Part shown: positions 1 through 64,000 of the stretch, piece after piece
How positions within the stretch are numbered: the first letter of the stretch is position 1
Layout: each line of letters starts with the position of its first letter
NCBI RefSeq assembly: GCF_042453785.1
Contig: NC_091670.1
Coordinates: forward strand, 40,559,501 to 40,623,500
Source: Malus domestica
Taxonomy: Eukaryota; Streptophyta; Magnoliopsida; Rosales; Rosaceae
Length of the DNA: 64,000 nucleotides
Direction: 5' to 3'
The notes under the pieces: model-generated
What the model was told of the DNA's origin: nothing
Seen by the model: only the letters and a program-made list of their open reading frames with translations
Databases searched by the model: none
Translations under genes and position numbers: made by a program

Positions 1-60
1 GACTCTTAAAAAGAGGAGTGCAAGAAGCTCATTGGAGGGGAGTGTGAATAGCATTCCCCT
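1..60. repeat. End of a short MITE-like repeat, cut by the window edge
   Basis: The reverse complement reads as a short tract of the type GCTATTCACAC, close to the terminal sequence of the MITE at 32256-32402. It lies in the presumed last intron or 3' flank of the beta-galactosidase gene. Only one end is visible, so its boundary and target duplication cannot be judged. Confidence 0.35.
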
Positions 61-121
61 ACGAAAACATATGAGTTACTGGTTCAACATTATAATATGA
101 ATAAGCTGAGGTTTCGCCTAC

Positions 122-3100
122 CTGCTGAACGATTGATAAGATGTCAGCACTGCAAGCTCCCGAAGCGAATGTGCCACAATTTCCAATAGGAGTTCCAAAG
201 CTAGCAAAATTGATTGAAGTGATACTCCATCCTCGTTCGCAGGTCAGTTGAACTTCAGGGTTTTGAGATATAAGTTCCGAGTTTGGTTTCCAAGAACTGG
301 CAGGCGGAGGATCAGTCTCGGATACATGTGCACATATTTCTTGGCCAGTTTTTGTCCTCAAAGAAATCTTTGAAGGGTCACCACCAAGCTCTTCGTGGAG
401 AACTAGAAGGTTATCTCCGGTATGTACCCATGTACGGGGAATATGATACCTAAACATTATGTCTTTGCATTTGTTAGTAAATCTACGTGCAAGAGATGCA
501 TAATACTGCATCGTGCAAAATATATACAGGACTACAAAATGAACAAAACCAGCAATGTTCACTCTTACAGAGTTTGAGCCGGTTGACCACAGTTCCTTAG
601 ACATTTAGATGCGTTATAGGCTCCTCTGTAGTCACAATCACTGCCATTTACGCAACCAGTTGATGGCGAGAGGTAGGCTTGCCAATATCTCCCTACACTC
701 TGCCCGTTAACCCACGCTTGTCCCTTTCCCATGCTAGCAAGATTTAACGCCAAAGGACCCTTGCCTTCAGGAGCAAGGAATGAAACCTGAGGATGAGAAG
801 AACATCAATTGAAGCGGGTGAAAAGGAAACAGAAAAACATCAGTCAAGCATGCCAACTACTTACCTTGTACCATATCAAACTCTGATTAAGTGGTGGAGC
901 AGCCCCTGTAGTCCACAGTGAACTGTTTGCAAGGCTTATGTTATCCAATCCAAGGTATTCCCCCTCAAGTCCCACCTGGTAGGTCCATTCTTCAAAAGAA
1001 AAATCATTTGTTCTGTTCTTCAAGTCTCTAAGAACAACAGAAAAGATTCCTGCTCCTGCAACATCGAACCACGGCCCGTAATTCTGGAAAATAACAGAGA
1101 TTTAGTAACAGTAATTACTGCATAAAATTTCTGAATAGTTACACACACTGTGTTTATATAAGCAGAGGAAACGGTGCAAAGATGGCTGTTAACAAACAGT
1201 TTTTACGTACCTGTACACCAATCATCATACTCAACAAATCTATTGTATTGTTTCCGTGGTTTAGAGTAATCTTCTCATCAACGATGAAACTTGCATCTTC
1301 ATGGTTACCATATCCAAATCCTTCAAGATAGCGATATAAAATGTTCATTTAGATGCACAAAGGAACGTAAGATTCAAAGCTTCCGAATAATTAGATGGTC
1401 AGTTTTTCGCTTCTCTGCAATTCAATAGACTACTTACCCACAAGTCTTTTATTTACGAAAACTAGGGCTGCATGTCCCAGACTCTCGATGTGTAAAAAAA
1501 GTTCTTCCTCTTGACGGGTTATTATGTTTTCATTCACATTAATGCTGCCAGTATGGTGAAGCACATTCAAGAACATGTCAAATTTTGATAAGAACAAAAA
1601 TAACTATAATGCAAGTATGCCAAGGATTTGGATTGCACTGTTCTGATGAGCTCAGAAGATGATCAAAACTGGATTCTTTACCTTATTGTATACCATAAAT
1701 AATCACTAACATCTTTCGTAGTACTTATCTGCTCCAGTAAGCCTGAGTCAGTAAATGAATTGTTACTCCAAGTACCAACTCTCTCTTTATACCAACTCCA
1801 TGAAGCTGGTTCCAGTATAAAATCATGTACACCGGGTGTGAGGGCGAAAGGAGAATGTCCAATATTTCTTTGTGAGACAACCTTCAATTGTGACACATTT
1901 AGGAGAGGAAAAATAATCAGGCAAATGTTAGGTTCAAGAGATTCTGGGACATTCTGTTTTGTGCTAAAAGAAGTTGCTAGTCCGGATTGGCCCATGATAT
2001 ACTAAATTGCAACAGGATCCGTACCTTAGCGGTGTTAAATATAACATTCTTACAATCCGGAAGGATGCTCACAGACCAAGCTGGAAGGAAATAGATATTT
2101 CCATTAAAAGTGACATTTGCATCTGAACTACTGTCATAATTAGCAAGAAATGCCGCACACTCATTGGATGTTTTATGGTAGATATGTGCCTGATGAAAGA
2201 AAAGGGAAACCCGAAGTTAGGATGGAGTGAGAGATATGAACAAGAGAAAACAATGGTTAAAATTGAGTCTTCGAAAACAAATTGATTTTAAGTCCAGAAA
2301 ACATATAAGGATCTTGAAATATGTCGCACACCTCTAAATTAGTACCAAGTTTCATTTGTGTCGGATCAGAGCTGATCATATATTCTTCACACTGTTTTAT
2401 TGCCAGGTGCAAGTCACGCAGATGTCCCCATTTTGGCTGTCTAAGAAAACCTGCATAAGATGCTTCAGAAGATGAAACAACAAAAGGAGATGTGCATATC
2501 AAACTAAGTGTTGGATAAAGTTACCATATTCATCTATAGGAGCATCATAATCATAGCTCGTTGCAACCAAAGGGCCTCCAGCAGTTCGCCCAAAGTTGGT
2601 ACCGCCAAAATACTGCAAGGAAATGTCGGAGAATGAAGACATTATGATGATGTTTATGGAATTATATGGTGATGAAAATGCTAACATCTACCAATCAAGG
2701 CTAGAACTAGAGATAGTAGAGAAAGAGAATCTGTGTAGCTTACCATGTAATAGTTTTGAAAAGTGCCACCTGTTTCGAAAAATCGTGCAACAGCAAAAGC
2801 AAGGTCCTCAACAGGTCGAAAGGGGATTGGATTGCCAAATCCAAGGAACCTATACATTACATATGAAATTCAACAACCTGTACTTCCAAGTGAACTCCAG
2901 AGAGGACTCCTGTATCCTATACACAATTTGATAGGCTAAATAAGCAAAGATCTTACCATCCACTGTAATTCTCTGTCCACATCTTCGGTTTGGATGGGGA
3001 ATTTGGAGTAAACTCATCGCAATAAAATCCATTGCATGTGTTTATCTGCAGGTAATTTATAAAACTAATGAATATCTCGGGAGTTTGCTCTCCAACGAAA

Positions 3101-4760
3101 CCCCTTCAACCCTTAAACTGGAATCAAGGAAAGAACAATGAAAAGGAGGGAGAAACTCTGAGAAGATATATCTAGATGCCTCATAAGTTAAAAGGTAATT
3201 TTACTTCTTGAAGAAAAGCAGTGCTCTTGATACATAGGCTACACCTTTTCATGAAAAATCAAGTTCAAACACTCACAACTGGATCCGGGGCATCATCTTG
3301 CACACACATCACCCAAGGTACAGATGTATTGAGACTAACAGCAGTTTCTGCAGCCCATTTGACATATAATTCTCCGCCAACCCCATAGGACCCTTCAACA
3401 TTTCCAAATTCATTTTCAACCTGTGAGAGCACATATAAGAATGCGATTGAAGAAATAAAAATTGAGTAATGCAAAATAAAACTGTCATTTTTGTTAGCCT
3501 GATTACTACATCAAATTGCATAAGAAAACACCACGAGTGCCCTAGCGAAGTTTTGGATACATAATCTGCACAACCATCTTATCACTATATGTCTCGATCC
3601 GAATCTGACTCAAAATACATGCAGTTGGTAAATTGGCTAACCGTCAAAGGGAAGCACCTGAGTAAGAATGATTGGGCCTCCTTGTGATGCAAAGAGATTC
3701 TCCATTTTCATCATTTCAACAATTTTTGCAAGAAATATCTTCATTTCCTTCTGCATTTTGACAAGTATAAAATTTACCCATCCATAAGACTCAAAAGGAA
3801 ACCACTTGAAATTTGGGCATTAATTTGAACAACTTTCTTTTAAAAGCATAAGCAATGGAAATAAAGATGGAAAAGTAAGTGGTCCGGTTTTACTCATGAA
3901 GAAACCATTCCCACAGCCAAGTATAATATAAACATATCAAGTACCTTAAAAGGTGCATTTGTTGTGCGAAACTGAATTCCGGGAATAAAGTGTAACCAAA
4001 TTGGAAATCCCCTGTCATAAGATAGCAACGTCTGAAGAATCAGTGCAATGCTAAAACAGATTGGAACATACAAAACTAAGAAACTGATGCCGGTGCAATG
4101 AACATCACAAGAAACAAAACAAACCCGTAGTTCCATTCAGCACAAGAATACGGGCCAATCCTCAAATGAACTAGAAGGCCTGATTCTTGGACTGTCTTCA
4201 CAAATTTCACCAAATCAAATCTGCCTTCAAAGTAGTACTATGTAAAACGAAAAAATCCGTCAAACTAAAGACAAATCTAGTGAGAAAATAGTTGTCAATA
4301 GACCTAAAGGACTAACTAGCTAACTGAGAGGCTGCAATTGCTAGGGTTACTTATATATACCTGGCCTTTTACTGGCTCATGGTAGTTCCAAAAAACGTAA
4401 GTCTCAATCACGTCTATTCCCCCTTCCTTCGCTTTCTTAATAATTTCCGGCCACACCTGCATTGCCCCCCAACAAGAACAATCCCACCTTGTCAGTATAA
4501 TTCACCCTCTAATACCCTTTTTCAAAGGTTCTCAATAAGCACATTGCAATCACATAAACAAAAAGATGTTTAGAACTCACCTCCGGAGTGGTTCGAGGGT
4601 AATGAAAAGAGCCCGACTGCAAAATCCGCCGCTTCCCATCAATAACCAGTGCTCTGTGGTCATATGTCACGGTGGCAGAAACCACAGTTTCAGTGAAATA
4701 ACCTTCAAAAACTAAAAGGACAAACAGAACTAATGCTACCCAATTCTTGCTCCCCATCAT
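122..4760 (-). CDS. BGAL: Beta-galactosidase, GH35, with C-terminal SUEL lectin domain (3' end outside window)
   Basis: Secreted cell-wall beta-galactosidase that removes terminal galactose from wall polysaccharides. Seventeen exons are visible: 4581-4760, 4361-4456, 4125-4237, 3945-4011, 3658-3750, 3277-3420, 2957-3045, 2744-2849, 2525-2612, 2332-2450, 2025-2189, 1682-1881, 1438-1544, 1211-1320, 865-1083, 569-786, 122-449. They give 814 in-frame residues. A signal peptide covers about residues 1-29. The GH35 signature [14 protein letters not shown] gives a likely acid/base Glu187, and MWTENYSGW gives a likely nucleophile Glu256. The last 44 residues, from VQLTC, start a galactose-binding lectin (SUEL) domain. 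Its remaining part must lie in an exon to the left of base 1. The start is the first of two adjacent ATGs before the hydrophobic signal. I place it among lectin-bearing plant BGALs (BGAL8/BGAL9-like) but do not resolve the subfamily. Confidence 0.93.
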
Positions 4761-5501
4761 TCAATTCAACAAAATTCACAAAACCCAGAATTCGAAAAAA
4801 TCCCAAAAATTTCAAAAACCCCTCAAAGATTAGAAGAGCATGATGAACTGGGTATTCGATTGTTTTGTTTGTTGGCACTGAAAAATGCAAAAGATCGTAC
4901 CTTGATGATTATGCAGACCGACGACATATACCAAGCTTGGTTTTTGGAGGGAAGCTGATGCCTTTTTCTGTTTTGGTTGGAAGAAGAAAACAAAGGCGTT
5001 GCTGTTAAGTGATAAAACAGAGATAGTTTGCTTCATTTTCGACCGTTAATTTGGGCAGCTTCAAAAATAACTTGTCATTCAAATCAGTTCGAGTTGAGAG
5101 TCTTGAGACCTTAGATTTAAAGATGAATTTCATTAGACCGCAATGTTAATGATTATTTTGGTCTTTATATTGTAGAGGGGAATTGGCCATTAGAGGATGA
5201 TTACAAATCTCTTTTGTTGTAACGGAAACATTAACACAAGTAACAAAATCAACACAGAAAATAATATGTGAAGTATCTCAAATGCCCATGTATATTTACC
5301 ACATAAATTTGTGGTACATATAAAAACATTCGAGACATTGTCCATGCTAAAGTTCATGTTGGTCGTTTTGTTGATTTTCTTATTTCAAACAAGGTTTGTA
5401 ATCTTGTCCAACAATTACCGTTTTTTCATTTGAAGAGAAGTATGATATTTGTCGTTTTAAAATATTGAGTTTGTCTTGGCGGTTAAGATTTTCTTTATCG
5501 A
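4761..5501. other. 5' flank of the beta-galactosidase gene, no gene seen
   Basis: AT-rich sequence upstream of the BGAL start. It should hold the 5' UTR and promoter, but I see no convincing TATA box or motif. The short open frames here run across non-coding sequence and lack homology I recognise. Confidence 0.5.
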
Positions 5502-5672
5502 CCGCATTACAATCACTTAAACAAACAGATTTTAAAACTCACCTCCGGAGTCGGAATGCTTCGAGCATGATGGATAGAACCCGACTGCAAATTCCGATCA
5601 TTTCCGTCGATAATCCGTGCCCTATGATCATGTGTCACAGAGGTAGAAAGCACATCGTTAAATATTCTATCC
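5502..5672 (-). pseudogene. Decayed duplicate of beta-galactosidase exon 1 with part of intron 1
   Basis: On the minus strand this encodes a peptide resembling BGAL exon 1 (SVTHDHRARIIDG against [14 protein letters not shown], then LQSGSIHHARS against [10 protein letters not shown]). It ends in TPEV at the same GTGAG splice donor as the real exon. About 40 bp of matching intron sequence lies beyond the donor, so this is a DNA-level duplication and not a retrocopy. It has a six-base insertion and several substitutions. The signal-peptide part is lost and no downstream exons follow. Parent exon: 4581-4760. Confidence 0.85.
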
Positions 5673-5977
5673 AACCAAATACAAAATGGATTTGTATAGA
5701 CTGGGGATTTGCACCTGTGCATATGGTACAGGCACACGAGCCAAACTTGAGGCCTGGCAAACTTTTTTGGTGACAAATCGTTATGTACGGATAACTACTT
5801 AACTTTGTGAAGTAATTTCAAATTAATTTCAACATTTTAAAACATTCTAAATAATTATCTAATGTTTTAAAAGTTAGACATTCGTTAGGTCACCGATATT
5901 AAGTGATGACTTTACCATCACTGACGAACGATGTTTCTAGCATTAAACGATGGGGTGAGCAAATATTAAAGTTGATG

Positions 5978-6191
5978 TATGCTAATCATTGTCCTTAGAG
6001 CTATAATTCATCAAATAGACTAAGCGAGAGCCTTGTGCACTGGGTATGACCTTTGAGCAGCCTTTCCATAAATGGGGGTAAGGCTAGCCGACATTCACCT
6101 CTCTCAGACCCTGCGTAAAGCGGGAGCCTTGTGCATTGGGTACGACCTATGCTAATCATTGTCCTTAGAGCTATAATTCATCAAATAGACT
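5978..6191. repeat. SINE-like fragment between 44-bp direct repeats
   Basis: A 44-bp sequence starting TATGCTAATCATTGTCC occurs at 5978-6021 and again at 6148-6191. The roughly 126 bp between resembles the 3' body of plant tRNA-derived SINEs: GGGGGTAAGGCTAGCC, a stretch ending AGACCCTGCG, and two copies of GAGCCTTGTGCA followed by TGGGTA. The tRNA-like promoter half is missing. The repeats are longer than normal SINE target duplications, so a small tandem duplication probably involved the insertion. Confidence 0.6.
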
Positions 6192-6469
6192 CTTTTTAGC
6201 AAAACTAAGTCATAAATTTGTTAAGCTAAACTGCGTCGATTTAGAGATTCAAAACTCCATAAATGACTTGAGAATAAAAATCCGTTTTAGTAATTGTCCT
6301 CATCATAATCACTTAGCATTAGTGAACCAAGGAGATGTCCACTTTTCAAAACGTTAAGTGGTTATTTAGAATTTTTTAAAATGTCAGAACAATTTTAAAA
6401 TCACCTCCAAAATTTGAGTAATTATTCAAACTTAACCCTTATTATTAATATAATTTATGGGTCCATTTA

Positions 6470-6597
6470 TTGTCAAAGTTTTAACGACAGTGACAGAATA
6501 AAGGGTAAAGTAAATAGTACCAGTATTAATTTTTTAGTGTAAAAATATGATTTTTCGTTAAAGTGAACAATACCGAGAGGTTTTCGTTAAAATTTCC
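6470..6597 (+). mobile_element. MITE, family 1 (copy 1, truncated)
   Basis: It shares an ordered series of blocks with 21250-21403, 25762-25918, 42438-42588 and, partly, 50661-50740: GGGTAAAGT, TGACTTTTTA-like, TTTTTCGTTAAAGTGAAC and a TTTTCGTTAAA end. This copy lacks the family's left terminus. No transposase is encoded. Confidence 0.65.
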
Positions 6598-7471
6598 GTT
6601 TTTTTTTTCCAGTCTACAAGTTATATACAAACAAAAATCAATGTGTGATGCAATGATTGGGAGAAAAAAAAACCGACGACTGGGTAGAATGGTAGCAGCT
6701 AACAGAGCTCTCTGTTTTTTGGTGTGCAAAATTGAATGCCATAAGATAATTGAGAGGGTCGTTGGACACTCATGTGATACATGAGGAAAACATTCAGCTT
6801 CCGATAACAAGATATCAATCGGCATGGACACTCACTGATCCAATTCAAGTGACAAGCTCTCATTAAAATCCGACTTCTTGACTCAATTTTCAGCACAAAC
6901 ACAAAAGGGTCTCTCAGATTTCTTGGATTGGATCCACTTGATTGCTCGGTTTCGGATTCGGGTGAGTTTCTTCTTCTTCTGCACCTTCAATTCTTGCAAC
7001 TTGTATACAATCTTTACTTAAAGACCTTAGCTTTAATACGATTTCTCGAACTAGTTGAACTGTTACAGAAAACCATGCTCTTGCTTTTCATTCTTTCACC
7101 AGACATTCAAAATCGTGAGCTAATGATCGTGTTTTTCACGATGTTAGTTTCGATCAATCATGGGTTTTTTGTGTTCTATGTGAATTGTCAGTGGTTTTAG
7201 AAGATTCAGATGAAATGCTTGATTGTCTTGTGAAATCAAGATTTATGTTTTGTTGGAATTTTCGAGCTTTAGAGGTATAGTGGTAGCAAAATTGCAATTT
7301 GAACTAAAATCTTTCAAGGCATTGAAAATTAGAAAAGGGGTATCTCAGTAATCATGAATTTGTCTGGTTTACTTGAATTAATCATGAATAGTTGAACCAA
7401 TGTAGAATCTGAGGATCATTTAATTTCTTTTGGGCAGATTTCAACCTTGGGTTCCATCCGGCTGCTGAATA
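6598..7471 (+). promoter_or_regulatory. Promoter and 5' UTR with intron of the DUF300 gene
   Basis: A non-coding first exon appears to end at 6961 at a GTGAGT donor. The second exon begins at 7438 after TTGGGCAG, leaving a 476-bp leader intron just before the start codon at 7472. The transcription start was not located. Confidence 0.55.
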
Positions 7472-9051
7472 ATGGATTTTAGTACAATGGATCGCGGTCA
7501 GTTGACCCTGCTGGCATCCGCAGGCTGTGTGATGCTTACGGTGCATTTCACATTACAGTTATTGTCGCAACATCTCTTTTACTGGAAGAACCCGAAGGAG
7601 CAGAAGGCGATAATAATTATCATTCTCATGGCTCCTATATACGCAGTTGACTCATTTGTGGGTTTATTGGATATTAAGGGAAGCAAAACATTTTTCATGT
7701 TTTTGGACTCTATTAAGGAATGTTACGAGGCTCTGGTGAGTGCCTCCAACTTCGTTATGGTTTTGTTTATTGTCAACTGTCTCATATGGCTTGCATAATT
7801 TGCTAACTTCTCGTGTTCCTACTTCCAGGTGATTGCTAAGTTCTTGGCTCTTATGTATAGTTACCTGAAGATATCCATAAGCAAAAATATCGTGCCAGAT
7901 GAAATCAAAGGAAGAGAAATTCACCACTCGTTTCCCATGACTCTTTTTCAGGTACGAGGTAGTTTTATGCTGTTTCGGTTTCTATTGCATTGGATATGTA
8001 AGCATAATTCTTTGTATATGTTGACTCTATCATATAATAACAGATACAATGTGGCTTTACAAACTGCAGCCTCGCACCGTTCGGCTAAACCACCAGACCC
8101 TGAAGCTACTCAAATATTGGACGTGGCAATTTGTCATCATACGCCCAGTTTGTTCTGTTTTGATGATAACTCTACAGGCACTGGGGCTGTACCCCAGTTG
8201 GTTGAGCTGGACCTTCACTATAATTCTTAACATTTCGGTTTCTTTAGCATTGTACTCTCTAGTGGTGTTTTACCATGTGTTTGCAAAGGAATTGGCACCG
8301 CATTCACCCCTTGCAAAGTTCCTGTGCATCAAGGGAATTGTCTTCTTCGTCTTTTGGCAGGTACAGCTCGTCTGTTCTTTTGCATGCCCAATTTTTATAT
8401 GCAGCCTTATAGAAAATGCAGCCAAGGATATAGAACACATACAAATCCACAAAGATACCGAGTAAAAGGATATGAAACCCGTCTATAGAATATCCTAGCT
8501 ATTAGTATTATCTATTGTGGTTGGTTTTGGCCTTTTGAACATGAAAATTATTTTACTTGTTCCAAACTACTCGCCTTATACGATAGAATTACTATGTAAG
8601 AGTGATTCTTGCAAATTGCAACTTTGATTTGACATTCTCTGGTTCTATATACTTGGAAGCAAAAACATGTAAGAAACTGGAAACTTCTTGTAACCGAACC
8701 ACCATTCACTTATCAGCTCGTTCTATTGGAACCAGATTTTGGTTAAACGCCACATGAAAATTCTTTTAAGCCCAATTATTGACTTAATCTATAAGCTTTT
8801 TATTGTGCCATTCGTTAACAAACGAGGCTTTGATCCGATTGCAGGGAGTGGTCATTGACATATTAGCTGCTGTGGGCGTCATTCGATCTCACCATTTCTG
8901 GTTAGATGTGGAGCACGTCGAGGAAGCTATTCAGAATGTCTTGATATGTCTGGAGATGGTTGTGTTTTCTGTCCTCCAGCAGTATGCGTACCACGTTGCG
9001 CCTTACAGCGGAGACGTAGAAAAGAAGATGTTAAACAAGAAGAGGGAGTGA
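7472..9051 (+). CDS. LAZ1-like / DUF300 (OST-alpha, TMEM184 family) multi-pass membrane protein
   Basis: Four coding exons, 7472-7735, 7829-7951, 8070-8360 and 8845-9051, give 294 residues, all in phase. The family (Pfam Solute_trans_a) includes animal OST-alpha and TMEM184 and Arabidopsis LAZ1, which act at vacuolar or plasma membranes in brassinosteroid signalling and cell death. Visible family blocks are FYWKNPKEQ after the first membrane segment, YWTWQFVIIRPVCS, YPSWLSWTFTI, VVFYHVFAKELAPH, KGIVFFVFWQ and HFWLDVEHVEEAIQN. About seven hydrophobic segments are present. Exon 3 is taken from the CTGCAG acceptor at 8069 because this restores the conserved joint LFQ-PRTVRL; the nearer AG at 8043 would break it. 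It belongs to the short subgroup of about 290-300 residues. Confidence 0.93.
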
Positions 9052-9333
9052 TTCGAAGCCTTCTCTCATGTACGTGAACGCGATTTTCCTTTTTCATGTA
9101 TCAATAGTTTTACCAACTAGTTAATGTCATGTATTTCTTAAAATATATTTCTCGAAGATAAATATAATTATATTTTATGTGTTTATTGGTTTTCATAATT
9201 GAATGATTTAAAATAAAATAAAAAAGCATTTTGTTGGTGTTGGTACAACCAAACCATAGGACCAAATTAATATCACAACCACCAATCATAATGCGCCTTT
9301 TAGCTAGCAAGCCAGCGAGAGAATTTTCAGGAG

Positions 9334-9450
9334 GCCGGGAACACTGTCTTGTACACCAAATGTAATAATACAATCGGTTGAAATATTTTTTTTTAAGTTT
9401 TCAACCAATTGTATTATTACACTCGGTGAATCGGGCCGTGTTCTCGGCAC
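9334..9450. mobile_element. Palindromic MITE with arms of about 50 bp
   Basis: The left arm (GGCCGGGAACAC, later TGTAATAATACAAT, then CGGTTGAAA) is mirrored by the right arm, whose reverse complement reads GTGCCGAGAACAC, later TGTAATAATACAAT, then TGGTTGAAA. Only a short T-rich loop separates them. No coding capacity and no clear target duplication. It lies downstream of the DUF300 gene. Confidence 0.75.
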
Positions 9451-10207
9451 GCATGATAAATATTTCCAAGTCAGCGAGGAGACTATTCGTGCCATGAAAG
9501 TCATTCTCATCAGCGCACATATTCATTATCAGTGCATAATTTTCCCTAATGAAGTAATTAATTGCAAATCATCCCCTTCTTGCTTATGGAAACTTAGTAT
9601 TACCTTTGCCCATTGCTTTGGATTTTTATTTAATCCAAGTAATTTAAAAGAATACTTTGTTTATGAGTTGTGTCAAGACGTGTAGGATGTTATGTAGTCG
9701 AACAATAAGTACGTGAATAACATATTAAATATCTAATTAACATTTTCGGTAACATAACATGTCAGATCGAGAAAATATGAATATTATTGGTTTTATTTCC
9801 TCAATGATTACAAAAAAAAAAAAAAAAGTTGGGGTAAGTAATTACAAGGTAGAGTTTGCACTCGGACTCGGAGCGGCAGATTATTTTGTTTTTGTTTTCT
9901 TGATCGACTGAGGCGGAAGGGACAGGGTTGGGACTAGATGAAGAGGGAATAAATACTGGTTTGGTTGTTGAGTCGGTAAGCCAGACAGTACACAGAGATA
10001 AAGCCAAACGAACGAAAGGACAGAGGAGGGCGCCGTCGAAGGCCAACAAGGCAACAACACGCGTGGTGGGATAAGGAAAAGCCAAAAGGCATTGCCACCT
10101 TCCAAAGTCCAACACCAACACACACAAAATCTTCAACAAAGCAAAGCAAAAGCGCAGATAACCCATTTTCTCATTTCCAGAATCACAAAAAAAGACCCAA
10201 CCTTTTT

Positions 10208-10246
<39 letters not shown>

Positions 10247-10269
10247 GATAATTGGGTGCCAGCAGCAAC
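9451..10269 (+). promoter_or_regulatory. Intergenic DNA, promoter and 5' UTR of the ARF-GAP gene
   Basis: The proximal part is pyrimidine/purine-rich, with a poly-A run near 9811 and a (GA)n tract at about 10211-10242 just before the start codon. Long open frames on either strand here follow this low-complexity composition and are not credible genes. Confidence 0.5.
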
Positions 10270-13213
<2,944 letters not shown>

Positions 13214-13359
13214 GCAGGTTCTCCTGCAGCGGGTAAATCCACTTTAATCAATCATCAGTACAGAATGAAAGAAATTGATGGAGAATAAATGGGGCAATAG
13301 TATTTTAGTTGATTCCTTCCTAAGATGTTGATTTCAATTGTATCAGTAGGCCTTGTCTC

Positions 13360-13365
13360 AATAAA
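13360..13365 (+). promoter_or_regulatory. Likely polyadenylation signal AATAAA of the NEV-like gene
   Basis: A canonical AATAAA lies about 150 bp after the stop codon in the T-rich 3' flank. It is a plausible near-upstream element; the true cleavage site is not visible. Confidence 0.5.
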
Positions 13366-13380
13366 ATTGGTTCAAATTCC

Positions 13381-14549
13381 ATCGCATGAATTCACCTTCT
13401 TGTAGTTGCTTCTTGTGGTTAGGCCTTTTCATCGCTGTTAAATGACGAAAGCTAGGATGTAAAAAAGTTCAATTAATGCAACAGGCTTATAGCTCAAGTT
13501 ATTAAACGTGTTTATCTTAGCACGCGAGTCTTACATGAATTTGGCCCAGTTGACGGTTGCTTTCAATGGAAACTTGTATTGATCGGGTAAAGCCAGGATT
13601 ATGGAGTTGGATCCGTTAGCATACGACAGTAACAAAAACACTACCCGTAGTACCAGTAATGCAGATGTTTTCGATAAATGTCGCTTCATTAAACTTGTTC
13701 ACTAGCATCCAGATGAATCGTATTACACTAGACGCTTGTGTCCACTGTCCGCCGAGGCTGTTTGTGCCTTACAGATATGGTCAATGGGAGTCGCATTCAT
13801 ATTTGGGAGTTGAGAGGAGAGATTGAGGAAGGAAACTTTTGCTTGATATATAATGTTCCCTTGTCCCCTGTGCTTGATGAACTTGGTCTTCGCCATTTGT
13901 ACCGTGTTACAACTAAACTGCTGCATTTGCAGCATTCGTACAGAAACGGTTTTGGCCAAGCATGATTTGAAGGATGAAAACTTTCGTGTGTTCCCGTTTG
14001 TCCTCCCACGGCGGCCGACGCCACTTCCTAGAGTAGCCATCATCCATGCTTCCACAACTAAAATCTGAAGCTGTGCTATGATTCATATAATTTTCTTCTT
14101 CTTATGATGACACGAAATAGATTTTTGATAGTTTTGTTCGCAAAGTAATTAAAATTAAATTGTGACTTACGACCAACAATTTTTGTGAGAAGTGCTATGA
14201 GCTATTCAAGAGAGAGATGTGAACTCCATCACTGTCTAATCAAGCACAGATAGAGAACATGAACGGCTTATGCTTTCTGTTGTTTTGGATCCATGATTTT
14301 GAAAAAAGAAAAAAAAATTTAAAAAAAAACATTTTCTTTTATTTATCAAACACAATTAAGGCCCCGACTTTTTTAAAAAGCTGATTTTCAAAAAAAATTA
14401 AATTAAATTAAAAAAATTAGTAACCCCCTACCACTCCAAAAGAAAGACATTATAAATTCTTTAAAAACGGTCTTACTATTTACTGAGAAAGATTCATACT
14501 ATGTGATAAACACTTTTTTTGTAAATTTGATCATAAGACCAATGACTAA
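13381..14549. other. Intergenic, no supported gene
   Basis: AT-rich DNA after the NEV-like gene, ending at the copia insertion site. Overlapping open frames of 70-110 codons at 13720-14070 occur on both strands. None matches a family I recognise, and none has splice or start context that favours it. Confidence 0.5.
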
Positions 14550-14554
14550 TGAGC

Positions 14555-14753
14555 TAAAGACTCTAGTAGTAATTGTATAGTTGGAGTCAGTTAGACAAGG
14601 GTGAATATGTAATTAGTTTCTGAATGTTAAGGTCAATTATGTCAATAGAATTGTATCTATATATATACTGATGTAAATGTCTTGTTGAGTAAGAAAGTGA
14701 AATAAGAAGAAGATATTTTTATCTCTGTACTCTCTGGAAGATAAGACTCAATA
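14555..14753 (+). repeat. 5' LTR of the copia element
   Basis: Starts TAAAGACTCTAG and ends AAGACTCAATA. It contains a TATATATA tract near 14660 that may act as the TATA box. It is 199 bp, the same length as the 3' copy. Confidence 0.95.
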
Positions 14754-14761
14754 TGGTATCA
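14754..14761 (+). other. Primer-binding site of the copia element
   Basis: TGGTATCA directly follows the 5' LTR with no spacer. It complements the 3' end of initiator methionine tRNA, the usual copia primer. The match stops after eight bases. Confidence 0.85.
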
Positions 14762-15060
14762 ATCGCCACCGCCTCACGGCCTTGGTGAATCTTCGATCCC
14801 TCTCGTCATCGTCTTCCTGCTTGGTGACTCTTCGATCCTCTCGGCATCTTCAATCTGATCTCTGGTTCGATCTGATCTCACAGTCTCACGGATTTTCTGC
14901 TCAGATCTGATCTCATGGCTTCTCCGCTCCGATCTCTGGTCCGTTCCGATCTCTGATCTCACGGCATCTCTGCTACGGTTTCTGGTTCGATCTGATCTCT
15001 GGTGCTTCTTTTCTGTCATTAGTGTGGTTATTTGGTTGAATCTTGCCTGTATCTTCCACC

Positions 15061-18000
15061 ATGGCGTCTGATTCGTCATCTTCTCTCCCAAATTCCTCTT
15101 CTCCAAACCCTAATTTGGTGCAAAGCTATACCTCTCTCACGATTCAGAACATTGGCAGTATGGTTCCGATCAAGCTTAAGAGTTCGAATTATCTTCCATG
15201 GCGAGCGCTCTTTGCTCCAATTCTTCGTCGCTACAAGATTCTCGGTGTTATTGATGGTTCTGAACCTTGTCCCTCTCCTCTCTTGTCTGATCGCTCTGTC
15301 AATCCTGCGTTTGAACAGTGGTACGAAAAAGATCAAAATCTCTTGATTTGGTTGAACTCTACACTCTCGGAGGAGATTATTCCTTTCACAGTTGGAGTTT
15401 CTTCTTCTCGTGATTTATGGCTCAAATTGGAACAGAGGTTTGGTGGCATCTCCGATGCTCATATTCATCAGCTTCGCTCTCGTCTTCAATCTCTTCAGAA
15501 AGGCTCTCAATCGATCTCTGAGTATCTCCAGCAAATTAAAGCAATTTCTGATTCTTTAACAGCTGCTGGTGCCTCTGTGTCCGATCGTGACTTGATTGCT
15601 GCTACATTGCATGGTTTACCAGAGGAATTTGACTCATTTGTTGATTCTATTACTCTTTGCCTCTCATCTACTACTTTGGATGAACTGCATGGTCTTCTTC
15701 TTACTAAAGAATTGTCAATGGCTCGTCGTAAGAAAATAGTTGCGGCTGAACCGGTTCATGCTTATGCTGCTCAGAGTCAACCACCTCTCCTTCCTACACC
15801 ACATTCTTCTCAAGCTTATGCCGCTCAACATCACCCTATGCAGAATTCTTCTCGCTACAACTCTAATCGTGGACGGAACAATAATCGCTTTCCCAACAAC
15901 AGAGGCAATCGAAACTATCAGGGCAACAATAATAGGGGCTCTCACTCTAATTCTGGTTTCCAAAGGTCCAACAATCCTGGTTTTCGTTCTTCTAGTACTC
16001 CTGGAGTTCGTAACAATTGTCAAATTTGTGGATCCTCCAGTCATGAAGCTATTGATTGCTTTGATAGAATGAATCCCGACATCTTTGGTCGAGTACCCCC
16101 TACTAAACTTGCTGCCCTGTATACTCATTATGCTTCCAAACCGTCTTTTTCATGGATTTTAGATTCTGGTGCTACATCTCATATCACCCATGACATCTCC
16201 AATATCTCTTCTCCTACTCCCTACACTGGTGAAGATAAGGTGTATATCGGCGATGGAAAAGGTTTGTCCATTCATCATACTGGCAGTACATTGTTAAATA
16301 CTGTTCATGCCTCTTTTCAGTTGCACAATGTGTTACATGTTCCGCAAATGAAGCACAATTTACTCTCTGCATATCAATTTCTTAAGGATAATTCCTGCTC
16401 TTTGACTTTGCATTCCAATGGTTCTGTTGTTAAGGATCGTTCTACGGGGAAGATGCTTTTGCAGGGCACGGTTAACAATGGTTTCTATACTTTTCAAGGT
16501 ATCCCTGCTTCTTTCTCTTCATCTTGTTCATCCCCTCATGCTTTAGTCGGTACTAAAGCCCCTGTGAATATTTGGCACAGTCGCTTGGGGCATCCTTCTT
16601 CTGCCATCTTCAGGCGCGTTCTATCTGCACATAAGCTTGCACTGCAGGGAAAACACTCTGTTGATTTCTTCTGCTCGGACTGTGCAGTTGCTAAGAATCA
16701 CAAGCTCCCGTTTCATCCCTCTAGTTCTATTTCTACTACTAGTTTAAGTTTGTTACATTGTGATGTTTGGGGTCCTGCTCCTGTCATTTCTGCATGTGGT
16801 TACCAATACTATCTTTTAATAGTGGATGATTACAGCAAGTACTCTTGGTTCTTTCCTTTAAAGGCCAAATCTGATGTATATTCTACTTTTGTTGTATTCA
16901 AGACCTATGTTGAGAATTCTGTTGGTAATAAAATCAAATGTTTGAGGTCCGATTCAGGGGGTGAATTTACTAGTAACAAGTTTAAATCTTTTCTTCAAGA
17001 TCATGGTATATCTCATCAGCTCAGCTGTCCTCACACACCTGAACAGAATGGCTGTGTCGAACAGAAGCACCGCCATTTAGTTGAGACAGCACGGACTCTA
17101 TTAGTTGCCTCGAAAGTTCCTCATTTGTATTGGGTTGAATCCCTCTCTACTGCAGTCTACCTGATCAATCGCCTGCCTATTTCCAGCTTGCATCAGTCTC
17201 CATGGGAACTTTTATTTCACTCTGTCCCTGATTATTCCAAGTTGAAGGTTTTTGGTTGCTCATGTTATCCCTGGTTAAAGCCATATGTTCACTCCAAGTT
17301 AGATGGGAAGAGTACAGAATGTGTATTTTTGGGCTATAGTTTGCAGCACAAGGGCTATAGATGTCTTGATCCTACTACTCAGAGAATCTATATCTCCCGC
17401 CATGTTCAATTCAATGAAAACAGGTTTCCATTTCTTTCTTCTTCATCTGTGGTGGTTTCTCCAGGATCTCCCTCTCCACATTCCCCTTTTGATTTACACT
17501 TCTCTATTCCCCAGCGACCTTCTCCAGTTCAATCCACTGTCCCTTCCACTGAGCATGTTTCTTCTTCCCCATCATCCTCCAATTCTGTCTCACCTTCTGC
17601 AGCTCCTCCTACTCATCCTCCTGTATCCCATTCTACAGCTCCTAATACCCATCCTATGCTTACTCGTTCAAAGGCTGGTATTTTTAAACCAAAAGCATAT
17701 TCTGCCACCAAACATCCTTTACCTGTTGATGTTGATTTTGTTCCTTCCACATACTTACAAGCCTCCAAGTATGCCCACTGGAGACAAGCTATGCAGGACG
17801 AGTTTAATGCTCTTCAACTCACTGGTACTTGGCATTTGGTACCCCACTCTCCGTCTCAGAACATTGTTGGCTGTAAATGGGTGTTCCGGATTAAGAGGAA
17901 ACCTGATGGTACGGTGGACAGGTATAAGGCTCGGTTAGTAGCCAAAGGATTTCATCAAAAGGAGGGTGTTGACTATCAAGATACTTTCAGTCCAGTAGCT

Positions 18001-19320
18001 AAGCCAGTCACCATTCGTATTTTATTAACCTTGGCTGTTCAACATGACTGGTTTCTCCATCAATTGGACATTAGCAATGCCTTTTTACACGGAGATCTCA
18101 AGGAAGCTGTTTTTATGACTCAGCCACCTGGTTTCATTGATTCCAATCTTCCCACTCATGTCTGCCACCTCAAGAAATCTTTGTATGGTTTAAAACAAGC
18201 CCCCAGGGCTTGGTTTGATAAACTGTTCCAAGTCATGTGCACTCTTGGGTTTAAGCAGTCCTCCTCTGATGCTTCTCTCTTTGTTCTTCAAGCTTCAGCT
18301 CCTGTTCTTGTTTTGGTCTATGTCGATGACATTCTTGTCACCGGCCCAAATACCATTCTCTGCCAACACTTCATTCACAAACTTAGCCAAGCATTTCCTG
18401 TTAAGGATATGGGCCCTCTTCATTATTTTTTGGGTTTGGAGGTGCAGCGCAATTCTGAAGGCCTCTTCATGCATCAAAGTAAATACTCTCTTGATCTTCT
18501 TCACAAGGCAAATATGGCAGGTGCCAAGCCTTGTGTCACTCCTCTTGGTACCACTAAACTTGATCACAGTGGCCCTTTACTCTCTAATCCCACTGAATAT
18601 AGATCTCTAGTGGGTGGTTTGCAATATCTCACTTGGACCAGGCCTGATCTTTCCTTTGCTGTAAACCAAGTTTGTCAGTTCATGCATTCCCCACGGGAAC
18701 AACACCTGCAAGCTGTTAAACGCATTCTCCGGTTTCTCAAAGGCACTCTTACTCAAGGTCTTTGGTTTAAAAAGGGTTCTCTTGCCCTCACTGCTTATTC
18801 TGATGCTGACTGGGCCGGTTGTACTTTTGATAGACGTTCTACTACTGGCTTCTGTGTGTTTTTGGGTCCCAATCTGATCAGTTGGAATGCTAAAAAGCAA
18901 CCCACTGTTGCCCGGTCCTCCACCGAAGCTGAATATCGTGCTTTAGCACATACTGCAGCTGAAATCACCTGGATTTGCAAAGTTTTTTCTGATATCCACT
19001 TTCCTCTGTCTACTGTTCCAACTCTTTGGTGTGATAACATTTCTGCCATTTCTCTTGCCTCCAATCCCGTGTTTCATGCTCGGACAAAGCATGTAGAAGT
19101 GGATTATCATTACATTCGGGAGTTAGTATTGGCGCATTTGATTAAAGTGCTTTATGTCTGCAGCCAAGATCAATTGGCTGATATTCACACCAAATCCCTT
19201 TCAAAACACAGATTCTGTTTTCTGCAATCCAAGCTTCCTCTTGGCCATTTTCCTGTCCCAAGTCTCAGCTTGAGGGGGTGTAAAGACTCTAGTAGTAATT
19301 GTATAGTTGGAGTCAGTTAG
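15061..19320 (+). CDS. Copia Gag-Pol polyprotein
   Basis: One uninterrupted frame of 1419 residues encodes the proteins for reverse transcription and integration. Domain order is GAG, protease, integrase, reverse transcriptase, RNase H, the copia order. Approximate residues: UBN2-type gag 40-240; CCHC knuckle CQIC...H...C at 319-333; protease WILDSGATS near 367; integrase HHCC from about 505 and DDE core about 567-676 with SDSGGEF and HTPEQNG; RT with KARLVAKG, DISNAFLHG, SLYGLKQAPR and YVDD near 1086; RNase H with DADWAG near 1247 and SSTEAEYRAL. The start is the ATG in ACCATGG context; an upstream in-frame TTG is not credible. The last 13 codons and the stop lie inside the 3' LTR, so the polypurine tract is also coding. 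Confidence 0.97.
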   Translation: MASDSSSSLPNSSSPNPNLVQSYTSLTIQNIGSMVPIKLKSSNYLPWRALFAPILRRYKILGVIDGSEPCPSPLLSDRSVNPAFEQWYEKDQNLLIWLNSTLSEEIIPFTVGVSSSRDLWLKLEQRFGGISDAHIHQLRSRLQSLQKGSQSISEYLQQIKAISDSLTAAGASVSDRDLIAATLHGLPEEFDSFVDSITLCLSSTTLDELHGLLLTKELSMARRKKIVAAEPVHAYAAQSQPPLLPTPHSSQAYAAQHHPMQNSSRYNSNRGRNNNRFPNNRGNRNYQGNNNRGSHSNSGFQRSNNPGFRSSSTPGVRNNCQICGSSSHEAIDCFDRMNPDIFGRVPPTKLAALYTHYASKPSFSWILDSGATSHITHDISNISSPTPYTGEDKVYIGDGKGLSIHHTGSTLLNTVHASFQLHNVLHVPQMKHNLLSAYQFLKDNSCSLTLHSNGSVVKDRSTGKMLLQGTVNNGFYTFQGIPASFSSSCSSPHALVGTKAPVNIWHSRLGHPSSAIFRRVLSAHKLALQGKHSVDFFCSDCAVAKNHKLPFHPSSSISTTSLSLLHCDVWGPAPVISACGYQYYLLIVDDYSKYSWFFPLKAKSDVYSTFVVFKTYVENSVGNKIKCLRSDSGGEFTSNKFKSFLQDHGISHQLSCPHTPEQNGCVEQKHRHLVETARTLLVASKVPHLYWVESLSTAVYLINRLPISSLHQSPWELLFHSVPDYSKLKVFGCSCYPWLKPYVHSKLDGKSTECVFLGYSLQHKGYRCLDPTTQRIYISRHVQFNENRFPFLSSSSVVVSPGSPSPHSPFDLHFSIPQRPSPVQSTVPSTEHVSSSPSSSNSVSPSAAPPTHPPVSHSTAPNTHPMLTRSKAGIFKPKAYSATKHPLPVDVDFVPSTYLQASKYAHWRQAMQDEFNALQLTGTWHLVPHSPSQNIVGCKWVFRIKRKPDGTVDRYKARLVAKGFHQKEGVDYQDTFSPVAKPVTIRILLTLAVQHDWFLHQLDISNAFLHGDLKEAVFMTQPPGFIDSNLPTHVCHLKKSLYGLKQAPRAWFDKLFQVMCTLGFKQSSSDASLFVLQASAPVLVLVYVDDILVTGPNTILCQHFIHKLSQAFPVKDMGPLHYFLGLEVQRNSEGLFMHQSKYSLDLLHKANMAGAKPCVTPLGTTKLDHSGPLLSNPTEYRSLVGGLQYLTWTRPDLSFAVNQVCQFMHSPREQHLQAVKRILRFLKGTLTQGLWFKKGSLALTAYSDADWAGCTFDRRSTTGFCVFLGPNLISWNAKKQPTVARSSTEAEYRALAHTAAEITWICKVFSDIHFPLSTVPTLWCDNISAISLASNPVFHARTKHVEVDYHYIRELVLAHLIKVLYVCSQDQLADIHTKSLSKHRFCFLQSKLPLGHFPVPSLSLRGCKDSSSNCIVGVS
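19271..19280 (+). other. Polypurine tract of the copia element
   Basis: TGAGGGGGTG immediately precedes the 3' LTR and would prime plus-strand synthesis. It is read through by the polyprotein frame. Confidence 0.85.
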
Positions 19321-19479
19321 ACAAGGGTGAATATGTAATTAGTTTATGAATGTTGAGGTCAATTATGTCAATAGAATTGTATCTATATATATACTGATGT
19401 AAATGTCTTGTTGAGTAAGAAAGTGAAATAAGAAGAAGATATTTTTATCTCTGTACTCTCTGGAAGATAAGACTCAATA
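19281..19479 (+). repeat. 3' LTR of the copia element
   Basis: Matches the 5' LTR except for two substitutions (C to A and A to G within the first 80 bp). It also carries the last codons and the stop of the polyprotein. Confidence 0.95.
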
Positions 19480-19484
19480 TGAGC

Positions 19485-19903
19485 TTCATAGGCCATACAT
19501 AAAAGAACGGTTAATATGACCCATGAAGGCAATCTATCCCTTTTCTCGCGTGAGTTTTACCCGAGCTATAGGGTTGAGTTACGCAATTCTGGATATAGAA
19601 ATATACTGATGCAACCATGAAGATCCATAAACTGTGATGGAGGAAATTTACAAATGGCTGACACTCAAGAAATGGACGGTGTAAACGGTAAACTGTTCAT
19701 CAGTAACGACTTTGGACCAAAGACTATGACTCGGAATGCTTGTACGTTACCAAGTCTTCTTCCATTCTCTTGCAGCTGCCCAATCAGCGGCACGCTCCCA
19801 CCCTCTGACCACCGCCCACGGTACCCTATCCAATATTTTAGTGGAGTATGAAAATACACTGGCATATCAAGGGAATAAAGTTTTAGCCAATATTATCTCC
19901 TCC
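19485..19903. other. Intergenic flank of the copia insertion, no gene seen
   Basis: Contains short overlapping open frames on both strands around 19654-19865 without recognisable homology. Confidence 0.45.
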
Positions 19904-20140
19904 CTAATCGTTTATTTGAAAATATTTTTAAAATGATTAAAAGCGTTTTTGTTAATGTTTTTGGAATCAAATCTTAGTAAAAGTGCAAGTAAATATGAAA
20001 AATCACTTAAAGTACTTTTTAGAAGAAGTATATAATTGGTGTTTTTTACGACCGTATTTCAAGTGCTTTTGGAACCCAACAACATTTTCTCTAAAAACTG
20101 TTTTAGTCATTTTAAAAGCACTTCCAAACGAACGCTAATA
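19904..20140. mobile_element. MITE, family 2 (hAT-like palindromic)
   Basis: Imperfect terminal inverted repeats of about 33 bp: the left end contains TTTTTAAAATGATTAAAAG, and the right end in reverse complement contains CTTTTAAAATGAC. The internal order (GTTTTTGGAATCAAA, AGTAAAAGTGCAAGT, AAGTGCTTTTGGAACCC) is shared with 40028-40259 and 63826-64000. Non-coding. Confidence 0.75.
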
Positions 20141-20605
20141 CTCTTCAATTTTTATTAAGTACAGTGTGGGTTAAAGCAAGTATATATTTGTTCCTTTGCA
20201 CCTAAATTTAAATTGTGTATGCAGTACGTTATATAGTTAGAATATTGTTGTATAAAAAAATACTTTAATTTGTTACTTGATTAACGAGATAAGGTGTCGA
20301 AGATTTCTTACTAGTAGACACACTCACATGAGACAATGACCTGTTTCGATCGCATGCAGCTCTCAATCGGCGATCGGGAGTAGTTTCTTGGATGGACCGG
20401 CAGCTTTGGAAGGAGGCAGTAGCCAACCATATGCATCTTTATGATTAATTTAATTAACTACCTTCATTATCCTTAATTAATTTATTTAACTAATTTAATC
20501 TGACAATGACTAGCACAATCCCATAATCTGGCAATGGCCCCTCTGCACTTTTCTAGGCAGAGTGTGAATGACTCGAGTCCACCGTTCGTTCGGAGATTAT
20601 AAATA

Positions 20606-21132
20606 GAGTAAATTGTAGCAATTATTCCTCAACTTTAATCAAATTGGAACAATGGTCTCTCAACTAAAAATTTATTACTATTGGTCCCTCAACTTATCAA
20701 AATGTGTAGCTATAGTCATTTTCATTAATTTCGTCAAAATTTTGTCAAAATAAGTTATGTTGGAATAATCATTTATATAATTAGGGTCCCTCAACTCATC
20801 AAAGTGTGTAATTATGGTCATTTTCGTCAATTACGTCAAAATTTTTGTCAAAACGAGTTATGTTGGAAGGACCATTGCTACAATTGAGTAAAAGTTAAGG
20901 GATCATTTCTCCAATTGAATTAAAGTTGAGGGACCAATGGTAATGAATTTTTAGTTGAAGGACCATAGCTACATGTTTCGATGAGTTGAGGGTCCAATGG
21001 TAATGAATTTTTAGTTGAGGGACCATAACTACATGTTTCGATGAGTTGAGGGTCCAATGATAATGGATTTTTAGTTGAGGGACTATTGCTCCAATTGAGT
21101 TAAAGTTAATGGATTATAACTACAATTTACTC
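20606..21132. mobile_element. Mutator-type MITE with 9-bp target duplication
   Basis: A 527-bp non-coding element with inverted termini GAGTAAATTGTAG and, in reverse complement, GAGTAAATTGTAG. It is flanked by perfect 9-bp direct repeats TTATAAATA at 20597-20605 and 21133-21141. The body is built from long imperfect inverted blocks such as GGTCCCTCAACTTATC. An internal block of about 70 bp starting near TGAGTTGAGGGTCCAATG is duplicated in tandem in the right half. Nine-base target duplications are the hallmark of Mutator-like transposition. Confidence 0.9.
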
Positions 21133-21249
21133 TTATAAATAATCAGGGATAAACTACATTTTGCACTCTCATATTTTTGTTAAATTGATCGTTAAATGAT
21201 ATCATGTATTAACAAACTGTTAAGGACCCCCAAATTTACCAAAAAAATT

Positions 21250-21403
21250 AAGGAAAACTAATGAAAAGAGCTTGAAAACTTTGAGTTTTAACGATAAGGA
21301 CAAAATAAAGGGTAAAGTGAATAGTATAAGGATTGACTTTTTAATGTAAAAATGTGGTTTTTCGTTAAAATAAACAGTACCGGGAGCTTTTCGTTAAAGC
21401 TCT
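21250..21403 (+). mobile_element. MITE, family 1 (copy 2, full length)
   Basis: The most complete plus-strand copy, about 150 bp. It starts near AAGGAAAACTAATGAAAAG and ends near GCTTTTCGTTAAAGCTCTC. The termini form an imperfect inverted repeat around GAAAAG(A)GCT. Non-coding. Confidence 0.75.
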
Positions 21404-21520
21404 CAAAAATTATCCCCTTAAAGTGGGGTCCACACGTTTTCCATATCGTACGCATGTAATTATGGTGCATATGTATGACGTCTACAGTCTAAACCATTTT
21501 TTCTTCCATTGAGAAATATA

Positions 21521-21551
21521 ATTATATATATATATATATATGTATGTATAT
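21521..21551. repeat. (AT)n microsatellite
   Basis: About ten uninterrupted AT units followed by a short TGTA/TATA mixture. Confidence 0.8.
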
Positions 21552-22317
21552 ACAGATTATATGCATGCAGTTGGGGGCAGTTGGATAACGTTTAGGTGGA
21601 AAAAAGATGAACACGCATTGTTAAGTTTACGCTTCACACATAGAAGTTGGCCATTTGGTGAAATCGCATGCATGCAAAGATTTTGCAATCCGGACAATTA
21701 TTTCAGGACCACAAAAAAAAAAAAAAAAGGTGCCATGCGAAAAAAAAGTTGTCAATTATTTCAGGTCCGCAAAGATTAAGACCAACAGATTTACCTGAAA
21801 TCAAAGGACCACAGACCAATTGACTTATCCTTCTGTCTTTTCATATATGCAGCTTAATTGACAAGTTAATTAACTGTCGTATATTTATTTATCAACTGTA
21901 TTTGTGTGATGTATATTAACTACCTCTTAAGTCTCAACGAACAATAAACTGCCATTTAGGTCAAGGTTTGTCCCATTTGTTTCTGTTATCTGTTTTTCTT
22001 GGTCGGTTTGGCTCCCACCAAACCATGCAAAATGTTATCTCGAGTCTTGCCCGTCGACAACAACTTCACAAGCATATATCATAATACGCAGTTTCTATCC
22101 CATTAGGTTAAGTATTTTCCCTCCATTCAAAGTCAGAACTCGAGTGTCACTTTCATTATCTGGGATCAGACAAATAAACCTACTGATCAATACTATCTGA
22201 GCTGACACGCATGCACCATCTCTCTGTCCCTCTTTGTTTCGCTGGTAATTGTATATTAACTGCCAGTTTTTCTTACCTAATCTAATGGACCGATCATGCT
22301 TATGTATACATCTTATA

Positions 22318-22564
22318 ATGCCTTAAGATTTCCAAGGGTTAACCAAGGCTTAGCTCAGGAACTCAGTACTCGTTGTATTTGGTTTGGTATTGCTACTGTA
22401 CATGACTTTAAAAGTCATGATGATATGACTGAGGAACGTTTTTATCAGAATATCTTTCCTTCTCATTTCAGGCAATTGGCAATATTTTTTTTGTATCTAT
22501 TGGTGTATGATCCTTTACATGTAAGACTTATACTCATGCAATTTGGGATCCTCATTTGGTACAA
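22318..22564 (+). pseudogene. psaB: Decayed plastid psaB fragment in nuclear DNA
   Basis: The translated segment recalls the N terminus of photosystem I protein Psa[45 protein letters not shown] and, after a gap, YDPLHVR followed by shifted remains of a HAIWDP-like region. Relative to psaB it has a one-base deletion next to the start codon, many substitutions, and an internal deletion removing roughly 20 residues between LAIFFL and DPLHV. This is an old plastid-DNA insertion (NUPT). No other plastid genes flank it. Confidence 0.88.
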
Positions 22565-22930
22565 TACGTATACACACTATATTTTTACATAGAAGTTTTT
22601 ATCCATAAGATGTAGTCTTCGAAGCAGCTAAATTATTCACAGTACTCTGAAAGGACCTACACAGAAAAATATTCCGACTTTGGGTTACAGCTAGTTATTC
22701 ATAAAAAGGGAAGCTATTGAGTATTGACTGCTTGCATGACATATTGCCACACCCAGGAAAATTTTTATGAGTATCAGAACTACAAATTATGTAACGTATA
22801 ATTTCACGTATTATAATAAAAATAAAAGACATGGTCAATAATAAAATACAAATCCACGTATTAATATATATTTAAGTAGAATAATATCACGTCACCCCCG
22901 GATACATAAAAAATTTGCTGATAAAGGAAC
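22565..22930. other. Intergenic, nothing recognised
   Basis: AT-rich sequence between the psaB remnant and duplication copy 2. No coding or repeat structure could be supported. Confidence 0.4.
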
Positions 22931-23870
22931 GACTTGTTTCATGGGTCTTCGGAGGAGTTTCCTGGATAGTCTGGTAGCTCTAGAAGGAGGCAGCCAACCA
23001 TGCATCTTTATCAATTAACTACCTAATCCTCCATTTATTTAATTTCTTTTGCAATTAATTAATTTTTGAGAGCGACTAGTTACATTTCCATACCATTACA
23101 TACACTTTTTCTACGCAAAAGAGCACTAATCAATAATTAAAGATGCAATTAGTCTACTCTTCGTTCACATTTTACACTGGGCGGTGGACATAAATTTGGA
23201 GATGACATGGAGAAACTGTGTCAATTGAGAGATTTATGAGTTTAGCAATGTTGACATTGATACGTGGTGTTACGTATTAATTCACACGCGTGCATAAAAT
23301 TCACATGAGTGCATAAAAGTGTTGATATATTATAACATGTGTTATAGAATTTAATGGTTTGATAGCATTATGTGATTGTCGCTGCGCTGAAAAATTATCT
23401 CATGTCGATTCCTTTTATTGGGGTGCACGCATTATCCACAATATATGTCTGTACTACATATACACAACCTCGATACATATGGACGGTTTAATGGATTGCA
23501 TGAATGTGACGTCTACAGTCTACATTTTTTTGGGAGTATTTTTCAAGCTTTTTACTTGTCAAAGACTGTAGTTGGGCATTTGGTGAAATCGCATGCACGA
23601 AGATTTTTTCTTTGCAATTTGGGTGATTTGAGGTCCACAAAAAAGTAGTGTCATGATTTGAGGTTCACCTGAAACTAAAGCACACCGACCGCCAATTGAC
23701 TGACCTTCTGTTTCTCTATATGTATGGATCGCTTAACTGACAAGCTAACTTCCAACTTCCATATTGAATTACCACATAATTACCTGTCATTTGACGTCGA
23801 AAATACTAATTACGTCTCAGCGAACAATTGACTAATCTTTTGTTTGCCCATTTGTTTATCTGTTAATTTA
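22931..23870. repeat. Diverged segmental duplication, copy 2
   Basis: Counterpart of 20378-21960 without the two MITE insertions, so it is shorter. Landmarks and order are as in copy 1. No gene is recognised. Confidence 0.7.
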
Positions 23871-25761
23871 TCTGCAGTAATCTAATTTCGGTTATCCTTT
23901 TTTCACTGATTGTCGGTTGGGAACTATGCTAATATATGGGCCAAATTGCACGCTAAATGTGGATATTATTATTTATATTTCAGTTATATTGATCTTCAAC
24001 ACTTCAAATATTTGTCAGTCGTCAAATGTCTACACAAACTACCCATATCTTCATATATATCGGGTCAGTCCTCAGATGTCTACACAAACTAACCATATAT
24101 TTAGTTGAGATGTCAAGCACCAACATCTCAGTCCCTCTTTGCTTCTATGTTAAATTATTAATTAGTTTTCATTTTCAGAAAAGACTTATTTACACTCTGA
24201 AATCTCACCATGACGTCCAAGACAACCATTAAGACCATATGCAAAGAAGATGTGGCACTTTGATTTTTTTTTTTAAGTTTTGCTCTCCACCCCATATGTC
24301 AAATTTTAAACATAAATGAAAATTCATATTTATTTTCTTTGCATCGGTAATGAAAGGAAATGAATTAAAAGGTATAAAAGATGTAAACAGTGGTAATGAA
24401 AAGAAATTAAAAGCCAGTGCCTTAAACCAATAAAATAATAATAAAAAGTATTTAATAGTTAATTAAAAAAATTTGAAGTTGATGTCAAATTTAAAGGTGA
24501 TGTCAAATTTGACTTCTCGGTTGGAAAACATTGCTGCTTTTTTTTACCGTTATTGTTAATTTGGACATTTTGACATTTCCTTTTAATGATGCTCTAATAT
24601 TGTATACGTTTTCCACTTCACATATATGCCATATGGAGCAGATTAAGTTCATCTCCAAGGATCAAGATTATAAATTTTCACTTGTCATGCTACGATTAAG
24701 TGTTTGTTATCGAACATTGTTTTTTTTTTTTTTTTGTTCTTTATGCAAACGTGTGGTGAGGAAAATACTCGAATGCTTTTCAATTTTTATTTTGATGGAT
24801 TTAGGAGTATACGTACATTTGTTGAATCATTAAACATATTTAGCGTGTCTGACTAAGATGCATGGATACTTAATCTATCAATAGATTTATATTTATAAAA
24901 CATTAGATTAAATGGTTAAGATTCGACAACATTATTCTAATCAAGTTGACCTAACAAACAGTCTTATTATCTTCCAGCCGTAGGATCCAGTGCCAAAAGC
25001 TCAAGGTTACGTGATTGGTTTAGAGGTACACCTTGTGAAAGCTACAAAACAAGTGGTGGTCGCCACTGGCCACCTACTAGGGAGGAGCGTCTCCGCCACC
25101 ATTGGACCAGCCCTAATGATCTTACTACGTCAAATAATGCTATCAAAAATTCAAAGTATAATGCGTGCATGCGCTTTGCTGTAGTGGCGAAAAGTAATGA
25201 CGTTTATGCACTTTGGTACGAGTTTGATCCTCATCGATTTACCTTCCCTAATAACTAACAATTTAACCTACTAACACTACCGTTTGTCAAAAGACAAATT
25301 CAAAATAATGCTCTCGTGATCTTAATCCTTAAGTAACTGTCAAATAATGCTCTAAAGATTTCAAAATAATGCCTTCTACTTTTGGTAAATACTACTAAAC
25401 TTTCCTGTCACCTAAAGCCAGTCCTCTTTACCTTAATCCGAAAAAAAAAAAAGAAGATTGTGACCCCCTTTACACATAAATTGGGATCTAAACAAACAAA
25501 AGAGTTCAAAAGGTCATTTTCTTCTTAACTTCGGCGATTCTTCGTTCAGGCCTGAACACATCTGAGATGGAGTTGATGAACGGTGAAGAGTTGCTGAAAA
25601 AAAGACAATCGATGGTTGTGTTACCCATATTCGCCAACAAGTTAATAGAGTGCCTCATTGTTTGATGCGATTATCTAATGTACAAATGTTATACTTAAAC
25701 GGGAAAACTTACGGTTTAAATGATTAACTAATTTGAGATTAAAAACTTAAACATTAAATTA
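23871..25761. other. Long gene-poor stretch
   Basis: AT-rich with homopolymer runs (T run at about 24720-24735, A run near 25440). A 35-bp sequence around CAGTC-TCA-ATGTCTACACAAACTA-CCATAT occurs twice (about 24015-24050 and 24064-24101). A slightly GC-richer patch at 24985-25190 has a 64-codon open frame with no recognised homology. Confidence 0.45.
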
Positions 25762-25918
25762 AAGAGAACTTTAACGAAAAGCTTCCGGTACTATTCATTT
25801 TAACAAAAAACCACATTTTTACATTAAAAAGTCAATCATGATACGATTCACTTTGCCATTTATTTTGTCATTATTATTAAAACTCAAAATTTTCAAGTCA
25901 TTTTCATTAGTTTTCTTA
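25762..25918 (-). mobile_element. MITE, family 1 (copy 3, inverted)
   Basis: Reverse-complement copy of the 21250-21403 element: AACTTTAACGAAAAGC at the left, ACATTTTTACATTAAAAAG inside, TTTTCATTAGTTTTCTTAA at the right. Confidence 0.72.
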
Positions 25919-26380
25919 AATTAAATGGTAATTTTGGGCATAAGGGACATGATGACGACGTCATCCTCACCTTCCTTCGGCTAATCACCAGCGGTTTGCT
26001 TAGGATTACAAACTCAACTGTAGCAACTAAACGTGAGGTCGAAGTGAAGGTATTATTGAACTTAAATCAGTGCACGAGCCTCTGCAAAAGGTTAAAAACT
26101 TAAAGGCGGTACATAGCCTGATTCTTGTGGCCGTGGTCAACGACAACTGATAATCAATTAGATTTCCTCAGTGTAACCTGTATTTAAGGTAGATAGAAAG
26201 TCATGCACAACGACGAAACAAAATGACCAAAAACCAAGCTCTCTGTAGAGAAATGGAAAGAAAATGAGAGAGAGAAGAAGCGGTTGAGTTTAGTGTGAAA
26301 TGGAAACTCAACTTGCCAAATTACCACCACGCTGGCACGCTTAATTCAGACGTGGCGGTGCCTCCATGCTTACACATGTT
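25919..26380. other. Distal upstream region of the DUF4408 gene
   Basis: Nothing is recognised beyond a short AGAGAGAG tract near 26270. Confidence 0.4.
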
Positions 26381-26756
26381 TAAACTTAAACCCATAAATA
26401 TTTACAGCTCATCACTTTATCTCTAAATCATGATTACTACGCTTAATTAAGAAGTGGTCCACAAATGTTTAAACTTAAGGAGGTGGATTGTCTACCCTCC
26501 CATTTCCATACTCTTCCCATCCTTTCCTGTTTTATGTGGTCATAGTTAAGTCACGTCAACATTTTATATTTTTATTACTTGTTTTATTATTTTTATAAAA
26601 AAAAATTATAAAATATTGACATAATTTAACTGTGACCACACAAACAAAAAGTGATGAAAAGAGTATGAAAATGGGTGGGCATCCAATCCACCTCCTAAAC
26701 TTAACCCCATAAATATTTACAGCTTATCACTTAAGTCTCTGGATCATGATTACTTT
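26381..26756. repeat. 60-bp direct repeats around a MITE
   Basis: A sequence starting TAAACTTAAACCCATAAATA and including TTTACAGCTCATCACTT and ATCATGATTACT lies at 26381-26440. A close copy lies at 26696-26756. The intervening DNA contains the MITE at 26479-26695. Confidence 0.75.
26479..26695. mobile_element. Palindromic MITE flanked by TAAACTTAA repeats
   Basis: A 217-bp non-coding element with inverted ends GGAGGTGGATTG and longer imperfect arms (CCATTTCCATACTCTTCCC against its counterpart). Nine-base repeats TAAACTTAA lie directly on both sides (26470-26478 and 26696-26704). This fits a Mutator-type insertion, though the wider 60-bp direct repeat clouds the reading. Confidence 0.75.
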
Positions 26757-26829
26757 ATTTGATACGTGGGACACTATACGTGGATGTTCTCTCCACAAGG
26801 CAACAAGAGTGGGGCCATCCTTGCGCACC

Positions 26830-27047
26830 CAGTCAACATTCCACCGTCGATCGCTCCTTGTCTAAATCCGACGGCTCAAGTCCCATCACAAAATACGCGT
26901 CCCTCCTTCTCCTTCTCTCCCCATGCATTAATTCAGTCAACAATCCAATGTCGATCACTCCTCGTCTAAATCCGACGGCTCAAGTCCCATCACAAAATAC
27001 GCGCCCCTCCCTCTCCTTCTCTATATATTCCCCATGCATTAATTCAG
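26830..27047 (+). promoter_or_regulatory. Tandemly duplicated proximal promoter
   Basis: Two head-to-tail units, 26830-26933 and 26934-27047, about 85-90% alike, share TCTAAATCCGACGGCTCAAG, TCCCATCACAAAATACGCG and CCCCATGCATTAATTCAG. Only the second unit contains TATATATT between CTTCTC and CCCCATGC. The duplication lies directly upstream of the DUF4408/DUF761 gene. Confidence 0.85.
27022..27029 (+). promoter_or_regulatory. TATA box of the DUF4408/DUF761 gene
   Basis: TATATATT lies about 145 bp before the start codon, which predicts transcription starting near 27055 in a CT-rich leader. It is present only in the downstream promoter unit. Confidence 0.7.
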
Positions 27048-27173
27048 TTTCTCTCAAACGACCACCTCTCAGTGCTTACATCTCCAGTTCTCACTCACTC
27101 TCACTCGTTCTTAAACAGTCACCGCTGTTAACTAATCAAAATTAAACTTGATTAAGATCTTACTTAATAAAAA

Positions 27174-28503
27174 ATGTCTTGGTTAGCTTCTCTGAAGATT
27201 GTCCTGATTTTGAGCGGCTTTGTGGCGTGGGCTCTGGCCATGAAGATCTCCGTTCCGATGGCGGCGGAGTTCGTAGCCTCTAACTTTTCGGTCATGTGCT
27301 CCTCATTCCGATTCTTGCTCCGCCCTCCGTACCTCTACGTCCTCGTCAACGGCATCATCATCACCATCGCCGCTTCCTCCAGATTCGACGGCCACGGCAG
27401 GTCGCCTCAGCCGAAGCTTCAACCGGAGTCGGAGGTGAGCGTTTCGGATCCGGCGGTGGTTTACGCGCCGATGTATCGAGAGCCGAAGGTTCATAAGCTG
27501 ACGTCTGCGGTTGTGATCAAACCGGGGTCGGAGGCGGTTTACCAACCGAGGTATCGAGAGCCGGAGGTTGTTCATGAGCCGACGTCTGCGTTTGTGAGCA
27601 ATGGCTACGTAGAAGAAGCAAAGCCTGCGGTGGCTGAGAATAAAGATGATCGCGAATACGAAGATAAGCTTGTGATCTCGCCGCCGAAGAGTATGGTGGA
27701 GTCCGATGATATCGCTTTGCCGGTGGAGAAACCTCTAGTTTCGGCGAGACACAGTCGCCGGAAACCGGCTAGATCCAGTCGCCGTAAACCGGCTAGATCC
27801 AGTCCTGAAGGTATTTTCATTTTCAATTTCATAACCCTAGTTTTGTGTTTAAATAGTATGAGATTGCTTTAGTAAGAAGCACTTTTGCTAGCACAATGCT
27901 TTTAGTTATTTAAAAACGAAAATGTTTGTGACTATCTAAAAAACATTTTCCAACATTCGTTATCAGGTAATCAAGTAACGGCATAAAAGTTTGGATAATG
28001 TCTAATAAGCCCTTTTATATATGACACGTTGAAAAGTAAAAGGTGCTCTAGCACAAAGGGGTAAAGTAGACATTTAACCTTTACCGCCAAATTTCACAGG
28101 TGGGGAGCCTTTGATAGTGGTGAAGCCAAAGCAGTACGACACGCTGGAGAGCACGTGGAAGGCGATAACGGAAGGTCGGTCGAATACGTTGAGCAGGCGC
28201 ATGGAGAAGTCCGAGACGTTGCAGAACTGTGGCCGTCAGTTAAACGTTGACTTGACGTCGGCAGGGGACACGCCAGTGATGGCGAAGGCAGAGACGTTTA
28301 AGGACCGAAGCAACCAGAAACTGAGACGTGCAGCCGCCGTGGATGGAAGTGGAGGGAGGCTGAGGAAAGAGCCGTCGCTGAGTCAGGACGAGTTGAACCG
28401 CCGAGTGGAAGAGTTCATAAACAAGTTCAATGAGGAAATGAGGCTGCAGAGACAAGAGTCTTTGAATCAGTACATGAAAATGGTCAACCGTGGAAGCCAT
28501 TGA
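27174..28503 (+). CDS. DUF4408/DUF761 protein with N-terminal membrane segment
   Basis: Two exons, 27174-27810 and 28100-28503, give 346 residues. The N terminus (about 1-70) fits DUF4408: a hydrophobic stretch ILSGFVAWALAMKISVPM, then RPPYLYVLVNGIIITIAASS. The C terminus fits DUF761 (cotton fibre expressed family): LSQDELNRRVEEFINKFNEE followed by MRLQRQES. The middle is long, charged and probably disordered, with a duplicated motif (YAPMYREPKVHK and YQPRYREPEVVHEP) and a tandem SRRKPARS. Function is unknown; relatives are reported as stress- and immunity-responsive. The start is the first ATG after the leader and begins the conserved hydrophobic domain. Codon use is notably GC-rich compared with its surroundings. 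Confidence 0.9.
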
Positions 28504-29874
28504 TACACATACTTGCTCAAACTTTTTTCTTCCCCCCAATAATTTAATAGGTTTTTTTTTAATATTAGATTGGAATTAATTTTAACAAAAAGAAAAAGAT
28601 AAAGATAAACAAAATTACAATTAGGGTTTAATTGGGACTGTTTTTGTTTTTCGTCATGGGGAAGGAAATACGTGTGGGTCTGTAAAGCAAGAAACCTTTT
28701 TATCTTGTTCGTTCTTTTTCGTTCTTTTTTACTGTAAAGGAAAGTTCGAAATTTTAAAAGAGTGTACTTTAATGTAAGCTTTTTGTTATGTCATGATTTT
28801 GACTTCACTGAATGATTGAATTTTGAGTTTTTCTTAGGACAAGGCGATATTTACTTTTCATATACAACAAAGGATAGGGGTAATCCAATTCAAGAGTTGG
28901 TAAATGTTTTCACCAATTGCGGATTTAGGAAATATTATTAGGGAATCAATAAGAATAGCACCTGAGGCCAATAGCATATGAGCAAACATGTCGATTGATG
29001 TTAATAGTTTTTGAACGAACATGCCAACAGATGCTAATATATGTTGAGTGAGTCTATCGACAGATACCAATAACAACGCATACAAATGCATAAGGCTAGC
29101 AGCTACCGTGCCCAGTGCCCATAGAGGCAATTCATTGAGCTATTGGATGTCAGCTTTCAAGGGCATCTCAGATTTTCAGAGGGCTAAACCCATCTCTTCT
29201 CTGGAGAATTTCTTAGCTTGGGGAGTCAGCTGACCCACCTTGCCCAAAAGTAGATACGCCCCTGCTCCTAACTACTAAGCTACAAGATTCTTTAAACGAT
29301 TTTTTATGGTACTCTAGAATATCATACTCCAGGTTAAATCTTTGATTAAAAGCATAAAAACTAAAATCTAACAAATAAAACTCCCCAGAGTATTTTTGTT
29401 TTGAAGCATCATAGAATTTTTGCTCTAGACAAACAACACGTAATATCTTACCCAAATGGCGTATCCAAAACTATCGGTATCCCTACACTTGTGAAAAACG
29501 TACCCATGTTGTTGAATCATATCATTATGTTGTTGAATCAAATCATATCATTATGTTGTTGAATCATATCATTATCACCATATCAAAATCACATCTCTTA
29601 TTTTAGGTTACCTAAAGATCTAGTCCGTAACTACGATTAGCGAGTAACTCATGGCTTTACATCTGTCCCAAGTCCAAATATTTAGGCCCTAACCCTATAG
29701 TTATCCAAAGTCCAAATCCATTCATAGAAAAACAGCTGCCGGCTTCCGGGGCTGACTTGACACGCCTGGCCACGACACCGATGGACACCCACTCGAATCT
29801 TTGAGATAGAAATGATGCACCAAAAAGTATTCAAGATTCAACACCTCACCGTGGGAGGGGGATTCTTAGTTGCT
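28504..29874. other. 3' flank and intergenic DNA with small tandem repeats
   Basis: No gene supported. Three imperfect 33-bp units lie at 28980-29078. A small tandem array of TTGTTGAATCATATCATTATG-like units lies at about 29508-29578. A 90-codon minus-strand frame at 28858-29130 simply reads the 33-bp units. Confidence 0.5.
28980..29078. repeat. Three imperfect 33-bp tandem units
   Basis: Units 28980-29012, 29013-29045 and 29046-29078 share the pattern GA-C-AAC-TG-C-A-AGATG-TAATA. Divergence is high, which suggests an old minisatellite. Confidence 0.5.
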
Positions 29875-31138
29875 GAGAGCATATCCAAAGGAAATGCTAA
29901 ATTGTCCACATAAGTTATAACAGTTAAAAAAGACAGTCATTAATTGTTTCCAACCGAAATGCCAAATTCTATGCGGCATGACATGGAATGGCAGCAAAGG
30001 GGCTTTCTGTCAAATTTGACAGCAGCTTCAAATTTTTTTTACTAATTATTAAGAGTGTTACTAGCCCCACCCCATTGTCCTATTTTCTCACCCACCTTAT
30101 AATTTCACCCATCATAAAAAGTTAAAAATGAAAAACTCTCTCTTCCCACCCACCCTTATTCCTAATATAACCTTTTATATATCTCTAAAATCTTTTAAAT
30201 TCTATTTATTAGAATATATAGGATATATATATCTCTTTAACAAAAAAAAATGATAAAAATTGGTTAACCATCCCAATTCCAAAACCACTGAAGCAACAGA
30301 CCTCCAAACCCCATCTGCACCACGATCCCCAATACGGCAGCCGCACCAACACCCAGGCTCCACCCCATCCAACCTTCGCAGCACCAACATAGCCTCAAAA
30401 CTGCCCACCTCCATGGGTTTACCCATCTTCCTTCGTTGTACACAATCTCTTTCACTGACGGTATTGGATCGAGATTGTACACTGTCATGAGATAAAGGGA
30501 AAAGGAAGGAGTTGAAAAGAAGGTAGCCATCATCGACGCCGCCGTGAGGGAGGCATGTGGTTGTGCACTTGTCGTGGTTATAATGATAGTGAGAACGGGG
30601 TGGGAGTTTTCTTATTTTTTTTCGTTTTTTCGTTTTTCTACTATTTTAGTTTTTAATGAAAAAATCTAATGCTTACGTGACAAAATACAATTAGTTATTA
30701 TTTAGGTCCTTACAGTCATTCTCTAAAAGAACATAGTTGTCAATGGAATTTTCACATTTAAGTGGGGTGAGGAAATAAGAAAAGGGGGTGGGTTTAACAC
30801 TCCTCATTATTAAATGTCTTTTATTAATATTTTAATGTCAATTATTATTAAATGTCATTTATTATTTGATATTTTAATGCAATGTTTCAAGATCAATGCA
30901 ATCTATAAATAATATTATAGCCGTTAGTACAAATTACCAAAGCAATGTTTAATTTCTTTATTGTTAGTTCATTGAATTTAGAGTATAAGACAAAAATTAA
31001 GAAAATAATAATAATGTAACAAAATAATAGTTTAATTTGACATATTGGGTGGGGAGCAAAACATGAAAATATATCAAAATGCCACATAAGCTGTCAAATT
31101 TAAAGTTCAAAATTTGACATCTTCTTTGGAGATGGTTT
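29875..31138. mobile_element. MITE, family 3, split by a nested element
   Basis: Outer termini GAGCATATCCAAAGGAAATG and, in reverse complement, ACCATCTCCAAAGAAGATG match those of 31414-31900. Both copies share CTGTCAAATTTGACAGCAGC on the left and GCCACATAAGCTGTCAAA on the right. The extra length here comes from a 755-bp insertion at 30051-30805. Confidence 0.75.
30051..30805. mobile_element. Nested element with inverted ends and a GC-rich core
   Basis: Inverted ends (GAGTGTTACTAGCCCCACCCC against GAGTGTTAAACCCACCCCC) with ATTATT on both outer sides. The flanks are AT-rich and C-tract-rich. The core at about 30265-30600 is GC-richer and open in several frames, unlike ordinary MITE filler. No domain is recognised; it may be captured host sequence. 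Confidence 0.6.
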
Positions 31139-31413
31139 GACACCCTTGTACAGTATCAGACTCACCCAGCTGAGACCTAATTGGGGTTGGCCTGATGTGG
31201 TCCAGGTGTATGATCTTAGAATTTCTTGTGACGTAAAATCATGTAGACGCAAGTTATAAGAATGTTACATTACGTCATCTCCAACGAAGAGGGCTAAATG
31301 TCCAAAAGCCAAAAAAATAACTTGATTTGTTCAAAAACTCATATCCAACCGAAGGTTAGACTATAATTCTATAGAGCCCACCAGACTATTATTTGGCTAA
31401 ATGTAACCCACCT
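31139..31413. other. Repeat-rich spacer
   Basis: Contains CATCTCCAACGAAGAGGGCT and a second half near ATCCAACCGAAGG, which look like fragments of the repeat at 31900-32178. Confidence 0.4.
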
Positions 31414-31900
31414 CTTAGAGCATTTCCAAAGGAGATGCCAAAATGTACACATCAGCTATAACAGTAAAAAAAGTCCACACTAATATTCTCCAACCAAAGT
31501 GTCAAATCCTATGTGGCGATGATATGGATTGGCATCAAAAGAGGTTGCTGTCAAATTTGACAGCAGCTTCAATTTTTTTATATTATTAATTATTAAATGT
31601 ATTTTATTAATTTTTAATTAGTTTAATAATTTATTTATAATTAATGTTGAGTTGGCTGATGCAATTATCCTACTTTTTTTTCTTATTTTCAAGCAAGAAA
31701 GGTGAACAAATTACTGATTAAACTTTAAATGTCATTTATTAAATTTTAATTAGTTTAATAATTTATTTTATAAAATAATAATTTAATTTGACATATCAAT
31801 TGGAGAACAAAACTTTAAAAGATGTCAAAGTGCCACATAAGCTGTCAAAATTTAAATTTTATGTTCAAAATTTGACATCTCATTTGGAGATGGTCTTAGC
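31414..31900. mobile_element. MITE, family 3 (uninterrupted copy)
   Basis: Inverted ends TTAGAGCATTTCCAAAGGAG and, in reverse complement, CTAAGACCATCTCCAAATGA. The internal order matches the element at 29875-31138 minus the nested insertion. Confidence 0.78.
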
Positions 31901-32178
31901 CCCTTTTTTGGGGTCCAGCCCCTCAATTGCGATAATTGATTCAAATTTAACAACGAGATTTGAAAACATCCAAAAAAAGTCAATTCAATTAAATTAACTA
32001 ATAAATTTAAATTATAACCTTAAAACTAATAAATTATTGAAGATGCTATATTTAACCCCTTCGGTTGAAGATGGTATATGACTATGATCTGACACTGTTC
32101 ATTTAAAAATAATATTTTGCATAGCTATAACTCTGAATGGAACTATATTTAGCCATTTCGGTTGGAGATAGCCCAAGA
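31900..32178. repeat. MITE-like repeat with CGGTTGGAGAT ends
   Basis: Contains CCCCTTCGGTTGAAGATG and CATTTCGGTTGGAGATAGCC about 120 bp apart. These match a common pattern of short plant elements, but exact boundaries are not resolved. Confidence 0.4.
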
Positions 32179-32255
32179 AAGAATCGAACCGAAGAGTTTC
32201 TAAATTGATATAGCAGCCAACCTTTTCAGTTAGTACTTAGGGACATCAAAATCAA

Positions 32256-32402
32256 AGGGTGTGATATCCACACACCCCTTTTTACTTCTCTCATACCTTT
32301 TTTATTTTCGATCGTCGGATCGGATGAATTGAAGAAGATCAACGGACATAAATTAACAAGGGGTGTGTGAGAAGTAAAAAGGAATGTGTGAATAGCACAC
32401 CC
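32256..32402. mobile_element. Palindromic MITE with 9-bp target duplication
   Basis: A 147-bp non-coding element with mirrored blocks (GGTGTG...CACACCCC...TTACTTCTC against AAGGGGTGTGTGAGAAGTAA). Perfect 9-bp flanking repeats CAAAATCAA lie at 32247-32255 and 32403-32411. It sits about 260 bp beyond the SYF1 stop codon. Confidence 0.88.
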
Positions 32403-32660
32403 CAAAATCAATAGTGTAAGGTTATGCTAAATACTTCTTTCAAGCTAACCTCTTTCGAGAGATGCAAACAAGTCGTCTCTTTCCTATTTTTTGGTTCTCA
32501 AGTCGTCTATTTCGGATTCGATCACTCAGGACCACTGAGCAAGCGAACCGAGAGATGCAGCTATTTTCTTCAAATATACAGGCCAGATGCAATGGAAAAG
32601 GGGAGAAAAAGAAACCTGAATACGGTGTTGGTGAACATACGCGTCAAAACTGCTAGTAAA

Positions 32661-35600
32661 TCAGGCACCTCGTTTTAGCCTTTTTATTCTCTCAAGGGCA
32701 CCAAGGCGGCTGTCATTGTCCTTGGTATCAGCATCTCCGCCCTCATCTTTTTCGGCCTCCTTTCTCTTGTTAGCCAACTCTCCAAAAACAGCATCCGGGA
32801 CCTCCTTCTGTGCAATTTGAATTTCAACCCTTTCGTCGTCTTCTGAATCGTTTTCTTCTGGTAGCTCAATGTCTTCAGGATTTGTAGTAACTTTGATCCC
32901 TCCGTCAGTCTGCTGAATTGCTCCTGCACTCACAAAGCCTATTCTACTGCTATCTTTAGTGGTAGTATCGTTGGCCACAGGTGCCAACTGCCTCTCTAGA
33001 GCAGCCATTTCATCTTCGGGGACTCCAGCCTGTTTCAGCTGGTCTTTTGCCTCGTCTATGTACAGCTTCTGATCCTTTTGCATCATATACTCGGGTAGAA
33101 TAAAGTGGGTCTGAAGAACGGAAAAAAAGGGGAATTTAAATGAGCAATTCAGGAGCCCTTTCACTGAGACCCTAATAAAAGTTAAAACACCTACCTAATT
33201 TGCTGGAGGAAAAAAAAATGAAAGTAATAAACGTTTTAGACAAAAACAGATATAGAACTAATGAGCTTACCTGGCTATAGCTTGCAGAAACACTTCGTTT
33301 AATTCGAAGCATCTCTCGAAATGTATCTTCATTTCCGTGTTGGACCTCAAACTCATGCCATTTGTTCCAGAAGTCCACATCAGATCGTGGATCTGAAAAC
33401 TGTGAAGCATATGTATACACTGCCCGTGCACGATCGATTTCTCCCAAACTCTTCTCAAGCTCAGCAAACTTTAAACACATTGTCTTCACATCTTTGTCTG
33501 GAAGACCAGAGTCTATGGCCTGCTGGTATATTTCCCTCGTCTTCGGGACGCCAAATATCTCTGTAGCACGAGCAATGTAGATTTCATACATGCCCAGTTT
33601 CTCATGGTTTGGAACAGCCTTAGTTGCTTCATCATAGACCTTCATTGCCCGCTTTGATAGACCATAATCCTCCTCCAGCTTTGCATATTGAAGATACAAA
33701 GGTTTCTTCGCATCGGCAGGAGCCTGATAGACCATGTTAAGGTTAGTATAAGATAAATAACAACCAAAAGGGCAACGTTCTAGCATATTGAACTCAAACC
33801 TGAAATGATTTCAAAAAATATGAAACCCACACAAATTTATACACACAAACAGAGTGGTGATATACAGAACACCCGTAAACCAGAAGGAGAACTCTTGAAA
33901 CGAAAAACGTAAAGGCTCTGTGCAATCAATTGTGAGAAAGTTTGGACAGCTGGACCAAGAGGAGGTCCTTACGCACTTCAAAAGCAACTTGGGTAACAAT
34001 ATTCATGTTATATTCCATTCACTAGATGACAGAGTGCACATATATAATCACAGTAAGTAAGAAGACACAAAGATGCAGGCCCCCATTGATAGTCAATGAA
34101 AAGTAAACCACATGCAGACATAAAAAATAAATAAATACAATACAATAAAACAAAAAAATTAACCTTAATTATAACGCAATGGCTTGTCGAGTTTCCCTTT
34201 AAAAAATGGATAGTATGACACAAGAACGATATGATAAGACAGAATCTATAAAAATGAACCATATGATTGCTACATAAAATGTTGAAAAGGAATGCGACAT
34301 AAAAAATTTTAGTGCTTTAAAAATACCAGAGTAACTTATATATCCAGAGTATTCCAGACTAAAGTCTAAAGGGACAGAAGGCCCGTACCGCTTGAACAGC
34401 CTCCTCAAATAGCTCTCTTGCGCGTTCCAGTTCTTTCTTCCCATATCTCTTTACAAATTTGGAAAGATATGTAATCCATATGTCTTTGACATGTGGATAC
34501 TTGAATATCTTAGTACCTTTTTGATAAACCTTGAATGCATCTTCAAAGTATTTATGCTCCTGTGCAGTCAAATTATAAACGTAAGATACTTAAAAGTGAA
34601 TTTGCCAAGAAAAGAGCAACAGGTGTAATGCCATACCTCAAGAAGCGATGCATAATTGATTATGATCTGCGGTGTAGCTATTTTCAAATCCAATATCCTC
34701 TCGTAAACAGCTCGAGTGGACTCTAATTTGCCCAGGCTCTCCTCCAAGTCTACATAAAATGCCCAAATTCTCAAGCATTTATGCAGCTTCATCTGAACTG
34801 GCGCATTCCCATCAGCAGCCACTGCAAGAGCACAAGCCAAGAGTCCAAAGTTTAGTTATAGCTCCCACATAATCCATATGACTAACCTAACTATTTAATT
34901 TCCTTTTCTTTTCAACAATTAAAATAAAATAATATTTAATAAAAAAATAATAATAGAAAGGTCACAACTCGATGGATGGGGGCTGTTACAAACCAAAGAC
35001 TGTGCACACACAGGATCAAACCAAACAAAAAAAAATGCCTGACAAAAAGCGAAATAAGAATGGAAAAGAAAAAAGACAAGAATATGGAAACTGAATAGGG
35101 CATCAAGGCATATTTCTTTTAATATAATTACATTTGCGAAGGTGCTTGGAAGTCCGGCAGAATTATAGGTCTTGAAAACGGTATTTGGAATAACAATAAT
35201 AATAGAGACAATGCCAAACAAATCAAAGCGAATCAATGTGATCTTCAAATTGGAAACAAAATTCTGGATCCAAAGTAGATACAAAATTAAGCAGCATAAG
35301 AGGTACAGGCAAGATACCAGGTGCAGGATGGTGCAGGATATTTCTGGAAGTGTATTTATGTTTGAGATTTATTGAAACAGAATAATAAGTGAATAAAAAT
35401 CTCTCTAAAGTTTTTATATGAACTTCCAACACATACAAAATTATCCAACAAACCAAAGAAGGATGAACATTACCTCTTCGTTTCACCTCAACAGATGGCT
35501 CTGCAGTAGCCCGCCTCATCAGTTCCAGTGCTCCTTTGAAATTCTTATGCCTCAGTTCCATTTCTGCCCACTCACACCAAAGACTAGCCAAATTATCCAC

Positions 35601-36977
35601 GGTCTTGTAATTCACCTGCACTGCTTTATCAAAAATCACTCTGGCATTGACAATATCATTGTGGTTCTCATACAACTTAGCAAAAGCAACCCACAATGTG
35701 TGAGGCTTCCCAACTGCTTTCATTGGATCAATTGTCCTCACAGCCTCAGTGTATGTAAGTATCTGCTTTGTGGGATTGCCCTCGTATAGCTTCACTCTCC
35801 GGTGCCACTGCTCTACATTATGAGGATTTTGTCGCAAAAGAACACTATTTGCCAGTATAGGTCTTCTATCCATGAGATGGTCCAATCGAGCTAATCTCAA
35901 ATCTACATCCTTATCATCATGTAGCCAAAACCCATCAAGCATTTTCTTCTCAAGCTCAGCCACAGACAAGTTAATGTCCAATCGAAGATCTTCTTCCTCC
36001 TCATTTCTATCCTCTGCCACCCCATTTTCTTCGTCCTCCTCATCATCACTCAAATCAGCAGTTTCCATCTTATGAGCAAGCACAATCTCTTCAAAATGAG
36101 CATACGAATCAAAAATCACACTAAAATCTCTCACCGTTACCACAGTAGTCATACCTTCCTCGAATATATCCCTCGCCTTCTCGTGCAAATTCCTCCTAAT
36201 GTAATAGTCCGCAAGAGAGGTCCACAACCGCCCCACCTCGTCCGTAAACTTCCTAATCCCACCTCTAATTATAGCGTCTACATTGAGGCCTGAAACCTCA
36301 GTGGCATGCTTAGTAAGCAAATCACACAATTCCAACCACAGCCTATGTTTCGTTTTCCCCTTTATTGAGTAAAACTTATCATCATTCAACACCGAAGCAA
36401 GCCTCTCGGCAGCCTCTTGCCAAAGACTAGAATTAATCAAGAACTCGATGAAATCTTCAATATGGGTAGGGTCATATTTCAAATACCTGCGATAAACCCG
36501 AAGCGAGGTCTCGATTGGGATGCCCTTTTGGCTCACAAACATCAGGTAGGGCACCCAAATGCGGTCGTGCTGCGTCACAGGAAGTGCACACAGCGCTCTG
36601 TCGAAGGTCCGGCGGGTCTTGGTGACCAATTTCTGCTCCGTCAGAGTCTGCAAGTACATAATCCAAATCCTGGGCATCTTGTGCATCGTCACCAGAGCTC
36701 GTTCAAACGTGTTAATTAGGGTTTCGTACTGCGAGTGAGTGATGGGCAAGTTCCGAACGAGCTCGAGCCGTTCGCGGAGGTAAGCGTACCAGAGCTTGTA
36801 GCTTCCGGGCAGAGCCTTGAGGGCTCGCTCGTAGATTATGAAGCGCTTTTTGAACGGAGATTCGGCTCGAGCGATTAGGTAGCGCCACCATAGCTTCAGG
36901 CTGAAGGGGTTCCGGAGAAGCTCCTCTTCGTAGAGGAGGTCGTCTTGCGATGGGTACAACTCCTGAGAAATCGCCAT
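32661..36977 (-). CDS. SYF1: Pre-mRNA-splicing factor SYF1 (XAB2 homologue)
   Basis: Scaffold of the NineTeen/Prp19-associated complex in the spliceosome, nuclear. Five exons, 35474-36977, 34637-34821, 34389-34559, 33271-33723 and 32661-33110, give 920 residues, the usual length for plant SYF1. HAT (half-TPR) helical repeats run from about residue 10 to 770; clear units carry patterns such as LWWRYLIARAESP, LWYAYLRERL, IWIMYLQTL and LYLQYAKLEEDYG. An acidic insert (SDDEEDEENG onward) lies near residue 305. The C terminus is charged and ends RIKRLKRGA. The start is MAISQELYPSQDDLLYEEELLRN, as in the family. The gene is divergent from VPS28; the 1.9 kb between start codons holds both promoters. 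Confidence 0.96.
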
Positions 36978-37781
36978 GGGGGAGTGAATTGGCAGTGGTA
37001 GGAGTTGGTAATGCCTGGAAAAACCCTAAACCCTACCGAAACAACGCGGGGAAGTTCGAATTTTTGGGGATTTTGAAGTTTCAATGTTGCATGGACTGGG
37101 ATTTTGGGGTCGAATAAAACCCTAAATGTATCAAATTGTGTGAGGGTTGGAATCCGCGAACAGATCGGAATCTTTTTGTAACCGGGAATCGGAATTTTTT
37201 TTTATCTAATTCACTTTACTAAATACACATTTTAAAATGGACGGACGAGATACAATCTTTAGTTTAACTTGCAACAGTTTGATGAAAGTGCGGAAGCGCT
37301 TTTAATTCTCCAAAACCATCATCCAAACGAGCCTTAATTATGCGGAATTTATCAATATTTTTACTAAAACCTCATTGAAGTATTTGTTAAAAATTCAAGT
37401 TTTTCATGGAAAAATCTGAAAGTGTTTTATGAAGGAGTATCTGACAATTGCTTTTTTAAAAAGCGCTTATGTGAGTCAAAAACGCTATTCGTTAATAGAA
37501 AGCACTTTTTTTCGACATAGTAGTTTCCCAAAGAAGCCCTTGTGCCTTGGTAAAGAGCACAAGTACTGGTGGGCCATGAAACCCAAGCCCATAAATCTAT
37601 AAGTGGGCCTAAAAAGCCCATGATGATAATATTTTGGCGTGAGTGACGTAAAATAACGCGGTCTGAGAACGGAGAAAAAGAAGGGAAGGAAGGCCTTGTC
37701 GCTTTCCAACTGCTACACCGTAAGCAGCAGCAATCATATACGCTACGCGCACGCAACCCCTCTCCCTCTCTCTCTCCTCTT

Positions 37782-37824
<43 letters not shown>

Positions 37825-38848
37825 TGTGTCGTAACATCAGACTTTCTCTCTCCTCTTCTTCTCGATATACAAATACTCCCTGGCGCGGCCCCTCCCTCGA
37901 TTTTTCCTTTAATATTTTTTTCAATTTTTTATTTCTAAATCTCACCCACTCGAACCCAGCTGCAGCAGAACAAAGTTCTCAACTTTTCCCCATCCGAGCT
38001 GCTATTTAGGTAAAATCTCGGAGATCCCCCAATTTGAATTTTCAATTCGGAATTTCAATTTCTGGATTTGGGTTTGTTTGGAATCTGCGTGTTCTTTGGT
38101 GTTTTTGGTTATTCCGTCGTCGGTCATGGCCTCCTGAGATGAAAGGGCCATGGGCGTCCATGGCTGCTGCCGTGTTTGCTTAGTGTGAGAGGCTGATTTG
38201 CTTTCGGGTTTGTGTTTCTCTTACTAATTTTCGATATGTTTGGATTTTGTTTTGCTGGGTTTGTCGTTCTTTAAATTTCTGTAAATTTTCTATAAGAATT
38301 GAACATTTGTGCCTGTCTGGGGCTTAGGTTTCAGCTGAAATGTTCATATCTAGGTTGAGATTTAGAAAAAAAATTGGGTTTTGAGCTGGGGCTTTTTTGC
38401 TTTTTGCTAATTCCATTGTTCCAATCTGCTTCTTACTTATGAAGATAATGTATTTTCCTGTATATTGGTTTCCCAAAATCTGGATCAAAGTTATAGAATG
38501 CTAGGTTATGAGAATCATCTTTGTTCCCGGGCCGAAAAGATACGAAAAGAAATTATCATTGTTCTTAGTAAAGCTGAATGTTGCAGCAGACTTCATTGAT
38601 ATGAGGGATTGAAATTTTTTCTTCCAAAGCCTTTTAATTGTGTTGATTTTTGTGGATGCTGAGATCTTTCGTTTCTTTTGCGGGTTGTCAATTGAGGGGA
38701 TAAGTTCTCATACTTATGTTTTCTCTGTATGCAATTCTTTCTGCAGTGAATAAGGTTCTTTCTCTCCTTTGCGCGTGTCCCGTTCTCTTCTCCAATCCTC
38801 CACCTACACACGCACACCTGATACTCTTCTTTCACATACATCAGTAAA
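36978..38848. promoter_or_regulatory. Divergent SYF1/VPS28 intergenic region with VPS28 leader intron
   Basis: Holds the SYF1 promoter and, from about 37700, the VPS28 promoter and non-coding first exon. A likely leader intron runs from the donor at 38010 to the acceptor at 38746 (TTTCTGCAG). A pure (CT)n run at 37785-37819 lies in a wider CT-rich tract near the probable transcription start. Fragments around 37270-37510 (AAGCGCTTTT, AAACGAGCC) resemble degraded family 2 MITE ends. Confidence 0.55.
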
Positions 38849-39478
38849 ATGGAGGTCAAGTTGGCCAATGACAAGCGTGAAAGAGAAATGTATGATAGTT
38901 TTGCCGAACTATACGCCATTATCAAGACCACTGAGAAGCTTGAAAAGGCGTATGTTCGGGATGTGATCACTTCTTCTGCGTATGAGACTGAATGCCAAAA
39001 ACTCATTGCCCACTTTAAGACATTGGCATCCACGCTTAAGGACACCATCCCGAGCATCGAGCGGTTTGCAGATACATACAAGATGGACTGCCCAGCAGCT
39101 ATAAACCGCCTTGTGACCTCAGGGGTGCCTGCCACAGTGGAGCACCGGGCTGCTGCAGCTTCCTCCATGACTTCCTCAGCTGCTGCTGTGGCAGAGTGCA
39201 CACAGAATTTCATCACCGCAATGGACTCCTTGAAGCTGAACATGGTGGCAGTTGATCAGGTGCACCCGCTGCTCTCAGACCTCTCAACGTCCCTTGGGAA
39301 GTTAACCTTTCTGCCACCGGACTTTTTGGGAAAGGTGAAGTTGAAGGAATGGATTGCAAGGCTGTCGAAGATGGGAGCAGCTGATGAGTTGACGGAGCAG
39401 CAGTCAAGGCAGCTTCACTTTGATCTCGAGTCCTCTTACAACTCGTTTATGGCAGCTTTGCCGAATTATGGTACTTGA
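38849..39478 (+). CDS. VPS28: VPS28, ESCRT-I subunit
   Basis: Subunit of the ESCRT-I complex that sorts ubiquitinated membrane cargo at multivesicular endosomes. A single uninterrupted coding exon encodes 209 residues, the family's usual length in plants. The N-terminal core-binding domain (about 1-100) has KREREMYDSFAELYAIIKTT and DCPAAINRLVTSG. The C-terminal four-helix domain (about 115-205) has VAECTQNFITAMDSLKLNM, VDQVHPLLSDLSTSL, and ends FDLESSYNSFMAALPNYGT. The start follows a spliced 5' leader and gives the standard MEVKLANDKRERE. The gene converges with the syntaxin gene at 40735-41646. Confidence 0.97.
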   Translation: MEVKLANDKREREMYDSFAELYAIIKTTEKLEKAYVRDVITSSAYETECQKLIAHFKTLASTLKDTIPSIERFADTYKMDCPAAINRLVTSGVPATVEHRAAAASSMTSSAAAVAECTQNFITAMDSLKLNMVAVDQVHPLLSDLSTSLGKLTFLPPDFLGKVKLKEWIARLSKMGAADELTEQQSRQLHFDLESSYNSFMAALPNYGT

Positions 39479-40734
39479 CACCCCCACTGGACGGATTACT
39501 ACTTTTCTGCAGCGTATATGTGTATATTTTGGTGAATGCCTGTTCCGAACTTTGTGCTTAGTGTCGATATTTTGTGTCAATCATTCCAGATATGATTTCC
39601 AAACTGTATTGTAGGAATTACACTTGAATTCAGTTTCTTGATTTTTAATGGCAAATGATCTCGGTGGCTTGATTGAAATGAAATGCTCAATATTCGGGCT
39701 ATTTTGTGAAAAGTGTATTGTTTGATGGCCATTTTGTGAGAGTAAATTGTTTGATGTATAAATGATTAGTTTCTCTACTACTTTTGGTTTGGTGCACCAA
39801 CCGTGGCCTAATTCTATTAAAGATTAGAAGGAGATGGGTGCGTTTTTAGAATTAGATAACGAAAAGTTCTTCCGCTTTGTGCTTCTTTCATAAAGCACTT
39901 GGAAGTTTGGAACTTCTTTCATAAAGCGCTTGGATTTTAACATGCTTCTAGTAAAAGCTCTTAGGAGAAAGCATTACCAAATCGATAGCTCATCAAACTC
40001 AAAAAGGTTCGGCCTTAAAATGTGAGTGCTGGTTTAGACGTGCTTTTAAAATGATTGAAAGTGTTTTTGGTGAAAATGTTTTTGAAACCAATGCTTAGTA
40101 AAAATGCAAGTGAATCATGAAAAAACACTTGAAGTGCTTTCTACGAGAAACGCATAACTAGTGCTTCTTGCTGAAAGTACTTAAGTGCTTTTGGAATCCA
40201 AAAACATTTTCTCTAAAAGCACTTTTAGTTATTTTAAAAATACTTTTGAACGAGCGACTTTCGAGCCCTATGTCGTGGAGAAATTGTAAGAATGCGGGAA
40301 TGGGGCAATGAAAAAGTAGTTAAAAATGCAATGTCATTCGTAAAACCAGAATAAAATTGGTTACAAATAAATGTCTAATTCGTTACTTCATGAGAATTCC
40401 ATGCATTTACCATCTGCCATTTCGGTCCCGTTGCCCCGAGAGATTTAAAAGCTTAGAGGATGCCCAAATGTGAATGAACAAACTTCCATTTCCAAGTTTT
40501 GCTACTTTTGTGTCACAATTGTGTATGTGAGAGACATGAAACCGCACCCCTCGAGAACAAACCGTTATATTTTCTTGCGTAGGGATTGTGGCGCTCTACT
40601 TTTAGCCGTACGCACTGCAAAATGAATGTGCAGGAGACCAAAAGAGGAGCGTCAAAATCGCTAGTCTTTCTTCCTTCCTTCTGAGCTCGCCGTAAGATCT
40701 AACTATGAACAAAGTCTCCCCCATTTCCCTCTTT
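39479..40734. other. Convergent 3' region between VPS28 and the syntaxin gene
   Basis: Contains both 3' UTRs. A small duplication of TTCTTTCATAAAGC(A/G)CTTGGA lies near 39880-39935, and the family 2 MITE lies at 40028-40259. No further gene. Confidence 0.5.
40028..40259. mobile_element. MITE, family 2 (copy 2)
   Basis: Inverted ends GACGTGCTTTTAAAATGATT and, in reverse complement, AAAGTATTTTTAAAATAACT. Internal landmarks AGTAAAAATGCAAGTGAATC and GTGCTTTTGGAATCC match 19904-20140. Confidence 0.75.
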
Positions 40735-41646
40735 CTATTTCATATGAGGCAAAACTTGTAATATAATTGGAATTAGGATGAGAATGATGAGGACTATTCC
40801 AAGAATTATTGCAATGCATGTCCACTTCCTTGATTTCTTCTGCTGTTCTTTGGCTACCTGAAGGTTATCAGTGCCGCGTCTCACGAAAGAACTCGCGTGC
40901 ATGACGTGGCTCTCGATGTCGTTGAGCTGATGGCCCTGAGCTTCGACCAGGGCCGCCATGTCCAAGAATATCTGATGCAGCTCGATCAAATTCTTCTCGA
41001 TCTCCTTCACAGCATCGTGTCTCTCTTGCATTTCGGATATGGTGTCCATAATCTGACCTCTCCCCTGCTCCTGAATTGCCTTCTGCAGAAAACTCTCACT
41101 CTCTCCGCTCGAAATCAAAGTTTCAATGGTATCCTCGCTCGCTTTCTCTCCGGTGATTGTGAAATACCTGCGTTCTATTGTTTCCTTGTACTCGGCTGTC
41201 ATCCTGGCTCTCAACCCTTGAAAGTCATCCATCATGTCCTTTAACTTCTTCCCCAAGCCACTAACCACCGAGGTCCTCGTTCGATCAGCAGAGGATCCAG
41301 GGCCGCACCCGGGAAGGTTCCTGTGCGCTGCGTTCGAACGCTCTAAACCTTCGAGCTTTCCCTTGATGATTTTGACCCTTTTGAGGACCTGCTCGACGTC
41401 CAAGTCCATTCGAGTCCGGAGCTCCTTCATGGTTTTCGCATTGTGCACGGTCTTGCTTTCCTCGTTGGCTTCCTGCAGCTGCTTGTACAGCCTCTCGACC
41501 TGCCTCATGTCCTCCTTCACGTTCTCAACGTCTTCAAAGAACTTGTCGAGGTTAACACTTTCCTTGCCGGCCTCCATGTCGTCGAGGTAGGCCTGCTGGT
41601 TCAGGTCCGTGTACTTCTTAAACGAGCTCGAAAATAAGTCGTTCAT
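40735..41646 (-). CDS. SYP124: Qa-SNARE syntaxin, SYP124/SYP125-like
   Basis: Plasma-membrane syntaxin that drives fusion of secretory vesicles; SYP124 and SYP125 act in pollen-tube tip growth. One intronless frame of 303 residues, as usual for SYP1 genes. N terminus [19 protein letters not shown] favours SYP124 over SYP121/122. The Habc helices span about 33-150. The linker has [18 protein letters not shown]. The SNARE helix spans about 205-265 with the zero-layer glutamine Q237 in [14 protein letters not shown]-terminal anchor lies at about 275-298 with almost no luminal tail. Assignment within SYP124/125/131 is from the N terminus and short tail, not a tree. Confidence 0.95.
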
Positions 41647-41704
41647 CTTGCCTCGATCTTATGTACAATCAAAGGTGCTTTTCTTAAAAACTGCTTTTCT
41701 ATGG

Positions 41705-41708
<4 letters not shown>

Positions 41709-41774
<66 letters not shown>
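41709..41774. repeat. (CT)33 microsatellite just upstream of the syntaxin start
   Basis: A pure 66-bp CT run lies 63-128 bp before the start codon, so the transcript would carry (GA)33 in its 5' leader if it starts further upstream. GA tracts can bind plant BPC/GAGA factors. Confidence 0.92.
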
Positions 41775-41775
<1 letters not shown>

Positions 41776-42182
41776 ATGTTGGTGAAAATACAGAAAAGCA
41801 CGTAAAGTTGAAACCATATGCGTATAACAAGTAAGCTAAATTAATCGAAGTGTGCTTTTCTTAAAAGTGCTTTTGGATGGGGGTTTCGGGCTTCTGCAAC
41901 CTCCTCTGCATCCACATTGTGCGTAAGGAGGAGGAGGTGACAAAAGCAGAAGCTGTCACCAAGATATGGACGAAAGAAGAAGTTTCCTTATTTTTGGTGA
42001 GGAGGGGGTGGTGGGGTGGGATTAGGCTATTAGCATTAGAGGTTTTGGATTAATTGCATAATAAGGACCAGCCAAATTAACCTATAATACCGTTTTAACG
42101 ATGGCTGTACAGTAGCTCCTGAGTTGACACGTGGCATCATCCTATTCTCTTAATCTGTTGGTTGACTTGGTCGTACGTTTCT

Positions 42183-42307
42183 CTCCTCCCTATCACTAGT
42201 TCGGTTTAAGATATTTGTGGATAATTAGCCTGCCCTAATTTATACTCCTCCCTATCACTAGTTCGGTATTAAGATATTTGTGGATAATTAACCTGCCCTA
42301 ATTATAA
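42183..42307. repeat. Recent 62-63-bp tandem duplication
   Basis: Units 42183-42244 and 42245-42307 both begin CTCCTCCCTATCACTAGTTC and continue through AAGATATTTGTGGATAATTA. They differ at about three positions, so the duplication is young. Confidence 0.88.
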
Positions 42308-42416
42308 ATGGATTAGCAACAAGTAGTTGTAATTAACCATTGTATTTGCTGACTAAACATATCTAATACAAGTAAACCTTAACAAGCTTACAAAGATAAA
42401 AATCTAATTACAGAAA

Positions 42417-42805
42417 TCTAATCAGATAAAAAAAAAAAAACTAATGAAAAGAATTTGAAAACTTTGAATTTTATCGATAAAGACAAAATAAAAGGTAAAA
42501 TAAATAGCACCAGAATTGACTTTTTAAAGTAAAAATATAGTTTTTCGTTAAAGTGAACAGTACCAGAAGCTTTTCGTTAAAATTCCCTAAAAAGAAGACC
42601 AAGTTACCCCGTTAATTTTAACGTACAAAAAACAAAATGATACGCGATATTTTTAACTTCTATAATCTACAAAAAGGAGTTTCAAACTAATAATCGGATA
42701 AAAAAATAAAAGCAAAAGTAATCCCTCTCAATTGTAACGTACAAAAACAGACTGACAAAACGATATTTTAAACTACTATAATCTATAATCTCCAGAAAGA
42801 AGATT
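42417..42805. repeat. Imperfect tandem repeat split by a MITE
   Basis: Unit 1 (42417-42437 plus 42589-42690) and unit 2 (42691-42805) share AATC-GATAAAAAA, TTTTAACGTACAAAAA against TTGTAACGTACAAAAA, and CTATAATCTA. The MITE at 42438-42588 interrupts unit 1. Confidence 0.65.
42438..42588 (+). mobile_element. MITE, family 1 (copy 4)
   Basis: Same order and length as 21250-21403, from ACTAATGAAAAGAATTTGAA to GCTTTTCGTTAAAATTCCC. Confidence 0.75.
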
Positions 42806-43280
42806 CAAACAAGGTACGGAAACCGGAGACGAGGTATCTAATTAGCTGCGGCTAGCAAAAAATATATGTTATTGAGATATCGCACAAAATTACTAGCAAG
42901 AAACGCAAAATAAACAATAGGTGACGGAAAAAGAGAGATCAATCACATTACATCCCTCCAAATCTCACTGCAAGGTATCGAGGTGAGCTACTAAAACGAA
43001 ACTGCGTTGCCTCGACCTGCCACACGATTCAGTCACATTCATCGCTTTCCCTATTAAAAATCCGGCTCTCGTGTCCGTTTATATTGATTTAAGAGAGGAC
43101 AACATCATATCAAATTACAGTTTCTCAACGAAGTTACCTTCTTTCCACCTCTTTATGTACAAACGTGGAGGTGCGCGATGCCCGTGTTGATGAATGTACA
43201 GCAAAACTATCTCCGGTTCAGAACAGCAGCCCTACATTGCTGATGACCTACATATCGTTGCACGGAATGATGTATTAATG

Positions 43281-46200
43281 TTATCCCGTAGCAGTCATTG
43301 ATGCTGATGCTGTGATGGATAATGTTGCAGGACAGTCGTTGCCACCATCATGATTGCTACTTTCGAGGTTTACACCGTTGCTGAGGGGTTCTCCCCCTCC
43401 TGCTTCACTTGCAGCTCGTGGTGACCCGTTACCTGATGACTTTTCACCACCACCAGAGCTTGACAATCTCTGCTGCCTGAGATACCTTGCTGTGGCATCG
43501 TGAAGCAACTTCATCATGCCGCCTGAATCGGATCCAGGCGACAGTTCATCCTCCCGCTCCGGCTGGATATTCAGGTCAATTTGGCCTTTAAAAGGTGAAG
43601 TTGAGGATTTCGTCAGGTTAAGGTCATCATCGGAAAGTTCAAGGATCTCTATTTTCTGGTTTGGACTACTGCTTCCTGCGTTACAATATAAAAGGGTGTC
43701 ATCCTCCGGTTTATCAACCACCAGTAATTGCCCCTTGTGCTGCTTTTTCCGTGTAGTTTCTGCTTCTTTATCTGACTGTTTCTTCTCGCGCCGTAGCATT
43801 AATGTACGGAAGCGACGCTTCACTGTTAAGCACACATTGCAGGTGCATGTTTGCTTGTGTTTAGGACCCTTCCCACTAGGGGGCTGGATGCAGACAATAC
43901 ATGAACATCCAGGCCTATGTCGGGGGTGCTTTGTGGTGGCCTGAGCTGATGATGGTAGTGACTCACCCTCTCCCAAGATGGCTAGGTTCGCGAGCGTGTC
44001 AAGCCCCTCCAGTACTTCAATGTTATCGGGGTCCTGTTTAGCAGCCTTCATTTTCTTAGAAGCAACTGCTCAATCAGAATAAAAAACAAACAATTGCAAA
44101 TTTGATAAATTGGAAGGATGTGCGCGTGTAAATGTTAGAGAAAAACTTGCATGTAGGAAAAGAAAAATAACCATTTAGAAATGGGTAGGTCAAAAAGAAG
44201 AAAATGTAGTGCCCACAACCAAGCTGTTCTCTTAAGACACGTGACTCAATGAGCTCGGGATTATGATAATTGTTTCCAGCAATTCATACCTGTGTTACAG
44301 CGGGGTAGCAAATCTTGAAGCTGTTCCGTTGTCAATTCTTGAGCTGCTGAACACAAAGATCTGGCGGATATTTTTCAAAACATTAAAAATTCAGTTTATC
44401 AACGTGCACAGCCTTGGAGCTGATATCAATCTCAGGTGACACATTAGGGAAACTGTTCATTTACCTTTCAGGGTCCCATGAATTCTCAGAACAAGTCCAC
44501 TTTGATGGTAGAAGAGCATTGGTAGGCAGTTTGCGCCATTTGAAACAATCTTCGCATTGAGCCCACTGAATCCTTTCACTAGCAAGAACGGAACAAAACA
44601 TTTGAATCTGGTGGATATTTTATTACGTGCCTTTCAGTCTCTTCAAAATATTCCAGAAATGGGAAAGAAAACAGAAAATTTTCACCCAGCAGCACACCGA
44701 GGCACAATTTTGTTAGCCAATAAATGTTAACCTACAAACTTATCAACGAGCCCACTTAGGTAGAGCAAATACCAATAAATTTTTGTCATAAATATGCAAA
44801 AAAAACAAAAGCATTTAGAAGTAACACAGAAGTAATTGATTTTTATTTTTTTTTGTTCAGGACACAAAACTAAATAGAAGTCTTCACAAACAGATCTTAG
44901 CACTAAATTGGCTTACCCTGCTCTGCCCGTCGCATAAATTGTTGGCTTCCCAAGAAGTGGAGCATCCTGCAATTTGAAATAGTAGATGTCAGTATAGATA
45001 ATGGAGGGGTCCTAACCCAATATTGAACAAGATACCATAGTTAGAAAACGTAACACACCAAAGACTACAAAGATGCAATGAAAGATGTAACACTCCCTAT
45101 TAAGTGCCAAGCTATATTTCCCGCTAAGAGAGGAAGTTTTGATTCAACAGTTGACATGGGTTTCGGGGCTGGGGACAGTTGGGAAATGGGTGAGGGCAGC
45201 CCCCATTAAATACCCCACTCCTGACGTTCATCTCAAAAATGAATATAAGTAATCACAACTTGAAATAAGTTTGATAAAGACCCAACCATCCAGAAGGAAG
45301 AGAGAGGAATCGATGGCAGACTAGAAATTTCTACAAGTTCAAGAACACATTATTATATCATATAATATTACCACGCGTTACTCTGGAATTGACCACATAA
45401 AAGAAGCTTGTGGAGATTCATCTAGCATTTGTTTTCTTTTTGAGCTTTTGTTAATCCATAACTCAATATCATTTTCTTTCTGAGTTTTGGAACTCGGTAC
45501 AAAAGAATAACATCCAAATAAAGTATTATCTGTGTAGTTCCATCATGACAAGATATAAATGTTATTGTACCTCACATAATTTTTATGGGGCACAATAGTA
45601 GTTGCAATCTGTTAGAAAACAACTTTATGCTACAGTTGTGGTGAAAGGGAATGAACAGACACATCAGAGCGAAGGAACACGCAAAAAACATGAGCAACAA
45701 AGGGCAACGTGAACCCTTCTGGAAAAGGAATAATAGTGAACCGTGTACCTCATATTCCTCAAACTCAAAGCCTTCAATCACCACAACAGTGGGAACATGG
45801 TTAGCAGGAGGGCGAAGCAGGCCTTGAGCTTCTTCCCATGTAACCTTCAGTTCTATCAAGTCTTCATTTTCAATTCTCAGACGCTTACTCTTAGAACCCA
45901 AGTTACTGTTCTTTCTTTTTTTAGGCATATAATATTTATCTGCCAGTGCTTCTTTTGCTATGTAACCTGACTTATCAACATTAGACCATGAGCTAGGATC
46001 TGCCACTTCAACCTGGTTCATTGATAAAAAGCTAGGTGATTCTGCACTCTTTATACAAAAATTTGAAGAAACTTCACCAGATAAAGTTTATGTTATACTA
46101 ACTTCTGCATGGGCTGAAACTCCGTTGGTTGTCTTGTTTGCCTCATTTTCCTACCATTGTAGTGTAAAAGAAAATGAAACATAAGTAATGAACCTTACAG

Positions 46201-49200
46201 AAAACCAAATACAAAGATCTATATAAATAAGATAAATGCATGCAACAGAGTTTGCAAGTGAATCCAGTGCAGACTCAGAGAAAAAAATGCCATTAGCCAA
46301 TCATGCAACTTAATTGAAGTGTATAAATAGTCTGATATCAGTGTCTATTTATCCGATATTTACAACCCAAAAACAAAAACAGCATCCCGGATACATGCCA
46401 CTAAAATCACCTGATATTGCCAATAAAAAATTAATAAATTCACCAGGAACTGGATGTTGAGCAGGGCAAAACCTGATCAGATTGTAGGGAAGTTGAAGCC
46501 TTTCTGAACCCCATAACCAGTTTCCCTTCTGGTTCCAATCGACTAAATGTCACTGAGAAAAAAAAAAAACTCTTCAGAGCCAAAGTGGGGGAACAAAGTC
46601 AGAATGAATTAATTGTAGTACGTAATGAGAGAAAAAGAGAGATGCATGAAAACAAGAATTTACATTGAGAGCATCAAATCCAAAAGCCAAAATAACTTTA
46701 TACTGCAAGAATCCAGAAAACTAGCAACACTGAACCAAATTAAAAAATATATACCTAAATAATATAATAAAAAAATCTTCTTATAAGAGTATTGGCAGAG
46801 TCCTTGACGAGTTTAAGCAAGAACCCGAACATCCATCAGAAATTTCTCCAGTGATGTAATATCATTACCTATGTCACCGGCCAGCAATTGCATGGATTGT
46901 ATGCAAGGGGTAACCCCCTCCAAAACATACATTCTGCTATTATTGTTGGGCCAGAAGCGAAACTGAAAAATCCATTCCTTGCCTTTTGAATCCTGAACTT
47001 TAAGAGGTAACCCTTCGGGTTGAGAAATTGGAGGAAAGTAGGCCTGTCACATAAAGGCAGAATGTTAATTGAATATGAAATAAAAAACTAAGTCAACCTA
47101 TAACTTTTGTGGCAAATTTGAAAAGAAGATTCTTTCCATTATGCCTCAAAATACCAGGTTAGGCTTAGAAAGCATCAAGACGCACCTCTGCACATTTTTT
47201 TGGCAACACCAAACGCCCAATCCGTCCAGCATCACTAGCACTCAACATTTTCTCGAATAGTGGAGTGATTACAGTATTTTTACTTGGATATGGTTAAGGT
47301 GTACAGTATATAAGAATAAAGACTCAACAAGTTTTAAGAAGAGGCAGTACTGTTATACAAACAGCCTTAAGATATATAACATAAAGCATATACAACACTG
47401 TCATGTTAGAGAAAAGGGAAAAACTTTATTGACTTAAAGGATACTCTCCAGATATATGCTGCAGTTCTTGATCAGTGAATCTAGGCCAGTACCGAGGAAG
47501 TAACTGATTTCTTCCCCGGGCATCTGCTCGAGGCCTTGCATTGCGGATCTGAGTATCACCAGATGATTCAACTCCATTATGTGAATTACCATTATAATTC
47601 TTTGCCAAAGGAGCGATTGGCCACAAATTAGTTCCAGTAACCCCCAGTTGTGGGTTTGTTTCACTTGCAGATCCATAAGGTACAAACTGTGGAGTAGACG
47701 GTTCTTCCTTCAAAGAGGCAGACTGCTGGGATATATTTAAACAAGAACTACTTTTCTCCTCCATGTTATTTCCTACAGCAAAATGTTCACAACAATTTAA
47801 CAACCAACTAGCCATTTCATTCTACAGCATGGAGCAGAAGCAAGGAAAGTTGGCATATCTATTATGTTCCTCACTATGCTAAATGTCATGAAAAAATCAT
47901 TACCAGGGTTCCCAATCCCATTTTCAAGACTTTGTTGTGTGCCAATAGTGAGGTTTATTTTCATTAGTCTTTCAGAAAATTCCTCAACTTTCTTCTTTTC
48001 CAAGGTGGAGACAAATATTCTCTCGCTGGCATTAAGTTTGTTAATTCCAGTTGAACCATCAACTTCATGTGGCACCCTTGCATGCAACTCAGATGAAGGA
48101 ATAGAAGAATTGAATAAACTGGGTGCTTGCTTCCATGGTACAGGACCAGATCCAGCCAACTGAGTCCAATTTTTGGTAGACAGGTCCTTAAGTCTCTCAG
48201 ATAAAGGAGAATGGAAGAACATAGATGTTGGCCATGCTGGGTTTGATGTCTGGATTAACAACAGAATAGCATGGTTTTTGGTACATTCAAGAAAATACTA
48301 AAATAAACAAAGGTTGATGTAGCAGAAATTGACGATTGAAACATATGATTTTAGTTATTTGATGAAAACCTCCTTACCATAACATAATTTTTCCTAGCAC
48401 ATGTCATGCACTCAATTCCTCCGGGATCCAACAATGTAAATGCGTGACTTGAAACGATGCATCCACAATGAACCCGCTGCAAAGGAAGACTAAAGATATC
48501 AACATTTATACAAGAAATTCAAAGCTAAAGTCAGTACGACTTTCTTTTTAACATTAAAATGTTTAGACTATACAGGATATAAATTAATATGGATAAACTA
48601 TCCACTTACCTTCCCACAAGACTCACAGCACCTCCAACCAGCAGCATTCATATGAAAGGTATCACAGAATCTTCCTTCCTCATAAGCAACACTTGAAAAA
48701 AAAAAAAGGGAGATATCTTTCAGTATATTGATGAATCACTTAGTAGTCTAATTTTGATCCTTGACTAGCCTGTTGAAATTCTAAGGTGTTCTAAAATTAA
48801 TCAACAGCCATGCATCCCTGCTTCCGTAATTAAAGTTGTATCGGAACTAACTCAGTAACCGGTAATGAAGCTTGAAAATTTGGGCAAACCTAGCAACACA
48901 AATTCATCGCCTGAGTAAGACTGCAAATTTACACAACGGGAAGACCTTCCATATGCCTAGTATTGGAACAAGCAGTTTAAACTTTAGTTTTTCTTCATAA
49001 TTTTCAGTCAATTATAAATTCCTTTTCCGCATGAATCTTCAAAAACAAAAGCTTCCCATTACCACAGATGTTGCAGAAGTTTGATAAATTTGCGTGCCTC
49101 AAATTGTCAAACTCTCACATGAAACTTCCATATTTGTCCAATTAAACCATCTTGTAGTTTCACTCCTTTATGGTTTTCATTGCGGGTTTGCATTCGCCGA

Positions 49201-49919
49201 AAATAAGTACCAGGGGGTTAAGGCTTAGCAAAGTTATATTTGAACATAACAATCCAGACAAAAAACAAAATCCCGAAACCGAGGCTACACACTTGTAGTT
49301 TCATGAACACCACATTAAATCATCCGCTGAATTCAACGAAACAATTAATTCAAACAATCATTTCATTTTTTCCCCCTAAATTAAATTAAATACAGTGTTG
49401 CTCTTCACTCGTACTCCACAAAGCAGCTCGGTACTGGTACAAACGAGAGCTCCGACGCAGTTTACTAAACAGAAACCAAGCTATTCATCCACCTCAATCG
49501 AATTCGAAAGACTAACGGAAGAAAACGGAGCAGATGCTGGTGTTCCCAAACTACCCTCCAAAAAAAAAACCCAATCTTGCTGTGCATAACGCCACGACAT
49601 GTTCCAAATTTAGCAAATTCCCCCGCAAAACCCCGCTCCTAAAACCCTAAGCTCGATTTCAAAACAATCAACGAAACCCCAAACGACGTCGCACGAAGCA
49701 GTAAGTAGAAACAAAGAAAGGCCACTGAACCAGTTCAAAAAATGGAAATTCAAAAAATCAAGACATAAAATGGAATGGAAAATGCTTGACTTACTAGCAC
49801 CGATCGCACAGCTCGGAGTACTCGCCGGTCCGGAGCCGCCAGCCCTTTCTCGGAAACTCCGATTTCACCTCCTTGCACTCAGGATTGTAGCAGACCTTGG
49901 AAGCCGACGACGACGACAT
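43281..49919 (-). CDS. B3 domain transcriptional repressor, VAL/HSI2 family (VAL2-like)
   Basis: Nuclear repressor that binds RY elements and recruits Polycomb or deacetylase activity to silence seed-maturation genes and FLC. Fourteen exons: 49795-49919, 48610-48691, 48378-48476, 47904-48249, 47445-47772, 47186-47282, 46869-47043, 46473-46552, 46103-46150, 45749-46012, 44917-44966, 44465-44578, 44290-44360, 43281-44065; 887 residues, all phases consistent. The PHD-like cysteine-rich domain is at 1-102 ([24 protein letters not shown]). The B3 domain is at about 327-440 ([36 protein letters not shown]). The CW zinc finger is at about 567-605 ([14 protein letters not shown]). A second Cys-rich block is at about 672-718, and the EAR repression motif IDLNIQP near 789. 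The complete domain set and ECK-type N terminus favour VAL2. Intron 1 is unusually long at 1.1 kb. Confidence 0.94.
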
Positions 49920-51028
49920 CGGAGAAGCGCCGCATATAAGAAGCTAAAACCTAGAAACTAAGAGAGATAGTAGAGAGAAGGAGGAGGAGGCTGTAAAGAA
50001 ATGAAAATACAGTGGTTTCCGCTTGATTTGTACGTAATCATATAGAGCGAGAAACAGAGACAGAGACAGAACGAGTTGGAGAGGGTTTTAGAGAGAGAAG
50101 AGAAAAAGAAAGTGTATATATCTTTTATTTTTGGAAGTGAGAGAAAGTAAATAAGGGTGAAAATCTACCTTTAAGGGTTAAGAGTTTCTCCTTCCGCTGA
50201 AAAAAATACACCGATATTCTAAATTACTCAAAGTAAAGTACGATGATATTACATATTTGCTTTAGTCAACAAGCTTAATTTATAATTACACTAAAAATTG
50301 TAAAGAAGTACGTATAGAATTTACGTTTAAGAGAACAAATGCAGTATCATGAGCATGAAATAAATAACTCCGCCGTAAGTACAAATGCGGTGGACATATT
50401 GATATATTCAATCATCCTAACTCATATTTGCAACGAAAAACTTATTCGAATGAAAATTAAATCCAAGTGCAAGAGAATGTACACATAATCCAAGCTATCT
50501 AACAAAAGACGAGATCGAACTCAAGTGTAAATAAGGTGACACTATCCATAACTATACGGAAAACTTAAAAAAAATGGGGATTAAATTCATGTGCAAGAGA
50601 ATATACTTATATATTTATCCTGATCGACGGACGTGACCCACTTTCACGATGGTTTTTTTAAGGGAGTTTTAACGAAACATTTTTAGTATTGTTTATTTTA
50701 AACAAAAATGATATTTTTATTCTGAAAAATCACTCCTTGTATATGTAAGAAGTCATTTTTTCTTACATAATTAGATAGACGACAGATGAAGATTATTGTT
50801 GGTTTTTTTATTATACTTTGCGATCGTGCAAGTTTGTAATTTACACACAACGAACTAGAAGTGTTCTCGAATTAATCATTATACGTAAGGAGCCAATGTT
50901 GTTCCTTGTAAATTTTTACTTGTGTGCGTAAACTTTTTTTTGTTTGATCTTAATGAGCTGCTTTGTAACGTATTGTGAATTACACGTAATAAGTTGAGCA
51001 TGTTCATGAAAGAATCAATACATGAAAG
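49920..51028. promoter_or_regulatory. VAL gene 5' flank and AT-rich intergenic DNA
   Basis: The first 200 bp are purine-rich (AGAGAGA tracts) and probably hold the VAL promoter and leader. Beyond about 50200 the DNA is AT-rich without a gene. A partial family 1 MITE lies at 50661-50740. Confidence 0.45.
50661..50740 (-). mobile_element. MITE, family 1 (partial, inverted)
   Basis: Starts GGGAGTTTTAACGAAACATT and continues with TATTGTTTATTTTAAACAAAA, matching the terminal 80 bp of the family in reverse orientation, then diverges. Confidence 0.5.
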
Positions 51029-51754
51029 TGTTGGATATATGTCAACAATCTGTGATAATTTATATATGCTAATAAATAATAAATGCAGTAGGAATTAACA
51101 GAATATAAACTAGAATACGAATTATAACAACAGACAACTTGAAGATCGAGGCTTGCGTACCGCAATGTCCTTGAAATAGAAATTTCGTCCCTACTCTGTG
51201 CTTGTAGTTCTACGGACGTCTGCTTCACCAGGATTCAACGATCAAGTTAAAATTCCAACACCGAAAAATTTAACTTCTGGCGAACTTAATGTGGTTCTCT
51301 CAGTAAGAAGGTTTAGGAATGTAGAAGATGAAGTTGATTATTTTCTGTGTTCTAAATGCTATGCAGATGGATGTATATATAGCAAATGGATGCATGTTTG
51401 CAACAGGTATGAGAATGGAGTGTGACTGTTGGGAGACATCTCTTCAGAGGGGTGCTTTGCTCTGTGTTCAAAAAGAACTCTCAGACTTCATCTGAAAGGA
51501 TGAGTCTTTTCATAAAAATTAATTAATTAATTATTAGAGTACGAGCCCCAAGGCCCATCTTTTGATAATTAATTATATATTAATTAATACACCCCAAAGC
51601 CTAACTTCAAGGGTGAGCCCAATTTTCTTCTCCAATGCCTATCTTCCAATCACTTTCTATAAGAGATAATGCCTTATAAAGTGTGGAGACCTTGTGGGAA
51701 TGGTCAATGTGGGACAAACCCCACATAAGAAATTTCTACTCAAAATTTCCAACA
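51029..51754. mobile_element. Solo LTR, probably copia-type
   Basis: A 726-bp segment with inverted ends TGTTGG...CCAACA. Its flanks GAAAG (51024-51028) and GAAAT (51755-51759) are a near-perfect 5-bp target duplication. No primer site, polypurine tract or polyprotein adjoins it, so it fits a solo LTR left by recombination. Orientation is not certain. Open frames inside are not genes. Confidence 0.68.
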
Positions 51755-51834
51755 GAAATGGATGTATTTTCAATACAGTACTTGACACAAGTACATACAC
51801 TTTTGTTTACGTGATCTGAACGAGCTACTTTAGG

Positions 51835-52077
51835 ATGCCTCTGATCATTGAGTTTGATGCCAAAGCAGTGACACAAATGGTAAAAAAAGAAATTGACGTT
51901 GAGGCTTCTTTAGTTTTTCATGACATTTGGTCCCTTGCTCGTTGTGTTAGGTCTGAGGGGTTCGATTTTACACTTAGGGAGGGAAACCAGGCGACACATT
52001 TTGTGGTAGCATATGTTCAGAAAGTAGGGGCTCTTTTAGTTGGAATTGTATCCGTTCGGAATTCCTTTTTACCCTAA
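51835..52077 (+). pseudogene. RNase H-like fragment of a reverse transcriptase
   Basis: An 80-codon frame recalls the plant RVT_3/RNase H-like tail: PLIIEFDAKAV, a middle HDIWSLARC, and FTLREGNQATHFVVAYVQK where functional copies read like REGN-AAH-LA. The alanine-histidine element is changed (ATHFV). It ends with an A-rich tail near 52130, as a truncated LINE-related insertion would. No catalytic RT domain is present. Confidence 0.6.
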
Positions 52078-52140
52078 TTGAAAATGTAAACGTCTGAATT
52101 AGAATCTAATAAAATTTAATTTTTTGATAGTAATAAAAAA

Positions 52141-52539
52141 AAATTTCTTAACGAGCTACATTATTTGTGTCGAGTTGCATTTACGCGTAATGAGTCAAAC
52201 AATGTCCAGGAAAGAATTATTATGGTTGAGGTGTTATTCGTCATTACCTGAATAACTGTTTCTTCTGGTCGGTCGTCACTCCTAAATCCTAATTAAGGGA
52301 AAAAGTGTAAAAGTGATTAATACCTCAAAGTCATTGATTCTTCACTTTATATGTAAAGTCTCTGATTAACATGGCAAGAACACGACCCCAACTTTCAAAA
52401 GTGATAGTGACATTTTTCCACACGAAATTATATTGAAATTTTTTTTGGTATGTAAATTTTTTTTATATAAAACAAAATAAACTATTTTCTTACATTTACG
52501 TACGTACTACTGTTGTGGTTTAGAAAACCAATAGCTAAT
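52141..52539. other. Intergenic, no gene
   Basis: Short similarity to 50940-51028 (AACGAGCTAC, then GTAATGAGTCAA and AAAGAATTATTA against related text) suggests old repeats around this locus, but the match is weak. Confidence 0.35.
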
Positions 52540-52814
52540 TGTTAGATCTCACATCGTCTAGGGGAGTGGATCATCTATGCCTTATATGTACATGTCCACC
52601 TCCATATAGCACGAGACTTTTTGGGAGCTCACTAGTTTCGGGTTCCGTAAGAACTCTGAAGTTAAGCGAGGAAGGGGTCAGGGCATTCCCAGGATGGGTG
52701 ACCCAATAGGAAGTTCTGCTCGCATGAGTTCCCAGAAACAAAATCGTGAGGGCATAGTCGAGGCCCAAAGCGAACAATGTCATGCTACGGCGGAGTCGGG
52801 GTCAGGATGTGACA
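52540..52814 (+). repeat. Cassandra LTR 1 with 5S-like domain
   Basis: Begins TGTTAGATCTCACATCG and ends GATGTGACA. The 5S-like part spans about 52622-52738, with GAACTCTGAAGTTAAGCG and AGGATGGGTGACC, the most conserved stretches of plant 5S rRNA and its internal promoter. It is not a functional rRNA gene. Confidence 0.92.
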
Positions 52815-52888
52815 ATTTGGTATCAGAACCACTATGTTGTTCGGTGCGAGTGTGCTGACGAGGACGTCGAACCCATAAGGGGGTGGAT

Positions 52889-53189
52889 TGTTAGATCCCA
52901 CATCGCCTAGGGGAGTAGATCCTCTATGCCTTATATGTACATGCCCACCTTTATATAGCACGAGACCTTTTGAGAGCTTACTAGCTTCGGGTTCCGTAGG
53001 AATTCTGAAGTTAAGTGAGGAAGGGGTCAGAGTATTCCCAAGATGGGTAGGGCCAGAGTATTCCCAAGATGGGTAACCTACTAGGAAGTTCTGCTCGCAT
53101 GAGTTCCCATAAACAAAACCGTGAGGGCATAGTCGGGGCCCATAACGGACAATATCGTGCTACGGTGAAGGCGGAGCCGGGATGTGACA
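52889..53189 (+). repeat. Cassandra LTR 2 with duplication inside the 5S-like domain
   Basis: As LTR 1, but AGAGTATTCCCAAGATGGGT occurs twice in tandem (about 53025-53071), accounting for most of its extra length. The duplication falls in the 3' half of the 5S-like region. Confidence 0.92.
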
Positions 53190-53264
53190 ATTTGGTATCA
53201 GAACCACTTTGCCGTTCGGTGCGAATATGCCGACGAAGACGTCGAACCCCTAAGGGGGGTGGAT

Positions 53265-53561
53265 TGTTAGATCTCACATCGCCTAGGGGAGTGAATCATC
53301 TATGCCTTATATGTACATGCCCACCTTCATATAGCACGAGGCCTTTTGGGAGCTTACTAGCTTCGAGTTCCGTAGGAACTCCGAAGTTAAGCGAGGAATG
53401 GACTAGAGCATTCCCAGGATGGGTGACCCACTAGGAAGTTCTTCTCGCGTGAGTTCTCATAAACAAAACCGTGAGGATGTGGTCAGAGCTCAAAGCGGAC
53501 AATATCGTGCTACGACGGAGTTGAGCTCAGAATGTGGTAAAGCCTGGATCCTGATGCGACA
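53265..53561 (+). repeat. Cassandra LTR 3, diverged 3' end
   Basis: Begins TGTTAGATCTCACATCG. The end is degenerate (TGATGCGACA in place of GATGTGACA). The 5S-like block with GAACTCCGAAGTTAAGCG is the best preserved of the three. Confidence 0.88.
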
Positions 53562-53909
53562 TAATTTTGTATATACAAATTTAATAAATTTCGTCACGGT
53601 TAAATCTCCTTGAATTTATATGGTTGAATTGTACGTAGAGTTGTAGTCGAACTTTAAATTAAATAAATCAATTAATGGCACATTTCTCCTAAGCAAAGCC
53701 ATCAACTCAAGTTCATTTCATTTTGAAAAAAAAATTTGTTTTCTTAATGGAAGTGGTCGGCTATGACAGCGTCCAATGTGTATCCTTTTAATCGTCAGTG
53801 AGGTGAGAGGTTTTTCAATGCATTCGAAAAATAGGACGGCACATCATATGTTACTATGCAAGTGAAGAGTAATTTCTTTTTTTAAGTGTCCTTTCATTTG
53901 AATAATTAC

Positions 53910-54673
53910 CAGGGCAGGCGCAGGCCCAGTGCAGGCATGACAACTGTCCAGGGTCCAAAATAATTGGGGGCACCAAAATTATTACGGTTATACATTTATA
54001 TATGTTTTCATAAGAGTAAAAATGTATAAAATTTGGTTCAATGACAAAGAAATTTAATTAGAAATGGTGGTTTTGATGTTTGAAATTAATAAGGAGGTCT
54101 TGAGTTCAAATCACCATGTGTGCTTATTTACTTTTCAATTTTTACGAATTTTTGTTTAGTTGTTAATTTATTTTTAATTAGTAGCTAGTAGCTATGTGGG
54201 TTGTTATTTTAAAAACATTTGTTCCAATTCAAGTATAATCTTCAACAAACAGTAATGCATTGACCAAATTTGCAAATCATATGACGTGTTATCAAAAAGT
54301 TTAATTTAGTACTCATTTATTACTTATACATATCAATTAAATACTCAAAAGCATCATTATTTTTTTAGTCCCATATTGACAAGGTTAGTAAATAAGAAAA
54401 AACATATCACGATTCATACAAAAACACTTTAAAAGTTCAGATAGAAAACAAAACTCATATCTATCTACTTGTAAACCCAAAGTTTTTTTGTTTCCTTCTC
54501 ACGATACAAAATAAATTAGTTTTTCGGTGTTTCTAAATGATTAAGTTTGAAGTGTTTTTCTAAGTATAATTTTATCGATGCCTTACATGTGAAAACAAAT
54601 AATTTTCTTATATTAAATGATGGCACATTTTGTGATGTCGTCCCGAGCTTCAAAAATCTCTAGACCGGCCCTG
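53910..54673. mobile_element. Non-autonomous hAT element with perfect 8-bp target duplication
   Basis: Short inverted ends CAGGGC(A/C)GG and flanking direct repeats ATAATTAC at 53902-53909 and 54674-54681, exactly the 8 bp expected of hAT transposition. The 764-bp interior is AT-rich and has no open frame with transposase motifs. Confidence 0.88.
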
Positions 54674-54681
54674 ATAATTAC

Positions 54682-55798
54682 ATATTGATTTATGTGCCCG
54701 TAAGTTCAAGCACACTAAAAAATCTCTCCATCGAGAGGCGATCGATGACGTACGACGTGTTTTCTTGCTATATTTTTACAGATTTGGATCCCATCTAGAT
54801 CCAAATTGTGGGGATCCTAGGAATCCTACATTTCCATTCATCGTATATCATGCGTCTATAAATCATTTTAAATTTTTTATTTAAAATTAAATATAAATAT
54901 GACCTATTAAAAACTGATCACACGATATAAAATGAACGATTAACATATAAGGACAAAGAGTATCCGGAGATAATCCTCATCCCATTTTTACATGCAAAGC
55001 TTGGAAGACTCGCGTGGAGCAATATGCAAAAATGAGAATAAATAAATAAATTAGTTTAATAATTTATAGGCCATGTATTGAGCTAGGGACGACAGAGACG
55101 ACAGAGACAATGTATATAAAGTGATCCAAGCATTTCTCGGGTTACGATATTTGATTTGTCTATTGTCTGCGCAATAGACAAATTTATCTAAACAATTATC
55201 GATTGTGTGTTAGTAGTACGGTTTTCTTTTGACAAAAGATGGAAAAGAAAAAAAAAAAAAAAAAAAAAAAAAGATGGAAAAGATAATTATGCTGGGGTTT
55301 GCAACTTGGACACTCATTTTTTTCACACATATCTACACATATTTATGAGATTCATTCAGTAATTTTTTGTTTAACGATCCAAAACGTTTATGTTTTAATA
55401 TATCAATCATTGTTAAAAAAATTAGAAAAATTCAAAACTATTAAAATATTTATTTGTAATGAAAAATATAAATGAACATGTTTACAAAAAAAAAATTACT
55501 ATCATTGAGATCAACGAACATTTGATTTCGGATTTGAATGATTTTTGGTACATATGATCTTGAAAAACTTAAAAAATAAACGGTTGAATTATTAAAATAA
55601 TTTAGAAAGTAGAGCTTACAAAAAATGGTCTCCTGATTCTAACCATTATACTAAATTCATTTTTACGGGGGAGGGAGAACTTGTACTAGGTATAGAAGAT
55701 AAAACATATTTCAGTAGCTAACTTAACTAAACTCAACTATGCGTTATAATAACATGCTATGATTTTTCATGTCTTACTACAATGTAGTCGATAATTAA
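54682..55798. other. Intergenic with repeat fragment and poly-A tract
   Basis: The segment at about 54781-54990 (ATTTGGATCCCATCTAG, then TAAAATTAAATATAAATA and AACTGATCACACGATA) is related to the DNA flanking the solo Cassandra LTR at 57049. A poly-A run of about 25 lies near 55245. No gene. Confidence 0.5.
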
Positions 55799-56080
55799 GG
55801 TATCGTTTGGTATGCAGACGAGACGGGACGGAACGGAGAGGGAACAAAGATGCTCTCGGATGGAAACAAGGAGGAAGAAGAAGGAGACAGAGAGGTTATA
55901 ATTTTGTGTTCGACAGATGTGGAACGAGTCGTTCCAGGAGGGTGAGGCGGAACAAAAATTCACCCAAAATTCGTCACGTGGAACAGCGCGTTCCACCCGT
56001 TTTAGGCGCACTAAACGTAGGACGGAACGCCTCGTCTCACTCCATTCCGTCCCGTTCCACGTACCACGTACCAAACGGTA
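55799..56080. mobile_element. Palindromic MITE with GTTTGGTA ends
   Basis: The left end GGTATCGTTTGGTA followed by GACGGGACGGAACGG is mirrored by the right end, whose reverse complement reads TTACCGTTTGGTACGTGG then GGAACGGGACGGAATGG. The interior is purine-rich and GC-richer than its surroundings, and open in two overlapping frames by composition only. Confidence 0.7.
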
Positions 56081-56345
56081 ATCGATTGAAATACGTATAG
56101 GTTAAATCATTATCAATATTTTAAAGCTTAGTTATGTGAGTCAATATTAGAGCTTAGCAAATAGTCTTCGGCCACGTCTAACAATCAACACAATATTCTG
56201 TGTTTTCTTGTTTTTTTGTTCCTAGGAGTAAGAGTAAGCCTAACAATTAAGTTTTACAATTTAGTGATCGGGTACTGACGGATAAACACATGTACATCTC
56301 TACACACAAAACACATTTTCGATTAGGAAAATGCTGGGCGATCGT

Positions 56346-56466
56346 GTTTATAAATTATATTTGTTGGCTATATGATATGACGGTTGATCGTTGAATTTTT
56401 TTTTAATGGGTTAAAATAAAAATTCAACTATCAACCATCACATCAGATAGTCTATAAAATATGATT
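56346..56466. repeat. Short hairpin repeat, arms of about 50 bp
   Basis: TATGATATGACGGTTGATCG then TTGAATTT is mirrored by AAATTCAACTATCAACCATC then ACATCAGATAG, with a 20-bp AT-rich loop. It is probably a small MITE. Confidence 0.6.
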
Positions 56467-57048
56467 CAAATAGATGATTTCTTTTCGATCTGTTTGCATG
56501 TGATAATCCACTACATGAAAACATATATAGATGTGAAACATGCAACAGATAATACCAAATAAACAGATATATATTATATATACACACTTTTGGCTTAGCT
56601 GGTTCATTTGTGAAACACCATCGATACGTAAAAATGGAAGTAAAAATTAAAAATTTAAAGAGAGGATAGGCTGAATAAAAGAGGTCAATTGCTTGGTGGT
56701 GTCTAAAGTTAAGAGTGCAGGACCATGTGTGCAGGTCCAGGATTGTATGTGTTTTGTAAGAAAACTACAAACTGAAAAGGATGATGATGGAGATATATTG
56801 CAATGTATGAAAGCAATTTGTTTTGCAAACTATAGATTAGGATTAGTATGGAGATACGCATTTTGACACACGTTTTTATAGCTCTCATTTTGTAAAATTT
56901 TCAAGGACCCAAATTATTTATATTTGAATTTAACATTCATAGATAATTTTGACACATCGTGCGGTCATAAATCATTTAAAATTTAAAATTTAAAATTAAA
57001 TATAAATAGTACTTAACAAAAACTGACCGCGCAATGTACAATAAACGG

Positions 57049-57338
57049 TGTGACATCCCACATCGCCTAGGGGAATGGATCATGTAAGCCTTATATGTAT
57101 ATTTTCATCTATACCTAGCACGAGGCATTTTGGGAGCTCACTGGCTTCGGATTCCATTAGAACTCCGAAGTTAAGCGAGTTCGCGCGAGAGCAATCCCAT
57201 GATGGGTGACCCATTGGAAAGTTTTCGTCTGAGTTCCTAGAAACAAAACCGTGAGGACGTGGTCGGGATCCAAATCGGATAATATCATGCTACGGTGTCG
57301 AGCCCGGAATGTGATGGGATCCGAGTCAGGATGTGACA
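57049..57338 (+). mobile_element. Solo Cassandra LTR
   Basis: A 290-bp LTR with TGTGACA at both ends (a direct repeat at the termini) and the 5S-like block GAACTCCGAAGTTAAGCGAG. Perfect 5-bp flanking repeats AACGG lie at 57044-57048 and 57339-57343. No internal domain is present, so a complete element recombined to a solo LTR. It sits inside an older repeat related to 54781-54990. Confidence 0.93.
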
Positions 57339-57343
57339 AACGG

Positions 57344-57834
57344 TCATGATTACGGGATCCCCTAGATCCCTAGAAAAAGGATCCGAGGAGTTGATGATCT
57401 TCAATGGGTAAACAGGAAAAACAAACAAATTCAATAATCGTATAACATTACAAAATGAAAATGAAAACAAAAACCGGATAAGGTTGATAGCATCCCCTTT
57501 TGCACTCAGCATTTGACAACAATATTATGAGGTAGGAATGATTTGGACCACATGATTCAGATTTGGGTGAAGATATCCGACCGGCCTGTTGATGCTGCCA
57601 CCGCACGTCATATGCACGAATCATACATAAGTAAACAACCTATGACTGATATAATTATGTGTGACATAACGACGCATTTCCTGCAATCATTGTCACGTCT
57701 TCGCCTCTAATCAAACCTTATAATTATCGTTCAACATTCTCTTTCTTAAATTCACATCTTTTTATTTATGTTTTGAACATGAATTGTGTGTCATAATTCG
57801 TAAAAAAAAAAAAAAAAGAAAAAAAAAAAAAGGG
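57344..57834. other. Intergenic, no gene
   Basis: Begins with the second half of the older repeat (CGGGATCCCCTAGATCCC) interrupted by the Cassandra LTR and ends in long A runs at 57801-57831. Confidence 0.45.
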
Positions 57835-58204
57835 TAAATTGCCGTTTGATTCACTAGATTATTATTCAAGCAGAAATTTAAAATTGATTTTCTGAATTAT
57901 TTTTTTAAGTAAATTAATACCTAAATTATTTAAAATTAGTCAATTAACCCCCACCCCACCGTTATATTCTATGAAATTTTAATCACTTTGATGTTAAATA
58001 ATGGCACAACTTTATTCTCAAGAGTGAATCACGTTCTGGTCACGTGACAGTATTTAACAGCAAAGTGGATGAATTTCATCGAATATGATAGTGAGAGGTT
58101 AATTGGCTAATTTTAAATAGTTCAGCGGTTAATTTACCAAAAAAAAAGTTCAAGAAGTAAATTTTAACTGAATTAATAATTCAGAAGGTCAAACGACAGT
58201 TTAA
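57835..58204. mobile_element. Palindromic MITE, about 370 bp
   Basis: Ends TAAATTGCCGTTTGA and, in reverse complement, TAAACTGTCGTTTGACC. Long imperfect arms contain TTTAAAATTAGTCAATTAAC and its counterpart. Non-coding. Confidence 0.75.
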
Positions 58205-58992
58205 AAAAATAATTACCTGGCATATTGAGTTGTATAATTTGGTAATATTATACAACGGTTGGGCCAAGGGGATCAAGAGTCAAGACTCAAAACATTTTTA
58301 GCTCATGCAACGCACAATTCGATATATTATATTGGAGATTTTCTAGTATGTTTCGGAGAACTACATCAAATCTAACGGTTCTAGGTTTCCATCGGACGTT
58401 AACTTTAATAGAATTTTCGTACTGACATAATGTGCATCAATCAATTTTATTAACGGAACTAGAAAAGAGTTCTCAAATTTACATATCTAAACTGGGGAAA
58501 AATAGTCTTCCCTGGCTCGTGTTCTCAAACCGGTCTACCCTTGTGAGGTGAAATTTTTTGTGTAATGTGACGAAAGAGATAAAAAAGACAAAATACACAC
58601 CCGATTATTACACAGTAGAATCTCTCATTTTTATTAAAATGAACATATGTATACATGTATTTCACTAGTGGAATACAAAATGGTCTCTGTATCTACAGCA
58701 GCGCATGCATTTCTGTGCAACAATCTTATTCGAAACTAAAGAAATTGAAAAATCATAGCAAGAAGAGTGAAAGACAAACTGCACAGTACATCGACAGCCA
58801 CCGGTGGCCATGACAACATAACTTATCAGCAAGCAAGTTGCTGAGAAAATGCCTCTTCCATCCAAATCCCTTGTATCCTCCTTGCGGCTATACACTTACG
58901 GGATGGATGAAAGCTGCCTGATTGGAATTTCTTTCTGTAACAAAAATCGAATCCGTGATAAAAAAAAAAAAAAAAAAAAGAGTTTGTTTGTT
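58205..58992. other. 3' flank of the sphingosine kinase gene
   Basis: Contains the kinase 3' UTR, probably from about 58620. A poly-A run near 58960 lies just beyond the stop codon. A 76-codon open frame here is within the UTR and unsupported. Confidence 0.45.
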
Positions 58993-61900
58993 CTATACTG
59001 GGGAAAACAGAGTAGCTAAACCTTGATCCACGGTTATTTGAAGTTCGTCGTACGTCATCAGTGTCTTTTGGTCACATTTGTATGCTCCTCTGCCTCTAGC
59101 CAGGACCTCGCCATCTGAGTCGATTATCCCTCCCTTAACTGGGTCCTCGGTGCGAGGACCAGGTTGCAAAATAAATGCTTTCACCTGCAGTATGTCACAA
59201 GAAACGTTATTAAGGCTTCTTATTTGCCCAAAGGTAGACAAAATCTTGAGCAATAGTAAATGCTCGAGAGTTTGATTTTGCTGACCTTGAAGTACAAGAC
59301 ATATGGTGATTTGATATGGCTTCCGGTGCTCAACCCAGCCATCAACGAGAGCAATGATAATTTTGGACAGGCCCTCATCAATATCACGTCTATATAACCA
59401 TCCGAGAACTGCAAAGGAGCACGAATACATGTGAATTATTCGAGTTTTAAATAAACATCCCTAGAAAGTGTTAGCGGAGAAGTATCTGAAGTATATGCTA
59501 CGCAATTTTACAGTCCAACCTTGGCATCAGGCGCTGCCTTTGTGTCTTCACCACCCCAAGGCACATTGTGAAGCCAGATTGAAACGAAGGGCCCCCTAAT
59601 AGTTCTCCAGTCCATGCTATCCAAGTTAATATCAGGCCCCTCATAGCCATGCTGTCGAATGTTAATCGGTTCCTCTTGATTTGGAGCACATGCAATGTGT
59701 TGGTTAGCAGGTTCACTGTCATTACTGTAACTAGTCGGCTCTCCGTAAGTTTCAAAGCCCGGTGCAGGCACAAACGAAATAGATCCATGATATTGCCTCA
59801 AACGCACAATCCGTTGAACAGCCTAAAATACATAAACAATTATTACTAATTTCTTGCCATTCAAATCCATCATACACAAGCACACGAACATCTGCATTAG
59901 CAATGGAGTAATCCGTTAACATAACAAACGAGAGATTTAAACTTACATAGAAATCTAGTCGAGCACTTCCCATCCACCTATACTTCTCAGACTCAATGTC
60001 AATATCTGCCACTAAACCTGAAAGCAGATAAAGCTTTATTAGGTACCTATAAAATCATTGCATTTTTCCACTATCCAGTGGTGATACTTTTCACTTACCC
60101 CATGCAAGCATCAATACACTAAAGAATTTGGTCTTCCCCTGGCATATGGTAGCTACATCCAGTGAACGCTTATGCCCTGACCGTAAAAAAAACCACAAAG
60201 AAAAATTCATTAATCAAAACAATTACCAACAGAGTAATAGAAAGGGAGGAATCATAATATTTTGAGCACAGTATAACGATAGACAGACAGCATATATAAC
60301 CTCGAATAATGGCGAGAACAGCATTAGAAGGTGTACAAGGTTCACCAACAGAATCCGAAAGAGATTTGCCATTCCATTTCCAGTACCTAATGGAGAGAAT
60401 CTCGTCAGAAATTAATCTTGAAAACAAAAACAGACAAATAACTATGCTTGTTTTGAAGCGCAAACATACAATTCACCGCTTTGCCCTCACCTTTTGAAGA
60501 AGTAACTTTCCACAGGCTTATTCTTGAACTGAGCTGGAGGGTTTTCTGGTTTCCTCCAGAGTATAAGGCCGACTGAAGAATTTGAGGGTCAAAACAAGTC
60601 CATCAAATCTAGAGTACGTTCGACCCTGCTGATATGGGATACTTTTGCTTTTGACAAAGTAATGGATGGATCGGCACGTGTGCTGTTACGCTTGTCTCCA
60701 CATGCTTCCAGATAGGGCAAGTGCGAAGGATACAAGGAAGCATGTGGAGACAAGCGTAACAGCACACGTGCCGATCCATCCATTACTTTGTCAAAAGCAA
60801 AAGTATCCCATATCAGCAGGGTCGAACGTACTCTAGATTTGATGGACTTGTTTTGACCCTCAAATTCTTCAGTCGGCCTTATACTCTGGAGGAAACCAGA
60901 AAACCCTCCAGCTCAGTTCAAGAATAAGCCTGTGGAAAGTTACTTCTTCAAAAGCAAAAGTATCCCATATCATCTCTTCTCATTTTTCTTCTCTTTATCC
61001 TTCATGCTGCTGCAAGATGGGGAGAAGGTGAATAATCAGCCGGAGCTCTGATTGCTTACCTTGTCTGTCACCTCTTTCAGCAAATCCCCTAGCTCGGCGA
61101 CTTGGGGGACTCCTACTACATGGTTTGTATCGCGCTTGACCAAGCCTGAAACTACAAGTAAGCTTCAAGTGAAATTGATACATTACCTTGTGCATCTCCA
61201 CCAGTTAAAGATACCACCCCTGGATGGAGGAAGAGTACTTCCAGAGAAGCTGCCACATCTACCTATGAGACAGATAAGGCAAGTCAAGATGATACCACAC
61301 TCCGATACTTAGAAGTTTCGTGATTACGAGATCATTCTCCCACAATATTTCCTAATGTCATTTGTACTCTAATGTCATTTGTACTAAATCATTCACTTAT
61401 ACTCACTAAAGGAGAGCTTGAACCTATGTACTTGTGTAAACCCTTCACAATTAATGAGAACTCTTCTATTCCGTGGACATAGCCAATCTGGGTGAACCAC
61501 GTACATCTTGTGTTTGCTTTCCTATCTCTATCCATTTATATACTTATCCACACTAATGACCGGAGCAATTTAGCGAAGATCACAAAAAGCGACCGTTTTC
61601 GCTACCTAGGATCTATCTTACAAGAGAACGGAGAATTAGATGGAGATCTCAACCATAGAATACGAGCTGGATGGATGAAGTGTAAGAGTGCATCCAGTAT
61701 GTTGTGTGACCGTCGTAGGCCACTGAAGCTCAAGGGAAAATTTTATAAGACGGCAATAAGGCCAGCGATGTTGTATGGCACAGAATGTTGGGCGGTGAAA
61801 CATCAACACGTACACAAAATGGGTGTAGCAGAGATGAGGATGCTTCGTGGGATGTGTGGGCACACGAGAAAGGATAAGATTGAGAATGCGGATATCCGAG

Positions 61901-63522
61901 GTAAAGTAGGAGTAGCCGAAATTGAAGGAAAGATGAGAGAAAATCGGTTCCGGTGATTTGGACATGTGCAAAGAAGGCCGACTGACGCTCCGGTTCGAAG
62001 ATGTGACTACGGGACAGAGGTTCAGGGCCGAAGGGGTAGAGGAAGACCTAGGAAAACTTTGGAAGAGACTCTAAGAAAAGGTTTAGAGTACTTGGATCTA
62101 ACGGAGGACATGACACAAAACCGAGCGCAATGGCGTTCTAGGATTCATATAGCCGACCCCACTTAGTGGGAAAAGGCTTTGTTGTTGTTGTTGTAAAATA
62201 TAAAGAAAATTGAGAATTAAAGAGTACGAAACCTGCAGGAACTACTCCAAGGGGGATCTTTATTGCAGCATCCCAATCCTCTCTCTCAAGGAATCCATTT
62301 ACTACCTACTAAAAAGTGCAACGCTTGTAAGAAGAAAATAGTAAAACTATGTTTACCAAATTACCGCAGCTCTCCCTGCAATCAAAATCTAACTCATTTG
62401 ACGGAAAAGAGAAAAAACAAAGTTTGTCAGCGTTAGTAATTTGATTCATCAACAGCGTCATCTGCTCGATCACAACATGGCATTGCTCGTGTTTATCATG
62501 GCTGCCACCGATAACTGCAAACTAACCTCAACCAAGATTCCATCCCCACTAACACAAACAACGCCATCATACTTTGAAAGATCTAGTGTTTTAGCAACTT
62601 CCTTCGCATGTAGTTGATATCGAGTTTCTGAGAAATTCGATCAAGAAACAATTACGAAAAGGGAAACATTAACTCGACCCGCAATTCACAGATCCAAAAT
62701 TCAGTATCACACGTCAACTAACAACTAATAAGCAAAACATTGACGGAAATTCCTAACCTTGCAGCGTAAATTGGATGCCGGCATCCTCGAAAAGAGGTTT
62801 TACGTGATCAAGATAAATCTTTGAAGCAGATTTGCTCCCACCAAACGGATTCACAAAAACAAACAGCCTCTTTGGCCGTCCTGTGCAAAAGAGGATAAAT
62901 TACCACCTATATTATCACTATATATGCAAGAAAGTAAACAATAAACCATAAGTTCATGTTATTTTCAATAATTAACCTCAATTAAGTACAAATTAGAGTA
63001 AAAGGAGCTTGATTTAGCTTGAGCTAACAAATTAGAACGAAAACAACAGAAATTCAAAAATCTCAACGGTCAAACAAGAAGAAGTCATAAGTCAACTTTT
63101 CCAAGCATGCATTTAATTTTCCTGCATTTTCCTATCAACCAAACAGGACATAAGCCGATTACAAGCATACGAAAGTTACCGAGAGAATCGATGTAATCAC
63201 GGAGCTTCTGGCACCAGAGCCGGTGCGATTCCTCAAAGAGAGGCTCGAACACCAAGTCCTTCCGCGCCACAGCTCCTCTGCTCGCGGCGCAGCAGATTCC
63301 AGCTCGGCCTTCAACTAAAGCTCTTATCCTAATCTTCGGGCCTTCTGCCGCGAACCCGAGGACCTCCTTCTCGACGATCAAGCTCCGGTGACCTCTCTGC
63401 GACCACTGGAGCACTCCGTCGGAGAATAGAGTCACCGGTGTAACAACGCCGTTTATGAGAACCCGGTCGGAGATAAGGGATTCTGGTGGAGCGGACTCGG
63501 GTACGCGTCCGGGTCGGTCCAT
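58993..63522 (-). CDS. SPHK1: Sphingosine kinase, frameshifted in the catalytic core (possible pseudogene)
   Basis: Phosphorylates sphingoid bases to signalling lipids such as phytosphingosine-1-phosphate. Ten exons: 63180-63522, 62758-62880, 62527-62627, 62233-62305, 60301-60386, 60099-60176, 59947-60017, 59520-59822, 59286-59408, 58993-59184. Family blocks: LFVFVNPFGGSKSASKIY, VVCVSGDGILVEVVNG (nucleotide-binding GDG), LMLAWGLVADIDIESEKYRW, FVSIWLHNVPWG, FSDGYIDVILMR and the end YDELQITVDQGLATLFSP. All exons keep phase except exon 5, which is 86 bp where 87 is needed: in GTGNGMAKS one A is missing near 60372. Read literally, the frame meets a stop early in exon 6. Ignoring the gap the protein would be about 497 residues, near the Arabidopsis length. 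The start is the first true ATG; an upstream in-frame TTG is not used. Intron 4 (60387-62232) is swollen by transposons. Confidence 0.9.
60491..60954. repeat. Perfect 219-bp inverted repeat with 26-bp loop
   Basis: Arms 60491-60709 and 60736-60954 are exact reverse complements by direct reading, from CTTTTGAAGAAGTAACTTTC at the left to ACATGCTTCC at the loop. The sequence to the right of the right arm looks continuous with it (the pattern CAAAAGCAAAAGTATCCCAT also recurs at the junction). The left arm is therefore probably an inverted copy of retroelement DNA. It lies in intron 4 of the kinase gene. Confidence 0.95.
60955..61555 (+). mobile_element. Probable LTR-retrotransposon fragment
   Basis: Non-coding sequence with features of a retroelement end: a tandem ATGTCATTTGTACT-type repeat near 61350-61385, TTTATATACTTATCC near 61535, and a low-complexity leader. 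I recall similar text in Rosaceae LTR elements, but no LTR boundary or domain is proved here. Confidence 0.45.
61556..62194 (+). mobile_element. 5'-truncated RTE-type LINE with TTG tail
   Basis: Encodes the C-terminal part of an RTE-clade LINE protein: RYLGSILQENGELDGDLNH, KCKSASSMLCDRR, LKGKFYKTAIRPAMLYGTEC, HKMGVAEMRMLRGMCGHTRK, FGHVQRRPTDAPVRR, GRRGRGRPRKT and the end RSRIHIADPT. One in-frame TGA at 61954-61956 replaces the tryptophan normally before FGHV. The element ends in a (TTG)n tail at about 62180-62194, typical of plant RTE LINEs. It is antisense to the kinase gene. The endonuclease and RT core are absent. Confidence 0.9.
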
Positions 63523-63825
63523 GTTTGGCTTGTAGTTCAAGTCTTCGAATCGTTGAGGGGTTCTTTGTTTGGGTGAGCCTGAAAATGTGTGACGTGGAAT
63601 TTTATGTGCTGGTTGGCGGAGAAACGGGTTCGGTTGGATGAAGCGAATCGGGTCCGATGTGAACTGAACTTGGTTTGCAAATTAAATAAAATTACAAAAA
63701 AACCAGGAAAACTGAAATTTGTTCGTTGTACTGTATTGAGCTTTTGTAGGTTTCACAAAAGATAAAGCAAAGAGGCGTTGGACCCAAAGTTATTTTATAA
63801 TCGCGTTGTCGGATGACTTGTAACT
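63523..63825. promoter_or_regulatory. 5' flank of the sphingosine kinase gene
   Basis: Should hold the kinase leader and promoter. No specific element stands out. Confidence 0.4.
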
Positions 63826-64000
63826 TAGAGCTCGTTTATATTTGCTTTTAAAATGATTGAAAACATATTTTAAGAAAATAATTTTGAAACCAATTCTTAG
63901 TAAAAATGTAAGTAAATCCTAAAAAAACATTTAAAATGTTTCTTGGAAGAAACACATAATTGGTGCTTATTGCAGAAAGCACTTCAAGTGCTTTTGGATT
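63826..64000. mobile_element. MITE, family 2 (copy 3, cut by window end)
   Basis: Begins near GAGCTCGTTTATATTTGC, with TTTTAAAATGATTGAAAAC, AGTAAAAATGTAAGTAAATC and GTGCTTTTGGATT in the same order as 40028-40259. The right terminus lies beyond the window. Confidence 0.7.

Follow-up and report, generated by a model that had tools for sequence, protein, structure and literature searches.

The window, by which we mean the whole 64-kb stretch of DNA analysed here (C10:40559501-40623500 in a source genome of 651 Mb and 19 contigs), contains a perfect inverted repeat in an intron of a sphingosine-kinase-like gene. The left arm (60491-60709, minus strand) and the right arm (60736-60954, plus strand) are complementary at 219 of 219 positions, as was rechecked by exact equality, and enclose a loop of 26 nt (60710-60735, plus strand), which confirms position for position the perfect intronic repeat described in the earlier note. 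The length of the arms excludes an origin by chance. No other long hairpin of the window is as perfect: a BLASTN comparison of the window with itself (E up to 1e-10) gave further inverted pairs with 71-87% identity over 69-304 bp, apart from one exact pair of 36 bp. RNA of the minus strand, which is the sense strand of the gene, is predicted to fold into a single 219-bp stem of -435.7 kcal/mol, against an average of -120.8 kcal/mol for 100 shuffled sequences.

Architecture of the insertion and its target site

A retroelement origin had been proposed for the hairpin. This held, but the hairpin does not stand by itself and proved to be only the 5' end of a single 1.7-kb LINE insertion (60491 to about 62193), the remainder of which (60710 to about 62193) had been left unjoined. 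The forward part of the insertion is a 5'-truncated RTE-like LINE copy of about 1,485 bp on the plus strand (60709-62193), with a (TTG)n tail at its 3' junction (62178-62193). The loop is the first 26 nt of the forward copy. The right arm consists of ordinary family sequence in forward orientation and belongs to the non-LINE segment found in the family. In the left arm the LINE segment 60736-60954, positions 28-246 of the forward copy itself, is present a second time, inverted and placed 5' of the forward copy; base 60709 (C) is common to the arm and the forward copy and forms a microhomology of 1 nt at the inner junction. Six other copies of the family match 60709 to 62193/62194 without a break, and upstream of it they carry sequence that is absent from the window. 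The left arm matches these same six copies, which were picked as the best matches, at 100% in reverse orientation and as their interior; it corresponds to an internal part of the family and lacks a separate tail.

These relations bear on two candidate origins. A MITE or another element with terminal inverted repeats was rejected, since the 3' continuation of the family lies on one arm only and the arm ends are internal family positions, in line with the earlier view that the repeat derives from a retroelement and not from a MITE. Two independent head-to-head insertions were likewise rejected, since no (TTG)n tail terminates the left arm, whose end is an internal family position.

Of the reverse transcriptase (RT) frame, the window copy keeps no more than a remnant of the C-terminal region (61583-62163, plus strand). 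The open pieces run from 61483 to 61953 and from 61957 to 62163 with a stop between them, and from 61583 on (probe position 848) the sequence is similar to the LINE end in the first half of the family. On its own, the open piece 61483-61953 matched no Pfam family; a longer reading in another copy (L015:2-1576) has RVT_1 and shares its C-terminal sequence with the window remnant.

The homeolog of the host gene on C5 does not carry the insertion and served as a proxy for the empty site, being a homeolog and not an allele, with 84-93% identity over the aligned pieces. Collinearity of the window with C5 extends as far as the first five bases of the left arm and resumes where the (TTG)n tail ends. 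These first five bases, CTTTT, are also target sequence in the homeolog, so that target and element share a 5-nt microhomology at the outer junction; the inner junction shares 1 nt. At random junctions, five or more shared bases have a probability of 0.006. About 40 bp of the C5 intron are absent from the window; this loss and the junction bases are read across the divergence of the homeologs, and the 40-bp loss might be older than the insertion. The window copy showed no target-site duplication. At the right end, where the homeologous target reads TTTTGTTAAATA, the nicked target end might pair with the UUG repeats of the element's RNA.

The LINE family and the age of the insertion

The family is very common in the source genome, where 3,415 sites match a 40-nt pattern taken from its 3' end (at most one mismatch) and 2,805 match a 30-mer from the right arm (at most two mismatches). 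From the 5' sequence, an LTR element was suspected first, and this was rejected on account of the common (TTG)n end, the differing flanks and the presence of both an endonuclease (EN) and an RT domain. Among ten longer copies that were fetched, eight share the (TTG)n end with differing flanks beyond it and a ninth does so by a looser pattern, while the tenth (L016) lacks the 3' end; these longer copies start at differing 5' points. A long family copy on C6 matches Exo_endo_phos at E 1e-9 (L042) and RVT_1 at E 9e-36 (L015). When flanking duplications were sought in six copies, taking as the 5' start the point where matches to other copies begin, two copies showed duplications of 14 and 15 bp, three showed none that was clear, and the sixth was L016, which has no tail. 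All seven flowering-plant RTE families in Table 3 of PMC3747384 end in (TTG)n or (TTGATG)n. The family is a LINE, and judged by its tail with differing flanks, its EN and RT domains and the tail rule of that table, its clade is most likely RTE. It resembles plant RTE-clade LINEs in its (TTG)n 3' end, its EN and RT, its 5' truncation and the flanking duplications of some copies, and differs from them in carrying about 4 kb of non-LINE sequence between the RT frame and a second LINE 3' end.

This composite structure was seen at L042:1506-3201 and L015:1-6310 (C6), with L010, L013 and L019 for comparison. An open frame with EN (L042) and RT (L015) has no (TTG)n tail at its end. Beyond it lie the roughly 4 kb of non-LINE sequence and, after these, a second, 5'-truncated LINE 3' end, about 93% identical, which does carry the tail. 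The arrangement looks like the product of a 3' transduction, in which transcription ran on into the LINE end downstream, and which later spread with the family. The non-LINE segment (L009:2577-4184) contains overlapping direct repeats of 616, 299 and 219 bp with 95.9-97.0% identity. An antisense open frame of 236 aa is found in at least two copies (L015:1843-2550, minus strand, and L019:2079-2786 of the oriented copy, minus strand), and the L015 frame has no Pfam match. A palindrome at L014:8887-9121 (81%) sits in the 3' flank of that copy.

As for further copies of the hairpin in the family, the 26-nt junction of left arm and loop (at most two mismatches) matches the 651-Mb genome once, and the two window arms are the sole opposite-strand neighbours within 5 kb among 100 listed of the 2,805 arm matches, none of the 98 other places having one; within this scope, the hairpin was not seen in further copies. 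An inverted family piece was seen in none of 22 fetched copies, although in 11 of the 12 of the later-fetched set the family sequence reaches the fetched edge, so that 5' ends were out of view, and the absence of inverted pieces from these 22 copies is weak evidence. These 12 later copies came from the 3'-end matches listed on C1, nine from the head of the list and three from further down, and are not a random draw. Weak inverted matches, one each in nine of the 12, were traced to a 61-bp match of 79% between the LINE 3' end and a LINE-like end in the flank of L009, and do not represent an inversion. Copies L003-L019 had been picked for highest arm identity, which makes the lack of arm variation among them uninformative; L018 does not count as a family copy, as it is the downstream flank of the window itself. 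In the comparison of copies, L006 was dropped as the same place as L011, L003, L004 and L007 were left unused as the same places as L009, L010 and L012, and L030 and L039 gave partial coverage only.

The window copy is 99.0-99.7% identical to 11 of 12 close copies and 97.4% identical (gaps counted) to the twelfth, with 5-12 substitutions in up to 1,484 bp against each of them. Four substitutions in 1,484 bp are private to the window copy, being absent from 24 compared copies wherever these cover the site; three of the four are T against C, and all four lie outside the arm. With a substitution rate in plants of about 7e-9 per site and year, these four private substitutions would correspond to an insertion age of some 0.4 million years with a wide error, which suggests that the insertion is young, though not brand-new. 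The identity of the arms had been taken to imply a very recent origin, and this is borne out only in so far as the insertion appears relatively young, since 0 differences in 219 bp bound the age weakly and the copy has had time for four private substitutions. At the rate of these substitutions, simple arithmetic gives about 1.2 expected differences between the arms and a chance of about 30% for none; identical arms are therefore unremarkable, and neither prove nor need an exceptionally recent origin.

Origin of the inverted piece

In twin priming, the second end of the opened target pairs inside the element's RNA and primes a second cDNA there, and microhomology is therefore expected at the outer junction; the inverted piece usually comes from upstream of the forward piece. 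At the window locus, a 5' segment is inverted within one insertion, and, with the homeolog as the proxy empty site, the 5-nt outer microhomology is located just where twin priming predicts the primer to pair. We consider it probable that the hairpin is a twin-primed, 5'-truncated LINE insertion with two completely overlapping cDNAs. The element's endonuclease would have opened the target, and the right-hand 3' end would have paired with UUG repeats and primed the main cDNA, whose synthesis would have ended at about 1,485 nt. On the left, the 3' end (..CTTTT) would have annealed to AAAAG, either within that RNA or within another one, and primed a second cDNA, 219 nt long; both cDNAs would then have been joined head to head. 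A perfect hairpin, and not a simple 5' inversion, would arise because the second cDNA lies wholly within the stretch copied by the first.

It is this nesting that sets the locus apart, for the inverted piece lies wholly inside the forward piece and does not derive from upstream of it with at most a partial duplication. Our claim is that the event works like twin priming, and the complete overlap is a departure. For the two cDNAs to be fully nested, either a strand must be displaced on one RNA or two RNAs must take part. This stands against twin priming, together with the target-site duplication not found at the window copy and the lack of recurrence, in that a second inverted copy was not seen among the listed places and fetched copies.

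5' inversions of L1 are common, with 298/1634 in PMC5668948 and 354 events (29.5%) in PMC10191854, and small duplications at L1 inversion junctions have been described (PMC5668948; a figure legend in PMC12350158). Among 5'-inverted L1 copies, microhomology is commoner at the 5' junction than at the inversion junction (PMC2912911), and the 5 nt against 1 nt found here follow the same ranking, outer above inversion junction. The window insertion thus resembles 5'-inverted mammalian LINE-1 copies in its inverted 5' part, its 5' truncation and its outer and small inner microhomology, whereas it differs in the wholly nested inverted part that makes a perfect hairpin, in the plant host, in the (TTG)n end, and in the missing 40 bp or so of target with no duplication. 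A completely nested case was not met with in the literature consulted, in a search that was not aimed at nesting alone, which is weak evidence; nor did the papers found on twin priming and inversion in plant LINEs deal with a plant LINE, judged by title and opening of the abstract, their topics being human or mouse elements, general reviews and a transposon-population model.

The main rival to twin priming is self-priming of the cDNA, in which the stopped first-strand cDNA would fold back on itself, prime 219 nt of synthesis, and have its end joined to the target by microhomology-mediated end joining. Such a snap-back would yield a fully nested, perfectly identical inverted piece with no need to prime twice, and the manner of joining would also account for the outer 5 nt. 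Short foldback inversions upstream of the target site are reported for L1 (3 events, 0.3%, with about 52-220 bp of extra synthesis; PMC10191854), although these lie in sequence 5' of the target site. The details of the junction are less favourable to it, as the 3' end of the cDNA pairs with its re-entry point by 1 nt only, and when the terminal 82 nt of the cDNA are folded by prediction, the final two bases stay unpaired and 75 of 200 shuffled sequences fold at least as well. We thus hold a snap-back to be possible but doubtful.

A third candidate is an inverted duplication made later at the DNA level in a 5'-truncated LINE that had already been inserted, the template having been switched at a break or a replication fork. 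In humans, when events due to mobile elements are set aside, inverted duplications are the commonest class of inversions (277 events with a median of 284 bp), and most of them show 1-15 bp of microhomology (PMC12350158). At the window locus, however, the end of the arm coincides exactly with the host junction, and the start of the forward copy with the loop, and therefore a second event with breaks at the 5' end of the insertion would be needed; nor was a target-site duplication found, and we judge this route highly improbable.

Perfect inverted repeats are a known class of artefact, but whereas mirroring up to the end of the molecule would be expected of a fold-back, the mirror here ends at 219 bp and enters the correct host intron via the 5-nt microhomology, and both flanks keep their collinearity with the homeolog. 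This makes a fold-back of the assembly unlikely, and an assembly or library artefact in general seems barely credible.

The host gene and the silencing potential of the hairpin

The sphingosine-kinase-like gene extends over 58996-63522 on the minus strand, its ends being approximate, with about ten coding exons by comparison with the homeolog. The assignment comes from searches with the homeolog's peptide: the joined exon pieces of the C5 homeolog match DAGK_cat and sphingosine kinase 1 structures. The hairpin lies between exons 4 and 5, in intron 4 (60387-62232, minus strand), which measures 1,846 nt against 181 nt in the homeolog.

The host gene had been called damaged. It aligns with its homeolog in ten pieces, and exon 5 (60301-60386, minus strand) is one base shorter than the homeolog's, with one T (plus strand) missing from a homopolymer at 60365-60367 relative to C5. 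This missing base would be a frameshift if real, and may instead be a homopolymer error of the assembly; the nine other pieces lie in open frames, so that the description as a damaged gene applies at most to this one base. The further suggestion that the hairpin might impair the splicing of exon 5 found no support. Both splice sites are intact (donor with first intron base 62232, acceptor with last intron base 60387) and 104 intron bases separate the hairpin from exon 5, and although the intron is far longer than its homeologous counterpart, nothing in these features suggests that exon 5 must be spliced less well.

The kinase pre-mRNA would carry a 219-bp double-stranded stem, and in a long-lived intron this could be a substrate of Dicer-like enzymes, as the earlier note had suggested, and give rise to siRNAs matching many copies of the family. 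The production of siRNAs from the hairpin is a plausible prediction. It is likelier, however, that the hairpin does nothing, and a passive insertion is the default reading.

A close known parallel is Mu killer of maize, an inverted duplication of part of a transposable element, for which read-through from a neighbouring gene into a hairpin RNA has been proposed in PMC3440606, which also offers a model with an antisense transcript. The window hairpin is likewise an inverted duplication of part of a transposable element; Mu killer, on the other hand, silences MuDR and has an inverted segment of about 1.3 kb, whereas the window hairpin measures 219 bp, would have thousands of copies as its putative targets and is known from sequence alone. 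It would be a long shot to suppose that nested twin priming produced in one step an intronic hairpin on a host promoter with siRNAs against a LINE family of thousands of copies, that is, the birth of a Mu-killer-like silencer, and that such events may be a general source of young hairpin loci in plants.

As a single locus, the hairpin is a well-explained curiosity, and the event is ordinary in kind, involving a very common plant LINE family and probably a known type of copying accident. Its wider interest lies in a single-step route to a long, perfect intragenic hairpin, without transposon-end palindromes or a head-to-head pair of insertions. If overlapping insertions recur, they would be a source of double-stranded RNA loci carrying their own family's sequence, and a copying accident could become the start of transposon silencing.

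The window also contains direct repeats. Several direct repeat copies of about 250-650 bp with 71-86% identity occur at 52538-53536 and 57049-57313. Two direct copies of 201 bp (14555-14755 and 19281-19481) are 99% identical and 4.7 kb apart, and could be LTRs or another recent duplication.
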